Shown: piece by piece, positions 1-64,000 of the stretch
Position numbering within the stretch: the stretch's first letter is position 1
Layout: every line of letters begins with the position of its first letter
DNA from: Anaeromyxobacter sp. Fw109-5
GTDB taxonomy: Bacteria; Myxococcota; Myxococcia; Myxococcales; Anaeromyxobacteraceae
Assembly: GCF_000017505.1 (NCBI RefSeq)
Contig: NC_009675.1
Span: 2,418,001 to 2,482,000 of the forward strand
Direction of reading: 5' to 3'
Length of the DNA stretch: 64,000 nt
The notes under the pieces: generated by a model
What the model saw: the letters and a program-made list of their open reading frames with translations, nothing else
Told to the model about the DNA's origin: nothing
The model's database searches: none
Program-made: the position numbers and the translations under genes

Positions 1-155
1 GGGCGCGGGAGCGGCAGATCCGGCACGCGCTCCGGCTCCCACGCGGCCGTTACGGGCTCGCGTGGCGCACGGCCGGACCCGAGGGGGCGCGGCGCGGGGA
101 GCGGGACCTCGAGGTGACGGAGGAGGGTACGATCGTGCTCCCGCTGGGGCGGTAG
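1..155 (+). CDS. C-terminal end of an unidentified protein (partial)
   Basis: The frame starting at base 3 is open from the window edge to a TAG at 153-155 and gives about 50 residues ending in LEVTEEGTIVLPLGR. The alternating acidic and hydrophobic ending reads like a real protein tail (a beta-strand-rich C-terminus) rather than random sequence. I do not recognise the family; the rest lies outside the window. It is on the same strand as the phosphatase gene that follows about 50 bases later, so the two may be co-transcribed. This could also be chance open frame in GC-rich DNA. Confidence 0.4.
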   Translation, partial: ARERQIRHALRLPRGRYGLAWRTAGPEGARRGERDLEVTEEGTIVLPLGR

Positions 156-208
156 CCCGGCGCTCTCCGCCCTGGCCTGCGCGCCGACCCCTGAACATCG
201 TGAGGGAG

Positions 209-769
209 ATGATCGACCTGCACTTCCTCGCGGATGGGCTCGCGGTCGGCGCACGGTTCCCGATGCAGGCGGCGGCTCGCCTGGCGGGAGAGCACAAGAT
301 CACCAGGGTGGTCGACGTGCGCGTCGAGGCCTGTGACGACGCGGCCGTCCTCGCGCTCCACGGCATTTGCCTCCTGCACCTCCCCACCCACGACACCTGC
401 GCCATCTCCCAGCGGATGATCCGGGAGGGCGTGTCCTTCGTCTGCCGGGCCCTCGAGCGCGGCGAGCGCGTCCTGGTTCACTGTCAGTACGGCATCGGAC
501 GAAGCGCCCTGCTCGCGCTGTGCGTGCTCGTCGCGCGGGGCCGCGCGCCGCTCGAGGCGCTCGCGCTCGCCAAGGACGCGCGCCCGGTGGTGTCGCCGAG
601 CCCGGAGCAGCTCGAGGCGTTCATCGAGTTCTGCGAGCGCCATCGCGGCGACGCCGGCGCTCCCTGGTCCGTGCCGACGTTCCACGAGCTCGCCGAGATC
701 GCCTACCGCGACCTCGATGGCCGCGCCTCGCGGGAGGCGGCGCGGGCGGCCTCCACGCGCGCCGGCTAG
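209..769 (+). CDS. Dual-specificity / protein tyrosine phosphatase family protein
   Basis: The protein (about 186 residues from the ATG) carries the cysteine phosphatase signature HCQYGIGRS, matching HCX5RS, with the nucleophile Cys92 and the phosphate-binding Arg98. An upstream Asp in LPTHDTC near residue 62 is a candidate general acid. The family hydrolyses phosphoester bonds, usually on phosphoproteins or small phosphorylated metabolites; the substrate here cannot be read from sequence. No signal peptide is visible, so it is probably cytoplasmic. The start is uncertain: the open frame runs further upstream to about base 62 and an in-frame GTG lies at 200, but the conserved fold begins at IDLHFLADG, and neither start has a convincingly spaced ribosome binding site. 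Confidence 0.8.
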
Positions 770-927
770 CCCCGGCGCGCGCACCGCGGGCCCAAGGCTC
801 CTGGCGGCGAGCTCGCGCTGGTCGCGCCCCGCCTGAGGTCTCGCCTCCGAAGCCCGTTCGGGACAGGCTCGGGGCGCTCATCACCACAGGCGGGACCGCG
901 CCCACGCGGCCTGCACGGGAGGCGCGG

Positions 928-1782
928 ATGGCCATCGAGCGGATCGCGATCGTCGGGGCGGGGCAGATGGGGTCCGGCATCGCACAGGTCGCCGCGGCGG
1001 CCGGGCTCTCGGTCGTGCTCGCCGACGCCGCGCCGGAGCTGGCGCGCAAGGCCGTCGAGAAGCTCGGGGCGACCCTCGGCAAGCTGGTCGAGAAGGGCAA
1101 GATGTCCGCCGCCGATCGCGACGCGATCCTCGGCCGGATCGAGCCGGCCGCGCGCCTCGAGGACTGTGCCGGCGCGGACCTCGCGGTGGAGGCGATCGTC
1201 GAGAACGAGGGGGTGAAGAAGGAGCTCTTCCGCAAGCTCGACGCGCTCCTGCCCGCGCACGCGCTCCTCGCCTCCAACACGAGCTCGATCTCCATCACCG
1301 CGCTCGCCGCGGCCACGAGGCGGCCCGCGCAGGTCATCGGGATGCACTTCATGAACCCGCCGCCGGTGATGCAGCTCATCGAGATCGTCCGCGGCCTGCA
1401 GACCTCGGACGCCACCTACGAGGCCGTCGTCGCGCTCGCGAAGCGATTCGGCAAGACGACCGTCACCTCGAAGGACTCTCCGGGGTTCATCGTGAACCGG
1501 ATCCTCATCCCCCTCCTCAACGAGGCCTGCTTCGCGCTGCAGGAGGGGCTCGCCTCGCCGGAGGACATCGACGCCGGCGTGAAGCTGGGCCTCAACCACC
1601 CGATGGGCCCGCTCACGCTCGCGGACTTCATCGGCCTCGACACCTGCCTGTTCATCGCCGAGGTGCTGCACCGGGAGCTCGGCGACGACAAGTACCGGCC
1701 GGCCCCGCTGCTCCGCCAGTACGTCGCGGCGGGCTGGTACGGCCGGAAGACGGGCCGCGGCTTCTACCGCTACGACGCCTGA
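928..1782 (+). CDS. 3-hydroxybutyryl-CoA / 3-hydroxyacyl-CoA dehydrogenase
   Basis: A 284-residue NAD(P)-dependent 3-hydroxyacyl-CoA dehydrogenase, the usual length for stand-alone bacterial enzymes that interconvert acetoacetyl-CoA and 3-hydroxybutyryl-CoA. The N-terminal Rossmann motif is GAGQMG at residues 10-15. The catalytic region HFMNPPPVM holds His140 and Asn143, and SPGFIVNR at 184-191 starts the C-terminal dimerisation domain. The ATG at 928 is chosen because it sits 6-7 bases after a GGGAGG-like ribosome binding site and directly before the Rossmann strand; the open frame upstream has no family similarity. A crotonase follows 33 bases downstream, so the pair probably acts in one operon for beta-oxidation or the butyryl-CoA route. 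Confidence 0.95.
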
Positions 1783-1815
1783 CACGGCGGCCTCGGGCGG
1801 CCTTCGGAGACGACG

Positions 1816-2598
1816 ATGACCTACGAGAACATCCTGTGGGACGTGCAGGACGGGATCGGCACGCTGACCTTCAACCGGCCGAAGGTCCTGAACGCGATGA
1901 ACGCCCGGACCTTCGAGGAGCTCGCCGACCTGGTACGGGCGGTCGAGGCAGACCCGGCGCTCCGGGCGATCGTCGTGACCGGCGCCGGAGAGAAGGCCTT
2001 CGTGGCGGGCGCGGACATCGCGGCGATGTCGGCGATGAACCCCGTCGACGCGCGGCGGTTCGCGGAGGCGGCGCACGACGTGCTCGAGCGGCTCGAGCGG
2101 CTGCCGATCCCGACCATCGCCGCGGTGAACGGCTACGCACTCGGGGGCGGGTGCGAGGTGACGCTCGCCTGCGATCTCGTGTACGCGAGCGACCGCGCGC
2201 GATTCGGCCAGCCCGAGGTGAACCTCGGGCTCATCCCCGGCTTCGGGGGCACGCAGCGGCTCGCGCGGCGCGTCGGGGTCATGCGCGCCCTCGAGATCGT
2301 CCTCACCGCCGAGCCGATCGACGCCGCGCAGGCGAAGGCGATCGGCCTCGTGCTCGACGTCCTGCCCGCGGCGGACCTGCTCGCCCACGCGCGCGAGAAG
2401 GCGCGGAAGATCGCCTCCAAGGGGCCGGTGGCGGTCGCGCAGGCGAAGCGGGTGCTGAGGCGCGGGGCGGAGCCGGATCTCGCCACCGCGAACGAGCTCG
2501 AGCGGCAGGCCTTCGCGGCGCTCTTCGGGAGCGCGGACGCGAAGGAGGGCATGCGGGCCTTCCTCGAGAAGCGCCCTGCGAAGTGGACCGGCGCCTGA
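1816..2598 (+). CDS. Enoyl-CoA hydratase (crotonase family)
   Basis: A 260-residue crotonase that hydrates 2-enoyl-CoA to 3-hydroxyacyl-CoA, the step before the dehydrogenase encoded just upstream. Both catalytic glutamates are present: Glu114 in GGGCEVTLACD and Glu134 in GQPEVNLG, twenty residues apart as in true hydratases. The oxyanion-hole segment GADIAAM and the LIPGFGGTQRL signature are also intact. Length is normal for the family. With the upstream dehydrogenase and the two downstream acyl-CoA dehydrogenases it completes most of a short-chain beta-oxidation or butyrate module; a thiolase is missing from the window. Confidence 0.95.
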   Translation: MTYENILWDVQDGIGTLTFNRPKVLNAMNARTFEELADLVRAVEADPALRAIVVTGAGEKAFVAGADIAAMSAMNPVDARRFAEAAHDVLERLERLPIPTIAAVNGYALGGGCEVTLACDLVYASDRARFGQPEVNLGLIPGFGGTQRLARRVGVMRALEIVLTAEPIDAAQAKAIGLVLDVLPAADLLAHAREKARKIASKGPVAVAQAKRVLRRGAEPDLATANELERQAFAALFGSADAKEGMRAFLEKRPAKWTGA

Positions 2599-2621
2599 CA
2601 GATGAATCATGATTCGCAGCC

Positions 2622-2735
2622 AGCGAGCGAAGCGAGCCGCCGGGGCGACACCGCGTTCGCGGCGGAGCCGCCCGCGGTGGCGCACGGGACCCGGCGAGCC
2701 TTGCTCGACGGGGCGGGGGCGCAGCCCCCGTTAGA
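2622..2735 (+). repeat. Copy A of a GC-rich mosaic intergenic repeat
   Basis: This spacer between the crotonase and acyl-CoA dehydrogenase genes shares long blocks with two other spacers, at 51685-51845 and, in reverse orientation, at 57782-57968. Shared blocks here include GCCGCCGGGGCG, GGTGGCGCACGGG, CCCGGCGAGC and a 3' end of GGGGCGGGGGCGCAGCCCC. The end block folds into a short hairpin (GGGGGC, loop GCA, GCCCCC). The copy lies inside an otherwise tight gene block and ends 16 bases before the next start codon. Confidence 0.7.
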
Positions 2736-2751
2736 TCATCCGGGGTAGGCC

Positions 2752-3894
<1,143 letters not shown>

Positions 3895-3911
3895 CGCCTC
3901 CAGGACGCTCC

Positions 3912-5060
3912 ATGACATTCGAGCCGAACGAGCTCCAGCAGGCGGTCCAGGAGACCGCCCGCCGCTTCGCGCGCGAGCGCATCGCGCCGGTCGCCGCCGA
4001 GAACGACCGGAGCGCCCGCTTCCCGCGCGAGCTCGTGCACGGCCTCGGCGAGCTGGGCCTGCTCGCCGTGAACGTGCCCGAGGCGTACGGCGGCTCGGGC
4101 GCGGGCGCCGTGGCCTACGCCCTCGCGCTCATGGAGCTCGCCGCCGCCGACTGCGCCACGGCCGTGATCGCGGCGGTGACGAACATGGTGGGCGAGACCA
4201 TCGCCCGCTTCGGCACGGAGGCGCAGCGGCGCCGGTTCCTGCCGCCGCTCGCGTCGGGCGAGTGGGCCGCGGGCGCGTTCGGGCTGTCGGAGCCGCAGGC
4301 CGGCAGCGACGCGGCCTCCATGCGCACGCGCGCCGTCCGGCGCGGCGACGTCTGGGTGCTCGACGGGGAGAAGCAGTGGATCACGAGCGGCGACGTGGCG
4401 GGCGTGATCGTCGTGTGGGCCAAGACGGATCCGGAGGCGGGGACGCGGGGGGTGACCGCCTTCCTCGTCGAGCGGGACGCTCCGGGGCTCGTCGTCGGCC
4501 GGCACGAGGAGAAGATGGGCATCCGGGCCAGCTCGACCGTGTCGCTGGCGCTCGACGGGTGCGAGGTCCCGGAGGCGCAGCGACTCGGGCCGGAAGGGGA
4601 GGGGTTTCGCATCGCGCTCGCCGCGCTCGACGGCGGCCGGGTGGGCATCGCCGCGCAGGCGACCGGCACGATCCGCGCCGCCCTCGACGCCAGCCGCCGC
4701 TACGCGAAGGAGCGCCACGCCTTCGGGAGGCCCATCGCCGAGCACCAGGCGGTCGCGTTCATGCTCGCGGACATGGCCACCGACCACGAGGCGTCGCGGC
4801 TCATGACGCTCCGCGCGGCGGCGCTCAAGGAGGCCGGCGCGCCGTTCGCGCGCGAGGCCGCCATGGCGAAGCTGCTGGCCAGCGAGGCCGCGCAGCGAGC
4901 GGTGTCTCGCGCCGTGCAGATTCACGGCGGCTACGGGTACACCTCGGACTACTCCGTCGAGAAGCTCTTCCGCGACGCGCGCGTCCAGACCCTCTACGAG
5001 GGGACGAGCGAGATCCAGCGGCTCGTCGTCGCGCGCGAGGTCTTGCGCGACCTCGGGTGA
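3912..5060 (+). CDS. Acyl-CoA dehydrogenase (second, tandem paralog)
   Basis: A 382-residue acyl-CoA dehydrogenase, paralogous to the gene 17 bases upstream. It keeps the FAD-binding segment [12 protein letters not shown], the [12 protein letters not shown] helix and the catalytic Glu363 in LYEGTSEIQ. The ATG at 3912 begins [13 protein letters not shown], the expected first helix; the much longer open frame is spurious. Tandem dehydrogenases of this type often differ in chain length or branching of their substrate. Together with the two upstream genes it forms the beta-oxidation block; the next gene starts 254 bases later. Confidence 0.95.
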
Positions 5061-5314
5061 AGCCTGCCGGCCCCGCGCTCGCGCGTCCGCCACTCGCCAG
5101 CCGGGACGGGCGGGCGGCCCTGCGCCGAGACGAACGACGGCAGAGCCGGCTCCGCGCGACGATCGCTCGGCAGGAGGTCCTGGCGGCTGGGATCCGCGGC
5201 GCCGCGATCCTCCGCGCGGACGCGCGCACCCCGCGCAGGGGCGTCCAGACCTGGGCCGGCCCTCGCGCTTGCCCGTCCGTGGGGGCGCGCCCACAATCCC
5301 GCGGTGGTCCTGCC

Positions 5315-8300
5315 ATGTCCGAGCTCTTCCTCGCGCTGAACGCGGGATCCTCGTCGCTCAAGTTCGCGCTGATCGCGGACCGCGGCGGCGAGCTCCTCCA
5401 CGAGGCGCGCGGTCAGTTCCAGCGCGTCGCGGGCGACGGCGAGCCGCACCTCGTCGCGCGGCGGGCGGACGGGACCGTCCTCGAGGATCGCCGCTGGCCA
5501 GCGAACGCCTACGTGGGCCACGAGGGCGCCTTGAAGGAGCTCCTCGCCTTCGTGCGGGAGGCGGTCGGCGCGGGGACGCTGGCGGGGGTGGCGCACCGGG
5601 TGGTCCACGGCGGCGCGGCGTTCGACGGGCCGGTGCTGGTCGACGAGGCGGTGCTCGCCCGTCTGCAGACGTTCGTCCCGCTGGCACCGCTGCACCAGCC
5701 GCACAACCTCGGGCCCATCCGGCTGCTGCGCCAGCTCGCGCCCGAGCTGCCCCAGGTGGCGTGCTTCGACACCGCGTTCCACCGCTCCCTGCCGCCGGTC
5801 GCGGAGCGCTTCGCGCTGCCCGAGGAGCTGCACGCGGCAGGCCTGCGGCGGTACGGGTTTCACGGCCTCTCCTACGAGTACGTCGCGGCCGCGCTGCGCG
5901 ACCTGGACCCGGCCGCAGCCCAGGGACGCTCCGTCGTGATGCACCTCGGCAACGGGGCGAGCATGTGCGCGCTGCGCGGCGGGCGGAGCGTCGCCACGAC
6001 CATGTCCTTCAGCGTCCTCGACGGCCTGTGCATGGGCACGCGCTGCGGCGCGCTCGACCCTGGGGCCGTGCTGTGGCTGCTGACCGCGCGCGGCCTGGAG
6101 ACCGCGGACGTCGAGCGGCTCCTCTACGATCGGTCCGGGCTGCTCGGTGTGTCCGGCACCACGAGCGACATGCGCGCGCTGCTCGCCTCGAGCGACCCTC
6201 GCGCGCGGCTGGCCGTCGACCTGTTCGTCTACCGGATCGCGCGCGAGCTCGGGGCGATGGCGGCAGACCTGCAGGGGCTCGACGCGGTGGTGTTCACGGG
6301 CGGCATCGGCGAGAACGCGACCGCAGTTCGCGAGCGCGTCTGCCGCGACGCGGCGTGGCTCGGCGTCGAGCTGGATCCCGGCGCGAACGCCGCAGGCGGG
6401 CCGCGCGTCAGCGCGCCCGGGAGCCGGGTGACGGCGTGGGTCGTCCACACGGACGAGGAGCTGATGATGGCCCGCCACGCGCGGCAGGTGCTGGCGGAGA
6501 GGCGCCGGAGGGCGCCGGAGGGAGCGCGCATGACCGGGAAGGCCTCGAGTCTCGAGGGATCCGCAACGCTGTCCGCCTTCGGTCGAGCGCGCGCGACCGC
6601 CGCGGGAGCGCCCCTGACCGAGGAGGAGGTCCGTCGCCTCGACGCCTTCTGGCGCGCCTGCAACTACCTGGCGCTCGGCATGATCTACCTGCGCGACAAC
6701 CCGCTCCTGCGCGAGCCGCTGCGCCCGGAGCACGTGAAGGACCGGCTGCTCGGCCACTGGGGCGCGAGCCCCGCGCTGTCGTTCGTCTACACCCACCTGA
6801 ACCGCGTCATCCGGGCGCGCGGCCTGGACGTGATCTTCATGGCCGGGCCCGGTCACGGAGCGCCCGGCGTGCTCGGCCCCGTCTATCTCGAGGGCACCTA
6901 CTCCGAGGTGTACCCGGACAAGAGCCTCGACGAGGAGGGCCTCCGGCGCTTCTTCAAGCAGTTCTCGTTCCCGGGTGGCATCGGCAGCCACTGCACGCCC
7001 GAGACGCCCGGCTCGATCCACGAGGGGGGCGAGCTCGGCTACGTGCTGTCGCACGCGTGCGGGGCGGCCTTCGACAACCCGGACCTCATCGTGACGGCGG
7101 TGGTGGGCGACGGCGAGGCCGAGACGGGTGCGCTCGCCACGTCCTGGCACGTGGGGAAGTTCCTGAACCCGATCCGCGACGGCGCCGTCCTGCCGGTCCT
7201 GTCGCTCAACGGCTACAAGATCGCGAACCCCACGCTGCTCGCGCGGATCTCCGGCGAGGAGCTCGTCGAGCTGCTGCGCGGCTACGGCTGGACGCCGTAT
7301 CTGGTCGAGGGCTCGGATCCCGAGTCGATGCACCAGGCGATGGCGGCCACGCTCGACGCGTGCGTCGACGCCATCCGCGGCGCGCAGGCGGAGGCGCGCC
7401 GCACCGGCGTGGCCTCGCGCCCGCGCTGGCCCATGATCGTGCTGCGCGCTCCGAAGGGCTGGACGGCGCCGGCCGAGCTGGACGGCCACAAGCTCGAGGG
7501 CTCTTGGCGGTCGCACCAGGTTCCCATCGCGAACGCGAAGTCCGACCCGAAGCGGCTCGGGCTGCTCGAGCGATGGATCAGGAGCTACCGCCCCGAGGAG
7601 CTGTTCGACGCCTCCGGCGCCCCGCTCCCGGAGATCCGGGAGGTCGCGCCGAAGGGGCCGCGCCGGATGGGCGCGAACCCGCACGCGAACGGCGGTCTCC
7701 TCAAGCGCCCGCTCCGCATGCCGGACTTCAGGAAGTACGCGGTCCCGGTCGACGCCCCGGGAGCGGTCCAGGCGGAGAACACGCGGATCCTCGGCGTGCT
7801 GCTGCGCGACGTCATGAAGGCGAACCCCGAGAGCTTCCGGGTGTTCGGCCCCGACGAGACGGCCTCGAACCGGCTCGACGCGGTCTACGAGGCGTCGCGC
7901 AAGCTGTGGCTCGCGGAGAGCTTCCCGGAGGACGCCGACGGCGGGCAGCTCGCGCCCGACGGCCGCGTGATCGAGATGCTCTCCGAGACGACGCTGGAGG
8001 GCATGCTGGAGGGCTATCTCCTCACCGGGAGGCACGGCTTCTTCTCCTCGTACGAGGCGTTCGTCCACATCATCGACTCGATGTTCAACCAGTACGCGAA
8101 GTGGCTCGCCGGCTGCAACGAGCTCTCGTGGCGGGAGGAGGTCGCCTCCCTCAACCTGCTCGTCACCTCCACGGTGTGGCGGCAGGACCACAACGGCTTC
8201 ACTCACCAGGATCCGGGCTTCCTCGACGTGGTGGTGAACAAGAGCGCGGAGGTGACGCGGATCTACCTTCCGCCGGACGCGAACTGCCTCCTCTCGGTGG

Positions 8301-8974
8301 CGGATCACTGCCTCCGCAGCGAGAACTACGTGAACGTGATCGTCGCGGACAAGCAGACGCACCTGCAGTACCTGTCCATGGAGGCGGCCGTCGCCCACTG
8401 CACCAAGGGCATCGGGATGTGGGACTGGGCCAGCAGCGACGAGGGCCACGAGCCGGACGTCGTCATGGGGTCCGCCGGCGACGTCGCCACCCTCGAGGCG
8501 CTCGCCGCCACCGCGTTGCTGCGCGAGGCCTTCCCCGACCTGAAGCTGCGGTTCGTGAACGTGGTGGACCTGTTCAAGCTCCAGCCCGAGACGGAGCACC
8601 CTCACGGCCTCTCGGACCGGGACTTCGACTCGCTGTTCACGGTGAGCGCTCCCATCATCTTCAACTTCCACGGCTACCCGTGGCTCATCCACCGCCTCGC
8701 TTACCGCCGCAAGGGCCACCCGAACCTGCACGTGCGTGGCTACAAGGAGAAGGGCAACATCAACACCCCCCTCGAGCTGGCCATCGAGAACCAGATCGAC
8801 CGGTTCAGCCTCGCGATGGACGTCATCGACCGCGTGCCGCGCCTGCGCGACGTGGGCGCGCACGCGAAGGAGCGCCTGCGCAACCGCCAGCTCGAATGCC
8901 TCGCGCACGCGCACGAGCACGGCATCGACCCGCCCGAGATCGTGGGGTGGCGCTGGCCCGGTGCCGCGAGCTGA
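5315..8974 (+). CDS. Acetate kinase - phosphoketolase in one reading frame (apparent bifunctional fusion)
   Basis: One uninterrupted frame of 1219 codons. Residues 1-405 are a complete acetate kinase: NAGSSSLKF at 9-17, HRVVHGG at 94-100, FDTAFH with Asp152, GFHGLS with His183, GTRCG with Arg243 and the closing HTDEEL with Glu381. From Met406 to the end are 814 residues of a complete xylulose-5-phosphate/fructose-6-phosphate phosphoketolase, including the thiamine-diphosphate motif [15 protein letters not shown] and the [11 protein letters not shown] region. Phosphoketolase releases acetyl phosphate, which acetate kinase converts to acetate and ATP, so the pair is functionally consecutive. 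No stop codon lies between them. A GGAGGG sequence sits 7 bases before the ATG at 6530, so separate translation of the phosphoketolase is also possible. No membrane segments; cytoplasmic. The start ATG at 5315 has a weak ribosome binding site. Confidence 0.9.
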
Positions 8975-9004
8975 ACCGCGACGTGTGACCGACGGGAGGC
9001 CATC

Positions 9005-9606
9005 GTGAATCCGACGCGCGCGCTGTCCGAGCTCGGCCAGAGCCTCTGGCTGGACCACATCACCAGCGCGGGCTGGAGCGGCGCGTCGCGGCCGGGCTGA
9101 GCCCCGACGTGCGGTCGGTGGCCTCGATCTTCCTCAGCCGCCGGGACGTGGCCGTGGGGCAGAGGGCGCCGCCGGTGCTGCGCCACGAGCTCGGCGTCGC
9201 GGTCGGACGGCAGGCGTACCAGGCGTATCGCGACGTGCTCGACTCCGATCGGTGGCAGCGGCTGGCCAACGCCGGCGCGCGGCCGCAGCGCCTCCTGTTC
9301 GCGAGCACGGGCACGAAGGATCCCGCCGCCTCCGACATCCTCTACGTGCGCGGGCTCGCCGCCCCGAACACGGTCGACACGATGCCGGAGAAGACGCTGC
9401 TCGCCTTCGCCGACCACGGCGAGCTGAGCGGGGCCATCCCCAGGGACGGGGGAGACGCGCAGCAGGTCCTCGCGGCCTTCGCCCAGGCCGGCGTGGACCT
9501 CGGCGCGCTCGCGACCACCCTGCAGGAGGAGGGCGCCCGGTCGTTCGCGGCGTCCTGGAAGGCGCTGATGGGCTCGATCGAGAAGAAGCGCGACGCGCTG
9601 CGCTGA
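9005..9606 (+). pseudogene. Transaldolase remnant (internal deletion plus frameshift)
   Basis: A good ribosome binding site (GGGAGG, 5-base spacing) and GTG at 9005 start VNPTRALSELGQSLWLDHI, the typical N-terminus of long bacterial transaldolases. That frame stops at 9098. In the +2 frame from about 9070 the sequence continues as GLERRVAAGLSPDVRSVAS and runs to a stop at 9606 with ASTGTKDP, LYVRGLAAPNTVDTMPE and a normal C-terminus. About 190 residues between these two parts, including the (beta/alpha)8 segment with the Schiff-base lysine, are missing. The product cannot be an active transaldolase. It sits directly behind the acetate kinase-phosphoketolase gene, as expected for a pentose-phosphate operon, so the loss is probably recent. 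An assembly artefact is the alternative. Confidence 0.85.
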
Positions 9607-9647
9607 GCGCGTGCCCGCGGTCGCCGCGTCCGGATCGCGATCGGTGT

Positions 9648-10304
9648 TCAGGCGACGCTGGAGCCGACGTCCTCGTCCGTGTCGATGAGGTGCCCGGTCC
9701 GCTCGCGCTTCACCCGCAGGTACTCCACGTTGTGCGGGTTGGCGGGCGAGGGCAGCCCGATGCGGCCGCGGACCACGATGCCCGAGGCCTCGAGCCCCTC
9801 GATCTTGAGCGGGTTGTTCGTGACGAGCTCCACCGAGCGGACGCCGAGCAGCCGGAGCATGTCGGCGGCGACGTCGTAGCGGCGGAGGTCGTCGGGGAAG
9901 CCGAGCAGCCGGTTCGCCTCGAAGGTGTCGTGGCCCTTCGCCTGGAGCGCGTACGCCCGGATCTTGTTGCCGAGCCCGATCCCGCGGCCCTCCTGGCGCA
10001 GGTAGACGAGCACGCCGCGGCCGCGCTCGGCGATGAGATCGAGCGCGCGATCGAGCTGGGCGCGGCAGTCGCACTTCAGCGAGCCGAGCACCTCGCTCGT
10101 GAGGCACTCGGAGTGGACGCGGACCGGGACGGCGTCCCCGGCGACGTCGCCGAGGACCATGGCCAGGTGCTCCGCGCCGGTGCGCGGGTCGCGGAACACG
10201 ACGGCGCGGAAGAGGCCGCGATGGGTGGGGAGAGGGGACTCGCCGTAGATGAAGACGCTCTCGCTGCGCAGCTTGCGGCCGGTCACGGCCACCACGTCGC
10301 CCAT
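9648..10304 (-). CDS. ribA: GTP cyclohydrolase II (riboflavin biosynthesis)
   Basis: A 218-residue stand-alone GTP cyclohydrolase II, which opens GTP to 2,5-diamino-6-ribosylamino-pyrimidinone phosphate, the first step of riboflavin synthesis. The zinc ligands Cys67, Cys78 and Cys80 keep the C-X10-C-X-C spacing; LRQEGRGIGLGNKI (102-115) and the TNNPLK motif are intact. No dihydroxybutanone-phosphate synthase domain is fused. The ATG at 10304 is preferred because GGAGG lies 11 bases upstream and the conserved fold begins shortly after; the open frame continues further but without family similarity. It is divergent from the MerR gene with 161 bases between them. Confidence 0.93.
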   Translation of the reverse strand: MGDVVAVTGRKLRSESVFIYGESPLPTHRGLFRAVVFRDPRTGAEHLAMVLGDVAGDAVPVRVHSECLTSEVLGSLKCDCRAQLDRALDLIAERGRGVLVYLRQEGRGIGLGNKIRAYALQAKGHDTFEANRLLGFPDDLRRYDVAADMLRLLGVRSVELVTNNPLKIEGLEASGIVVRGRIGLPSPANPHNVEYLRVKRERTGHLIDTDEDVGSSVA

Positions 10305-10428
10305 GTCGTTCGCCACCTCCGCGCATCCCGCGACGACGGGACCCCGGCTCGAATAATGGCGCGCGGTGACGAGGGTCAAGAGGAAGTCCGACCCGTCGTC
10401 GGGGCGCTCGCGGAGGACCGGGTGTGCG

Positions 10429-10457
10429 TTGACACGGCGGACGCCGGCGATTAGACG
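10429..10457 (+). promoter_or_regulatory. Candidate sigma-70 promoter of the MerR gene, leaderless
   Basis: A perfect -35 TTGACA at 10429-10434 is followed after 17 bases by TAGACG at 10452-10457. Transcription would begin at or next to the ATG at 10466, and there is no ribosome binding site in front of that ATG. This suggests a leaderless messenger. Positions are read directly; use as a promoter is inference. Confidence 0.5.
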
Positions 10458-10465
10458 AGCCTCGA

Positions 10466-11011
10466 ATGGGCGCCGACCTCTCATCCGGAGACCTCGCGCG
10501 GGCGACCGGCAACACGGTCCGCACGATCCGGTTCTACGAGGAGGAGCGGCTGCTCACGCCGGCGGTGGTGAGCGACGGTGGGCACCGCCGTTACACCGAG
10601 GACGATCTGGAGCGCCTGCGGCTCATCACCGACCTGCGCGAGCTCGGGCTGTCGCTCTGCGAGATCCGCTCGATCCTGGAGCTGCGGACCGGCTGTCACA
10701 GCGCCGCGGAGTTCGCGATGCGCTTCCAGCAGGTCCTGGCGGGCCACCTCGAGCAGGCCCAGCGGCGGCTCGAGCGGCTCCGGCGCGTGAAGCGCGAGCT
10801 CCTCGACGCGCTGTCGACCATCCAGGCGCGCCTGTCGTCCGCGGGCGTCGAGCAGTGCGCGTGCGCGGTGGCCGAGGAGGCGCATGCGCCGCGGATCGTG
10901 CGCGTGCTCGCGCGCCAGCAGGGCTGCTGCCGTCACCATCCGCCCGCGGAGGTCGCCCCCGAGGTCGCGGACGGCGAAGGCCCGGCGCCGCGGAAGAGCT
11001 CCGCAACCTAG
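10466..11011 (+). CDS. MerR-family regulator with Cys/His-rich C-terminus
   Basis: A 181-residue MerR regulator. Residues 6-75 form the winged helix-turn-helix (GDLARATGNTVRTIRFYEEE, then GGHRRYTEDD), followed by a long dimerisation helix to about 125. Cysteines at 65, 77, 131, 133, 154 and 155 and histidines at 157 and 158 could bind a metal or a redox ligand, as in metal-sensing family members, but the pattern does not match a named sensor. The last 25 residues are Pro/Ala-rich. Possible targets are its own promoter, the divergent ribA, or the inverted repeat at 11142. Function beyond DNA binding is not assigned. Confidence 0.88.
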   Translation: MGADLSSGDLARATGNTVRTIRFYEEERLLTPAVVSDGGHRRYTEDDLERLRLITDLRELGLSLCEIRSILELRTGCHSAAEFAMRFQQVLAGHLEQAQRRLERLRRVKRELLDALSTIQARLSSAGVEQCACAVAEEAHAPRIVRVLARQQGCCRHHPPAEVAPEVADGEGPAPRKSSAT

Positions 11012-11141
11012 AGCGCCGGTCGTCGGGTGGGGCGCGTGACGCCGCCGCGACATCGGCTGCGGGCGACTCGACCGCGGCTCGCGAACCTCCGGGGATCGGC
11101 GCCGGCGGACGCCAGCTCGGCCGGCGAGGCGCCGAGTTACC

Positions 11142-11155
11142 ATAATCTACATTAT
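11142..11155. promoter_or_regulatory. AT-rich inverted repeat (possible operator)
   Basis: ATAAT at 11142-11146 and ATTAT at 11151-11155 form a 5-base inverted repeat around CTAC, in one of the most AT-rich spots of a very GC-rich window, between the MerR gene and the histidine kinase. It could be an operator or part of a promoter for the kinase. No factor is assigned. Confidence 0.35.
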
Positions 11156-11286
11156 CGGACTCAAGGGGCGGAGCCCTCGGTCCCTCACGGAACCGCCATT
11201 TTCGAGTACGATCGCCAACTCTCCCAGCTTCGCGGTCGGTCGTGCCCGCGCTCCAGCAGGCCCGGAAGCTGGAAGCTGACGAGCAC

Positions 11287-12795
11287 ATGGCAGAGCGCTT
11301 CCGCATACCAGCTCCCCCGCGCCTCCCGCCCTTGGCGGCGTCCGCGGTGGCGATCGGCCTGCCGCTCCTGATGTTCGCCCTGGACTCGGTGTTCCGGGTC
11401 CTGCTCGAGGGCGTTCCCTTCGTCCTCTTCCTGCTCGCGGTGGCGCTGGCCTCGTGGGTGGGCGGCCTCGTCCCCGGCCTCGTGTCCGTGGCGCTCTCCG
11501 CGGCGCTCGGCTACGCCTTCCTGCGAGGCTCCGCCGACCCGGCCACGGTGTCGGGTGCGCACCTGGCCATCGCCGTCTTCATCCCGGCCGCCGCCGTGAT
11601 CACCGCCATCGGCGCCGCCGCGCGCGCGGGTTTCCGCGAGCGGGAGCGCGTCGCCGAGACGCTCCGGCGCAGCGAGGCGCGCGAGCGCGCGAAGGCCGAG
11701 GAGCTGCAGGCCATCATGGACGCCGTGCCGGCCGCGGTGCTCATCGCGCACGATCCCGACGCCCGGACGCTCACCGGGAGCCGCGCGGCGTACGACCTGC
11801 TGCGGGTCCCGCCGGGCGTGAACGTCTCCAAGAGCGGCGAGCGGCCGCCCGTGCACTACCGCGTGATGAGGAACGGCAAGGAGCTCTCCCCCCAGGAGCT
11901 GCCCACCCAGGTGGCCGCCCGGAGCGGAGCGCGAGCGCGGGACGTCGAGTTCGAGATCGTCTTCGACGACGGGACGCGTCGCACCCTCCTGGGCAACGCG
12001 GAGCCGCTCTTCGACGACCAGGGGCGCTCCCGCGGCGCCGTGTCGGCGTTCGTCGACGTGACGAAGCTCTCCGAGGCCGTGCGGACGCGCGACGCGTTCC
12101 TCTCGATGGCCTCGCACGAGCTGAAGACGCCGATCACGTCGCTCCAGCTCCAGGTCGGCTCGCTCCTGCGCGCCCGGGAGGGCGTCCCGGCGCCGGTGGC
12201 GAAGGCGGCCGACGCGACCCGGCGCCAGGTCGTCCGCCTCACCTCGCTCGTGAACACGCTCCTCGACGTCTCACGTCTGAACGAGGGGCGCCTCCAGCTG
12301 GAGATCGAGCCGGTGGACCTCTCGGCGCTCGTGAGCGAGGTGGCGTCCCGCTTCGTGGCCGAGACGGAGCGCTCGGAGTCGCGCATCCGCGTCGACGCGG
12401 CGGAGGCGGTCTGCGGGCGCTGGGACCGGCTCCGGCTGGAGCAGGTGCTGACCAACCTCCTCTCGAACGCGCTCAAGTACGGCGAAGGCAAGCCCGTCTC
12501 GGTGCGCGTCCAGTCCGACGGCGCCACCGCCAGGCTCGCGGTGGTCGATCACGGCATCGGCATCGCGCCGTCCGAGCAGCGACGCATCTTCGAGCGGTTC
12601 GAGCGCGGGCCCGCGACGCGCGGCTACGGCGGGTTCGGGCTCGGGCTCTGGATCACGCGCGAGATCGTGAGCGCGCTCGGCGGCACGATCCACGTGGAGA
12701 GCGCCCCGGGCGCCGGCTCGACGTTCCGGGTCGAGCTTCCCGTCACCGGGCCCGCGGCCGGCGCGTCGGCGTCCGAGCGGGGGGATCCCGCCTAG
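11287..12795 (+). CDS. Membrane sensor histidine kinase (orphan)
   Basis: About 502 residues from the ATG at 11287. Residues 12-105 hold several hydrophobic segments arranged like the KdpD-type four-helix membrane domain. A PAS-like sensor follows at about 140-265, then the dimerisation/phosphoacceptor helix with His277 in SHELKTP, and a HATPase domain with N, G1 and G2 boxes (NLLSNALKYG, DHGIGI, GFGLGLW). It should autophosphorylate and pass phosphate to a response regulator, but none is encoded nearby. The GTG at 11242 is an alternative start. It closely resembles the soluble PAS kinase at 62669-63793 in its kinase core. It converges with the next gene, overlapping by 4 bases. Confidence 0.9.
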   Translation: MAERFRIPAPPRLPPLAASAVAIGLPLLMFALDSVFRVLLEGVPFVLFLLAVALASWVGGLVPGLVSVALSAALGYAFLRGSADPATVSGAHLAIAVFIPAAAVITAIGAAARAGFRERERVAETLRRSEARERAKAEELQAIMDAVPAAVLIAHDPDARTLTGSRAAYDLLRVPPGVNVSKSGERPPVHYRVMRNGKELSPQELPTQVAARSGARARDVEFEIVFDDGTRRTLLGNAEPLFDDQGRSRGAVSAFVDVTKLSEAVRTRDAFLSMASHELKTPITSLQLQVGSLLRAREGVPAPVAKAADATRRQVVRLTSLVNTLLDVSRLNEGRLQLEIEPVDLSALVSEVASRFVAETERSESRIRVDAAEAVCGRWDRLRLEQVLTNLLSNALKYGEGKPVSVRVQSDGATARLAVVDHGIGIAPSEQRRIFERFERGPATRGYGGFGLGLWITREIVSALGGTIHVESAPGAGSTFRVELPVTGPAAGASASERGDPA

Positions 12796-13112
12796 CTGGC
12801 CCCTCCCTCCGGGAGGTTGTCCGAGGCGGCGAGCGTCGGGCCCTCGTGCACGAACTGCCGGCTCTCGTCGCTGAGCGTCCGTCGCGCGAACTTCGAGCCC
12901 GCTCCGGCGCGGACCTCCTCCGCCGTGAGGGTCAGGTAGACGTCCCCGTCGACGACCTCGCTCGCGAGCTCGATCGGCACCGAGTAGTCTCTCAGCGAGT
13001 GGCCGCTCTCCACGAGGATGCTCCGCTCCTCGAGGCGGATGATCGTCCCGAGCGCCTCGCCGCCCCGCGCGCGCACCGTCATGTTCTCGCTCAAGTCTGC
13101 CGTGTGGACCAT
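12792..13112 (-). CDS. Small PRC-barrel-like protein (DUF2171-type)
   Basis: A protein of about 106 residues. Its first 70 residues (MVHTADLSENMTVRA, then GEALGTIIRLEE and PIELASEVVDGDVYLTL) follow the pattern of DUF2171/PRC-barrel-like domains: a short beta-barrel with a glycine-rich turn and a closing VYLTLT strand. Such proteins are small, soluble and mostly uncharacterised. An in-frame start 8 codons upstream is possible; MVHTADL is favoured by domain start. The gene is convergent with the histidine kinase and shares 4 bases with its stop. No function is assigned. Confidence 0.7.
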   Translation of the reverse strand: MVHTADLSENMTVRARGGEALGTIIRLEERSILVESGHSLRDYSVPIELASEVVDGDVYLTLTAEEVRAGAGSKFARRTLSDESRQFVHEGPTLAASDNLPEGGAS

Positions 13113-13313
13113 GTCGCCCTCCCCGCGTCCGAGCACGTCGACGTGAGCAGACGATAGCGCCGCGAGGCGTGCCGCGCGCCTGGAGCTGGCGGTCGGTCGA
13201 CAGGTCTCGTCCTTGGGAGAGGCGTCGGGTCGTGTCCTCTGCGCCCGCTCGCCTCTCCGTCCGCCGGGCGGCCCGAGCAGCGCGCTGGACGCCGGGTCGC
13301 GAGGGGCCGCCGC

Positions 13314-16300
13314 TCACCCGGCGCGTACCACCGCCACCGATCCTTCGGCCTTGCGCTGGATCTCGATGCGCGCCGGGATGCGCCGGCGCAGCTCGGCCAC
13401 GTGCGAGATGACCCCCACCACCCGGCCGCTCTTCCGCAGGTCCTCGAGCGTGCGCACCGCGTCGTCGAGGGTTTCCTCGTCGAGCGAGCCGAAGCCCTCG
13501 TCCACGAAGAGCGCGTCGAGCCGCAGCCCTCCGGAGCGGCGCAGCACCACGTCGGAGAGGCCGAGCGCGAGCGCGAGGCTCGCGAGGAAGCTCTCGCCCC
13601 CGGAGAGCGCGCCCACGGGCCGGTCCGTCACGCCGGTCCAGGCGTCCTCCACCACGAGCGAGAGCCCCGACGCCTGGTTCCGCCGAGCGACGGCGGTGTC
13701 GTGGCGCAGCCTGAAGCGGCCACGCGACATCTGCAGCAAGCGGCGGCTCGCGGCCTCGGCGACCTCCTCGAGCCGCGCGGCGAGCACGAAGCGCTGCAGG
13801 CTCATGTTGAGCGCGTTGTGCCCCCGCGCGATCTCGGCGACCTTGCCCGCCACCGCGAGCTCGCGCGCGAGCTCCGCCGCGCGCGCCTCGAGCTCCCCGA
13901 GGCGCGCCTCGAGCTGGCGCAGCCGCTCGTGGTCCTTCTCGAGCCGGACGACCGCGTCGCGCGCGGCGCCCGCCGCGCCGGCCGTGGCCGCCCGCCGGGC
14001 CTCGAGCGCCGGGAGGTCCGGGGCGGAGGCGCCCGAGAGCTCGGCCTCGAGCGCCCCGGCCCGCTCGGCGGCGGCCCTGGCGGCCACCGTGCGGGCCTCG
14101 AGCGACTCCTCCAGCGCCGACCGCTGCTCGGGCGCGAGCAGGGCCGCCTCGCAGGCGGCGAGCCCGTCGAACCCCGCGGCCGCGCAGGCCTCCGCCGCCG
14201 CCGCGTGCGCCTCGGTCGCGGCGGCCTCGGCCCTCGCCGCCTCCTCGGAGCACGAGGCGAGCCGCTCGAGCGCGGACGCGTGCCCGGCCCCGGCCTCGCC
14301 CGCGGCGCGGCGGGCTGTCGCAGCGGCCGCCTCGAGCGCGTCGAGCTCCCTCCGCGCCGCCGCGAGCTCGGCGGGCGTGTCCGGCCCCGCCCCCGCCGCC
14401 TGAACCTGCCGCGCCAGCTCGGCGCCGGCCGCCTCGGCGGCCGCGACGTGCTGCTCGGCCGCGGCGCGCCTCGCGCCGGCCGCCTCTTGCCGGGCGCGCG
14501 CCGCCTCCACCTCGCCGCGCGCGCTCGTCGCCTCGACGTCCAGCGCGCGCACCCGGGCGGCGGCCTCGCGCGCCCGCTTCAGCGCGGCGGCGGCCTCGCG
14601 CGACTCGCCCTCGATGGCGGCCGTCGCTCGCGCGTCCCCCTCGGCGGCGCCGGTCGCGCGCTGGTGGGCCTCGGCGAGGAGCCCGGCCGTGGTCGCGCGG
14701 CGCTTCTCCGCCTCCGCCGCGCGCTCGGAGAGCCGCCGCTCTGCGGCCCGGGCCTCGTCGATCTCCTCTCGCTCCGGCACCCGCTCGCGCGAGCGCGCCG
14801 GAGCCGGGTGCTCCGCCGAGCCGCACACCGCGCACGGATGGCCGGGGGCCAGCTTCTTCGCGAGCCAGGCCGCGAGCTCACGCTCGCGCGCCGCGGCGAG
14901 CCCGTCCGCGTGGGCCGTGGCCCGCCTCGCGGCCTCCGCGGCGTGGCGCGCCTCGCGCTCCTCACCCGCGAGCGCCTGCTCGAGCTTCGAGATCTCCGCG
15001 CGCCGGGCGTCGCGCTCCCGCGCGGCCCGGAGCCCCGTCTCCAGCCTCGCCGAGCGCTCCGCGCAGGCGCCCTCCTCCGCCGCCACCGGCCGGAGCCGGG
15101 CCGCCTCCGCCTCCAGCGCCGCGGGACGCGCCTCGGCGCTCGCGAGCGCCGCCCGGGCGCGCTCGTCCTCCGCGCGGGCGCTGGCCGCGGCCCGGCGCGA
15201 CTCCGCCACGGCCCTGTCCGCCGCGGCGAGCCGCTCCAGCTCCGGGAGCACGCGCTCGAGGAGCTGCACCCGCGCCGACAGCTCCGTCCGCCGGGGCGCC
15301 TCCGCCTCGGCCTTCGCCAGCGCCTCGCCGGCCCTCGCGAGCGCCGCGACCGCCTCGTCGCGCCGTCCCGCTGCGAGCGCCTCGTCCTTCTCCCGCGCGA
15401 CCCGGGCGACCTCGGCCTTCCGCGCGGCGGCGAGCTTCTCCCGGACGCGCTCCGCGGCGCTCGCCCGCGCGAGCCGCTCGCGATCGCGCGCGAGGTCCGC
15501 CGCGCCCGCCTGCGCCCGCGCCGACTCCTCGCGTGCGCGCGCGAGCGCCTCGAGGCGGGCCGCGAGCTGCCGGCCCGCGGCGAGCGCGTCGAGCGCCGCG
15601 GCGTCGTCGACCGCGCGCGCGGCCGCCTCGCCTCGCGCCTCGGCCAGCCGCGCCTCGAGCGCCTCGCGCCCCGACGCCAGCGCGCCCGCGTCCGCTCCCC
15701 CGAGCACCTCCTCGCGGCGCTCCGCGAGCCGCCGCGCCGCCGCCTCGAGCTCGTTCTTCTTGCGGACGAGCAGCTCCTCCACGTCCTTGTAGACGGCGGT
15801 GCCGAAGAGCTGCTGGAGCAGCTCCTCCCGCTCGCGCGCGTCCGCGCAGAGGAGCCGCTTGAAGTCGCCCTGGGGGAGCAGCACGACGCGCGTGAACTGC
15901 TCGGCGCCCATGCCGAGCAGCTCCGTCACCTTCTCGGTCACGGCCGTCGGCTTCGTCGCGAGGGGCGCCTCGGCGCCCTCGCGCCAGAGGCTCGCGGTGG
16001 GTGCCTCCTCGATGGTCCCCTCCCCGCGCTTCTTCGGGCGCTGCCACGCCGCCGTCCGCTCTGCGCGGTACACGGCGGCGCCGAGGCGGAACCGGAAGAC
16101 CACCCTCGGCGCGGCCCCCTCGGCGGCGCGGTCGGCGCGCAGGCGCCCGGTGCCGCGCGTGCCGGGGACGTCGCCGTAGAGAGCGAACGTCATGGCGTCG
16201 AAGAGCGTCGTCTTCCCCGCGCCGGTGGGGCCGTGGATGAGGAAGAGGTCCGCGCCCCCGAGGGCGTCGAAGTCCACCTTCTGCGCCCGGGCGTACGGCC

Positions 16301-16334
16301 CGAACGCCTGGAGCTCCAGGCTGAGCGGTCTCAT
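13314..16334 (-). CDS. sbcC: Exonuclease subunit SbcC (SMC-like ATPase)
   Basis: A 1006-residue SMC-family ATPase, partner of SbcD. The Walker A motif GPTGAGKTT is at 35-43. Long Ala/Arg/Glu-rich coiled coils flank a zinc-hook CAVC near residue 500. The ABC signature ALSGGESFLASLALALGL and Walker B LFVDEGFGSLDEET lie near the C-terminus. With SbcD it forms the Mre11-Rad50-like nuclease that cleaves DNA hairpins and protein-blocked ends. The ATG at 16334 begins MRPLSLELQAFGPYA, the standard start. It follows sbcD on the same strand after 181 bases, an unusually long gap for this pair, which often overlap; that spacer holds no gene I can support. Confidence 0.95.
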   Translation of the reverse strand: MRPLSLELQAFGPYARAQKVDFDALGGADLFLIHGPTGAGKTTLFDAMTFALYGDVPGTRGTGRLRADRAAEGAAPRVVFRFRLGAAVYRAERTAAWQRPKKRGEGTIEEAPTASLWREGAEAPLATKPTAVTEKVTELLGMGAEQFTRVVLLPQGDFKRLLCADAREREELLQQLFGTAVYKDVEELLVRKKNELEAAARRLAERREEVLGGADAGALASGREALEARLAEARGEAAARAVDDAAALDALAAGRQLAARLEALARAREESARAQAGAADLARDRERLARASAAERVREKLAAARKAEVARVAREKDEALAAGRRDEAVAALARAGEALAKAEAEAPRRTELSARVQLLERVLPELERLAAADRAVAESRRAAASARAEDERARAALASAEARPAALEAEAARLRPVAAEEGACAERSARLETGLRAARERDARRAEISKLEQALAGEEREARHAAEAARRATAHADGLAAARERELAAWLAKKLAPGHPCAVCGSAEHPAPARSRERVPEREEIDEARAAERRLSERAAEAEKRRATTAGLLAEAHQRATGAAEGDARATAAIEGESREAAAALKRAREAAARVRALDVEATSARGEVEAARARQEAAGARRAAAEQHVAAAEAAGAELARQVQAAGAGPDTPAELAAARRELDALEAAAATARRAAGEAGAGHASALERLASCSEEAARAEAAATEAHAAAAEACAAAGFDGLAACEAALLAPEQRSALEESLEARTVAARAAAERAGALEAELSGASAPDLPALEARRAATAGAAGAARDAVVRLEKDHERLRQLEARLGELEARAAELARELAVAGKVAEIARGHNALNMSLQRFVLAARLEEVAEAASRRLLQMSRGRFRLRHDTAVARRNQASGLSLVVEDAWTGVTDRPVGALSGGESFLASLALALGLSDVVLRRSGGLRLDALFVDEGFGSLDEETLDDAVRTLEDLRKSGRVVGVISHVAELRRRIPARIEIQRKAEGSVAVVRAG

Positions 16335-16515
16335 GGCGGCGACACCCACCCGCATTGAGCTGCTGCGGCGCACGCTGCCTGCCTGCGCGGGGCAGACTCC
16401 TCCTTGCGCTGCTCGACGTGCCTTCCAGGCACGCCTGCGCTGCTCAGTCGTCGTGTGCCCCGCTCGGCGACGGCATCGTGTGCCTCGCTACGCTCAACGC
16501 AAGCGGGCGGCGCCA

Positions 16516-17661
16516 TCACGCTGCCCGTTCCTTGCGGGCGATCTCGGCGAGCGCCCCCGCGAAGACCTCGCGGTGCTCGGGCCCGGGCGTCGCGCCCGCC
16601 ACGGTCTCGAAGAAGGCCTCGAAGAGCTTCAGATCGTCGCCGCCGGCCCCGTCGACGCGCGACGCGAACGTCCCATCGCCGCCGCCCTCGAGGTCCTTGC
16701 GCAGGACGTTCAGCACGTGCGCGAAGCGCGCCTGCAGCCGGTTCTTCGCGTCGAAGACGTACCCCTCGTCGGCCAGCGTCACCTCGACGAGGGCGCGCTC
16801 GAACGGCGCGAGGTCGCGTCGACGCAGCAGCTCGTCGAGCGTCCCCTCCAGGCGGACGACGTCGCGCCGGGCGCCGAGCGGCACGCGCTCGATTCGCGTC
16901 GCGCCGCGCTCGACCTCCGCGAGGACGACGCCCTTCTCGTGGCCCGCCTCGCCGAACGAGTACTTGAGCAGCGAGCCGGAGTACCGCATCCCGGGCGCGA
17001 CCTCCTGCGGCGCGTGCAGGTGCCCGAGCGCGACGTAGTCGAACCCGGCGAGCGCGGCGGCCGGCACGCAGGCGGATCCACCCACCGCGAGCGGCCGCTC
17101 GCTGTCGGGCGACTCGGCCGCGCCCTGCACGAAGGCGTGGGCGACGAGGACCGTGGGGAGCGGGCGCGCCGCGGCGTCGGCACGGACGCGGACCAGCACG
17201 CGCTCGGTCGCGGCGGCGTGGCCGCGCAGCGTCTCGTCGCCTTCCGCGCCGCGGACGACCTCGGGGTCGAGGTACGGCACCGGGTAGATGAAGCCCTTCC
17301 CGGGGATCTCGACGGGCTCCGCCGACCGCGCGTGCGTCCCGCGCAGGTGGACGCCACGGGCCTCGACCAGCCGCGCCCCGAAGGCGAGCCGCTCGGCCGA
17401 GTCGTGGTTCCCGGCGATGGCGACGAGCGGCACGCCGAGCGCCGCCACCTGGTTCAGAAAGTCGTCCAGGAGCGAGACCGCCTCGGCGGGAGGGACGGCC
17501 CGGTCGAACACGTCGCCCGCGATGAGGAGCGCGTCCGGACGCGCTTCCCGCAGGACCTCGCGCAGCCGCTCGAGCGCCCACGCCTGATCCTCGAGCAGCG
17601 ACTCCTCGTGGAGCGCGCGCCCCAGGTGCCAGTCGGAGGTATGGAGGATGCGGAGCGCCAC
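16516..17661 (-). CDS. sbcD: Exonuclease subunit SbcD (Mre11-like)
   Basis: A 381-residue metallophosphoesterase nuclease. Metal-binding motifs are in order: DWHLGR (Asp10, His12), GDVFDR (Asp50), GNHDS (Asn85, His86), then a distal VAHAF and GHLHAP. The C-terminal capping domain is present. It forms the nuclease core of SbcCD, which removes hairpins and palindromes. The start is a GTG at 17661 giving MALRILHTSDWHLGR; another in-frame GTG lies 15 bases upstream. The same frame stays open for 160 more codons through the hexamer array, which would add a (Thr-Ser/Ala/Pro)n tail, but this is an effect of a stop-free repeat and is not part of the family. Confidence 0.94.
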   Translation of the reverse strand: MALRILHTSDWHLGRALHEESLLEDQAWALERLREVLREARPDALLIAGDVFDRAVPPAEAVSLLDDFLNQVAALGVPLVAIAGNHDSAERLAFGARLVEARGVHLRGTHARSAEPVEIPGKGFIYPVPYLDPEVVRGAEGDETLRGHAAATERVLVRVRADAAARPLPTVLVAHAFVQGAAESPDSERPLAVGGSACVPAAALAGFDYVALGHLHAPQEVAPGMRYSGSLLKYSFGEAGHEKGVVLAEVERGATRIERVPLGARRDVVRLEGTLDELLRRRDLAPFERALVEVTLADEGYVFDAKNRLQARFAHVLNVLRKDLEGGGDGTFASRVDGAGGDDLKLFEAFFETVAGATPGPEHREVFAGALAEIARKERAA

Positions 17662-17703
17662 ACCATGAGCGTACACGGGGGGCTGACATTCGGCGTCCGG
17701 CGG

Positions 17704-18051
17704 GGTCGAGGTCGGGGTCGAGGTCGAGGTCGCGGTCGAGGTCGGGGTCGGGGTCGGGGTCGGGGTCGAAGTCGCGGTCGGGGTCGGGGTCGAGGTCGGG
17801 GTCGAGGTCGAGGTCGAGGTCGCGGTCGAGGTCGCGGTCGCGGTCGCGGTCGAGGTCGAGGTCGCGGTCGAGGTCGGGGTCGAGGTCGAGGTCGCGGTCG
17901 AGGTCGCGGTCGCGGTCGCGGTCGCGGTCGAGGTCGAGGTCGCGGTCGAGGTCGAGGTCGAGGTCGAGGTCGCGGTCGAGGTCGCGGTCGCGGTCGCGGT
18001 CGAGGTCGCGGTCGAGGTCGGGGTCGGGGTCGAGGTCGAGGTCGAGGTCGA
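17704..18051. repeat. (GGTCGV)58 hexanucleotide tandem array
   Basis: Fifty-eight uninterrupted 6-base units, GGTCG followed by A (29 units), C (18) or G (11), never T; one unit starts AG instead of GG. The array has no stop codon in any frame, so open frames run through it on both strands. A sub-pattern of variable bases, A-A-A-C-A-C-C-C-A-(A)-C-A-G, occurs twice (starting at about 17800 and 17950), evidence of internal block duplication of about 150 bases. It begins 42 bases upstream of the sbcD start codon. Confidence 0.97.
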
Positions 18052-18560
18052 GGTCTCTTCATTCGTCACATCCCACGGCGACAGCACGCGCATTCGGGCA
18101 GGTCGTGTGCCGTCGCCCGTACGCAGACGGGGCTCGGGCATCGAGGGGAGAAGCGCTCAGTTCTCGGCGCGCCTCGCGCATCGCACGGGCGGGTCTTCGT
18201 CGCCGTCGACGCGAGGACTGGGGAGCGGGCGGAGCAGGTCCGAGGAAGGTCGCGCAACCGTCTAGCGGCATTCACTAATAGTACCTGCTATCTCCAGCGA
18301 CAGCGCTTGCGGGCCACTCGAGTCCCAGTTGCGGTGGGTGAACGTTGCCCTCTTGACGAGGTTCGAGGCGAAACGCGCTTCGACGTCCGCGGTACGTCGA
18401 GAGCACGTACCTCGCGAGCGCAGGCAGGCCGCGCCGTGCGCGTCCGGCGCGCCGCGTGGACGGCGAAGGGGCGGGGCCGGAAAGCGGCGCAGGCGCGATC
18501 CTGGTGCGTTTCCGAAGGGGCCGACATCGCGTGTTACGAAGGGTGCACAGGAGGTGCACC
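18052..18560. other. Gene-free stretch between hexamer array and HNH pseudogene
   Basis: About 500 bases with no supportable gene. GC content is lower than in its neighbours around 18264-18300 (a CACTAATAGTACC segment). Short direct similarities to the hexamer unit fade out at 18058. Just before 18561 is a strong ribosome binding site (AGGAGGT). Open frames here have no family-like features. It probably holds the promoters of sbcD (leftward) and of the HNH gene (rightward), but I cannot place either. Confidence 0.5.
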
Positions 18561-19727
18561 ATGCCCGCGATCGCCCCTTCCGTCCTCGACTCGACCCTGC
18601 TCGCCCAGCGCCTGCGCGAGCTCGCAGGCCAGGAGCGCGACGTTCAGGTCGAGTTCCTCCTCCACCTCGAGGTGTTCGATCGCCGCCGCGCTACGTGGAC
18701 GCCGGGTACCCCTCGCTCTGGGCGTATTGCCTGGAGGTGCTCCACCTGCGCGAGGGCGCTGCGGGGCGACGCATCCAGGCGATGCGGGTGCTGCGCCGGT
18801 TCCCCAGCCTCGAGGACGCCCTGCGCGACGGGCGCCTGAGTTTGTCCACCGTCCAGCTGCTCGGCCAGGTGCTGACCGAGGAGAACCTGCCCGACCTCGT
18901 CGCCCGGGCCGCGTACCGCACCAAGGCGGAGGTGGATCACCTCGTCGCCTCGCTCCAGGCGCGCACCGCTCCGCGGGCGGGCGTGCGCAAGCTGCCCGAC
19001 CGCGCCTCAGCCGCGAGCGCCCCGGCGCTGCCGCTGGCGGTAGTGGATGCCGGACCTGCCGAGCCGCAGGAGGCGATCCCCGTGCCTCGGGCGGCTGCTG
19101 GTGGGTCGCCGGCCACGGTTTCCGCCCCACTCGACCCGCCTCGCCCGAAGCCGCGGGCGGAGACCCGCGCCGTGAGCGAGAGCGACTGGTCGCTGCGGGT
19201 CACCATCGACCGGGGCTGCAAGGAGGACCTCGAGACGCTCACCGCGCTGCTCTCGCACAAGATCCCGGACGGCGATCTCGCGGCGGTGCTCCGGGAGGCG
19301 ATCCGCTGCGCCGTCGAGAAGCACGGCAAGCGCAAGGGCGCGATCGCGCCGGAGCGGCAGCGGAAGGCCGACCGGGAGACACGTCCCTCCGCCGAGCCCG
19401 CCGCGCCCACGAGCACGATCCCGGCGATAGTGCGGCGCGAGGTCTGGAAGCGCGACGGCGGACGCTGCGCCTGGGTCGCTCCGGACGGGCGGCGCTGCGA
19501 CAGCCGCTGGCAGCTGGAGCTCGACCACATCCAGCCGCTCGCTCTGGGGGGGGCTCTCGACGCTCGACAATCTCCGGGTCGCCTGCAAGCCCCATAACCT
19601 GTTGCACGCCGAACAGACCTACGGGCGCGAGCACATGGATCGTTTCCGGCGTGAGAGCGTCTCCGAGCGGACGGGGCATGCCGGCACCGCGCCAGCTGCC
19701 ATTCAGCAGGGCTTGTGGGCAACGTGA
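18561..19727 (+). pseudogene. HNH endonuclease family protein, frameshifted twice
   Basis: A perfect AGGAGGT precedes the ATG at 18561, which opens MPAIAPSVLDSTLLAQRLRE. Near 18690 homology jumps to the +2 frame (YVDAGYPSLWAYCLEVLHL, then the helical region, then VRREVWKRDGGRCAWV and LELDHIQPLALGG). At a run of eight G (19546-19553) it jumps again and ends as STLDNLRVACKPHNLLHAEQ, YGREHMDRF, stop 19725-19727. Together these give a complete protein of the myxobacterial-type HNH family with the H-N-H residues spread over two frames. Seven G at the tract would restore the 3' frame. As read, neither frame makes an intact nuclease. Sequencing error at the tract is possible; the first shift is not in a homopolymer. 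Confidence 0.85.
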
Positions 19728-19792
19728 CCGCTGACGGCGGAACGGGAGCTAAGCCGACCGCAGCGCGGCGCGGCGACGCGGCGGACGCGCGC

Positions 19793-19826
19793 GGTCGGAG
19801 TCGCTGTCGCTGTCGAAGTCCCTGTC
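19793..19826 (+). repeat. Short degenerate (NGTCGN) tract
   Basis: About five and a half 6-base units of the form NGTCGN, similar in phase and core to the long array at 17704-18051. It lies 2 kb away, between the HNH remnant and the ahpD terminator. Too short and degenerate to be certain of common origin. Confidence 0.45.
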
Positions 19827-19841
19827 AGCTCATCGAGGCAC

Positions 19842-19879
19842 GATCCCGCGGCGGGGTGCGCTGTCGCCGCCGCGGGATC
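19842..19879 (-). terminator. Hairpin downstream of ahpC-ahpD
   Basis: A perfect 12-base-pair stem (GATCCCGCGGCG with CGCCGCGGGATC) and a 14-base loop, 8 bases beyond the ahpD stop codon. There is no T-run, common in such GC-rich genomes, so the termination role is inferred from position and stem strength. Confidence 0.6.
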
Positions 19880-19887
19880 CCTTCGTC

Positions 19888-20445
19888 CTACGCCGCGCTC
19901 ACCGCCTCGTGGCCGCCCGCCACCTCACCCGCCTCCAGCGCCACCGCCGCCGCGTGGATCACCGCCGCGATCCGGACGGCGTCGTGGACCGCCTCCTCCC
20001 CGATCCCGCCCTTCACGACCACGTCCTCGTGCGTACGGACGCAGGCCTCGCAGCCGTTGATGGCGCTCGCCGCGAGCGAGAAGAGCTCGAGGTCGGCGCG
20101 GCTCGTCGCGGGCTGCGCGAGCCGGCCCATGCGCAGGCGTGCGGGCATCTCGGTGTAGCCGGGCTTCCCGACCATGTGGCGGAACCGGTAGTAGACGTTG
20201 TTCATCGCCATCAGCGCGGCGGCCGCGAGGCCGTCCTCGGCGGCGGAGTCGAGGCCCCGGCTCCGCGCCTCGGCGAGGACCGCGGAGAGGAGCGCCGGCT
20301 GGCGCGCCGCGGCGGCGGAGGCGACGGCCACGCCCCAGCGCTGCCCCTCGGTGAGCGCGCCGCCCTGGAGCACCGCCTGGAGGTTCAGGCGGACGTCGCG
20401 GGCGGCGTCGGGCAGCGCCTCCCGCAGGCGATCGACCGGGCTCAC
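19888..20445 (-). CDS. ahpD: Alkyl hydroperoxide reductase AhpD
   Basis: A 185-residue AhpD-fold protein, reductant of AhpC in bacteria that use the AhpC/AhpD system. The active site GCEACVRTHE gives Cys132, Cys135 and His139, and Glu120 lies where the family has its catalytic glutamate (all offset by two from the mycobacterial numbering Glu118, Cys130, Cys133, His137). The start is a GTG at 20445 overlapping the ahpC stop as GTGA, a classic sign of translational coupling, which fits a stoichiometric pair. The longer open frame upstream is a shadow of ahpC. Confidence 0.95.
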   Translation of the reverse strand: MSPVDRLREALPDAARDVRLNLQAVLQGGALTEGQRWGVAVASAAAARQPALLSAVLAEARSRGLDSAAEDGLAAAALMAMNNVYYRFRHMVGKPGYTEMPARLRMGRLAQPATSRADLELFSLAASAINGCEACVRTHEDVVVKGGIGEEAVHDAVRIAAVIHAAAVALEAGEVAGGHEAVSAA

Positions 20446-20981
20446 CGCGCCACCTCCAGGGTCGGCTCGCCCTTCCGCCAGTTGCAGGGGCAGAGCTCGT
20501 CCGTCTGCAGCGCGTCGAGCACGCGCAGCGTCTCGTCCACGTTGCGGCCCACGGAGAGGTCGTTCACGGAGACGTGGCGGATGACGCCCGCGGGGTCGAC
20601 GACGTAGGTGGCCCGGAGCGGGACGCCGTCCGCGTGCAGGACGCCGAGCGCGGTCGAGAGCTCGCGCTTGGTGTCGGCCAGCATGGGGAACGGCAGGTCC
20701 TTCAGGTCCGGGTGGCTCTTCCGCCAGGCGAGGTGCACGTAGTGCGTATCGGTGGAGACGCCGAGCACCTGCGCCTCGCGGTCGCGGAAGTCGCGCTCGC
20801 GCCGGCCGAACTCGGCGATCTCCGTGGGGCACACGAAGGTGAAGTCCATCGGCCAGAAGAACACCACGCGCCAGCGCCCGCGGTGGCCCTCCGGCGTGAG
20901 CTCCCGGAACTCCTCGCCGGGGGCGAGGCTCACGACGGACTGGAGGCGGTACTCGGGGAAGCGGTCACCCACGGTCAGCAT
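20442..20981 (-). CDS. ahpC: Alkyl hydroperoxide reductase AhpC (peroxiredoxin)
   Basis: A 179-residue two-Cys peroxiredoxin reducing hydrogen peroxide, organic hydroperoxides and peroxynitrite. The peroxidatic Cys51 is in DFTFVCPTE and the resolving Cys164, with Cys166, in DELCPCNW, the AhpD-dependent type of C-terminus. ATG at 20981 begins MLTVGDRFPEY, the standard start. It overlaps ahpD by 4 bases and is divergent from oxyR with 115 bases between start codons, where a candidate OxyR site lies. Induction by peroxide through OxyR is therefore likely. Confidence 0.96.
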   Translation of the reverse strand: MLTVGDRFPEYRLQSVVSLAPGEEFRELTPEGHRGRWRVVFFWPMDFTFVCPTEIAEFGRRERDFRDREAQVLGVSTDTHYVHLAWRKSHPDLKDLPFPMLADTKRELSTALGVLHADGVPLRATYVVDPAGVIRHVSVNDLSVGRNVDETLRVLDALQTDELCPCNWRKGEPTLEVAR

Positions 20982-21061
20982 CTGGTCGGTCTCCCTTTCT
21001 CGGGCGGCGGAGGTCGCCGCGCCGCAGGGGTGAAGGTGCCGCCGGGGCGGTGATTTGCCCA

Positions 21062-21098
21062 ATACATCCTCGGCATGAGTTCGTTAGGATCAGGCTAT
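21062..21098. promoter_or_regulatory. Candidate OxyR operator between ahpC and oxyR
   Basis: Four tetramers at exact 7-base intervals: ATAC 21062-21065, GCAT 21073-21076, TTAG 21084-21087, CTAT 21095-21098. The OxyR consensus is ATAG-N7-CTAT-N7-ATAG-N7-CTAT; 12 of 16 tetramer bases match. The site ends inside the oxyR start codon, as expected for autorepression plus activation of the divergent ahpC. Confidence 0.6.
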
Positions 21099-22020
21099 GA
21101 CTCCGCTCCCGCCCCACGCCTTCACCCTCCGCCAGCTGCAGTACGCGCTCGCCGTCGCGGAGACCCTGAGCTTCCGGCGCGCCGCCGAGCGGTGCCGCGT
21201 CGCGCAGCCCTCGCTCTCCACGCAGGTCGCCCAGCTCGAGGCGGCCCTCGGCGTGCGCCTGTTCGAGCGCGACCGCCGGCGCGTCCTCGTCACCGCGGCG
21301 GGCGGGGCGCTCCTCGCGCGTGCGCGGCGCGTGCTCGTCGAGGCGGACGACCTCGCCGGCGCCGCGCGGGCGGCGGGCGACCCCCTCGACGGCGCGCTGC
21401 GGGTGGGCGTCATCCCGACGGTGTCGCCGTACCTGCTGCCCCGCGCCGCGCCCGCGCTCCGCGCCGCCTACCCGCGCCTCGCCATCACCTGGGTCGAGGA
21501 CAAGACCGAGGAGCTCGTCCGGCGGCTCGACGCCGGCGCCCTCGACGCGGCGCTGCTCGCGCTCGAGGCCGAGCTCGGCGAGGTCGAGCACGCCGAGATC
21601 GCCCGCGATCCGTTCGTGCTCGCGACCCCGCGCGATCATCCGCTCGGCGCGCGCAGCGGCCCCGCCAGCGCGGCCGAGCTGCGCGGGGCGGACGTCCTCC
21701 TCCTCGACGACGGGCACTGCCTGAGGGCGCAGGCGCTCGACGTGTGCGCGCGGGCCCGCGCGCACGAGCTGGAGTTCCGGGCGACGAGCCTCCCCACCCT
21801 CGTGCAGATGGTCGCCGGCGGGGCGGGCGTGACGCTCCTGCCCGAGCTCGCGCTCGCCGCGGAGACACGGCGCGGGGACCTGCGCCTCCGCCCCTTCGCG
21901 GCCCCCGTCCCGCACCGGACCATCGCCCTCGTGTGGCGCCGCCGCTCGCCGCTCGCCCCCGCGCTCCAGCGGCTCGCGCGCACGGTCCGCGAGGCCTATC
22001 CGAAGGCGGGGCGCGCGTGA
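21097..22020 (+). CDS. oxyR: Hydrogen peroxide-sensing regulator OxyR (LysR family)
   Basis: A 307-residue LysR-type regulator. Residues 10-65 hold the helix-turn-helix (FRRAAERCRVAQPSLSTQVA). The sensor domain contains DGHCLRAQALDVC with Cys208 and Cys217, nine residues apart, the exact arrangement of the redox pair Cys199/Cys208 of the Escherichia coli protein. It should be oxidised by peroxide and activate peroxide defence genes. It is divergent from ahpC-ahpD, and its start codon overlaps the candidate operator, consistent with autoregulation. Confidence 0.95.
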   Translation: MTPLPPHAFTLRQLQYALAVAETLSFRRAAERCRVAQPSLSTQVAQLEAALGVRLFERDRRRVLVTAAGGALLARARRVLVEADDLAGAARAAGDPLDGALRVGVIPTVSPYLLPRAAPALRAAYPRLAITWVEDKTEELVRRLDAGALDAALLALEAELGEVEHAEIARDPFVLATPRDHPLGARSGPASAAELRGADVLLLDDGHCLRAQALDVCARARAHELEFRATSLPTLVQMVAGGAGVTLLPELALAAETRRGDLRLRPFAAPVPHRTIALVWRRRSPLAPALQRLARTVREAYPKAGRA

Positions 22021-22051
22021 CGCGCGCCCGGCGCCGCCGGCGAGGGCGTGC

Positions 22052-22951
22052 TCACGACGAGCGGAAGGCGGGCGCGAACACCGAGCGCGCCCAGGCCTCG
22101 ATCGACGTGGGGGTGGACGTCGCGCCGGAGCGCGGCTGCGTCGCCTGCACCCTCCCCTCGTTCAGGCCGCGGGCGAGCTCGACGTAGATCGCCGCCAGCT
22201 CCTCCGGCAGCCCGGCCCGGACCATCGCCGCGTGCGCGTCCGCGTAGGGGAAGGCGACGTACGGGAGGTCGGGCCTGCCGATGGCCGCGCCCAGCGCGCG
22301 CGTGACCTCCGCCATGGTCAGGTCACGCTCTCCGTGCAGCTCCAGCACCTCGCTGCCGCGCCAGTCTAGGGCGAGCAGGCGCTGCGCGGCGACCTCGCCC
22401 ACGTCGGCGGCGGCGAGCTGCTGGAAGCGCAGCTCGGCGGCGATCGCCCCGCCGCTCATCCCGGCCGACCGCACGAGCGGGATGGCCTCGAGGTGGTTCT
22501 CGAAGTAGTAGCCGGGCCGCAGGAAGAGCGCGCTCAGCGCCGGCACCTGCGAGAGGCGGCGCTCGAGGGTGTGCAGGCCGGCGATGGGGCCGGTCCCGCT
22601 CCCGTGCTGCGCGCCGAGGCTGGAGAGCGCCACCGCGTACGGCACCCGCGCGGCCTCGAGGCCCTCGGCGAGGATCCCCGCGACGCGGTCCTGCCACGCC
22701 CGGATTCCGGGACCCGGATACGGCGGGACGATCACGAACGCCGCGCCCGCGCCATCCAGCGCGCGCCGCACGAGCACGGGATCATCCACGCTCCCCAGCA
22801 CCGGCTCCGCCCCCGCCCGGGCGAGCGCGCCGAGCGGCCCGGCGCTCCGCGCGACGGCGCGGACCGGACGGCCCTCCTCGGCGATCTTCCGGGCGACGAC
22901 GGCGCCCACGTGGCCGGTGGCGCCGAACACGACGTAGACCTTCTCGGCCAT
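22052..22951 (-). CDS. NmrA-like NAD(P)-binding oxidoreductase
   Basis: A 299-residue atypical short-chain dehydrogenase of the NmrA/quinone-oxidoreductase-2 type. The N-terminus VYVVFGATGHVGAVVARKI has the GXXGXXG dinucleotide fold; residues 140-160 (LRPGYYFENHL) match the family's substrate-side loop. Members are NAD(P)H-dependent quinone reductases, azoreductases or redox-sensing repressors without catalytic activity, and the sequence does not decide among them. It is convergent with oxyR (31 bases apart), so a role in the redox response is plausible but unproven. Confidence 0.85.
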   Translation of the reverse strand: MAEKVYVVFGATGHVGAVVARKIAEEGRPVRAVARSAGPLGALARAGAEPVLGSVDDPVLVRRALDGAGAAFVIVPPYPGPGIRAWQDRVAGILAEGLEAARVPYAVALSSLGAQHGSGTGPIAGLHTLERRLSQVPALSALFLRPGYYFENHLEAIPLVRSAGMSGGAIAAELRFQQLAAADVGEVAAQRLLALDWRGSEVLELHGERDLTMAEVTRALGAAIGRPDLPYVAFPYADAHAAMVRAGLPEELAAIYVELARGLNEGRVQATQPRSGATSTPTSIEAWARSVFAPAFRSS

Positions 22952-23092
22952 CCGACCTCCACCGGTGACATGCGGAGAGGTGGCAGCCGCGGCCCGGTCC
23001 CTTTGGAGTGCAACGATGCGCCCGCTCTCGGGCCGCCTCCTGCTCGTCCGACCGGGCTCGGACCCGCTCGGCCCGTGTTACCCTCGCCCCCG

Positions 23093-23764
23093 ATGACGCG
23101 TCTCCCAGCGCTCGGCATCCTGGTCGTCGTCCTCGCCCTCGGCTGCTCCGAGGCCGCTCCCGCCGCGGCCTCACCCTCCACGTCGCCCGCGCCCGGCGCC
23201 GGGCCTTCCGGCCCGGCCGCGCCATCGTCCGCGGGCGCGGACCCGGTCCCGGTCCCGGTGGTCGCGCCGACGCCCGGCGCGGACGTGCAGGCGCTCCCGC
23301 CGGCCGACGCCCCGGCTCAGGAGCGGGAGGCGGGGCGGCTCGCCGATCCCGGCTCCGCGCCGTCGGCCGCGACGCTCGTGCGCGAGGCGGTCGCGCTCGA
23401 GCCGACCGGCCCCATCCCGCTCGCGCGCGACGAGGAGACGGTCGTCGATCCCGCCGCGTCCTTCCGCGTCGAGCTCCGCGGCGAGGTCCCCGACGGCCGG
23501 CTCGTCCTGCTCGACGCAGCCGACGCCATCGTCCCCTCGAGCGGCATGAGAGAGGTGGGCGCGACCACCCGCTTCACGCTCGCGCCGGCGGCGCCGCTCG
23601 TCCCGGGTGCGCGCTACGTCCTGCGGCTCGACGGGGCCCGCGCGCGCGAGCTCCAGGACGTCGCGGGACGCACCTTCGGGCCGCTCAACCTGACCGTGCT
23701 CGTCGCCGGCGAGCCGCCGAAGCCCGAGCCGAAGCCAGCGCCGAAGCGGAAGCGCCGCCGCTGA
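23093..23764 (+). CDS. Putative lipoprotein with Pro/Ala-rich linker and Ig-like domain
   Basis: A 223-residue exported protein. The first 18 residues form a signal peptide ending in a lipobox-like ALGC with Cys18. Residues 19-90 are Pro/Ala/Ser-rich and probably disordered. Residues 95-205 contain a beta-strand-rich domain (FRVELRGEVPDGRLVLLDA, then TRFTLAPAAPLVPGARYVLRL) that resembles bacterial Ig-like or SbsA-type folds. The C-terminus is basic (KPEPKPAPKRKRRR). ATG 23093 is chosen because the longer frame is non-homologous. No specific function is recognised. Confidence 0.72.
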   Translation: MTRLPALGILVVVLALGCSEAAPAAASPSTSPAPGAGPSGPAAPSSAGADPVPVPVVAPTPGADVQALPPADAPAQEREAGRLADPGSAPSAATLVREAVALEPTGPIPLARDEETVVDPAASFRVELRGEVPDGRLVLLDAADAIVPSSGMREVGATTRFTLAPAAPLVPGARYVLRLDGARARELQDVAGRTFGPLNLTVLVAGEPPKPEPKPAPKRKRRR

Positions 23765-23785
23765 GGGCGGCGCGCCGTCTGCCGC

Positions 23786-24175
23786 TCAGCCGAGCCGCTC
23801 GAGCTCGGCGAGCACCGCCCGGTCCGCCTCGAGGAAGTCGTACGAGGCGAGCGAGCCCCGCGGCGCCCAGGCGATCTCGGCGACGCCGATGGGCCGGGGC
23901 ACCTCCGGTCCGAGGGCGCAGCGGTAGAAGGCGAGCTCGACCTCCAGCTCCGGGTAGGCGTGCGAATGGCGCAGCAGGAGCGGACCCACCTCCGCGCTGC
24001 AGCCGAGCTCCTCCGCGAGCTCGCGCCTGAGCGCGGCCGGCTCCTCCTCGCCCTCCTCGACCTTGCCGCCCGGGAACTCCCACTGGCCCGGCAGGCCGGG
24101 CCGGTCGGGGCGGCGCGTGATGAGGACGAGGTCCGCTCGGCGGATCACGGCGGCGACGACGCGCAGGCGCCTCAC
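23786..24175 (-). CDS. mutT: NUDIX hydrolase, MutT-like (8-oxo-dGTP diphosphatase)
   Basis: A 129-residue NUDIX protein. The box GX5EX7REUXEEXGU is complete: Gly37, Glu43, Arg51, Glu52, Glu55, Glu56, Gly58 (GGKVEEGEEEPAALRRELAE). QWEFPGGK before the box is typical of MutT enzymes that remove oxidised dGTP. The start is GTG at 24175, two bases after the stop of the upstream bamB-like gene, so it is the last member of that operon. The exact nucleotide substrate is inferred. Confidence 0.87.
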   Translation of the reverse strand: MRRLRVVAAVIRRADLVLITRRPDRPGLPGQWEFPGGKVEEGEEEPAALRRELAEELGCSAEVGPLLLRHSHAYPELEVELAFYRCALGPEVPRPIGVAEIAWAPRGSLASYDFLEADRAVLAELERLG

Positions 24176-24176
24176 G

Positions 24177-25274
24177 TCAGGTCAGGTCGAGCGCGAAGAG
24201 ATCGCCGCGATTGGAGAGCACGTACACGCGCCCCTCGACGACTGCCGGCACGCCCGTGACGCCGCTGCCCGGGTCGAGCACGCGGACGAGCCGCCCGCTC
24301 GAGGCCTCGAGCCAGCGCAGTCCGCCGCCGCCCGCGGGGACGAGGACCCACGCGCCCGCGAGCACCGGCTCGGCGGCCGGGACGCCGCCGCGCAGCGGGG
24401 ACGACCAGAGCACGGCGCCGTCTCCAGCGGAGAGCGCGTAGACGCCGGCGGTCGCGACCGCGAGGACCGTCCCGCCCGGCGCGACCGCGACCTTCACGGC
24501 CCCGGGCGCCTCGAAGGTCCACCGGGTCGTACCGTTCGCGGCGTCGAGCGCGACGACGGCGCCGGAGTAGGCCGCCGCGTACACGCGGTCGCCCTCCACT
24601 ACCAGGCCGTCCACGTCGAGCTCGTCGCCCGCGGGCGCGACCATGCGCTCCCAGCGGGCCGAGCCGCTGGCCGGATCCAGCGCCGCGACGAAGCCGTCGG
24701 AGTAGGCCGCGTACACCGTGCCGCGCGCGACCTGCACCGGGGCGGCGCCACGGATCGTGAAGCCCGCGCGCGGCTCGCGCCGGTGGTGCCACTTCCAGGC
24801 GCCGGTCTTCGCGTCGATCGCGAAGACGGTGTCCTGCAGGCTCGCGACGTACACGGTGCCGTCCACCACCGCCGGCTTGGTCCCGAGCTCCTCCTTCGCG
24901 TCGTAGCGCCAGCGCTCCTTGCCCGAGTCGAGCGCGATCGCGTAGAGGTGCCCGTCGTCGCACCCGGCGTAGACCGTGTCGCCCGCGATCGCGGGCGGTC
25001 CGGAGAAGCCACTGGTGGCCCGGAACTCCCAGGCGACCTCGCCGTCGTCGCGCACCGCGTGCAGCCAGCCGTCGCGCGTCCCGAACAGCACCGTGCCGCT
25101 CGCCGCGTCCACGGCGACGCCGCCCGGCTCGCGCGGCTTCCACTCGAGCGCCTTCGGCGTGACGAGCGGACGCTGCCAGGCGATGCGGTAGAGCTCCCGC
25201 GGGGCCGGCGGCAGGCCGCTCCGCATCCCGGGGGCCGTCGCGGCGAGCGCGACGGCGAGCGCGAGCGCCGTCAT
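24177..25274 (-). CDS. PQQ-like beta-propeller protein, probable BamB homolog
   Basis: A 365-residue exported beta-propeller. A short hydrophobic N-terminus (TALALAVALAATAPG) acts as a signal; no lipobox cysteine is present, unlike enterobacterial BamB. At least six blades show the PQQ-repeat ending: DSGKERWRY, DAKTGAWKWH, DPASGSARWE, DAANGTTRWT, SAGDGAVLWS. It directly follows a YfgM-like gene (stop and start adjacent) and lies two genes from der, the same neighbourhood as bamB in gamma-proteobacteria. This supports a role as accessory factor of outer-membrane protein assembly, though quinoprotein-like scaffolds of other function remain possible. Confidence 0.8.
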   Translation of the reverse strand: MTALALAVALAATAPGMRSGLPPAPRELYRIAWQRPLVTPKALEWKPREPGGVAVDAASGTVLFGTRDGWLHAVRDDGEVAWEFRATSGFSGPPAIAGDTVYAGCDDGHLYAIALDSGKERWRYDAKEELGTKPAVVDGTVYVASLQDTVFAIDAKTGAWKWHHRREPRAGFTIRGAAPVQVARGTVYAAYSDGFVAALDPASGSARWERMVAPAGDELDVDGLVVEGDRVYAAAYSGAVVALDAANGTTRWTFEAPGAVKVAVAPGGTVLAVATAGVYALSAGDGAVLWSSPLRGGVPAAEPVLAGAWVLVPAGGGGLRWLEASSGRLVRVLDPGSGVTGVPAVVEGRVYVLSNRGDLFALDLT

Positions 25275-26003
25275 CTACTTGCCGCCGAGCTTCCCGAGCC
25301 GCTGCGCGGCCTCGGGCGCGAGGGGCGACTCCTTGTGCTGCTCGGGGAAGGCGGCGAGCACCTGGCGCGCCTCGTCGAGCTTGCCGGCGGCGGCGAGCAC
25401 GCGGGCACGCTCGAGATCGGCGCGATCGGAGAAGGCGGGCGCCTCCTTGGCCATGCGCGCGAAGCCGTCCGCCGCGGCGGCCAGATCGCCCTTCCCTTCG
25501 CCGGCGAGGGCGAGCCCCTCGAGCGCGCCGAAGCGGAGCGAGTCGTCGCGGTCCGCCTCCGTGAGGTACTTCTCGTAGGCGGCCTTCGCCGCGTCCCACT
25601 CCCGCAGCCGCAGGTGGGCGTCACCCTTCGCGAGCGCCGCGAGGGCCGCCGCGCTGCCGCCGTGCTCGGCGACGACCGCGTCCGCCGCTCCGACGATGGC
25701 ACGCTGGCGCGCCTCCTCGGTCGGGAAGAACGGGCCCGGCTGGCCCGGGAGTGGCACCGTCGAGACGGTGCCGCCGACGGTCGAGAGGAGCTGCGACACC
25801 GCGGCGCCGGTGGTCTCGGCCCGCCGCGACTGCACGAGCAGGACGACCGCGACGAGGATCACGAGCCCGAGCGCGGCGCCGCCGGCGAGGAGCGCCTGCC
25901 GCCTCCGCGCCGCGACCCAGCCGGCGGCCTGCTCCGCCGCGTGCTGGAACTTGTCCGGCTCCTTCATGTCCTTGCGGGTGATGACGCTGGTCTTCGAAGA
26001 CAT
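25275..26003 (-). CDS. YfgM-like membrane-anchored TPR protein
   Basis: A 242-residue protein with a cytoplasmic N-terminus (about 36 residues), one membrane helix at 38-58 (ALLAGGAALGLVILVAVVLL) and a periplasmic helical-repeat domain of tetratricopeptide type (AKGDAHLRLREWDAAKAAY, then LEGLALAGEGKGDLAAAADGF). This is the layout of YfgM, a periplasmic chaperone network protein linked to the Sec translocon. Its position next to a bamB-like gene and der matches the yfgM-bamB-der order of other bacteria. A promoter-like sequence lies upstream, so this operon can be transcribed apart from der. Confidence 0.8.
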   Translation of the reverse strand: MSSKTSVITRKDMKEPDKFQHAAEQAAGWVAARRRQALLAGGAALGLVILVAVVLLVQSRRAETTGAAVSQLLSTVGGTVSTVPLPGQPGPFFPTEEARQRAIVGAADAVVAEHGGSAAALAALAKGDAHLRLREWDAAKAAYEKYLTEADRDDSLRFGALEGLALAGEGKGDLAAAADGFARMAKEAPAFSDRADLERARVLAAAGKLDEARQVLAAFPEQHKESPLAPEAAQRLGKLGGK

Positions 26004-26052
26004 GACACCTCTCGGGGGCGCGAAGCGCGAGAATCCTCAAGAAAACCGGGCC

Positions 26053-26082
26053 AATCTAGAGGGCACGGGCGGACGCCGTCAA
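26053..26082 (-). promoter_or_regulatory. Candidate sigma-70 promoter for the yfgM-bamB-mutT operon
   Basis: On the minus strand TTGACG (26077-26082) and TAGATT (26053-26058) are separated by 18 bases, about 50 bases before the yfgM-like start. The spacer between der and this gene is AT-richer than its surroundings. Promoter use is inferred. Confidence 0.5.
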
Positions 26083-26100
26083 GGGAAAGCCGGCCGGCCG

Positions 26101-27516
26101 TCAGCCGCGCTTCCGCGAGGGCGGCCGGCTCCGCCGCTTGCGCTCGCGGAACACGAGCCGCATCGGCACGTCCAGCCCGAAGGCGTCTCGGAAGCGGTTC
26201 TCGACGAAGCGCCGGTAGGGCTCGCCGATCGCCTCCGGCCGGTTGCACTGGATGACGAAGGTCGGGGGGGCGTAGGCCACCTGCGCCACGTAGTACAGCT
26301 TCACCGGGTGCCCCTTCGCGAGCGGCGCCGGGTGCTCCTCCTGGATCGCCTCGAGCAGCTCGTTCAGGGCGGGCGTGGGGAAGCGGGCGCGGTACTGCTC
26401 CACGAGGCGCGCCGCGCGGTCGAGGACGCGGGTGACGCCGCGCCCTTCCTTGGCGGACACGAACAGCATCGGCGCGAACGAGACGAAGGGGAGCCGCTTG
26501 TGCAGCTCCTTTCTGTACCAGTCCTGGGTCGCGCCCTCGCGCTCGGCGATGTCCCACTTGTTGATCACCACGAGGAGCGCCTTCGCCTTCTCCGCGATGA
26601 GCCCCAGGAGCCGGGCGTCCTGCTCGACGCCGGCCTCGGTCGCGTCGAGCAGGCAGGCGACGACCTCGGCGCGGTCGATCGCCTTCATCGACCGGACGAC
26701 CGAGTAGGCCTCGACGGCCTGGGCGATGGCGCTCTTGCGCCGGATTCCGGCGGTGTCCGTCACGACGAAGCGCTGGCCGCGCTGCTCGACGAGCGAGTCG
26801 ATGGCGTCGCGCGTGGTGCCGGGCACGTCGGAGACGACGAAGCGCTCGTGGCCGAGCAGGGAGTTCACGAAGGTGCTCTTCCCCACGTTCGGCCGGCCCA
26901 CGATGGCGAGCCGGATGTCCCCCTTCGGCCGGTCGGCCTCGGTGACCTCCTCGGGCTCCTCCACGTCCTCCGGCGCGGGCGGCGCCTCGGGGAGCTGGAG
27001 CTTCTCGACGATCGCCTCGACGAGGTCCCCCACGCCGCGCCCGTGCTCGGCCGAGACGCTGTGAACCTCCCCGAACCCGAGCTGGTAGAACTCGGCGAGC
27101 GGGATCTCCTCCTCGGTGCGGGCGGTGTCGACCTTGTTCACCGCGACGAAGAGCGGCTTGCCGGCGCGCCGGAGGAGATCGGCGACCGAGCGGTCGACGG
27201 CGGTGAGCCCCTCGCGACCGTCGACGACGAGCACCACCGCGGCGGCCTCCTCGACGGCGAGCTGGGCCTGCTGGCGCACCTGCGACATGAGCCGGTCGCG
27301 CGACTCGGGCTCGAACCCGCCCGTGTCGACGACGGAGAGCGCGCGGCCGTCGAAGCTGAAGTCGGCGTAGTTCCGATCGCGCGTGACGCCTGGGACGTCC
27401 TGCACGATGGCGGCGCGGCGGCCGGCGAGCCGGTTGAACAGCGTGGACTTGCCCACGTTCGGGCGTCCGACGAGGGCGACGAGCGCCCGCGGCGAGGGGG
27501 GGGCGGGCGCGCTCAC
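26101..27516 (-). CDS. der: Ribosome-associated GTPase Der (EngA)
   Basis: A 471-residue double GTPase needed for 50S ribosomal subunit maturation. Two complete G domains: GRPNVGKST at 17-25 and again at 207-215, with DTGGFE and DTAGIRRK switch regions and NKVD and NKWD specificity motifs. The C-terminal KH-like domain ends in a basic tail (RERKRRSRPPSRKRG). A Glu/Pro-rich linker (175-198) joins the G domains. The start is a GTG at 27516 that overlaps the era stop as GTGA, so the two GTPases are translationally coupled; the much longer open frame upstream is a shadow of era. Confidence 0.96.
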   Translation of the reverse strand: MSAPAPPSPRALVALVGRPNVGKSTLFNRLAGRRAAIVQDVPGVTRDRNYADFSFDGRALSVVDTGGFEPESRDRLMSQVRQQAQLAVEEAAAVVLVVDGREGLTAVDRSVADLLRRAGKPLFVAVNKVDTARTEEEIPLAEFYQLGFGEVHSVSAEHGRGVGDLVEAIVEKLQLPEAPPAPEDVEEPEEVTEADRPKGDIRLAIVGRPNVGKSTFVNSLLGHERFVVSDVPGTTRDAIDSLVEQRGQRFVVTDTAGIRRKSAIAQAVEAYSVVRSMKAIDRAEVVACLLDATEAGVEQDARLLGLIAEKAKALLVVINKWDIAEREGATQDWYRKELHKRLPFVSFAPMLFVSAKEGRGVTRVLDRAARLVEQYRARFPTPALNELLEAIQEEHPAPLAKGHPVKLYYVAQVAYAPPTFVIQCNRPEAIGEPYRRFVENRFRDAFGLDVPMRLVFRERKRRSRPPSRKRG

Positions 27517-28445
27517 AGGCCGAGCCTCTTCAGCGCGGTGGCGCGCTCGCTCCAGCGCTCCTCCACCTTCACCGTCAGGGAGAGGAACACCTTGCACCCG
27601 AGGAGCCGCTCCAGGTTCTCCCGCGCGCGGGTCCCGACCTTCTTCAGCATCGCCCCGCCCTTGCCGATCACGATGGCCTTCTGCGACTCGCGCTCGACGA
27701 GGACCACCGCCGAGACGCGGACCAGCCCGCCGCCGTCGCGGCGCTCGGCCTCGTCGAACTCCTCCACCTCGACCGCCGCCGCGTAGGGGATCTCCTGGTG
27801 CGTGTGCAGCATCAGCTGCTCGCGCACGTACTCGGCGGCGAGCGCGCGCTCGGCCTGATCGGTGAGCTGGTCCGGCGGGAAGAGCGGCGCCTCCGACTCC
27901 GGGAGGTGCTTCGAGAGGACCTCGAGGAGCGTGTCGACGTTCTCGCCGGTCAGCCCGGAGAACGGGACGATCTCCGTCCACGCGTGCAGGCCCTTGTACG
28001 CGTCGATCACGGGGAGGAGCGTGGCGCGCGGCGCCCGGTCCATCTTGGAGATGCCGAGGATCGCGGGCTTGCCGCGGCGCCGCACCTCCTCGATGGCCCA
28101 GCGCGTCGCCTCGCCGACCTCGACGCGCCCCTCCGGCCCGGTGCCCGCCTCGACGAGCATGAGCACCGCGTCCACCTCGTCGAGGGTGGTGAGCGCGACC
28201 TCGACCATGCGGCGGTTGAGCGGCCCCTTCGCGCGGTGCAGCCCGGGCGTGTCGAAGAACGCGATCTGGGCGCCCTTCCCGTTCCAGATCCCCAGGATGC
28301 GGGTGCGCGTCGTCTGCGGGCGCGGCGTCACGATCGCCACGTGCTCTCCGAGCACGCGGTTCAGCAGGGTGGACTTGCCGACGTTGGGCCGCCCGACGAT
28401 GGCGACGAACCCGGCGCGGAACTGCGGCTGCTTCTTCTTGGTCAT
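27513..28445 (-). CDS. era: GTPase Era
   Basis: A 310-residue Era-type GTPase. G1 GRPNVGKST is at 18-26, G3 DTPGLH and the GISKMD specificity segment follow, and the C-terminal KH domain carries GKGGAMLKKVGTRAREN, the RNA-binding GXXG loop region. Era binds the 3' end of 16S rRNA and helps 30S assembly. It sits in a minus-strand cluster downstream of rnc, as in many bacteria, here with two cyclophilin genes inserted between them, and its stop overlaps the der start by 4 bases. Confidence 0.96.
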   Translation of the reverse strand: MTKKKQPQFRAGFVAIVGRPNVGKSTLLNRVLGEHVAIVTPRPQTTRTRILGIWNGKGAQIAFFDTPGLHRAKGPLNRRMVEVALTTLDEVDAVLMLVEAGTGPEGRVEVGEATRWAIEEVRRRGKPAILGISKMDRAPRATLLPVIDAYKGLHAWTEIVPFSGLTGENVDTLLEVLSKHLPESEAPLFPPDQLTDQAERALAAEYVREQLMLHTHQEIPYAAAVEVEEFDEAERRDGGGLVRVSAVVLVERESQKAIVIGKGGAMLKKVGTRARENLERLLGCKVFLSLTVKVEERWSERATALKRLGL

Positions 28446-28538
28446 GGAGGTGATCGCGCCCGTCCCCGGAGCGGGGCCCCGCTCCCCCCGAGCTCGTCGG
28501 GGGGAGACGGGCGCCTGTGGGTTTCTGCGTCGCCGCCC

Positions 28539-29045
28539 TTAGGGCTGGGCGCCGCGGGTGATGGTGACCTTCTCGAGCTTGACCTTCGCGTTGCCGGTGC
28601 GCGCGATCTTCGGCACGAGCTCCTCGCCGCGCACCACCTCTCCGAAGATGGTGTGTCCCTTGTCGAGCCAGGGCGTCGCGATCTCCGTGATGAAGAACTG
28701 CGAGCCGTTGGTGTTCGGGCCGGCGTTCGCCATCGCGAGCAGGCCGCCCTTCGTGAACCGGTTGTCGGGGCCGATCTCGTCCGCGAACTTGTAGCCGGGC
28801 CCGCCGGTGCCGGTCCCCAGCGGATCGCCGCCCTGGATCATGAACTCGGGGATGACGCGGTGGAACACCGTGCCGTCGTAGAGCGGCTTCTTCTGCTTCT
28901 GGCCGCTGCGGGGGTCCGTCCACTCCTTCGTCCCCTCCGCGAGGCCGACGAAGTTCTCGACGGTCTTCGGCGCCTTCTCCGGCAGGAGCTTCACGACGAT
29001 CTCGCCGAGGGAAGTCTGGAACGTCGCGTAGAGCTGCTCAGCCAT
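28539..29045 (-). CDS. Peptidyl-prolyl cis-trans isomerase, cyclophilin type (cytoplasmic)
   Basis: A 168-residue cyclophilin without signal peptide. Core motifs are FHRVIPEFMIQGGDP, NTNGSQFFIT and FGEVVRGEE, covering the catalytic Arg/Phe/Gln/Phe set. It catalyses proline isomerisation in the cytoplasm. A paralog with a signal peptide lies immediately upstream on the same strand, so the pair arose by tandem duplication and serves two compartments. Both sit between rnc and era. Confidence 0.95.
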   Translation of the reverse strand: MAEQLYATFQTSLGEIVVKLLPEKAPKTVENFVGLAEGTKEWTDPRSGQKQKKPLYDGTVFHRVIPEFMIQGGDPLGTGTGGPGYKFADEIGPDNRFTKGGLLAMANAGPNTNGSQFFITEIATPWLDKGHTIFGEVVRGEELVPKIARTGNAKVKLEKVTITRGAQP

Positions 29046-29096
29046 GTCTCTCCTCCCGTCCTCGCCGGCGCGGATCGTCCGCCCGGCCGGCGCCGC

Positions 29097-29753
29097 TCAC
29101 TTGCAGGTGGGCGCCTTCTCCGTGATGGTGACCTTCACGAGCTTCGTCTGGCCGTTCCCGGCGCGGGCGATCGGCGCCACCAGCTCGCAGCCGCACACGC
29201 CCTCCCCGAAGTGCACGTAGCCGCACGCGCCGCCCGGCGCGCCGCACGCCTTCGGATCGAGCCACGGCGTCGCCGCCTCGGTGATGAAGAACTGCGAGCC
29301 GTTCGTGTTGGGCCCGCTGTTCGCCATCGCGAGCTGGCAGGGCTTCGCGAACGGCTTCGCGGGCGGCTTCTCGAGCTCGTCCGCGAAGCGGAAGCCCGGG
29401 TCGCCCGTCCCGAACGGCCGGCCCGACGCGCTGCTCGTCTCCCCCAGCGCGGCGCCGCGCGACAGCGGGTCGCCGCCCTGGATCATGAAGCCCGGGATGA
29501 CGCGGTGGAACAGCGTCCCGTCGTAGAGCGGCTGGGTGACCTGCTTGCCGGTGGCGGGATCGGTCCAGGCCTTCTTGCCCTGGGCGAGGCCGACGAAGTT
29601 CTCGACGGCCTTCGGGGCCTTCTCCGGGAGCAGCTTCACGCCGATCGCGCCGCGCGAGGTCTGGAACACGGCGTAGAGGTCCTTCGCCTGGGCCGCCGCG
29701 GGCACGACGAGCGAGGCCGCGAGCGCGGCGAGGAGCACGGTGGGTCTCGTCAT
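29097..29753 (-). CDS. Peptidyl-prolyl cis-trans isomerase, cyclophilin type (exported)
   Basis: A 218-residue cyclophilin with a cleavable signal peptide (PTVLLAALAASLVVPAAAQA, cut after AQA near residue 23). The catalytic motifs FHRVIPGFMIQGGDP and NTNGSQFFIT are intact. Compared with the cytoplasmic paralog it has insertions, including a Cys-containing CGAPGGACGYVHFGEGVCGC segment that could form disulfides in the periplasm. It probably assists folding of exported proteins. Confidence 0.94.
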   Translation of the reverse strand: MTRPTVLLAALAASLVVPAAAQAKDLYAVFQTSRGAIGVKLLPEKAPKAVENFVGLAQGKKAWTDPATGKQVTQPLYDGTLFHRVIPGFMIQGGDPLSRGAALGETSSASGRPFGTGDPGFRFADELEKPPAKPFAKPCQLAMANSGPNTNGSQFFITEAATPWLDPKACGAPGGACGYVHFGEGVCGCELVAPIARAGNGQTKLVKVTITEKAPTCK

Positions 29754-29823
29754 ATGCGCGGGATGCTAGCCACCGGCGGGGGTGCGGGCAAATGGAAAGA
29801 GGGCGAAGCATGCCTCGCCTCGT

Positions 29824-30969
29824 TCACTTGCGGCGACGCGCCCCCTTGCGGGCCTTCTTCGTGGCGGGGACCTCGGGCGCGGAGCGCCGGGCCTTCGGCG
29901 TCGACTTCTTCGCTGGCCGCGCCGCCTTCGCGCGCACCCGCTTCGCGGGTGGCGGCTCGCTCGGCGGCTCGGCGGCGGCTGGCGCTTCCGTCGGGAGCGT
30001 GCCCTCGGCGGGCGGCGCGAGCTCGGCGGCGGGCTCGACCGCAGGGACCGGTGCCGCGGCGACCGCGGCTCCCGGCGCGGGCTGCCCGGCTACGCGCGGC
30101 TCGTCGGTGTCTGGCGGAGGTGACGCCGGCGCCGCGTGCTCGGGCGCGGTGCGCTCGACGGCGCTCTCGGCGGGTGCCGCGGGGGTCCCGCCCCCCGCCC
30201 CGGCGGCGGCGCTCTCGTCGGCGCAGCGGCGCAGGAGCAGGTCGAGCCCGATCTTCGCCGCGGCCTGCTCGGCGTCCTTCTTCGACCGGCCCGTGCCGCG
30301 TCCGACCACCTCGCCGCGGAGCTCGGTCTCCACCTCGAACGTCTTCGAGTGATCGGGGCCGTGCTCGCCGACGACGCGGTAGCGCGGCGTCGCGCGGACG
30401 CGGCTCTGCGCCAGCTCCTGGAGCTGCGTCTTGAAGTCGCGGTCGAGCGTGCCGGCCGCCGCGCGGGCGAACGCGTCGCCGAGGAAGCGATCGATGAGGA
30501 CGAGCACGGGGGCGAGGCCGGCGTCGAGGTACAGCGCGGCGACCACCGCCTCCATCGCGTCCGCCAGGAGCGAGGCCTTGCGGCGGCCGCCGGTCAGCTC
30601 CTCTCCTCGGCCGAGCCGGAGGAGCGAGCCGAGGTCGAGGGCCCGCGCCATCTCGGAGAGCCCCTGCTCGTCCACCACCGCCGCCCGCATCTTCGAGAGG
30701 TCGCCCTCGCGCGCCGCCGGGAACCGCTCCATGAGCCGGTGCGAGACGGCGAGGTCGATGACCGCGTCCCCGAGGAACTCGAGCCGCTCGTTGTCGCCGA
30801 GGCCCGGCTCGTCGCGGTGCTCGTTCACGTACGACTTGTGCGTGAGCGCGGCGAGCGCCGTGGAGCGATCGCCGAGGCACAGCCCGAGGCGCGCCTCGAG
30901 GGTGGCGACGGGGTCGACCGGTGCCCCGGCCTGGCCGGGCTCGTTCGCGTCGTGCATCCGGCTCCTCAT
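29824..30969 (-). CDS. rnc: Ribonuclease III with long C-terminal extension
   Basis: Residues 20-165 form the RNase III domain with the signature NERLEFLGDAV at 60-70 (Glu64, Asp68) and the second acidic cluster in LLADAMEAVVAALYLDAG. A double-stranded-RNA-binding domain follows at about 172-248 (ending KDAEQAAAKIGLDLL). The remaining about 130 residues are Pro/Ala/Glu-rich and then Lys/Arg-rich (KKARKGARRRK), absent from the usual 220-250-residue enzyme. It processes rRNA precursors and double-stranded RNA. The ATG at 30969 overlaps the meaB stop as ATGA; an internal ATG four codons later is possible. Confidence 0.95.
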   Translation of the reverse strand: MRSRMHDANEPGQAGAPVDPVATLEARLGLCLGDRSTALAALTHKSYVNEHRDEPGLGDNERLEFLGDAVIDLAVSHRLMERFPAAREGDLSKMRAAVVDEQGLSEMARALDLGSLLRLGRGEELTGGRRKASLLADAMEAVVAALYLDAGLAPVLVLIDRFLGDAFARAAAGTLDRDFKTQLQELAQSRVRATPRYRVVGEHGPDHSKTFEVETELRGEVVGRGTGRSKKDAEQAAAKIGLDLLLRRCADESAAAGAGGGTPAAPAESAVERTAPEHAAPASPPPDTDEPRVAGQPAPGAAVAAAPVPAVEPAAELAPPAEGTLPTEAPAAAEPPSEPPPAKRVRAKAARPAKKSTPKARRSAPEVPATKKARKGARRRK

Positions 30970-31991
30970 GCGCGCAGGCGTGCAGCGAGCTCGTCCGCGA
31001 GCGCGTACGGATCCGCCTCGCGCGCCGCGATCCGCTCCGCGACGGCGTCGAGCCGGCCCATCTCCGCCTCGAGCCGCTCGAGCGCCCCCTGGACGAGCCG
31101 CTCGCGCAGCACCGCCACGAACGCGGCCCGCGCCCGCGCGGTGTCCCGCGCGCGCCGTCCGCCGCCCTCCTCGAGGTGGGCCCGGTGCGCGTCGATGGCG
31201 GCGACGAGCTCCCGGGTGCCCTCGTCGCGCAGCGCCACCGTCCGCACGATGGGCGGCTCCCAGGTCCCGTCCTGCGCGGCCAGGCCCGGCTCGGCGAGCT
31301 CGAAGTGGTGGGCCGCGTCGTGCTCCCCCGGCCGGCCGATCACCGTGCGGCGCAGCTCCAGCATCCCCTGCAGATCGCGCACGGTGCGGTCCGCGCCCTC
31401 GCGATCCGCCTTGTTGACCGCGAACACGTCCGCGATCTCCAGGACCCCGGCCTTGATCGCCTGGACGTCGTCGCCCAGGCCGGGGACGGCCACCACCACC
31501 ACGGTGTGGGCCAGGTTCGCGACCTCGATCTCGTCCTGCCCGACGCCCACCGTCTCGACGAGGATGACGTCCTTGCCCATCGCGTCCAGCACCTGCACGA
31601 CGTCCGCGGTCGAGCGCGAGAGGCCGCCCAGGTGGCCGCGCGTGCCGAGCGAGCGGATGAAGACGCCGGGATCGAGGGCGTGATCCTGCATGCGAATACG
31701 ATCGCCGAGGATCGCCCCGCCGGTGAAGGGGCTCGTCGGGTCGACCGCCACCACGCCGACCGTCCGGCCCTGAGCGCGATGGTGGGCGATGAGCCGATCG
31801 GTCAGCGAGGACTTTCCGGCGCCGGGCGCGCCGGTGAGGCCGATGACGTAGGCGCGGCCGGTGCGCGGGAACAGCGCGCGGAGCGCCGCCTCGGCGCCGG
31901 GCTGGCGGTCGTCGAGGTCGCGCATGAGGCGGGCAGCGGCGCGGACCTCCCCTGCGAGCACGCGGTCGGCGATGGAGCTTCCGGTCGTCAT
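30966..31991 (-). CDS. meaB: GTPase MeaB (methylmalonyl-CoA mutase chaperone; ArgK family)
   Basis: A 341-residue G3E GTPase with P-loop GAPGAGKSS at 54-62, the DPTSPFTGGAILGDRIRM switch region, ETVGVGQ and NKAD. MeaB protects and reloads adenosylcobalamin-dependent methylmalonyl-CoA mutase, or a related mutase. No mutase gene is in this window, so the partner is elsewhere. The gene overlaps its upstream neighbour by 1 base and rnc by 4 bases, an unusual pairing of a cobalamin chaperone with RNase III. It may link to propionyl-CoA and branched-chain degradation suggested by the cluster at 34-39 kb. Confidence 0.93.
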   Translation of the reverse strand: MTTGSSIADRVLAGEVRAAARLMRDLDDRQPGAEAALRALFPRTGRAYVIGLTGAPGAGKSSLTDRLIAHHRAQGRTVGVVAVDPTSPFTGGAILGDRIRMQDHALDPGVFIRSLGTRGHLGGLSRSTADVVQVLDAMGKDVILVETVGVGQDEIEVANLAHTVVVVAVPGLGDDVQAIKAGVLEIADVFAVNKADREGADRTVRDLQGMLELRRTVIGRPGEHDAAHHFELAEPGLAAQDGTWEPPIVRTVALRDEGTRELVAAIDAHRAHLEEGGGRRARDTARARAAFVAVLRERLVQGALERLEAEMGRLDAVAERIAAREADPYALADELAARLRA

Positions 31992-33310
31992 CAGTAGGCC
32001 GCCGCCTCCGGCACGAAGTTCGCTACGAGGATGGCCGCCGCCATCTTGCGGGGGGCGCCGATGGGCTGCCGGCCCCGGTCGAGCTGGCGGTAGATGACGC
32101 TGCCGTCCTGCACCTGGTCCACGAGCACGAGCAGCCGCCAGCCGCCGCGCTCCTGGGAGAAGACCGCCTCGAAGTCGGCGCGGGGCAGGACGCGCGCGGC
32201 GCCGTACGGCCGCCCGTCGATGTCGGTCCCCACGTAGCGGACCTCGCCCTCCCGCGCGTCCTCCACCACCACGCTCATCACCCAGATCTCGCCCGGGTGC
32301 GGCTGGAGGTGGCCGGGCACCTCGCCGTGGTCGAGGGCCAGCCGGCCGGTGAAGGCGCCCCCTGCGCTCGCGGCGGCGGCCGGCTCCGGCGGGAGGCCGA
32401 GGGCGAGCGCGACGAGCGCGCGCGTGCCCGGGAAGGCGGCGAGCTCGAAGCGGTCCGACCAGACGTCGCCGCTCGGCCCGATGAGCCGGCCCTTGAACTG
32501 CGTCCCCATCTCCCGGGTCGCCACGAACCGGTAGCGGGTGCCCCCGTGCTGGAACTCCTGCACGAGCTCCACCATCGCGTTGGGGGCGAGGGTGGACTCG
32601 GCCCCGAAGACCTCGGCGAGCGCCGCGAGCGTGAGCGCGTTGCGCGGCGCCGGCGTCGCCTCCAGCCCGGCCGCGGCGGGCCCCGCGGGCGGTCGCCCCT
32701 CGCGCGCCGCTGGAGCCATCCGCCCCACCGCGCCGACGAGGTGCAGCTCGAGGGCGCTGGGCGTGCGCAGCTCGCCGAGATCGAGCGGAGGGAACTCCGG
32801 CGAGACCTCGAACGGCGCTCCGCCGACCGGCGCCACGCGCGAGACGCGGACGCCCTCCGGTCCGCCGAGGAGCTCGAACGCGTGGCTGGGCGTCTTCACC
32901 ACCGCGCGGGCCGAGAGCCGATCGGCGTCCAGCCGCGGATCGAGCAGGAGCGCCCTGAGCCGGGCGGCGACGTCGGCGACGGCGGCGGCGCGCTCCTGGA
33001 GGCGCGCGGTGATCGCCTGGTCGAGCTGAGCGGCCCGCTCGTGCTCGTGGAAAGGCACCGCCCCGAGGGCGGACAGGGGCGCGTCGAGGAACCGGAGGTG
33101 GTCGTGGCCGACCACGGCGAAGCGCGCGCGCGGGATCGGCTGGCCGGTGGCCGGGTGGATGGCGCGGGAGAGCGTGAGCTCGCCCTCGAGGCTCTCGCGA
33201 TCGGCCCCGAGCCGGACCGGAATGCCGAGGGCGGAGAGCTTGCGCGAGGCGATCTGGTTCAGCCGCTCCCGGGGGATCTTGCTGATGATGGTGTGCTCGC
33301 CCTCGCCCAT
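31991..33310 (-). CDS. Hypothetical protein coupled to meaB
   Basis: A 439-residue soluble protein with no signal peptide or membrane segment. I do not recognise the family. The N-terminus (HTIISKIPRERLNQIASRKL) is a helix with basic residues. Residues 60-120 are helical; 150-330 mix beta strands with Pro/Ala linkers; 340-425 form a beta-rich region (EIWVMSVVVEDAREGEVRYVG, then YGAARVLPRADFEAVFSQE). The stop overlaps the meaB start by 1 base (TGATG-like), so it is translated with meaB and rnc. It may be a lineage-specific myxobacterial protein. No function is proposed. Confidence 0.75.
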   Translation of the reverse strand: MGEGEHTIISKIPRERLNQIASRKLSALGIPVRLGADRESLEGELTLSRAIHPATGQPIPRARFAVVGHDHLRFLDAPLSALGAVPFHEHERAAQLDQAITARLQERAAAVADVAARLRALLLDPRLDADRLSARAVVKTPSHAFELLGGPEGVRVSRVAPVGGAPFEVSPEFPPLDLGELRTPSALELHLVGAVGRMAPAAREGRPPAGPAAAGLEATPAPRNALTLAALAEVFGAESTLAPNAMVELVQEFQHGGTRYRFVATREMGTQFKGRLIGPSGDVWSDRFELAAFPGTRALVALALGLPPEPAAAASAGGAFTGRLALDHGEVPGHLQPHPGEIWVMSVVVEDAREGEVRYVGTDIDGRPYGAARVLPRADFEAVFSQERGGWRLLVLVDQVQDGSVIYRQLDRGRQPIGAPRKMAAAILVANFVPEAAAY

Positions 33311-33341
33311 TCGATGCCCGCTGCCCTTTCGCCGGAGCAGG

Positions 33342-33389
33342 TTACCTCAGAATCGCGCGCGAGATGACGAGCCGTTGCACCTCGGTCAC
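33342..33389 (-). pseudogene. Fossil 3' end of an acyl-CoA dehydrogenase
   Basis: On the minus strand this encodes [15 protein letters not shown] followed by TAA, which aligns with the last residues of acyl-CoA dehydrogenases ([14 protein letters not shown] in the intact gene 0.7 kb away). Nothing upstream in frame resembles the rest of the enzyme. Codon choices differ from the intact copy, so it is an old paralog fragment and not a fresh duplication. The acetyltransferase gene now occupies the space where the body of that gene would lie. Confidence 0.6.
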
Positions 33390-33432
33390 CGGGGCGCTCC
33401 GGGCGCCGGCTGCGGCGCGCCCAGCGGCGCGA

Positions 33433-33987
33433 TCAGGGGAGCGCCCGGATGACGCGGCACGGGTTCCCGGCCGCCACGCAGCGCGCGGGCACGTCACGCG
33501 TCACGACGCTCCCGGCGCCGACCGTCGCCCCCTCGCCGATCGTCACCCCCGGCAGGATCACCGCCGAGCCGCCGATCCAGGCCTTCGCGCCGATGCGGAC
33601 GGGCCGCGCGAGCTCCGGACCGCGCGCGCTCTCCTCGGGATCGATGGGGTGCGTCGCGGTGTAGACGTGGACACCCGGACCGAGGAGCGCGTCGGCGCCC
33701 ACGTCGATCCGCGCGCAGTCGAGGAGGACGCAGCCGGTGTTGAGGTAGGCGCGCGCGCCGACGTGCAGGTGGGCGCCGTAGTCGACGAAGAGCGGCGGCT
33801 CGACGTACGCGGCCGGGCCGAACGATCCGAGCAGCTCGCGCAGGATCGCTTCTCGCCCCACGACGTCGTCCGGCGCCGTCGCGGCGAAGCGCCTCAGCGC
33901 GCGGCGAGCGAATGAGCGCGCGCGCACCAGCTCCGGATCCGTCGCCAGGTACGGCTCGCCCGCAAGCATCTTCTCGCGCTCGGTCAT
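33433..33987 (-). CDS. Maltose/galactoside O-acetyltransferase-like hexapeptide acetyltransferase
   Basis: A 184-residue left-handed beta-helix acetyltransferase of the LacA/Maa family. The N-terminal MTEREKMLAGEPYLATDPEL segment is the family signature helix, and hexapeptide repeats run from about residue 75 (GARAYLNTGCVLLDCARIDVG) to IGGSAVILPGVTIGEGATVG. The catalytic His is in YTATHPID. It acetylates a sugar or related hydroxyl compound; the acceptor is unknown. The gene sits between an intact acyl-CoA dehydrogenase and a fossil tail of another, so it may be a later arrival. A longer open frame upstream belongs to the neighbouring dehydrogenase region. Confidence 0.9.
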   Translation of the reverse strand: MTEREKMLAGEPYLATDPELVRARSFARRALRRFAATAPDDVVGREAILRELLGSFGPAAYVEPPLFVDYGAHLHVGARAYLNTGCVLLDCARIDVGADALLGPGVHVYTATHPIDPEESARGPELARPVRIGAKAWIGGSAVILPGVTIGEGATVGAGSVVTRDVPARCVAAGNPCRVIRALP

Positions 33988-34100
33988 CGCGCCCTCCCCG
34001 CGCGAGGTCCTACCGCGGGGGAGCTGCGCGCGCCCGCCTCCGCCCGCGCGACGGCTCCCCACCGCAGGGTCGAGGTCGTGCTGCTCGACGGGCAGGCGGA

Positions 34101-35240
34101 CTACCGGAGGACCGCGCGGGAGATCACGAGTCGCTGGATCTCGCTCGTCCCCTCCCCGATCTCGGTGAGCTTCGCGTCCCTGAAGTACCGCTCGACGGGG
34201 AAGTCCCGGGTGTAGCCGTAGCCGCCGTGGATCTGCACGGCCTTGGTGGTCGCGCGCATGGCGGCCTCGCTCGCGAAGAGCTTCGCCATGGAAGCCTCGG
34301 CGCCGAACGGCTCCCCCGCGTCGCAGAGCGCCGCCGCGCGGTGCACGAGGAGCCGGGCCGCGGCGACCTCGGTGGCGACGTCGGCGAGCATGAAGGCGAC
34401 GGCCTGGTGCTCGGCGATCGGCCGGCCGAAGGTCCGGCGCTCCTTCGCGTAGGCCCGCGACTCCTCCAGGGCTCCGCGGGCGAGCCCCACCGCCAGCGCG
34501 CCGATGGTGATGCGGCCACGGTCGAGGATCTGCAGGGTGTTCACGAACCCCTGGTTCACCTCGCCCAGCCGCTGCGCGTCCGGCACCTCCACCTCGTCGA
34601 GGTGAAGCTCGGCGGTGTCCGAGCTGCGCATGCCGAGCTTGCCGTGGATGGGCCGCTGCGAGAACCCCTTCGCCCCCTTCTCGAGGACGAAGGCGGTGAT
34701 CCCGTGCTGCTTGCGCTCGGGCTCGGTGTTGGCGAGGACCACGAAGGTGTCGCCCACCGTGCCCTGGGTGATGAAGGTCTTCGCGCCGTTCAGGAGCCAG
34801 CGATCCCCGCGCCGCACCGCGGTCGTCCGGAGCCCGGCGGCGTCGGACCCGCTGCCGGGCTCGGTGAGCCCCCACGCGGCGAGCTTCTCGCCGCGCGCGA
34901 GCGGCGGCACCCAGCGGCGCCGCTGCTCCTCGCTGCCGAAGCGCAGGATGTGCCCGGTGCCGAGCCCGTTGTGGCTCGCCACCGTCAGCGCGAGCGAGCC
35001 GTCGTAGCGCGCGATCTCCTCGACCACCACGGCCACCGCCAGCGCCCCCATGCCGGCGCCGCCGTACTCCTCCGGCACCGCGATGCCCAGGAGCCCGAGG
35101 GGGCCGAGCTCGCGCACGACCTCCCAGGGGAACTCCTCCTTCTCGTCCCAGGCGCGCGCCCGCGGCTTCACCTTCGCCTCGCAGAAGTCGCGGACGGTGC
35201 GCTGGATCTCGCGAAGCTCCTCGGGCAGCTCGAAGTCCAT
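34101..35240 (-). CDS. Acyl-CoA dehydrogenase of the leucine-type degradation cluster
   Basis: A 379-residue acyl-CoA dehydrogenase with [26 protein letters not shown] and the catalytic Glu363 in [10 protein letters not shown]. It clusters with a carboxyltransferase, an enoyl-CoA hydratase and HMG-CoA lyase, where leucine degradation operons carry isovaleryl-CoA dehydrogenase. However, true isovaleryl-CoA dehydrogenases usually have Ala at this Glu position (EIGAGTSE) and a base elsewhere; this enzyme keeps the canonical Glu, so substrate assignment is open. The start MDFELPEEL at 35240 has GGAGG 6 bases upstream. Confidence 0.93.
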
Positions 35241-35361
35241 GTGGGCCTCCACTCCAAAACCGACGAGCACGATGTCGAAAAACCTGGGCTACCGGCTACG
35301 GGTTACCGGCTTCGAAGACCGCGCAGAGGCTTCTCCTGAAGCCCGAAGCCCGATGCCCCCC

Positions 35362-36930
35362 CTACACCGGCAGGATCCCGCGCTTGCGCTCGGCAGGGGG
35401 CACGTGGCCCGATGCGTACAGGGCGTACCGCCGCGCGAGCTCGCCGCGCAGCGCCTTGCCGGGTACCACCGCGTCCACCACGAGCTCGCTCGCGAGCTTC
35501 ACGAGATCGATGTCCTTGCGGTACTCGTCGCGGAGCGCCGCGACGTACGCCGCCCGCTCGCCCTCGGGCTTCTCCTGGATCTTGTTGAAGTAGACGGCGT
35601 TCACCGCCGCCTCCGGGCCCATCACGGCGATCATCGCCTGCGGCAGCGCGAGGGTCGCGCTCGGGCCGAACCCCGGCCCGTCCATCGCGTAGAGCCCCGC
35701 GCCGTAGGCCTTGCGCACCACCACGCAGATGCGCGGGACGGTCGCCTCGGACACGGCGCTGATCATCTTGGCGCCTGCGCGGATGATGCCCGCGCGCTCG
35801 ACCTTCGTGCCGATCATGAACCCGGGCACGTCGGCGAGGTAGAGGAGCGGCACGTTGAACGCGTCGCAGAGCCAGATGAACCGCGCCGCCTTGTCGGCGG
35901 AGTCCACGAACAGCACGCCGCCCTTCACCCGCGGCTGGTTGGCGAGGATGCCCACCACCTGCCCGTCGATGCGCGCGAGCCCGGTGACGAGCTCCGCCGC
36001 CCACAGCTTCTTCACCTCCAGGAACGAGCCCTCGTCGACGATCGCCTCGATGAGCTCGAGCACGTCGAACGGCTTGTTCTGATCGCGCGGGACGAGCTCC
36101 TCGATGGCGCGCGCCCCGGCGCGCGGCGGCCGGGCCGCCGCGGGCGGGGGCAGTCCGCGGTGGTTGCCGGGCAGGTACGAGAGCCAGCGACGGGCGAGCG
36201 CGATGGCCTCCTGCTCCGTCTCGACGAGGAAGTCGCCGCAGCCCGAGACCGAGCAGTGCATCCGCGCACCGCCCAGCTCCTCGAGCGTCACCTTCTCGCC
36301 GATGACCATCTCCGCCATGCGCGGCGAGCCGAGGTACATGGAGGCGTTCTCCTCGACCATGACCACGATGTCGCAGAACGCCGGGATGTAGGCGCCGCCC
36401 GCCGCGGAGGGACCGAAGAGCAGGCAGAGCTGCGGGACCACGCCGGAGAGGTGGACCTCGTTGTGGAAGATCCGCCCGGCGCCGCGGCGGCCCGGGAACA
36501 TCTCCACCTGGTCGGTGATGCGAGCGCCGGCGGAGTCCACGAGGTAGAGCAGCGGGACCTTCTGCGCGGCGGCGACCTCCTGGACGCGGAGGATCTTCTC
36601 GACCGTGCGGGCCCCCCAGCTCCCGGCCTTCACCGTCGAGTCGTTGGCCATGACGCACACCGGCCGGCCGTCGACGCGGCCCATGCCCGTCACCACTCCG
36701 TCGGCGGGCAGCTCGGGATCGAGCGCGTTCGCGAGCGCGCCGTCCTCGACGAAGGAGCCCTCGTCGAGGAGCAGCCGGAGCCGCTCGCGGGCGAAGAGCT
36801 TCCCCTGCTCCGCGTTCTTCGCGTGGTACTTCTCCGCGCCGCCCCGCTCGACGCGCGCGAGCTCGCGCTCGATCCGCTCGTCCGGGCTCTCCGGCCTCGG
36901 GGCGCCGCCCGGGGTTCCGTCCGCGTCCAT
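35362..36930 (-). CDS. Acyl-CoA carboxylase carboxyltransferase (beta) subunit, methylcrotonyl-CoA type
   Basis: A 522-residue biotin-dependent carboxyltransferase with two crotonase-like halves. The motif NDSTVKAGSWGARTVEKIL and the LVDSAGARI oxyanion region resemble methylcrotonyl-CoA carboxylase more than propionyl-CoA carboxylase; the second half has FGPSAAGGAYIPAF and GAGLYAMDG. It transfers carboxybiotin CO2 to an acyl-CoA. The biotin carboxylase/carrier subunit that it needs is not in the cluster. GTG 36933 or ATG 36930 could be the start; ATG is preferred. Confidence 0.9.
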   Translation of the reverse strand: MDADGTPGGAPRPESPDERIERELARVERGGAEKYHAKNAEQGKLFARERLRLLLDEGSFVEDGALANALDPELPADGVVTGMGRVDGRPVCVMANDSTVKAGSWGARTVEKILRVQEVAAAQKVPLLYLVDSAGARITDQVEMFPGRRGAGRIFHNEVHLSGVVPQLCLLFGPSAAGGAYIPAFCDIVVMVEENASMYLGSPRMAEMVIGEKVTLEELGGARMHCSVSGCGDFLVETEQEAIALARRWLSYLPGNHRGLPPPAAARPPRAGARAIEELVPRDQNKPFDVLELIEAIVDEGSFLEVKKLWAAELVTGLARIDGQVVGILANQPRVKGGVLFVDSADKAARFIWLCDAFNVPLLYLADVPGFMIGTKVERAGIIRAGAKMISAVSEATVPRICVVVRKAYGAGLYAMDGPGFGPSATLALPQAMIAVMGPEAAVNAVYFNKIQEKPEGERAAYVAALRDEYRKDIDLVKLASELVVDAVVPGKALRGELARRYALYASGHVPPAERKRGILPV

Positions 36931-36961
36931 CACGGTTCCTCGCTCTCCCCGCCGGGCGGGG

Positions 36962-37738
36962 TCACTCGCCGGTGAACACCGGCGGCCGCTTCTCCGCGAA
37001 CGCGCGGAGCGCCTCGACCCGGTCCTTCGTGCCGAGGCAGTCCTGGTAGAGCCGGTTCTCGAGATCGAGCGCCTCCTCCAGCGGGAGGTGGAACCCGCCG
37101 TCGATGGCGCGCTTCGCCTGCCGCAGCGAGACGGGCGCGTTGCGCGCGACCCGCCGCGCGAGCTCCTCCGCCTCCGCCAGCAGCCGCTGGCCGGGGACGA
37201 GCCGGGTGACGAGCCCCATCGCCAGCGCCTCGGCGGCGGAGGCGCGGCGCGCGGTCAGGACGAGGTCCTTGGCGCGCGAGACGCCGACGAGCCGCGCGAG
37301 CCGCTGGGTCCCTCCGCCGCCCGGGATGATGCCGAGCGACACCTCCGGCAGGCCGAGCTGCGCGGCGTCCGCGGCGATGCGCAGATCGCAGGCGAGGGCC
37401 AGCTCGAGCCCGCCGCCGAGCGCGGCGCCGTTCAGCGCCGCCACGAACGGCTGCGGCGCCTCCTCGATGCCGCGGAGCGCGCGGCGGAGCTCGCGGTGGA
37501 ACGCGTGCACGTCCTCGGCGGACATGGTGGCCCGCTCCTTCAGGTCCGCCCCGGCGCAGAAGGCCTTGTCGCCCGCGCCGGTGAGCACCACGCAGCGCAG
37601 GGCGCGGTCCGTCGCCGCCCGCGCCAGGTGGGCCTCGAGCTCGCGCAGCATCGCGCGCGAGATCGCGTTGCGCCGCGCCTCGCCGTCGATGGTCCACACC
37701 TCGATGCCACCCTCCCGCCGCTGGATCCGGAACTCCAT
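36962..37738 (-). CDS. Enoyl-CoA hydratase (methylglutaconyl-CoA hydratase-like)
   Basis: A 258-residue crotonase with both catalytic glutamates, Glu112 in [11 protein letters not shown] and Glu132 in GLPEVSLG, plus GADLKERA and [16 protein letters not shown]. The GADLKERA-type oxyanion loop and the position between the carboxyltransferase and HMG-CoA lyase suggest 3-methylglutaconyl-CoA hydratase, which would make HMG-CoA in leucine breakdown. General enoyl-CoA hydratase activity cannot be excluded. It is 31 bases from the carboxyltransferase start and 60 from HMG-CoA lyase, one operon. Confidence 0.88.
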
Positions 37739-37798
37739 CCGTCGAGCCTCCTGGCTCGGGGCCGGCGGGGCGAACCCGCCGGACCGTTCACGCCCGCC

Positions 37799-38746
37799 TC
37801 ACGCGCCGGCCGGCGCGGCATGCGGCGCGCCGCGAGCGAGCTCGGCCTGGAGCGCCTTGCCCGGCAGGCGGCGCCCCACCAGCCGCTGCGCGAGGGCGCC
37901 GGCCGCGACGAGCCGCTCCCAGTCGATCCCCGTCTCGACGCCCATCCCCCGCAGCATGTACACGAGGTCCTCCGTGGCGAGATTCCCGGAGGCGCCCGGC
38001 GCGTACGGGCAACCGCCCAGGCCGCCGATCGCCGCGTCGAAGGTGGTGAGCCCCTCCTCGAGCCCCACGAGCACGTTCGCGAGCGCCGTCCCGCGGGTGT
38101 CGTGCATGTGCAGCGCGAGCTGCTCGGGGCGGGCGGTCGCGAGGAGGCGCCGCACGACGTCCCGCGTCTGGTGAGGCGTCCCCACGCCGATGGTGTCGCC
38201 GAGCGACACCTGGTGGCAGCCGAAGGCGAGGAGCCGCTGGGCGATCTCCGCGGCCCGCCCGGCGTCGACGCGCCCCTCGTACGGGCAGCCCCACACCGTC
38301 GAGACGTAGCCCCGGACGCGCAGCCCCCGCCCGAGCGCGGCCGGCACGAGCGACGCCGCCTCGTCGAGCGCCTCCGCGATGCCCTTGTTGATGTTGCGAC
38401 GCGAGTGGGTCTCGGACGCCGAGAGGAAGACGGCTGCGTCGACGGGCGGGTGGTCCGGGCCCGCTCGCCCGAGCGCCTCCCCCAGCCGCTCGAGCCCCTT
38501 CGCGTTCGGGACGAGGACCACGTAGGAGACGCCCGGGACGCGGGGGAGCGCGGCGGTGACCTCGGCGGCGTCGGCGAGCTGCGGGATCCAGCGCGGCGAG
38601 ACGAAGCTCGTCGCCTCGATGCGCCGTAGCCCGGCGCCGGCGAGCGCGCGCACGAGCGCGAGCTTGTCGCCGGACGGGACGGTCTTCGCCTCGTTCTGGA
38701 GGCCGTCGCGGGGGCCGACCTCGTACACCGTCACCCGGGGTGCCAT
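37799..38746 (-). CDS. Hydroxymethylglutaryl-CoA lyase
   Basis: A 315-residue TIM-barrel lyase cleaving HMG-CoA to acetyl-CoA and acetoacetate. Catalytic features are all present: GPRDGLQNE (Arg13, Asp14), the metal ligands in LHMHD (His213, His215), and the mobile-loop GGLGGCPYAPGASGN with Cys246. This specific loop separates it from homocitrate and isopropylmalate synthases. It is the first gene of the cluster in transcription order after thiC (76 bases upstream). Confidence 0.94.
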   Translation of the reverse strand: MAPRVTVYEVGPRDGLQNEAKTVPSGDKLALVRALAGAGLRRIEATSFVSPRWIPQLADAAEVTAALPRVPGVSYVVLVPNAKGLERLGEALGRAGPDHPPVDAAVFLSASETHSRRNINKGIAEALDEAASLVPAALGRGLRVRGYVSTVWGCPYEGRVDAGRAAEIAQRLLAFGCHQVSLGDTIGVGTPHQTRDVVRRLLATARPEQLALHMHDTRGTALANVLVGLEEGLTTFDAAIGGLGGCPYAPGASGNLATEDLVYMLRGMGVETGIDWERLVAAGALAQRLVGRRLPGKALQAELARGAPHAAPAGA

Positions 38747-38822
38747 CGCCCGGGATCCTAACCCCTCGCCCGCCTCGGGACTGCGTCACGGGCGAGCCCC
38801 CGAAGGGCGGTTCGCCGCGAAC

Positions 38823-40286
<1,464 letters not shown>

Positions 40287-40425
40287 TCAAACGGATCCCC
40301 CGTCAACGTCCACTTCGAGACTGCCGCTCGCTCCTTCGGTGCGCCGCGCGGGCCGCCGCGCCGGGGCGGCGTGGAGCGGCGCGGTCCAGAACCGGCCGCC
40401 GAAGCGGCCCCCCCGGAGACGGCGA

Positions 40426-40455
40426 CGCGCCGCGGGAGGGCGATCCCGCGGCGCG
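40426..40455 (-). terminator. Strong hairpin between eno and thiC
   Basis: A perfect 12-base-pair stem (40426-40437 with 40444-40455) around a 6-base loop GGGCGA, about 20 bases after the enolase stop. No T-run follows. A second small hairpin with a CGAA loop lies at 40394-40409. Placed as the eno terminator by position. Confidence 0.55.
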
Positions 40456-40475
40456 CCGTGTGCTGGCCTGGACGA

Positions 40476-41864
<1,389 letters not shown>

Positions 41865-41986
41865 TCAATCGGTTTTCGGGACCCGGCGGGACGGAGCCGC
41901 GCCGAAAGAATCGGGCGCGTGACCTCGCGGTCCGCGCCCTCGTCCCGGCGATCGCCGCTGGCGATCGCGGAGCGTCCTGTGGGGGT

Positions 41987-42184
41987 TCAGCCGAGGTCGA
42001 TGATCACGACGCCGCGGTCCTTCCGGTCGTCGCGATCGTCGTGATCGTCGTCGCGCTCGGAGCGCTCGTCGCCGCCCGGACGACGGACCGGCTGGGGGAT
42101 CGGCAGCTCGAGAACGGGACGATCGTCGCGAGACTGCTCCCGCTCGCGTCGCTTTATCTCCTCGATGACGTAAGCGTCCAGCAT
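41987..42184 (-). CDS. Small acidic protein of unknown function
   Basis: A 65-residue protein with three parts: a helical basic start MLDAYVIEEIKRREREQ, a proline-containing LELPIPQPVRRPGG, and a very charged DDDHDDRDDRKD tract ending in RGVVIIDLG. I recall similar short proteins with a conserved RGVVIIDL end in myxobacteria, but cannot confirm this here. A GAGAGGA ribosome binding site precedes the ATG and a promoter-like sequence lies 140 bases upstream. The open frame has another Met 15 codons earlier, less well placed. Confidence 0.6.
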   Translation of the reverse strand: MLDAYVIEEIKRREREQSRDDRPVLELPIPQPVRRPGGDERSERDDDHDDRDDRKDRGVVIIDLG

Positions 42185-42326
42185 CGCGCGTCCTCTCGCC
42201 CTCGTCGTCGCCGTCCCGGGTTCGTGCAAGCTGCGTTCCCCCTGGATCCTCTCCGTTCGAGCTCTCCTCGTTCTAAACGTTGCGCCCCTTCATCGCATTC
42301 AGATGTCCCGGCAGGGCCATGGTTTC

Positions 42327-42356
42327 ATCGTATTCCCCGGCGAGACAGGGGGTCAA
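42327..42356 (-). promoter_or_regulatory. Candidate sigma-70 promoter for the small acidic protein
   Basis: On the minus strand TTGACC (42351-42356) and TACGAT (42327-42332) are separated by 18 bases. The start codon at 42184 is about 140 bases downstream, leaving a long leader whose content I cannot explain. Confidence 0.4.
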
Positions 42357-42449
42357 GGATCGGAGTCGGACCGGGAGAGCGAGCGCTCCACGAGGGCTCG
42401 GGCGTGGCGCGCAGACCACGCGGCCGTGCGTCGAGCGCACGCAACTCGC

Positions 42450-42896
42450 TCACCTTCCCTCCTCGGCGCGGCGCTTGAATGCCTCCAGCGTGCGGGGGAG
42501 CTGGACGCGCGTCAGCTCGTCCGCGATGCGGTCGACGATCGCCTGGGGGACGAGCGGCGGCTTCGCGATCTGGATCTCGACGGTGTAGAGCGCGCGGGTC
42601 TTGCCGTCCTCGGCTTCGAGCTCCCACGAGCCGTTGGAGACCTTCATCATCTCGCCCGAGACGAGCGACCAGGCGACGCGGCGCGGCCGCTCCTCGACGT
42701 GCCGGAGGACGTAGCGGATGCGCCTCACGCCGACGTCGAGCTCGTACTCGACCTCCTTGCCCCCCACTCCGTTCCCCTTCACGCGGCACGCGTGGATGCC
42801 GGGCACGAACTCGGGGTACCGCGGGTAGTCGATCACCAGGTCGAAGAACCGCTCCACGGGGGTGGCGATGACGACCTCTCGGGACACGGCGGTCAT
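42450..42896 (-). CDS. SRPBCC / Coq10-like lipid-binding domain protein
   Basis: A 148-residue START-like (SRPBCC) protein of the Coq10/polyketide-cyclase group: VVIATPVERFFDLVIDYPRYPEFVPGI, a beta-sheet middle, then a long C-terminal helix. The group binds hydrophobic ligands, for example quinones, or acts as a ribosome-associated RatA-like factor; the sequence does not discriminate. The ATG at 42896 is preferred because a GAGGAG lies 9 bases upstream, while the alternative ATG at 42905 abuts it. It follows glpX by 60 bases on the same strand. Confidence 0.82.
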   Translation of the reverse strand: MTAVSREVVIATPVERFFDLVIDYPRYPEFVPGIHACRVKGNGVGGKEVEYELDVGVRRIRYVLRHVEERPRRVAWSLVSGEMMKVSNGSWELEAEDGKTRALYTVEIQIAKPPLVPQAIVDRIADELTRVQLPRTLEAFKRRAEEGR

Positions 42897-42956
42897 GCGG
42901 CTCATCTCCTCGGGGCGGCGCGCCCCACGACGGCTCGGCTCCCTCGCGGCCCTCGG

Positions 42957-43922
42957 CTAGTGCTCGTAGTCGGGCGCGCGGGAGAACTTGTGGATGGTCT
43001 CGATGTAACGGATCGACCCGCTCTTCGAGCGCATCACGACGGAGTGGGTCCGGGCCCCGTCGCCGGTGAAGCGGACGCCGCGGAGGAAGTCGCCGTTCGT
43101 CACGCCGGTCGCGGCGAACATCACGCTGCCGCCGGCGAGGGCGTCGATGGAGAGCACCTTGTCGAGGTCGCGCAGGCCGGTCCGCGCGGCGCGCTCGCGC
43201 TCGCCGTCGTCGCGGAGCTGGAGCCGCCCCTGCATGTCGCCGCCCACGCAGCGGAGGGCCGCCGCCGCGATGACGCCCTCCCGCGCACCGCCGGTCCCCA
43301 TGAGCACGTCGACGCCGGACTCCGGGAAGCAGGTGTTGAGCGCGCCCGACACGTCGCCGTCGCCGATGAGCTTGATCCGCGCGCCGGCGGCGCGGACCTC
43401 CTTCACGAGGGCGTCGTTGCGCCGGCGGTCGAGGATGACGACGGTGAGGTCCTCCAGGTACTTCCCGAGCGCGTCGGCGATGCGCTCGAGGTTCTCCGTC
43501 GGCGAGCGGCGCAGGTCGATGGCGCCCTTCGCCGCCGGGCCCACGGCGATCTTCTCCATGTACCCGTCGGGCGCGCGCAGGAGGCGGCCCTTCTCGCCGA
43601 TGGCGATGACGCTGATGGCGTTCGGCGCGCCGGTCGCGCAGAGGTTGCTCCCCTCGAGCGCGTCCACGGCGATCTCGACCTCGACGTCCCCTTCGACGCC
43701 GCGGCCGACCTTCTCGCCGACGTACAGCATGGGCGCGCGGTCGCGCTCCCCCTCGCCGATCACCACCTCCCCGCGGACGTCGACGTTGTCGAAGACGCGG
43801 CGCATCGCCTCCACCGCCGCGCGGTCGGCCCCGTCACGATCTCCGCGGCCCATGAGCCGGGCGGAGGCGAGCGCCGCGGCCTCGGTGACGCGTACGACCT
43901 CGAGCGCGAGGTTGCGATCCAT
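42957..43922 (-). CDS. glpX: Fructose-1,6-bisphosphatase class II (GlpX)
   Basis: A 321-residue GlpX-type phosphatase removing the C1 phosphate from fructose 1,6-bisphosphate in gluconeogenesis. Features are GEVVIGEGERDRAPML, the metal-binding VDALEGSN (the family usually has DPLEGTN, so Pro is replaced by Ala here), GTGGAREGVIAAAAL and the closing TGDGARTHSVVMRS. With enolase in the neighbourhood it supports gluconeogenic flow. Thirteen bases separate it from the upstream thioesterase gene. Confidence 0.95.
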   Translation of the reverse strand: MDRNLALEVVRVTEAAALASARLMGRGDRDGADRAAVEAMRRVFDNVDVRGEVVIGEGERDRAPMLYVGEKVGRGVEGDVEVEIAVDALEGSNLCATGAPNAISVIAIGEKGRLLRAPDGYMEKIAVGPAAKGAIDLRRSPTENLERIADALGKYLEDLTVVILDRRRNDALVKEVRAAGARIKLIGDGDVSGALNTCFPESGVDVLMGTGGAREGVIAAAALRCVGGDMQGRLQLRDDGERERAARTGLRDLDKVLSIDALAGGSVMFAATGVTNGDFLRGVRFTGDGARTHSVVMRSKSGSIRYIETIHKFSRAPDYEH

Positions 43923-43934
43923 CTCATCTCTCCT

Positions 43935-44348
43935 TCAGGGCTGGGCCGCGAGCGGCTCGCCCGCCGAGAGGCGATCGAGCAGCTCGCGGGGCAGGCGCTG
44001 GACCTTGCCCTCGCGATCCACGCACGCGTGCACGGTGTAGCCGGTGACGAGGAGCTCCCCGTCCCGGAGGATGCGGTACCCGAAGCGCGCCGACGCGCGC
44101 CGCGCCTCGACGAGCGAGATCTCCACCGAGAGCAGGTCGTCGTACCGCGCCGGCAGGCGGTAGCTCACCTGCGCCTCGACGACGGGCAGCACGAGCCCGT
44201 GCTGCGCCTCGAAGTCGCGGTAGCGCAGCCCCTTCGCGCGGATGAACTCGTTCCGCCCCGCCTCGAAGTAGCGCAGGTAGTTGCCGTAGTAGACGACGCC
44301 CATCTGATCCGTGTCGCCGTAGATGACCCGGATCTCCGTCTTCACCAT
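43935..44348 (-). CDS. YbgC/FadM-type acyl-CoA thioesterase
   Basis: A 137-residue hot-dog-fold thioesterase. The family signature YGDTDQMGVVYYGNYLRYFE carries the catalytic Asp14, with the usual beta-sheet and a C-terminal helix. Members hydrolyse short or medium acyl-CoA; in some bacteria the gene accompanies tol-pal, which is not the case here. It lies between hom and glpX on the same strand; the strong hairpin at 44399 may separate it from hom. Confidence 0.9.
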   Translation of the reverse strand: MVKTEIRVIYGDTDQMGVVYYGNYLRYFEAGRNEFIRAKGLRYRDFEAQHGLVLPVVEAQVSYRLPARYDDLLSVEISLVEARRASARFGYRILRDGELLVTGYTVHACVDREGKVQRLPRELLDRLSAGEPLAAQP

Positions 44349-44398
44349 CTCGCGGCCTCGCGGGGCCCCGCGCGCGCCGGCGCGCCGGGGGTCGACAG

Positions 44399-44433
44399 GG
44401 GCGCGCGCCGCCGAGGAGGCGCGGCGCGCGCCC
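44399..44433 (-). terminator. Hairpin at the 3' end of hom
   Basis: A perfect 13-base-pair stem (GGGCGCGCGCCGC with GCGGCGCGCGCCC) and a 9-base loop, beginning 3 bases beyond the homoserine dehydrogenase stop codon. No T-run. Termination or mRNA 3'-end stabilisation is inferred. Confidence 0.6.
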
Positions 44434-44436
44434 GGA

Positions 44437-45762
44437 TCAGACGGTCTCGATGCGGATGAGGCGCGTGGGCGCGAGGGTCGTGGGATCCCGATCGATCTCG
44501 TCGATGGCGCCGCGCAGGTCCGCCTCGCGCGCCTGGTGCGTGAGGATCACGAGCGGGACGGGCTTCCCCTGGTCGTTCTGCTCCCGCTGCTGCACCGCCG
44601 CGATGGAGATCCGCCGCTCGGCGAGCTTCGAGGCGGTGCGCGCGAGCACGCCCGGCGCGTCCTTGACGGAGAAGTGCAGGTAGTACGCGCAGCGCACCTC
44701 CGCGTGCGGCCGCAGCTCGACGAGGGGGCGATCGGGGGGGAGCGGGACGCGCCCCGGGCTGCCGGCGAGGATGTTCCGCGTGAGGTCGATGATGTCCGAC
44801 ACCACCGCGCTGCCCGTGGGCATCGCGCCGGCGCCCTGCCCGTACAGCATCGACGGGCCGAGCGCCTCGGAGTGGAGCACCACCGCGTTCATCGCGCCCC
44901 GCACGCCGGCGAGGAGCGAGCCGAGCGGGATGAACGCCGGGTGGACGCGGGCCTCGATCTGGTCGGGCGCGCCGGGGGCGGCGCCGTCCGCCGGCCCGGT
45001 GCGCCGGGCCACCGCGAGGAGCTTGAGCGCGTACCCGAACTCGCGCCCCCAGCGGAAGTCCTCGGGGCTGAGCCCGGTGATGCCCTCGGTGAGCACGTCC
45101 TGCGGCCGGAGCCTCGCGCCGAACGCCAGCTGCGCGAGGACGCAGAGCTTCTGCGCCGCGTCCCCGCCCGACACGTCCAGCGTGGGGTCGGCCTCGGCGT
45201 ACCCGAGCTTCTGCGCCTCGCGGAGGGCGTCCTCGAAGCGCGCGCCCTGCTCGTCCATCGCCGTGAGGATGAAGTTCGTCGTCCCGTTGACGATGCCGTG
45301 GAGGGCGTTGATGCGGTCGGAGGCGAGCGCCTCGCGGAGGGTCCGGATGATGGGGACGCCGCCGCAGACCGCGGCTTCGTAGTAGACGTCCACGCCCTTC
45401 TCGCGGGCGAGCCGGAAGATCTCGTCGCCCCGCGCCGCGAGGAGCGCCTTGTTGGCCGTGACGACGTGCTTGCCGCGCTCGAGCGCGCCGCGCACGAGCG
45501 CGAAGGCCTGGTCCACGCCGCCCATCAGCTCGACGACGACCGCGATGCCGGGGTCCTCGAGGAGGTCCTCGACGCGGGTGGTGAGGAGCTCGGGGGCGAG
45601 CCCGATCGCGCGCTCCTTGCCCTCGTCGCGCACCGCCACGCGCCGCACCGCGATCCGCGCCCCGAGGCGCGCCTCGATGTCGCCTGCGTGGCTGCGGAGG
45701 ATCGACAGCACTCCTCCGCCGACCGTGCCGAACCCGGCGATCCCGATCCCGACCTCGCGCAT
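44437..45762 (-). CDS. hom: Homoserine dehydrogenase with ACT domain
   Basis: A 441-residue homoserine dehydrogenase, the branch enzyme to threonine, isoleucine and methionine. It has the NAD(P) fold GFGTVGGGV at residues 11-19, the catalytic domain (GIVNGTTNFILT, GYAEADPTLDVSG, with Asp/Lys region KLCVLAQLAFG), and a C-terminal ACT domain (YLHFSVKDAPGVLARTASKL) for feedback by threonine. The ATG overlaps the stop of the upstream lipoprotein gene by 1 base, so an amino-acid enzyme is translated behind envelope protein genes, an odd grouping. Confidence 0.96.
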   Translation of the reverse strand: MREVGIGIAGFGTVGGGVLSILRSHAGDIEARLGARIAVRRVAVRDEGKERAIGLAPELLTTRVEDLLEDPGIAVVVELMGGVDQAFALVRGALERGKHVVTANKALLAARGDEIFRLAREKGVDVYYEAAVCGGVPIIRTLREALASDRINALHGIVNGTTNFILTAMDEQGARFEDALREAQKLGYAEADPTLDVSGGDAAQKLCVLAQLAFGARLRPQDVLTEGITGLSPEDFRWGREFGYALKLLAVARRTGPADGAAPGAPDQIEARVHPAFIPLGSLLAGVRGAMNAVVLHSEALGPSMLYGQGAGAMPTGSAVVSDIIDLTRNILAGSPGRVPLPPDRPLVELRPHAEVRCAYYLHFSVKDAPGVLARTASKLAERRISIAAVQQREQNDQGKPVPLVILTHQAREADLRGAIDEIDRDPTTLAPTRLIRIETV

Positions 45763-46346
45763 CACTTCCCTCCAACCCTGTAAGCGCTCAGCACTGCCCT
45801 GACCTGGGGCGTCACCGCCCCCCCGACCACCGCGAACGTCTCGAGCTTCACCGGTCCCACCCCCGGCGCGTAGGTGATCTCGAGCACGTGCTCGGCGCCC
45901 TCCGCCGCGCGGTTGTGGGCCCGCACGCGCACGCACCCCGCGAACGCGCCGGCCGGGGTGGTGGCGGTCTCGCCCACCGCGGCGATCTCGTAGCGCTCCG
46001 TCGAGCTGGCCGAGACGATGGACGACCAGCGGTTGCCGGTCGCGATGGGGCCACACAGGAGACGTCGCGCCCGGTCGTGCAGGCAGTCGCCGTCGAGGCG
46101 CAGCTCGCCGCGCTCGGTGTCCTTGAAGTACCCGTCCTGCGTGCGCTCGACGATGCGCACCGTCCGAGGGCTGCGGTGCTCCGGCGGCACGGCGGGAGAC
46201 TCGTCCTGGTAGGTCCACTCGTTGCCGAGCGCGAGCGGGAAGTAATCGGCGGGCGTGGCGCCGGCGGGGGCGACCGCGGCGCCCGGGGCGGGGGCGCGGG
46301 CGCAAGCGAGGGCGAGCAGGGTGACGGCGAGCGGGCGGAGCCTCAT
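45762..46346 (-). CDS. Putative lipoprotein
   Basis: A 194-residue exported protein. The signal peptide MRLRPLAVTLLALACA ends in a lipobox-like ALAC with Cys15. The mature part begins Pro/Ala-rich, then ADYFPLALGNEWTYQD, a motif common in bacterial secreted proteins of unknown role, and a beta-rich domain with conserved GELRLDGDCLHDR. It is encoded between a HEAT-repeat protein (4-base ATGA overlap) and homoserine dehydrogenase (1-base overlap). No function is recognised. Confidence 0.8.
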   Translation of the reverse strand: MRLRPLAVTLLALACARAPAPGAAVAPAGATPADYFPLALGNEWTYQDESPAVPPEHRSPRTVRIVERTQDGYFKDTERGELRLDGDCLHDRARRLLCGPIATGNRWSSIVSASSTERYEIAAVGETATTPAGAFAGCVRVRAHNRAAEGAEHVLEITYAPGVGPVKLETFAVVGGAVTPQVRAVLSAYRVGGK

Positions 46347-47254
46347 GGGGCCCGCATCTTAGCGGAAACCTGCGCCTCAGCGGCCTCCGCCCGCGCGGAG
46401 AGGTCGGCGAGCGCCTCTCGCGCAGCCCGGCGCACCGCGGGGTCGGGGTGACCGGCCTCGAGGGTGAGCAGGTAGCCCTCCGCCTCGGGGCCACCGATGT
46501 CCCCCACGATGCGCGCGATCCGCGCGGTCAGCGCGGGATCGCCCCCCTGCGCGACCTCGATGAGCGCTCCCACGGCGCGGGGGTCTCCGATCTGCGCGAG
46601 GGCGCCGACCGCGCGCTGGACGATGTCGGGGTCGCCGTCGCGAAGCCGCTCGAGCAGCGCCGGGATGGCCTCCGGGCTGCGCCGCTCCGCGAGGACGCGG
46701 ATGGCATGATCGCGCACCCGGGCGTCCTGCGAGCCGAGATCCAGGATCAGCGCGTCGAGCGGCTTCGCCTCGGCCGCGAAGCCGAGCGCGAGCCCCTTCG
46801 CGGCGTCCGCCACCGCCAGCCCGAACGCGGTGCGCCACGCGTCGCGGGGCGTGCGGCCGGCGAGCGTCGCCGTCGCCGTGCTCGTCTCGTGGACGAGGTC
46901 GCCCGCCTCGGGGCGCGACGGCGCGAGCTCCAGCTCGACGGCGATCTCGACGCGCGGGGCGCTGCCGGCGAACCCGTCCGGCGCGAGCCGCACCCCGAGC
47001 ACGTCGACGCGGGCACGATAGGCGTGGTCGCCCTTCCCCTGACGGAACCCTGCCTCGGAGAGCGCGGTGCGCGCCGACGTCTCGAGGCTCGTCGCGTCGA
47101 GTCCCGCCTCCCGCATCGGCTCGGAGAGCGCCCCTTCCGCGACCCGCACCGAAGCGACGGCGGGGAAGGCGTCCCGGCGGCAAGCGGTCCCGGCGGCCAG
47201 CACGGCGGCGACGCCGACCGCGATCACCGTGCTGGCGCCCCGCGAGCCCGCCAT
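46343..47254 (-). CDS. HEAT-repeat protein with N-terminal signal
   Basis: A 303-residue exported protein. The N-terminal hydrophobic stretch TVIAVGVAAVLAAGTAC has a weak lipobox with Cys25. Residues 40-165 form a beta-sheet-containing domain, and 170-285 contain HEAT/PBS-type helical repeats (DHAIRVLAERRSPEAIPALLE, DPDIVQRAVGALAQIGDPRA, DPALTARIARIVGDIG, DPAVRRAAREALADLS). Such repeats are protein-binding scaffolds. It overlaps the next lipoprotein gene by 4 bases (ATGA). It is only 6 bases from the stop of the HARE-domain gene, so it may be part of that transcript. Confidence 0.82.
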   Translation of the reverse strand: MAGSRGASTVIAVGVAAVLAAGTACRRDAFPAVASVRVAEGALSEPMREAGLDATSLETSARTALSEAGFRQGKGDHAYRARVDVLGVRLAPDGFAGSAPRVEIAVELELAPSRPEAGDLVHETSTATATLAGRTPRDAWRTAFGLAVADAAKGLALGFAAEAKPLDALILDLGSQDARVRDHAIRVLAERRSPEAIPALLERLRDGDPDIVQRAVGALAQIGDPRAVGALIEVAQGGDPALTARIARIVGDIGGPEAEGYLLTLEAGHPDPAVRRAAREALADLSARAEAAEAQVSAKMRAP

Positions 47255-47260
47255 CGGCCG

Positions 47261-49270
47261 CTAGCTCCCGCTCGTTCCGCCGTCGCCGTCGGGCCGCTCC
47301 GCCGCGGGAGCGGACGGCTCACGCTGAGGGGCAGCCGCGGGCTCGACATCCTTCTGGCCGGCCGCTGCCACGGGTGCGCCGCCAGGCTGGGCGGCGCCTT
47401 GCGTGGCTGCGCCGCCCTCGCGAGCGCGGCCGCGTCCACCACGCCGCCGCCGGCGCCGCCGGCGGCGGCGACGCTCTCCAGCGGCGTCCGCCGGGCCCTC
47501 TCCCGCCGCCACGGTCTCCTCCTGCGTCGCCTCGACCTCCTCGCCCTCCTCGTCTCCCTCCGGTCCATCGTCATCGAGCTCGCCGCCCAGCTCGCCCTCC
47601 CCCTCCTCGGCGAGCGAGCGCTCCACCGTACGCGGCGCCGACATGGTGACCATCACGGCGTCAGCGGCCGCTGCCGCGCTGGCGATGACCTCGAGCGGCT
47701 CCGGACCGGAAGCGGGGACCGGCTCGGCGGCCGACTCGGCCGTGGGCGCCTCCTCGCGGAGGGGCTCGCGCGGCTCGCGGCTCTCGCGCGGCTCGCGGCC
47801 CGCACGCGGCTCGCGGCTCTCGCGCGGCTCGCGGCTCTCGCGCGGCTCGCGGCCTTCGCGCGGCTCGCGGCCTTCGCGCGGCTCACGGCCCTCGCGCGGC
47901 TCACGGCTCTCGCGCGGCTCGCGGCCTTCGCGCGGCTCGCGGCCTTCGCGCGGCTCACGGCTCTCGCGTGGCTCACGGCCCTCGCGTGGCTCCCGCCCCT
48001 CGCGCGGTTCACGGCCCTCGCGCGGTTCACGGCCCTCGCGCGGCTCGCGCCGCTCCCGCTCCTCCCTCCGCGCGCGCCGGGCAGCCTCCTCCTTCTCGGC
48101 CGCCTCGGCGGCGGAGCGGAAGAAGTCCTCGTCGACCTCGGGGATCACGATCGGCGCGGTGCCGAGCCCGACGTCGGCGAACGCCTCGGCGAGCGCTTCT
48201 CCGCAGAGGAGCACGATGGGGAGCTGGCCGGAGGCGGCGGCCTCGCCGCGCGCCTCGCGCGCGACCTCTCCGGCGCTGATGATGACGCCGATCTGCGCGC
48301 CGTAGTGGGCGAGATCGCGCCGGAGCTCGGTCACGTCGCGCCGGGACGCGTCCGCTCCGTTGCGAACGACGCGGATGCCGTGGCGAAGCTCCGCCAACCC
48401 CATCTTGCGGCGGGCCGTGTAGATCACGTGCTCGCGCCCGCGCTTCGCGACCTTGATCTCGCGGAAGCCGGTCTGCTCGAGCAGGCGCCCGGCGAGGTGC
48501 TCCACGGTCGCGGCGTCGGACTCGCGCAGCCGGCGGCGCAGCGTGGCGAGGGCGGCCCGCCGGAGCTCCGAGGCGCTCTGGGCCGCGGCGGGACGCGCCG
48601 CGACGGGGGCGATGGGGGCGCGCTCCCCCGCCTCGGGCTGCGCGACGAGGGTGACGGCCTCTCCCTCGACGAGGAAGAGCGGCTTGCGGCCGGCCGACTC
48701 GCGCCGGCGGTTGTCCTCGACGAGGGCGGCCTTGAGCGAACCGGCGTCGCGGACGAACGCGTCCGGCATGAGGAGCCGCTCGGCGCCCAGCGCCGCGATC
48801 TCCGAGAGCGTGATGGCGTGACCTGCTCCCGCGAGGATCTCGTAGGCCACCTCGGCGGGCGGCGGGAAGCGACGCCCGCGCCGCTCCTCCTCCTCCCTCC
48901 TCCTCGGCCGGCCTGCCTCGCCACGCCCAGCGCCGCGCGCGATCTCTCGGGAAGGGACCGGGTGGCGTTCGCGCCCCCGGTAGGGGAGCTCGCCCTCGGG
49001 CGGCACCTCGATGAGCCCCTCCAGGCCCGCCGGGTCCTCGTCGAGTCCCCACTCGACGAGCGCGAAGGTGCCCGGCAGCACGGGGATCAGCCGCCGGTCG
49101 GCGTGCGGGAGCCGGCAATGCGCGGCGAGCTGGTCGGCCATCGTCTCCTCGGGAATCTTCCCGACGTGGTCGAGCAGGCTCTCGCGGATGGCGATCTCCG
49201 TGAGCTTCTTGAAGTGGAGAGGCTTTCCTTCGCGCCGCAGCACCTCGATCGCTGCTTCCGTGAAGGTCAT
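47261..49270 (-). CDS. HARE-HTH domain protein with restriction-endonuclease-like fold and charged repeats
   Basis: A 669-residue protein. Residues 1-70 (MTFTEAAIEVLRREGKPLHF, then DHVGKIPEETMADQL) match the HARE-HTH/HB1-ASXL DNA-associated domain. A second helix-rich region at 130-190 (AYEILAGAGHAITLSEIAAL) looks like another winged-helix copy. Residues 255-370 resemble an Mrr-type restriction-nuclease fold (LAGRLLEQTGFREIKVAKRG, then IGVIISAGEVAREARGEA), but the expected D...QXK catalytic residues are not evident, suggesting loss of cleavage. Then come about 16 units of EPREGR/EPRESR, an acidic stretch and an Arg-rich tail. Likely cytoplasmic and DNA- or RNA-binding. Start MTFTEAA at 49270 has an AAGGA site. 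Function unknown. Confidence 0.8.
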   Translation of the reverse strand: MTFTEAAIEVLRREGKPLHFKKLTEIAIRESLLDHVGKIPEETMADQLAAHCRLPHADRRLIPVLPGTFALVEWGLDEDPAGLEGLIEVPPEGELPYRGRERHPVPSREIARGAGRGEAGRPRRREEEERRGRRFPPPAEVAYEILAGAGHAITLSEIAALGAERLLMPDAFVRDAGSLKAALVEDNRRRESAGRKPLFLVEGEAVTLVAQPEAGERAPIAPVAARPAAAQSASELRRAALATLRRRLRESDAATVEHLAGRLLEQTGFREIKVAKRGREHVIYTARRKMGLAELRHGIRVVRNGADASRRDVTELRRDLAHYGAQIGVIISAGEVAREARGEAAASGQLPIVLLCGEALAEAFADVGLGTAPIVIPEVDEDFFRSAAEAAEKEEAARRARREERERREPREGREPREGREPREGREPREGREPRESREPREGREPREGREPRESREPREGREPREGREPREGREPRESREPRESREPRAGREPRESREPREPLREEAPTAESAAEPVPASGPEPLEVIASAAAAADAVMVTMSAPRTVERSLAEEGEGELGGELDDDGPEGDEEGEEVEATQEETVAAGEGPADAAGERRRRRRRRRRRGGRGRAREGGAATQGAAQPGGAPVAAAGQKDVEPAAAPQREPSAPAAERPDGDGGTSGS
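47760..48050. repeat. 18-bp tandem repeat inside the HARE-domain gene
   Basis: About 16 tandem 18-base units encode EPREGR with variants EPRESR and EPRAGR. Base changes between units are mostly a Gly/Ser exchange. All units keep frame, as an 18-base unit must, so copy number changes only lengthen or shorten the charged linker. Confidence 0.9.
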
Positions 49271-49337
49271 GTACGTCCTTGGGAGAGGGGAAGAAAGAGC
49301 GGCGGCCCGCGCGTAGGGGGCCCGCACCGGAGCGGTC

Positions 49338-49396
49338 ATCTTCGTGCCGGTGCGCTGTCATGTCAACGTTGAAAGTGCCTGATTCCGCGGTGATTC
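49338..49396. promoter_or_regulatory. Back-to-back divergent promoters with a TCAACGTTGA palindrome
   Basis: Leftward: -35 TTGACA (49361-49366, minus strand), 17-base spacer, -10 GAAGAT (49338-49343). Rightward: -35 TTGAAA (49369-49374), 16-base spacer, -10 TGATTC (49391-49396). The two -35 boxes are separated by 2 bases and together form the 10-base palindrome TCAACGTTGA at 49363-49372. A factor binding the palindrome would control both genes. Box matches are read directly, use is inferred. Confidence 0.5.
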
Positions 49397-49406
49397 TTGG
49401 GATCCC

Positions 49407-51656
49407 ATGATCCGGATCCGAACGGGCGCGAGCTGGAAGCACGACCCCGGGCTGGAGGCCTCGCTGCGCCGGGCGACAGGGCCGGCGCGAGCGGCCGCCG
49501 CGCGCGCGGTGGTGGATGCGCTCGCCATCGAGGTCGACGGGATCGACATCGCCGCAGGCCAGGCAGAGGGGCCGCTGCTCCCCTCCCTCGAGGCGCTGCT
49601 GCGGGCGATCGCCCGGGTCGTCGGCGGGGAGGCGCACGCGGCGGTGCCCTTCCGCGAGGGCGAGCTCGAGCTCGTCATCCGCCGGCGCGGCTCGAGCGCC
49701 CTGCTCACCCTGGTGACCCTCTCTCGCCCGTCGCGCGTGCTGGCGCGCGACGTGGAGGTCGAGGTCGACGCGCTCGCCGCGGCGGCCCTGGACGCCGCCG
49801 CCGCCTTCTGCAGCGAGCTCTCCGAGATCCTGCCCGAGGAGGCGGAGCGCGAGGGGAGACGGCTCCGCGCGGCCGCGCGGGTGCTGAGGCGCGCCGAGTC
49901 TGCTCCTCCGCGGCGCTCGCGAGCCACGGGCGGCGCCCGCGCGCCACGCGCCACGCGCGGCGGGGCCCGGTTGGCCTGCCTCCTCGAGCTCTCGGACGAG
50001 GAGGGACAGCTCCTCGCATACGAGGGCGGTCGGCCGGACCTGGGGTCGTTGCTGGTCCCGGGGCGTCTCACGCTCCGCGGCCCCGGCGGAGCCGCGCTGG
50101 CGACGTTCCCGGGCATCCCGTTCCTCGCGCTGCGCGATCTGGGCGCGGGCGTGGACCGGCTGCTCGCGGCGCTCCGCCGTGGCGAGCCGAGCTGCGAGAT
50201 CGTGCTCGCGCGGCAGGGGCGCGGCGGGGTCACCACGCTCGCGCTCGATCTCGTCGCGGGCCGGCTCTCTGGCCCCGGGCCCAGCGCGCCCTGCCCGCCT
50301 CTCGAGCTGGCCCGCGCGCTCGCCGAGGCCGCGCTCGAGCTGGGCCGGGTCGCGCGGGCGCGCAACCCACGGCAGGCCGAGAACGCGCACCTCGCGGACC
50401 TGGAGGCCGCGGCGGCCGAGCGGCTCGGGCAGATCGAGGAGCTCGCCGAGGGGGACCGCGCGCACGACGCCGCCCGCGGCGACGAGGCGCGCGTGCCGGC
50501 CCCCAGGGCGCCGTCCCAGCGGCCGCTCGGCCCGGGACGGCTCCGCAGGCTCGCCTTCCGGCGGCTCTTCGCGCTCGACGTCGGCGCTCCCGCCGGGCCT
50601 GGCCTCCACGTCCGCGGCGGGGTCGTCCTCGTCGCGGGTGCCGCGACCGTCGCCGCGCTCGAGCGCGCCTCCGGACGGCTCCTGTGGCGCGCCCCGGGCG
50701 CGACCCACGCCGCGGTGCTGCCGGGCGCGCTGCTCCTCGCGCGCGGCGGCGAGCTCGAGGCGTCGGCGCTCCGCACCGGTCGCCGGCTCTGGGCGCGCCC
50801 CCTCCCCGGCGCGGCGGCGTTCGGGGCCGTGGCGTTCGCGCGCGGGCCGCTCCTCGTGGTCGGCGGCGGGGCGCTCACCGCGCTCGATCCCGCTTCCGGC
50901 CGCACGCTCTGGCGGCTCGTCCCGCCTGGCGCGGGGCGGCTCGTCGCGACGAGCTTCGGCGGCATCGTCGCGGCCGGCGCGGACACCGGCTTCATCTACG
51001 GCGTGGACGGGACCGGCCGCGTGGTGTGGCGCGTCCGCGGCCCGGGTCCGGTCCTGCGCCCCCCCGCGGCGGTCGCCGGGCTGGCGCTCGTGCTGTGCTC
51101 CGCGGACTCCGGCGCCGGTGCGGTGGCGCTCGCCCTCGACCCGGCGGGCGGCGCGCGCCGCTGGGAGGCACCGCTCGACCTCGTCCCCTCCGGTCCGCCG
51201 GTCGCCTGGGGGCGGCGCGTCGCGATCGCCGGCGCGCTCGCGGGCGACGCCGTGATCGCCACGTTCGAGGAGACCGGCGCCCCGTCCTGGACGGTGGTCC
51301 CGCCCTTGGCCGGCCCGCCCGCGCTCGCGACCGCCGGCTCGCTGCTGGTCGCGCGCGATCCCAGCGGCGGGCTCGTGGCGCTCGGCCGCGACGGCGTGGC
51401 GCGCTGGACCCGTCCGCCGCCGTCCGGCGCGCCCGCGCCCGGCGCGGTGCCGCCCGCCATCGCGCGGGGCACGGTGATCGCCGCGGCGGACGGCGTCACC
51501 GCGCTCGACGCGCGCACCGGCGAGATCGTGGGCGCGATCGCCGGCGTGGCGCCGGTGCGCGTCGCGGTGGACGCCTCCCTCGGCCTCGCGCTCATGGACG
51601 CGGACGGCCTCGTCACCGGCTACCGCGTCGCCACGCACCTCAGCGTGGTGGCGTGA
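49407..51656 (+). CDS. Cytoplasmic PQQ-repeat beta-propeller protein of unknown function
   Basis: A 749-residue protein with no signal peptide or membrane helix. Residues 1-360 form an alpha/beta region of unknown fold with a possible duplication (EVDALAAAALDAAAAFCSEL, then helical ARALAEAALELGRVARARN). Residues 375-745 are a PQQ-type beta-propeller with blades ending ERASGRLLWRA, DPASGRTLWRL, DPAGGARRWEA and GRDGVARWTR. PQQ-repeat propellers are normally exported; a cytoplasmic one fused to an N-terminal module is unusual. No ribosome binding site precedes the ATG, and the predicted transcription start is a few bases upstream. It is divergent from the HARE-domain gene. No function is recognised. 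Confidence 0.8.
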   Translation: MIRIRTGASWKHDPGLEASLRRATGPARAAAARAVVDALAIEVDGIDIAAGQAEGPLLPSLEALLRAIARVVGGEAHAAVPFREGELELVIRRRGSSALLTLVTLSRPSRVLARDVEVEVDALAAAALDAAAAFCSELSEILPEEAEREGRRLRAAARVLRRAESAPPRRSRATGGARAPRATRGGARLACLLELSDEEGQLLAYEGGRPDLGSLLVPGRLTLRGPGGAALATFPGIPFLALRDLGAGVDRLLAALRRGEPSCEIVLARQGRGGVTTLALDLVAGRLSGPGPSAPCPPLELARALAEAALELGRVARARNPRQAENAHLADLEAAAAERLGQIEELAEGDRAHDAARGDEARVPAPRAPSQRPLGPGRLRRLAFRRLFALDVGAPAGPGLHVRGGVVLVAGAATVAALERASGRLLWRAPGATHAAVLPGALLLARGGELEASALRTGRRLWARPLPGAAAFGAVAFARGPLLVVGGGALTALDPASGRTLWRLVPPGAGRLVATSFGGIVAAGADTGFIYGVDGTGRVVWRVRGPGPVLRPPAAVAGLALVLCSADSGAGAVALALDPAGGARRWEAPLDLVPSGPPVAWGRRVAIAGALAGDAVIATFEETGAPSWTVVPPLAGPPALATAGSLLVARDPSGGLVALGRDGVARWTRPPPSGAPAPGAVPPAIARGTVIAAADGVTALDARTGEIVGAIAGVAPVRVAVDASLGLALMDADGLVTGYRVATHLSVVA

Positions 51657-51684
51657 CGGATCGTGACCAGGAGGAATCTTTGCG

Positions 51685-51845
51685 GAGGGGCTCCACGCGA
51701 AGCGTGGGGAGGGCGCCCCTCGACTTCGCGACCGCTGCGCGGCCGCTACGCTCGGGTGAACGGGATGTCAGATGGGGAACGGGTGAGCGGGACGTCGAAC
51801 GGCCCCGCCGAGCAGGGGTGGGGGCGGGGGGCGCAGCCCCCCGCT
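51685..51845 (+). repeat. Copy B of the GC-rich mosaic intergenic repeat
   Basis: It shares with the copy at 57782-57968 (read in reverse) the blocks CCCCTCGACTTCGCG, CTACGCTCGGG, CGAGCAGGGGTGGGG and the end GGGGCGGGGGGCGCAGCCCC, and with 2622-2735 the end hairpin block. Block order differs between copies. It lies between two convergent genes and its end touches the phosphoesterase stop. Confidence 0.7.
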
Positions 51846-52578
51846 ACACACCGATGTACAGGCGCTTGCCGAAGTTCAGCGCGAGGTCCGCGTCGAAGAT
51901 CTTCTGAGCCGCGGCCTCGATGTCGTAGGCCACGCGGTGGAACTCGACCACGCGCTCGTCCGAGTCGTACAGGACGAAGGCGGCGCGGTTGTCGCAGTCG
52001 CGCGGCTGGCCCACCGATCCGACGGACACGACGTACCGGTACCCGCGCCGGAGCCCGAACCGCGGCGCGACCACCTCGGTCACGTCTCCCGCCGAGTTGA
52101 GCGCGAACGACTTGCACAGGTGGGAGTGCCCGACGAAGTTCACCTCCGCCAGCGCCTCGAGGTGCGGGAGGAGCTCCCGGGCCTGCTCGATCGCGAAGAC
52201 GTACTCGTAGGCCTCGGGGTCCACCGGGCTGCCGTGGGTGAACTGGGCGTTCTCGACCCGGTGCGCGTACGGCAGGCCGCGGAGCCACTCGAGGTTGCCG
52301 AGGTCGATGCGCGCGGCGGTCCAGTCGAGCGCGTGGCGCGCCGCGTCGTAGTAGAAGCTGTAGTCCATGCGCCCGGCGACGGCCGCGTCGTGGTTTCCGA
52401 GCAGCGTGACCGCCGCGCTCCTGCGGACCAGCGCGCAGCACTCGTTCACGCTGGCGCCGTACCCGACCACGTCGCCGAGGCAGATGATCGTGTCCGGCCT
52501 GAGCTTCTCGAGCGCCGCGAGGGTCTCGGTGAGCGCTTCGAGGTTCGAGTGGATGTCGGACAGGATGCCGATGCGCAT
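51844..52578 (-). CDS. Metallophosphoesterase, YfcE/MJ0936-like
   Basis: A 244-residue calcineurin-like phosphoesterase. All metal motifs are present: LSDIHSN (Asp8, His10), LGDVVGYG (Asp36), GNHD (Asn62, His63), a later HGSP and GHSH. The VGYG and SVGSVGQPRD motifs place it near phosphodiesterases of the YfcE/MJ0936 type acting on small molecules such as cyclic nucleotides; the substrate is unknown. No signal peptide. Downstream of pfkB-like by 54 bases on the same strand. Confidence 0.9.
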   Translation of the reverse strand: MRIGILSDIHSNLEALTETLAALEKLRPDTIICLGDVVGYGASVNECCALVRRSAAVTLLGNHDAAVAGRMDYSFYYDAARHALDWTAARIDLGNLEWLRGLPYAHRVENAQFTHGSPVDPEAYEYVFAIEQARELLPHLEALAEVNFVGHSHLCKSFALNSAGDVTEVVAPRFGLRRGYRYVVSVGSVGQPRDCDNRAAFVLYDSDERVVEFHRVAYDIEAAAQKIFDADLALNFGKRLYIGV

Positions 52579-52632
52579 TTCGCGGCGCGTCCCCCGCGCG
52601 CGTCGGGATGGTAGCCGCGAGGGTGCAGCGCG

Positions 52633-53574
52633 TCAACCCACGGACACGCCGTTGAACAGGTCCACCTCGAGGTCGTCGAAGTGGGCGAGCCGCCGCGCCT
52701 CGGAGTAGCGGGCGCGGATCTCCTCGGTCGTGAGGGTGCGCAGCCGGTCCAGGGAGAAGCGCTCCACGGTGAAGCTCGCGAGCACGCTGCCGAGGACGAT
52801 CGCCCGTCGCATCGCCCCGTGATCGAGGCCGCCGTTGCGTGCGAGGTATCCCATGAACCCGCCCGCGAAGGAGTCGCCCGCGCCGGTGGGGTCGAACACC
52901 GAGGCGAGCGGGACGGCGCAGGCGGCGAAGACCTCGTCGCCCGAGAAGAAGAGCGCCCCGTACTCTCCCCGCTTCACCACGACGGCCTTCGGGCCGAAGG
53001 AGAGGATCCGGCGGGCCGCCTTCACGACGTTGTGCTCCTCCGCGAGCTGGCGCGCCTCGGCGTCGTTCACGAACAGCATGTCCACGCGCCGGAGCGTCTC
53101 GAGCAGGCTCTGCCGCTTCGAGGCGATCCAGAAGTTCATCGTGTCGCACGCGACGAACCGCGGGCCACGCACCTGATCCAGGACGGCGCGCTGCAGATCC
53201 GGGTCGATGTTGCCGAGGAACACGTACTCGGAGTCGCGGTAGTGGGCCGGCAGCTCCGGCCTGAACTCGGCGAAGACGTTGAGCTGCGTGTCGAGCGTGT
53301 GCGCGGTGTTGAGGTCGAACTCGTAGCGCCCCTTCCAGCGGAAGGTGCGCCCGGCGCGCCGAACGAGCCCGCCGAGGTCGATGCCGCGCGAGGCGAGGAA
53401 CCGGACGTGCTCCTCGGGGAAGTCCTCGCCCACCACCGCCACCACGCGCGTCGGCCCGAAGAAGCTCGCGCACGTCGCGAAGTACGAGGCGGAGCCCCCC
53501 AGCACCTCTTCCCGCGCGCCGAAGGGCGTCTCCAGGGAGTCGAGGGCGACCGAGCCGACGGCGAGCAGCGACAT
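52633..53574 (-). CDS. PfkB-family carbohydrate/nucleoside kinase
   Basis: A 313-residue ribokinase-fold kinase. The N-terminal LGGSASYFATCASFFG is the substrate-side motif, and DPTGAGDSFAGGF near residue 237 contains the catalytic Asp of PfkB signature 2. The family phosphorylates sugars or nucleosides; similarity to adenosine/ribokinase-like members is suggested by the sequence, but no specific substrate is supported. It is placed between rlmN and the phosphoesterase in a minus-strand run. Confidence 0.9.
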   Translation of the reverse strand: MSLLAVGSVALDSLETPFGAREEVLGGSASYFATCASFFGPTRVVAVVGEDFPEEHVRFLASRGIDLGGLVRRAGRTFRWKGRYEFDLNTAHTLDTQLNVFAEFRPELPAHYRDSEYVFLGNIDPDLQRAVLDQVRGPRFVACDTMNFWIASKRQSLLETLRRVDMLFVNDAEARQLAEEHNVVKAARRILSFGPKAVVVKRGEYGALFFSGDEVFAACAVPLASVFDPTGAGDSFAGGFMGYLARNGGLDHGAMRRAIVLGSVLASFTVERFSLDRLRTLTTEEIRARYSEARRLAHFDDLEVDLFNGVSVG

Positions 53575-53616
53575 GCGCGACCTTTCCGCCGGCGGGCCGC
53601 CGGCCAGGCGGCACGA

Positions 53617-54750
53617 TTAGCCCGCCGCGGGCAGGCGGGTCAACGGTGGCGGGGCGGGGCGCCTCGGATCGCCCGGGCCGCCCTCCGCCGCGAGCTGGCC
53701 GCACGCCGCGGAGATGTCGCCGCCGCGGTTCTTGCGGACCACCGCCGTCAGGTTCCGGGCGGCGAGGGTCTCCTGGAACTCGACGACGCGCTCGGGCGCG
53801 GGCGCGCGGTACGGGAGGCCGGGGTTCGCGTTGTACGGGATGAGGTTCACCTTCGTCGGGATGCCGCGCACGAGCCGGGCGAGGCGCACCGCGTCCTCGA
53901 GCGAGTCGTTCACGCCGCCGAGGAGCACGTACTCGAAGGTGATCCGGCGCCCGTTGCGGATGGGGAAGCTCCGGCAGGCCTCGAGGAGCTGCGCCAGGGG
54001 GTAGCGCCGGTTGATGGGCATGAGGGCGTCGCGCTGGGCGTCGGTGGTCGCGTTGAGCGAGATCGCGAGCTTCACCGGCGTCTCCTCGCCGAGCTTGCGG
54101 ATCATCGGCACGAGCCCGCTCGTCGAGACGGTCACGTGCCGGTGCGAGAAGTTGGGCCCGTCCTCGCTCAGGAGGAGGTCGAGCGCGACCTTCAGGCTGC
54201 GGTAGTTCGCGAGCGGCTCGCCCATCCCCATGAACACGAGGTTCGTGAGGGGCCGCGGCCCCTGCCCTTCCCCGAGCTCGACGATCCGCCGGTTCGCGCG
54301 ATGGACCTGCTCGACGATCTCACCCGGCGTGAGGTTCCGGGCGAGCCCCATGGTGCCGGTGAGGCAGAAGGTGCACCCGACGGCGCAGCCGACCTGCGAC
54401 GACACGCAGAGCGTCCGGCGGTCGGGCTCGGGCATGTAGACCGACTCGACCAGCTTCCCGTCGTGCGTGCGCCACGTCCACTTGATCGTGCCGTCGACCG
54501 AGCGCTGCTCGGTCGCGCGCTCGAGGGTGGTGAGCGTCGTGGCCTCGGCGAGCGCGGCGCGGAGGGCCCGCGGGACGTCGGTCAGCTCGTCGAGCGAGGC
54601 GGCCCCCTTCTGCTGCAGCCAGCGGTGGAGCTGTCGCGCCCGGAACGGCCGCTCGCCGAGCGCAGCCACCAGCCGCTCGAGCCGGTCGAGGGGCAAGGAC
54701 CGGAGGTCGGGCCGGGGCTCCGGCCGAGGCGGATCGTGCGGCGCAGACAT
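53617..54750 (-). CDS. rlmN: 23S rRNA/tRNA adenine-C2 methyltransferase RlmN
   Basis: A 377-residue radical SAM methylase that modifies A2503 of 23S rRNA and A37 of some tRNAs. The radical SAM cluster motif CAVGCTFC (CX3CX2C) is present, with GMGEPLANY, SISLNATTDAQRD and the methyl-transferring Cys in DISAACGQL near the end. The C-terminal 25 residues are Pro-rich. It lies 12 bases from the CNNM gene on the same strand. Confidence 0.96.
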   Translation of the reverse strand: MSAPHDPPRPEPRPDLRSLPLDRLERLVAALGERPFRARQLHRWLQQKGAASLDELTDVPRALRAALAEATTLTTLERATEQRSVDGTIKWTWRTHDGKLVESVYMPEPDRRTLCVSSQVGCAVGCTFCLTGTMGLARNLTPGEIVEQVHRANRRIVELGEGQGPRPLTNLVFMGMGEPLANYRSLKVALDLLLSEDGPNFSHRHVTVSTSGLVPMIRKLGEETPVKLAISLNATTDAQRDALMPINRRYPLAQLLEACRSFPIRNGRRITFEYVLLGGVNDSLEDAVRLARLVRGIPTKVNLIPYNANPGLPYRAPAPERVVEFQETLAARNLTAVVRKNRGGDISAACGQLAAEGGPGDPRRPAPPPLTRLPAAG

Positions 54751-54762
54751 GGACGTCCTGTT

Positions 54763-56127
54763 CTAAGCGCTGCCCGCGGCGCGCGCCGCCGGCTCCCCGG
54801 AGGACTCGGCCGGCCGTCGCGCGATCTCCACGCGGGTCACGCGCCGCTCGTCCCCGGCGCGCACCGTGAAGGTGAGCCCGTCCCAGGTGACCATCGCGCC
54901 GACGGGCGGGACGCGCCCCGCCGTCGCCGTCACGAAGCCGCCCAGCGTCTCGTAGTCGCCCTCCTCCGGGAACCGGAGCTCGGGCGGCCGCTCCTCGCCC
55001 GCCGCCGTGGCCGCCTCCTCGAGGCGCTCGTTCAGGTAGGCCTCCAGGTCGTGCAGCGGCATGGCCGCCTCGGCGAGCCACAGTCCGGGCCCGACCACCT
55101 TGACCGGCGCGGCCTCCACGTCCCCCTCGTCCTGGATCTCCCCGACGATCTCCTCGATGACGTCCTCGAGCGTGACGAGGCCGCTCGTGCCGCCGAACTC
55201 GTCCACCACGACCGCGAGGTGCGTGCGCCGCCGCTGCATCTCCTTGAGGAGACGCGAGATCTTCATGCCCTCGGGCACGAAGAAGGCCGGCTTCAGGTAC
55301 CGGTCGATGGCGATGGGCCGACCCTGGCGCAGGTCCTGGATGATCTCCCGGACGAGGAGCACGCCGACGACGTTGTCGATCGAGCCCTCGTAGACCGGCA
55401 TGCGGCTGAAGGGGTTCTCGGTGACGATCCGGAACAGCTCCTCCTGCGGGGCGTCGTGGTCGATGGCCACCATGCGCGTGCGCGGGACCATGATCTCCTT
55501 CGCCACGCGATCGGCGAACTCGAGCACGCTGTTGAGGAGCTCCTCCTTCACCTCGTCGAGCACCCCCTCGCGCGTGCCCATCTCGATGAGGTACTCGATC
55601 TCCTCGCTCGTCACGGCCGGCGTGACGGCGCCCTTGCCGCCGAACAGGCGGAACACCCCGTTCGTCGCCCGCGTGACGGCGGCGGAGAGCGGCCACATCA
55701 CCCAGGACAGCGCCTGCACGAACGGGATGACGGCGAGGGCAGCCCGCACCGGGTGGCGCTTGCAGAGCGTCTTCGGGATGATCTCGCCGAAGAACAGCAC
55801 GATCACGGTGGCGATCACCGTCGCGACGGTGACGCTCGTGGCCGTGTTCCAGCCGGCGCGCTCCGCCAGCGTCGCCCCGATCCCGGCGGCGAGCGCGCCC
55901 GCGCCGATGTTCACGAGGGTGTTGCCGATGAGCAGCGACGACAGGACGCGCTCGGGGTGCTCGATCCAGAGGCCGAGCATCCGCGCCCGCCGGCCGCCCG
56001 CGTCGCGGAGCTGGCGGGCGCGGGCGTCGCCCAGCGCGGTGAGCGCGGTCTCCGTCCCGGAGCAGAACGCGGACGCGACGAGGAAGAGGATCGCGAGCAG
56101 CCACTTCCATGTCGGCACTGCATCCAA
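54763..56127 (-). CDS. CNNM/CBS-domain membrane protein (HlyC/CorC family)
   Basis: A 454-residue membrane protein. The DUF21 domain covers residues 1-190 with four hydrophobic helices. Two CBS domains follow (MVPRTRMVAIDHDAPQEELF and SRLLKEMQRRRTHLAVVVDEF, with FGGTSGLVTLEDVIEEIVGEI), then a CorC_HlyC transporter-associated domain near residue 340-430. Family members transport or sense divalent metals such as magnesium or cobalt. Direction and ion are not evident from sequence. Encoded between rlmN and ndk. Confidence 0.9.
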   Translation of the reverse strand: MDAVPTWKWLLAILFLVASAFCSGTETALTALGDARARQLRDAGGRRARMLGLWIEHPERVLSSLLIGNTLVNIGAGALAAGIGATLAERAGWNTATSVTVATVIATVIVLFFGEIIPKTLCKRHPVRAALAVIPFVQALSWVMWPLSAAVTRATNGVFRLFGGKGAVTPAVTSEEIEYLIEMGTREGVLDEVKEELLNSVLEFADRVAKEIMVPRTRMVAIDHDAPQEELFRIVTENPFSRMPVYEGSIDNVVGVLLVREIIQDLRQGRPIAIDRYLKPAFFVPEGMKISRLLKEMQRRRTHLAVVVDEFGGTSGLVTLEDVIEEIVGEIQDEGDVEAAPVKVVGPGLWLAEAAMPLHDLEAYLNERLEEAATAAGEERPPELRFPEEGDYETLGGFVTATAGRVPPVGAMVTWDGLTFTVRAGDERRVTRVEIARRPAESSGEPAARAAGSA

Positions 56128-56209
56128 AGCCCGCGCGCTCCTGACGTTCCCGAGACACGAAGCCCGTCCGGGGGTGGACGGGCGAGAGAGATTGTAACCG
56201 GAAATGGCG

Positions 56210-56243
56210 GTCGGGCCGGCACCCGATTGGGTGCCAGCCCGAC
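56210..56243 (-). terminator. Hairpin downstream of ndk
   Basis: The stem GTCGGGC-GGCACCC pairs with GGGTGCC-GCCCGAC, 14 base pairs with one mismatch (C opposite A), loop GATT; it begins 23 bases beyond the ndk stop. A second hairpin (CCCGTCC with GGACGGG) is at 56163-56182. No T-run. Confidence 0.65.
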
Positions 56244-56265
56244 TTACCGTAACAACATCCGAGAG

Positions 56266-56706
56266 TTAGGCCTTCTTCCACTCGTAGGTGTGGATGGCCG
56301 TCTCGGGGAAGAAGTAGCTCACCTCGATCTTCGCGTTCTCCGCGCTGTCCGAGCCGTGCACGGTGTTCTTCTCGATGTTGGACGCGAAGTCCTTGCGGAT
56401 GGTCCCGGCGGCCGCCTTGGCCGGGTCGGTCGCGCCCATGATCTCCCGGTTCTTCGCCACCGCGCCCTCGCCCTCGAGGACCATCAGGACCACCGGGCCG
56501 CTCGTCATGAACTTCACGAGATCGTTGAAGAACGGGCGCGCCTTGTGGACGGCGTAGAAGCCCTCCGCCTCCGCCTGGGAGAGGTGCGTCATCTTCATCG
56601 CGATCGGCTTCAGGCCGGCCTTCTCGAAGCGGGCGATGACCTGGCCGATGACGCCCTTCTCGACGCCGTCGGGCTTGATGATGGAAAGCGTGCGCTCGTT
56701 CGCCAT
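56266..56706 (-). CDS. ndk: Nucleoside diphosphate kinase
   Basis: A 146-residue NDP kinase moving phosphate from ATP to nucleoside diphosphates. The active site NTVHGSDS holds the phosphorylated His117, and [12 protein letters not shown] is the standard N-terminus. Length is normal. It follows sucD by 37 bases on the same strand, a sensible pairing because succinyl-CoA synthetase makes NTP. A strong hairpin follows the gene. Confidence 0.97.
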
Positions 56707-56743
56707 GTTGCGTTTGCTCCTCGTGCTGGGTTTTCCAAGGGCG

Positions 56744-57763
56744 CTAGCCGCGCTCGCGCTTCGCCGCCTTGCGAGCGCCCTTGCCGCCGCGTTGTGAGGG
56801 GGCCGAGCTCCGTGCTCCGGCTCCCCCGCGCGCCGGTGCGGCGGTCGGCGCGCGCTTGCCCGCGGCGGCGGGCCGGGACCGGCCGCGCCGAGCGAGGGCG
56901 TCCTTCATCGCACGACCGAGCAGGTGCGGTCCATCCACGACCGTGATGCCGGCGTCGCGCATCGCCTCGATCTTCGCCTCGGCGGTCCCGCTGCCGCCCG
57001 ACACCACCGCCCCCGCGTGCCCCATGCGCTTCCCGGGGGGCGCCGTCCGGCCGGCGATGAACCCCACGACCGGCTTCTTGACGTGATCACGGACGAAGGC
57101 GGCCCCGCGCTCCTCCTCGGTGCCGCCGATCTCGCCGATCATGATGATCGCGTCGGTGCCGGGATCGTCGGCGAACTCGCGGAGGACGTCGACGAAGTCG
57201 GTGCCGTGCACCGGATCGCCGCCGATGCCCACCGCCGAGGACTGGCCGAGCCCGAGATCGGTGAGCTGCTTCACGGCCTCGTAGGTCAGCGTGCCCGAGC
57301 GCGAGACGACGCCGATGCGCCCCGGCCGATGGATGTGCCCGGGCATGATCCCGATCTTGCACTCGCCCGGGGTGATGAGGCCGGGACAGTTCGGGCCGAT
57401 GAGCCGCGTCCCGGGCCGCTCCGCGAGGAACCGGCGTACGCGGATCATGTCGAGCACCGGGATGCCCTCGGTGATCGCCACGACGAGCGGGATGCCCACG
57501 TCCGCGGACTCGGTGATGGCGTCGGCCGCGAACGGCGGCGGCACGAAGATGACCGCCGCGTTCGCGCCCGTCTCCTTCACGGCGTCGTCCACCGTGTGGA
57601 AGATGGGCACCGTCCCCTGGAACTTCGTGCCGCCGCGGTTCGGCGTCACGCCCGCGACGACGCGCGTGCCGTACTCGAGCATCTGCTCGGTGTGGAAGCT
57701 CCCGGCGGAGCCCGTGATGCCCTGCACCACGACCCTGGTGTCTCGATTGACGTAGATGCTCAC
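56744..57763 (-). CDS. sucD: Succinyl-CoA synthetase alpha subunit with basic C-terminal tail
   Basis: A 339-residue alpha subunit, against about 290 usual. The CoA-binding N-terminus ([14 protein letters not shown]), [10 protein letters not shown] and the phosphohistidine His249 in [10 protein letters not shown] are all in place. The extra 45-50 residues after about 291 are Arg/Lys/Ala/Ser-rich and lack family similarity. With SucC it makes ATP or GTP from succinyl-CoA in the TCA cycle. It lies 223 bases from sucC, and that spacer contains a repeat copy. Confidence 0.95.
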
Positions 57764-57781
57764 GCGCCCTCCGCGTCTTGA

Positions 57782-57968
57782 GAGGGGCTGCGCCCCCGCC
57801 CCGCAGACAGCTCATCGCCGTGCCCGCTCACCCCGAGCGTAGCGCCCGCGAAGGCGGGCGCGAAGTCGAGGGGCGGGGCCCCACCCCTGCTCGCCGGGGC
57901 CCGTGCGCCATCGCCGGCGGCTTCGCCGCGAGCGCGATGGCGCCCCGGCGGACTCGCGTCGCTCGTCT
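57782..57968 (-). repeat. Copy C of the GC-rich mosaic intergenic repeat
   Basis: Read on the minus strand it has the blocks GTCCGCCGGGGCG, GCCGCCGGCGATGGCGCACG, CCCCGGCGAGCAGGGGTGGGG, CCCCTCGACTTCGCG, CTACGCTCGGGGTGAGCGGG and the end GGGGCGGGGGCGCAGCCCC. These blocks occur in copies A (2622-2735) and B (51685-51845). It sits between sucD and sucC. Confidence 0.7.
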
Positions 57969-57986
57969 GAACGGAACCCATCACCG

Positions 57987-59150
57987 TCACGCCCGCGCCG
58001 CGGCGACGACCTTGCGCGCCGCGTCGCCGAGGTCGTCGGCCGGGATGATGTCGAGCTCGCTGTGGGCCAGGATCTCCTTGCCCAGCTCGACGTTCGTGCC
58101 CTCGAGCCGGACGACGAGCGGGAGCGCCAGGCCGACCTGCCGCGCCGCCGCGACGATGCCGTTCGCGATGACGTCGCACTTCATGATCCCGCCGAAGATG
58201 TTCACCAGCACCGCCCTCACCGCCGGATCCGAGAGGATGATCTTGAGCGCCGCCGTGACCTTGTCCTCGTCCGCGCCGCCGCCCACGTCGAGGAAGTTCG
58301 CGGGGCGCCCGCCGGAGAGCTTGATGACGTCCATCGTGGCCATCGCCAGGCCGGCGCCGTTCACCATGCAGCCGATGTCGCCGTCCAGCGCGATGTAGGA
58401 GAGATCGTACTCCTTGGCCGTCGTCTCCTTGGGATCCTCCTCGTCGGGATCCCGCATCGCGGCGATGTCGGCGTGGCGGTAGAGCGCGTTGTCGTCGAAG
58501 TTCATCTTCGCGTCGAGCGCCAGCACCTCCCCGCCGACCGTGATGACGAGCGGGTTGATCTCGGCGAGCGACGCGTCGGTCGCGACGTACGCGTTGTGGA
58601 GCCCGGTCGCGAAGCGCACGAAGGCGCCCACCGAGTCGCCCGTCAGCCCCAGCCCGAAGGCCAGCCGCCGGGCCTGGTACGGCATGAGCCCGATGAGGGG
58701 GTCGATCCACTCGCGGAGGATCTTCTCGGGGTGGCGCTTCGCGACCTCCTCGATGTCCACGCCGCCCTCGATCGAGGCCATGACGGCGAGCCGGCCCGCC
58801 TCGCGATCCAGGGTCATGCCGAGGTAGAGCTCCCGCGCGATCCGGCAGCCCTCCTCGATGTACACCTTGCGGACCTCCTGTCCCTCGGGGCCGGTCTGCG
58901 GCGTCTTCAGCATCATCCCGAGCATGGCCTCGGCGTGCTGCCGCGCCTCGTCGGGCGAGCGGGCGAGGCGTACGCCGCCGCCCTTCCCTCGTCCGCCGGC
59001 GTGGATCTGCGCCTTCACCGCGCAGATCCCGCCCCCGAGCTGGCGGGCCGCGCCCTCGGCCTCGAGCGGCGTGACGGCGAGGTAGCCGCGGGGGACGGCG
59101 ACCCCGAACCGCCTCAGGATGTCCTTCGCCTGGTACTCGTGGATCTTCAC
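57987..59150 (-). CDS. sucC: Succinyl-CoA synthetase beta subunit
   Basis: A 387-residue ATP-grasp subunit. The N-terminus [19 protein letters not shown] is the family signature; the ATP-grasp domain and [30 protein letters not shown] in the CoA-ligase half are intact. It converts succinyl-CoA to succinate with the alpha subunit SucD. The start is a GTG at 59150. It lies upstream of sucD and follows a fossil of sdhB, in a TCA-cycle gene run. Confidence 0.96.
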
Positions 59151-59211
59151 GGTGGGTCACTCCCCTCCGGAGCTTCCCGCCACGACCCGATCCCCGCTCG
59201 GCCGGGAGTCG

Positions 59212-59304
59212 TCACCCAACGGCGCGGGCGATGGAGGTCGTCGGCGGGATGGACTTGGGGCAGACCTCTACACAGATCCGGCCGTGGTCGCAGTCCCGGA
59301 TTCC
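59212..59304 (-). pseudogene. Fossil C-terminus of succinate dehydrogenase iron-sulfur subunit
   Basis: On the minus strand 30 codons encode GIRDCDHGRICVEVC followed by PKSIPPTTSIARAVG and a TGA. The spacing Cys-X5-Cys-X3-Cys-Pro-Lys and the following PTTSIA match the last iron-sulfur cluster of SdhB (CX5CX3CPKXXXPTXXI). Nothing upstream in frame resembles the rest of the subunit, and no start or other sdh gene is present. It sits between sucC and mdh, where a TCA operon could carry sdh genes. Confidence 0.6.
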
Positions 59305-59459
59305 GCTCCGGCCCATATGAGGCCATGCATCCATCCCCGGACCGAGCCAGAGGGTCGAGACGCGAGCAGCGCGAGGCGCGACGACCGAGCATACCCGCTG
59401 GGTATGTGAGGGAGGAGCAACGAAGCGACGCGACGCGGATCGGCCGCCGCGTCGACGGA

Positions 59460-59483
59460 GGCCGGCTCCCCGCGGAGCCGGCC
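59460..59483 (-). terminator. Hairpin downstream of mdh
   Basis: A perfect 10-base-pair stem GGCCGGCTCC with GGAGCCGGCC and a CCGC loop, 11 bases beyond the mdh stop. No T-run. A smaller hairpin (CATACCC with GGGTATG) lies at 59389-59405. It may separate icd-mdh from sucC-sucD. Confidence 0.6.
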
Positions 59484-59494
59484 CGGCCGAGCCG

Positions 59495-61783
<2,289 letters not shown>

Positions 61784-61817
61784 TCGATCGGACCTCGCGT
61801 ATGGGGAGTGGAGCCGG

Positions 61818-61847
61818 GTCTTATCACCGCGATCGAGAGGGAGTAAA
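61818..61847 (-). promoter_or_regulatory. Candidate sigma-70 promoter for icd-mdh
   Basis: On the minus strand TTTACT (61842-61847) and TAAGAC (61818-61823) are 18 bases apart, with a TG extension just before the -10 (TGATAAGAC). About 35 bases separate the -10 from the icd ATG. Confidence 0.4.
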
Positions 61848-61905
61848 GGCGAAGGGAGGGCCAAAGCCCTCGGAAAATCGGGAGTTTAGTGACCGCTAGG
61901 GTCGA

Positions 61906-62640
61906 CTATGGGAGCCGGCCGGCGACCCTCGTATGGGGCCGCTGCGACAAAAACTCCGCGTAATCACAGAGCACCGCCCCGGCCGCGTCCGCCGCCGCAC
62001 GCGCCCGGGGGCTGCAGAGCGCGGCGAGCTCGAGCTCGCGCTCGTGCCCGAACGAGGTGCGGGCGTGGCTCGGCGCGTACCCCGGATGTGCCATGAGCTC
62101 GGTCGCCCCTTCCTCGAGACCGAGGAGCGCGGTCACGAGCGCCTCCTCCGTCCACGCGGGCCGCCGCGCGGCGTCGCCGAGGAAGCGATCCGCCGTGACC
62201 ACCCCTCCCGCGCGGAGCGCCGCGCGCATCGGTGCATCGATCGCTCTCACCGGGAGTCCGCGCTCCGCCGCGACCGCGGTGAACGCCGCGAGGATCGCGG
62301 GCGCCGCGTGCGCGTGCTTGTGGCTGTCGAGGTGCGTCGGCGCGGCGCCGCGCAGGTCCTCGAACCTTCCCAGCTGGGCCCGCAGCTCCGCCTCGGCCGC
62401 CGCGCGCGAAAGGTCCGCCGGGACGACCGCGTGGAGGCCGACGCCGAGCGTGGGCGGGGCGGCTCCCAGGGCGGCGCGCGCGAACGGGCTGAGCACCATC
62501 ACGGTGGCGCTCGTCACGATCCCGCGGGCGTGGGCCTCGAGGATGCCGCGGTCGATCTCGGGATCGTAGCCGAGGTCGTCGGCGTTGACGACGAGGAGCT
62601 TCAAGCGCGCGAGCCTCGCTCTCGCGCCGCGCCCGGTCAA
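61906..62640 (-). CDS. YdjC/ChbG/HpnK-family carbohydrate deacetylase
   Basis: About 244 residues (start uncertain). The family's metal motif NADDLGY and HSHKHAH-like DSHKHAH (at the centre) with a later AHPGYAP are present, typical of YdjC-type deacetylases that act on N-acetylated sugars such as chitooligosaccharides or hopanoid glycosides. Neither an ATG nor a clear ribosome binding site precedes the fold; TTG codons at 62640 or at 62604 (giving LKLLVVNADDLG) are candidates. It is followed closely by the histidine kinase gene upstream on the same strand. Confidence 0.85.
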   Translation of the reverse strand: MTGRGARARLARLKLLVVNADDLGYDPEIDRGILEAHARGIVTSATVMVLSPFARAALGAAPPTLGVGLHAVVPADLSRAAAEAELRAQLGRFEDLRGAAPTHLDSHKHAHAAPAILAAFTAVAAERGLPVRAIDAPMRAALRAGGVVTADRFLGDAARRPAWTEEALVTALLGLEEGATELMAHPGYAPSHARTSFGHERELELAALCSPRARAAADAAGAVLCDYAEFLSQRPHTRVAGRLP

Positions 62641-62668
62641 GGGACGCGCACCCCGCGCGCGCTCGCCG

Positions 62669-63793
62669 TCAGTGGACCGCCGGGGCGTCGAGTGCCGCGG
62701 GCGCGTGCTCGCCGGGAGGGTCGCGGGGCAGCTCCACCGTGAACGTCGCGCCGGCGCCGGGCAAGCTCTCGACGCGGATCTCCCCGCCGTGCGCCGCCAC
62801 GACCTGGCGCGCGACGTACAGCCCGAGGCCGAGCCCTCCGTAGTTGGCGATGGGGACGGCGCGCTCGAACCGCTCGAACACGCGGGCGTGATGCTCCGGC
62901 GCGATGCCCATCCCCTGGTCGGTCACCCGCAGGCGCGCGCGCGGGCCGTCCGCCTCGACCTCCACCGCGATCGGCTTTCCCTGCCCGAACTTGGACGCGT
63001 TGAGGAGCAGATTCGTGACCACCTGCTCGAGGCGCATGCGATCCCACCGCCCGGGAGCCCGCGCGAGGTCGAGCTGGAGGACCGACCCCGAGCGCGCCAC
63101 CTCCTCGCGCACCTGGGCGGCTGCGCCGCGCACGACGTCCGCGAGGTCGAGCGCCTCGTAGCGGAGCTCCAGCCGCCCGAGGCGCATGCGGGAGACGTCG
63201 AGCAGCTCGTTCACGAGCAGCGCGATCCGGCGCGTCTGGCGCTCGAGGGCCTCGACGCGCGGCTCGAGCAGGCGCGGGACGTCGTCCTTTCCGCGCGCGG
63301 CCAGCCGGTGGAGGAGCTGGAGCTGGAGCTGGAGCGCGGTGACGGGGGTCCGCAGCTCGTGGGACGCGACGGAGAGGAACTCGTCGCGCTCGCGCACCTC
63401 GTCCTGCGCCTTGCTCCACAGCCGCGCCCGGCCCTCGAGGAGCTTCCGGTCCGTGACGTCCCGCACCGCCGCCACGACGCAGCGCCGCCCGTCGACCTCG
63501 ATCGGCGAGAGGCTGATCTCGGCCGCGAACTCCGCCCCGTCCTTGCGCAGGCCCGACAGGTCCAGCCCGAGGCCCATCGGCCGCGTGCGCGGCGCCGCGT
63601 GGTAGCCGGTCCGGTGCGCCCGGTGCTCGGCGCGGAAGCGGGACGGGAGCAGGATCTCTATCGGCCGTCCCGCCAGCTCGCTGCGCGGCCACCCGAACAG
63701 GCGCTCCGCCTCGCGGTTGGCGTGCACGATCTCCCCGTGCTCGTCCGCGATCACCATCGCGTCCGGCACGGAGTCGAGGAGGGAGAAGTCCAC
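62669..63793 (-). CDS. PAS-domain sensor histidine kinase (orphan, soluble)
   Basis: About 374 residues from a GTG at 63793. A PAS domain with PAC-like end (VDFSLLDSVPDAMVIADEHG, then AVRDVTDRKLLEG) spans residues 2-117. The HisKA helix has His in SHELRTP near residue 145, followed by the HATPase with NLLLNASKFGQG, DQGMGIAPE and YGGLGLGLYVARQVV. No membrane segment, so it is cytoplasmic. No response regulator is adjacent. The kinase core resembles that of the gene at 11287. The open frame continues to a GTG at 63910, adding Ala/Arg-rich residues of low coding likeness. Confidence 0.9.
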   Translation of the reverse strand: MDFSLLDSVPDAMVIADEHGEIVHANREAERLFGWPRSELAGRPIEILLPSRFRAEHRAHRTGYHAAPRTRPMGLGLDLSGLRKDGAEFAAEISLSPIEVDGRRCVVAAVRDVTDRKLLEGRARLWSKAQDEVRERDEFLSVASHELRTPVTALQLQLQLLHRLAARGKDDVPRLLEPRVEALERQTRRIALLVNELLDVSRMRLGRLELRYEALDLADVVRGAAAQVREEVARSGSVLQLDLARAPGRWDRMRLEQVVTNLLLNASKFGQGKPIAVEVEADGPRARLRVTDQGMGIAPEHHARVFERFERAVPIANYGGLGLGLYVARQVVAAHGGEIRVESLPGAGATFTVELPRDPPGEHAPAALDAPAVH

Positions 63794-63948
63794 GGCCTCA
63801 CGTTGACCCTCCCCCGGTGCCGCGAGAAGCCTCGCCCGCTCGCCGCCCCCTCGTCCGAGGTGGCGTGGGGCGCGCGCCCGCGCTGGCGCCTCGCACGCGG
63901 TCGACCCCACCTTGAGCGAGGCGCCGTCGCGCGCCGGGAGGAGCGCCG

Positions 63949-64000
63949 ATGCCCGCCGCCGGAACCATCTCGCTGCCGCTCGCCGCCGCCGCGGCTGGGA
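63949..64000 (+). CDS. Start of an unidentified gene (partial, runs off the window)
   Basis: A good ribosome binding site (GGGAGGAG) lies 5 bases before the ATG at 63949. The visible 17 codons give MPAAGTISLPLAAAAAG, which is too short to identify. It is divergent from the histidine kinase, sharing the upstream region. The frame is open to the edge. Confidence 0.45.
   Translation, partial: MPAAGTISLPLAAAAAG

Follow-up and report, generated by a model that had tools for sequence, protein, structure and literature searches.

The closest described system to the element reported here is the Firmicute-like succinate dehydrogenase of Myxococcus xanthus, whose iron-sulfur subunit SdhB is MXAN3540. 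In the available part of the 2007 paper on it, the enzyme is described as absent from all other delta-proteobacteria and its gain is tied to aerobic growth; sdhC (MXAN1072) is unlinked from the other two genes (MXAN3539/3540) (PMC2129111). A 2008 paper argued from other genes that Anaeromyxobacter arose from an aerobic ancestor and proposed that M. xanthus and A. dehalogenans share an ancestor that was facultatively aerobic; no mention of succinate, TCA, citric acid, fumarate reductase, or sdh was found in its available text (PMC2330069). The DNA studied here comes from an anaerobic soil bacterium, Anaeromyxobacter sp. Fw109-5, which has been described as reducing iron and as tolerant of microaerophilic conditions (PMC2040194). 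The window is a 64,000-nucleotide stretch of the genome of this strain (G000). The analysis covered 24 genomes of the family Anaeromyxobacteraceae, Fw109-5 among them, of which 16 reach 90% completeness or more with no more than 5% contamination, and further genomes of the order Myxococcales; many of the comparison genomes are drafts. The sample includes two sister species of the same genus (G003 and G006), two species from a second genus of this family (G012 and G017), and relatives in the same order such as G026, G050, and G056. Species relations were taken from a tree of a single gene, SucC.

SdhB proteins of the order fall into two clearly separate types. Type A, the Firmicute-like one, carries the motif CLEEVCG and is recognized by NCBIfam model NF006391 (420.8 bits for the G056 protein; cut-off, 244), and its SdhA by NF006392 (937.8 bits; cut-off, 855). 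Type B carries CREGICG and matches NF005746 (419.8 bits for the Fw109-5 gene; cut-off, 243), with its SdhA matching NF005749 (1169.6 bits; cut-off, 866) and its SdhC TIGR02046 (187.7 bits; cut-off, 96). Type A is present in family f4 of the order, most of whose genomes are ∼9 Mb in size and have sdhC apart from sdhAB. We take this family to be the Myxococcaceae and, accordingly, the type lost here to be that of M. xanthus. The type A profile has 273 positions and was derived from 24 intact SdhB sequences of this order. The type B set has six sequences, five from relatives plus the Fw109-5 protein (L001). The SdhB loci of 30 relatives were the top-scoring ones and not a random draw, with one (L052) left out; 80 distant loci from the genome collection (best, 69% identity) were also left out of the analysis. 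Whole-genome searches for SdhB used a separate profile of nine sequences.

On the minus strand of the window, positions 59224 to 59316 align to positions 216 to 246 of the type A SdhB profile. The profile gave 30.5 bits in the 344-nt spacer between mdh and sucC (E = 1.3e-9 over 144 spacer frames), compared to 3.6 bits with the type B profile and to 6.4 bits for the best of 9,600 dinucleotide shuffles (400 for each of 24 spacers, six frames each). These residues thus match SdhB, and the sdhB fossil that an earlier note, made from the letters alone, had placed between sucC and mdh is confirmed. The whole-genome search of Fw109-5 returned only two sites, an intact SdhB gene at C1:3016802-3017497 and the fossil (E = 2.4e-6) at C1:2477224-2477316, equivalent to window positions 59224 to 59316. 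The 30-codon frame first reported, at 59212 to 59304 on the minus strand, translates as GIRDCDHGRICVEVCPKSIPPTTSIARAVG followed by a stop, and the minus strand of the spacer contains the frame HMGRSGIRDCDHGRICVEVCPKSIPPTTSIARAVG, also closed by a stop. The assignment of that interval to sdhB held, but the homologous stretch itself lies slightly upstream of it. The last iron-sulfur motif with its exact cysteine spacing (C-x5-C-x3-CP) and the PTTSIA after it, both pointed out by the note, are kept in the translation, with IPPTTSIA where type A SdhB has IPLTTSIA. The note had further described a tail ending in a stop. The stop is there, but the profile extends 27 positions beyond the match, and the stop at 59212-59214 is therefore secondary and not the original end of sdhB; what survives comes from inside the gene, close to its 3′ end. 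In Pfam, the isolated 30-residue peptide gave only sub-threshold matches (Fer4_3, E = 0.021; Fer4, E = 0.029), and it is therefore the comparative evidence that decides the identity of the fossil. Compared with an intact type A SdhB (NF006391, as in family f4; MXAN3540 in M. xanthus [PMC2129111]), the fossil is alike in the C-terminal Fe-S motif, in PTTSIA, and in its slot between mdh/sdhA and sucC, but it has only 31 aligned residues, and neither the 2Fe-2S domain (CLEEVCG) nor the first 4Fe-4S motif is present in the 344-nt spacer, nor is an sdhA adjacent. Lacking these two motifs, it is a remnant and not a member gene of NF006391. No SdhB with the type A 2Fe-2S domain and first 4Fe-4S motif was found in the Fw109-5 genome.

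The genes around the fossil, all on the minus strand, are those of a TCA cluster. Upstream of the fossil is mdh (malate dehydrogenase, 59495 to 60433; Pfam Ldh_1_N and Ldh_1_C), preceded by icd (isocitrate dehydrogenase, 60470 to 61783; Pfam Iso_dh), whose start was set by eye within an open reading frame of 60470 to 61864. Downstream is sucC (succinyl-CoA synthetase beta, 57987 to 59150; Pfam ATP-grasp_2 and Ligase_CoA), followed by two open reading frames whose order is conserved in relatives: one at 56744 to 57763, which, like the earlier note, we take to be sucD (succinyl-CoA synthetase alpha), and the last gene of the conserved cluster at 56266 to 56706, presumably ndk. Intact type A sdhAB occupies the corresponding interval in G056, G050, and G026, where the genes run icd-mdh-sdhA-sdhB-sucC-sucD-ndk. 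The Fw109-5 fossil occupies the sdhB slot, and sdhA and most of sdhB are missing between mdh and sucC, in agreement with the note's suggestion that sdh genes had been deleted from a TCA operon. In G027, the order is mdh-sdhC-sdhA-sdhB-sucC-sucD. Outside the family, 31 genomes of the order had a sucC match (five more had none), and in 17 of these sucC is preceded, at no more than 1.5 kb and on its own strand, by an SdhB gene, which is type A in 15 genomes and type B in 2 (G028 and G034). Among the remaining 14, SdhB is on another contig in 5 and further off or on the other strand in 7; the last 2 were not entered, having no whole strong SdhB match (G057, partial matches on other contigs; G059, weak matches only). 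In G028 (L199), mdh and sucC flank a type B sdhAB; in G034 (L203, where mdh falls outside the stretch) type B sdhAB is just upstream of sucC, and in G007 (L182) it is ∼1.2 kb upstream of icd. The replacing enzyme has therefore also settled in or beside the TCA cluster.

Other variations of the cluster were seen as well. The mdh of G016 (L145, C133, 4976-5197) is apparently only a C-terminal piece beside icd (residues 243 to 311; 58% identity). A second sucCD-like pair is found in Fw109-5 at C1:4338010-4340212 (L147, 4011-6213), its SucC 74% identical to that of the window, and several relatives also have a second SucC copy.

The note had raised the question whether the organism relies on another succinate dehydrogenase or fumarate reductase. 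Fw109-5 carries an intact, non-orthologous type B sdhC-sdhA-sdhB at C1:3014258-3017635, far from the window. Its SdhB (NF005746) belongs to the same superfamily as the gene from which the fossil came and presumably catalyzes the same reaction, but it differs in type (3.6 bits for the fossil with the type B profile), in locus, and in having its own sdhC and sdhA. Across the family, 28 SdhB genes were found in 23 of the 24 genomes, in addition to three fossils; the exception, G023, is 74% complete. Twenty-four of the 28 were scored with both profiles and gave 393 to 533 bits with type B and 68 to 108 bits with type A; the other four are type B by construction since they helped build that profile, as did L001, which is nevertheless among the 24 scored. 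The SdhA beside each of these 24 is type B too. None of the 24 family genomes yielded an intact type A SdhB in the search with the nine-sequence profile. Misassembly, raised earlier as a way in which intact sdh genes might have been rearranged away from the locus, does not account for this in Fw109-5, whose assembly is a single contig of 5,277,990 bases (99.96% complete) and has no type A SdhB relocated elsewhere.

The fossil is shared. The type A profile detected it at the same place in G003 (44.8 bits) and G006 (32.5 bits), compared to 6.3 and 4.7 bits, respectively, with the type B profile; these species group with Fw109-5 in the SucC tree (94/81, just below the tool's star). The match starts at profile position 203 in G003, 212 in G006, and 216 in Fw109-5. 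Such similar starts mean that the deletion is most likely older than the split of the three species, which likely have one breakpoint in common, though not an exact one. Four-fold sites of the flanking genes diverge by 30% between Fw109-5 and G003, 31% between Fw109-5 and G006, and 15% between G003 and G006, and over the 72 bases of the fossil core the same pairs differ at 15, 16, and 7 positions (65/72 identical in the last pair). By codon position, these differences are 2/6/7, 5/5/6, and 3/3/1, respectively, all small counts. In the TCA genes, the G003-G006 differences are 29/16/142, compared to 3/3/1 in the fossil (Fisher P = 0.0015). In G006, the remnant runs over two reading frames and contains a TGA. 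From these comparisons, the base changes in the fossil look like neutral decay, as far as such small codon-position counts go. Pseudogene relics left after an operon deletion are an ordinary general kind in bacteria, and the fossil resembles them in its truncation, its broken frame in G006, and its neutral-looking substitutions. It differs in being common to species with ∼30% divergence at four-fold sites, and such persistence is long for bacterial junk DNA.

A different part of the same gene was found at the same site in the other genus. The mdh-sucC spacer of G012 (L017) matches type A SdhB positions 150 to 202 (12.4 bits) and that of G017 (L015) positions 183 to 206 (6.9 bits); both scores exceed every shuffle, the G017 one narrowly, and neither fragment is among the matches listed in the whole-genome search. 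It is thus probable that the common ancestor of the two genera carried a type A sdhB here. In the remaining 19 of the 24 family spacers, no sdhB profile score rose above 0 bits. An sdhA remnant was also looked for in the 24 spacers; the best candidate, an antisense match of 4.9 bits in G004, was rejected against a best shuffle of 4.4 bits.

Several other explanations of the fossil can be weighed against a decaying remnant. First, the remnant may have been taken over at the DNA level as a cis element serving sucCD, either as a leader or as a promoter. No other part of the spacer is as well conserved as its core: one G003-G006 window has 30 of 30 identical bases, compared to 9 to 18 of 30 in each of five windows farther upstream, where the spacer barely aligns, and this could hint at such a role. 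However, its divergence is not significantly different from, or below, that of the four-fold sites of the flanking genes (P = 0.14, 0.11, and 0.30), no sigma-70-like promoter or terminator was found, and an Rfam scan at E = 0.1 gave no match. Moreover, it is kept in only 3 of the 24 family spacers, and 17 of the other 21 are 64 to 164 nt long. We consider such a takeover unlikely. Second, a short functional peptide, such as a mini-ferredoxin, might explain why C-x5-C-x3-CP is kept in Fw109-5, G003, and G006, but the shifted frame with its TGA in G006, the lack of codon-position bias in the fossil differences, and an upstream frame that runs into a dispersed repeat in Fw109-5 make this very improbable. 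Third, an sdh fragment might have arrived by recent transfer and landed by chance, rather than descending vertically. No point in support was found for this, the stretch being too short to place its nearest relatives on a tree, and it is hard to reconcile with a position precisely where relatives have sdhB, between mdh and sucC, with a similar start of homology in three species, and with the other fragment found there in a second genus; there is hardly any room for it. Finally, the likeness might be due to chance, a spacer rich in GC resembling a motif rich in Cys. The sub-threshold Pfam matches of the isolated peptide might speak for this, but it is the least credible of all, with a score 24 bits above the best of the shuffles, the cluster position of the intact gene, and a presence in two sister species.

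The dispersed repeat just mentioned, ∼140 bp long, abuts the 5′ edge of the fossil at 59320 to 59466. At least eight copies, including this one, are present in Fw109-5 with at least 83% identity over at least 120 bp, as counted from the 40 candidates scored out of 251 to 298, and all eight have the same orientation along the chromosome. By eye, the ends look inverted in some copies (GAGGCCGTGAA / TTCACGGCCTC); the repeat search found no inverted repeat in the copy of the window. In the aligned spacers of G003 and G006, no such repeat was seen.

The remaining subunit of the type A enzyme has a history of its own. Among the 27 non-family genomes of the order with a type A sdhC match, sdhC is beside sdhAB in only 3 (G025, G027, and G044); of the other 24, it is megabases away in G050 and on a different contig than SdhB in 22, and G059 has no strong SdhB match. 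In a sample of the phylum, 64 of 146 genomes had sdhC matches, all within the order except one at 20.7 bits. Within the family, open type A sdhC genes were found in G003 (C13:32856-33554; L215, 6854-7555, minus strand) and G006 (C26:8515-9228; L216, 6516-7232, plus strand), and none in the other 22 genomes; weak matches of 20.5 to 28.6 bits in Fw109-5, G003, G015, and G018 are their type B SdhC. No SdhA or SdhB of either type was found within the 14 kb read around these orphan genes. A ∼33- to 75-bp repeat downstream of the G003 gene (L215, 6791-6823) occurs in many places in several genomes of the genus. In the sdhC tree, from which L229 and L231 were left out because of stops in their rows, the orphan genes branch with families f7 and f9 (82/90, a modest value, with some long rows), near the place of the family in the SucC tree. 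Apart from sdhC itself and one 32% match ∼6 kb off in L253, no neighborhood was shared between the sisters and five other genomes of the order (L252, L253, and L255 to L257), and the case for vertical descent of the orphan therefore consists of the tree (82/90) and the distribution. In Fw109-5, both flanks of the sdhC site are present (83% identity) but 233 bases apart instead of 1,015 (C1:4748674-4748906), with no sdhC signal between them. We infer that Fw109-5 lost sdhC, rather than that its sisters gained it.

The orphan sdhC is apparently still constrained. Its G003-G006 differences by codon position are 25/22/48 (core, 17/11/40), still biased toward third positions. Tested against an even split over the three positions, these counts gave P = 0.0017 (core, 3e-5); tested against the TCA genes, they gave P = 3e-5 (core, 0.012). 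The NG86 method gave a dN of 0.097 and a dS of 0.30 (core, 0.067 and 0.285), and YN00 gave 0.074 and 0.788 (core, 0.046 and 0.812), for dN/dS ratios of 0.24 to 0.32 and 0.06 to 0.09, respectively. For type B sdhC, dN and dS were 0.023 and 0.171 (NG86) and 0.017 and 0.481 (YN00). Judged from these substitutions, the orphan gene is apparently constrained less than the TCA genes, yet not free. By eye, it also keeps four His-centered motifs, NHLW, LLHS/VLHS, AHLW, and YHLANG; such His residues bind heme in the SdhC of Bacillus subtilis. Tentatively, and with the odds somewhat against it, the membrane anchor may have outlived its enzyme, as a heme b cytochrome without a dehydrogenase that has a job of its own in G003 and G006. 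If so, the orphan SdhC might, for example, exchange electrons with the quinone pool via another partner, and the sdhB fossil would date the change of role of the anchor.

By far the most probable reading, to which we give a rough probability of 0.93, is that positions 59224 to 59316 are a nonfunctional remnant of type A sdhB from the ancestral TCA cluster, left by a deletion. The ancestral cluster would have been icd-mdh-sdhA-sdhB-sucC-sucD-ndk with type A genes, as it still is in other Myxococcales. With a second, non-orthologous type B sdhCAB elsewhere in the genome, the type A enzyme would have become dispensable in the family, and sdhA would have been deleted together with most of sdhB. 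On the branch to Fw109-5, G003, and G006, ∼30 to 45 codons near the 3′ end of sdhB would have been left, drifting since, and in the other genus a different piece of the same gene would have survived at the same place. In Fw109-5, the dispersed repeat now adjoins the remnant, and the unlinked type A sdhC, kept in both sisters, is absent as well. From this pattern we infer the order of these events and redundancy as their cause, possibly together with a shift to anaerobic respiration; the loss may have happened once or several times.

No published account of this fossil was found in the literature searched. In itself, the fossil is a pseudogene relic of an ordinary sort, and its value is historical. 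The fossils indicate that the Anaeromyxobacter lineage had a type A succinate dehydrogenase and lost it, and the one in the window is physical evidence, at the ancestral locus, for the former enzyme. For complex II, it favors the view of an aerobic ancestor (PMC2330069) over that of an enzyme absent from all delta-proteobacteria other than M. xanthus (PMC2129111). This means that arguments from presence or absence at the protein level can mislead where remnants exist at the DNA level, and that complex II in this lineage is a case of replacement and not of simple absence.
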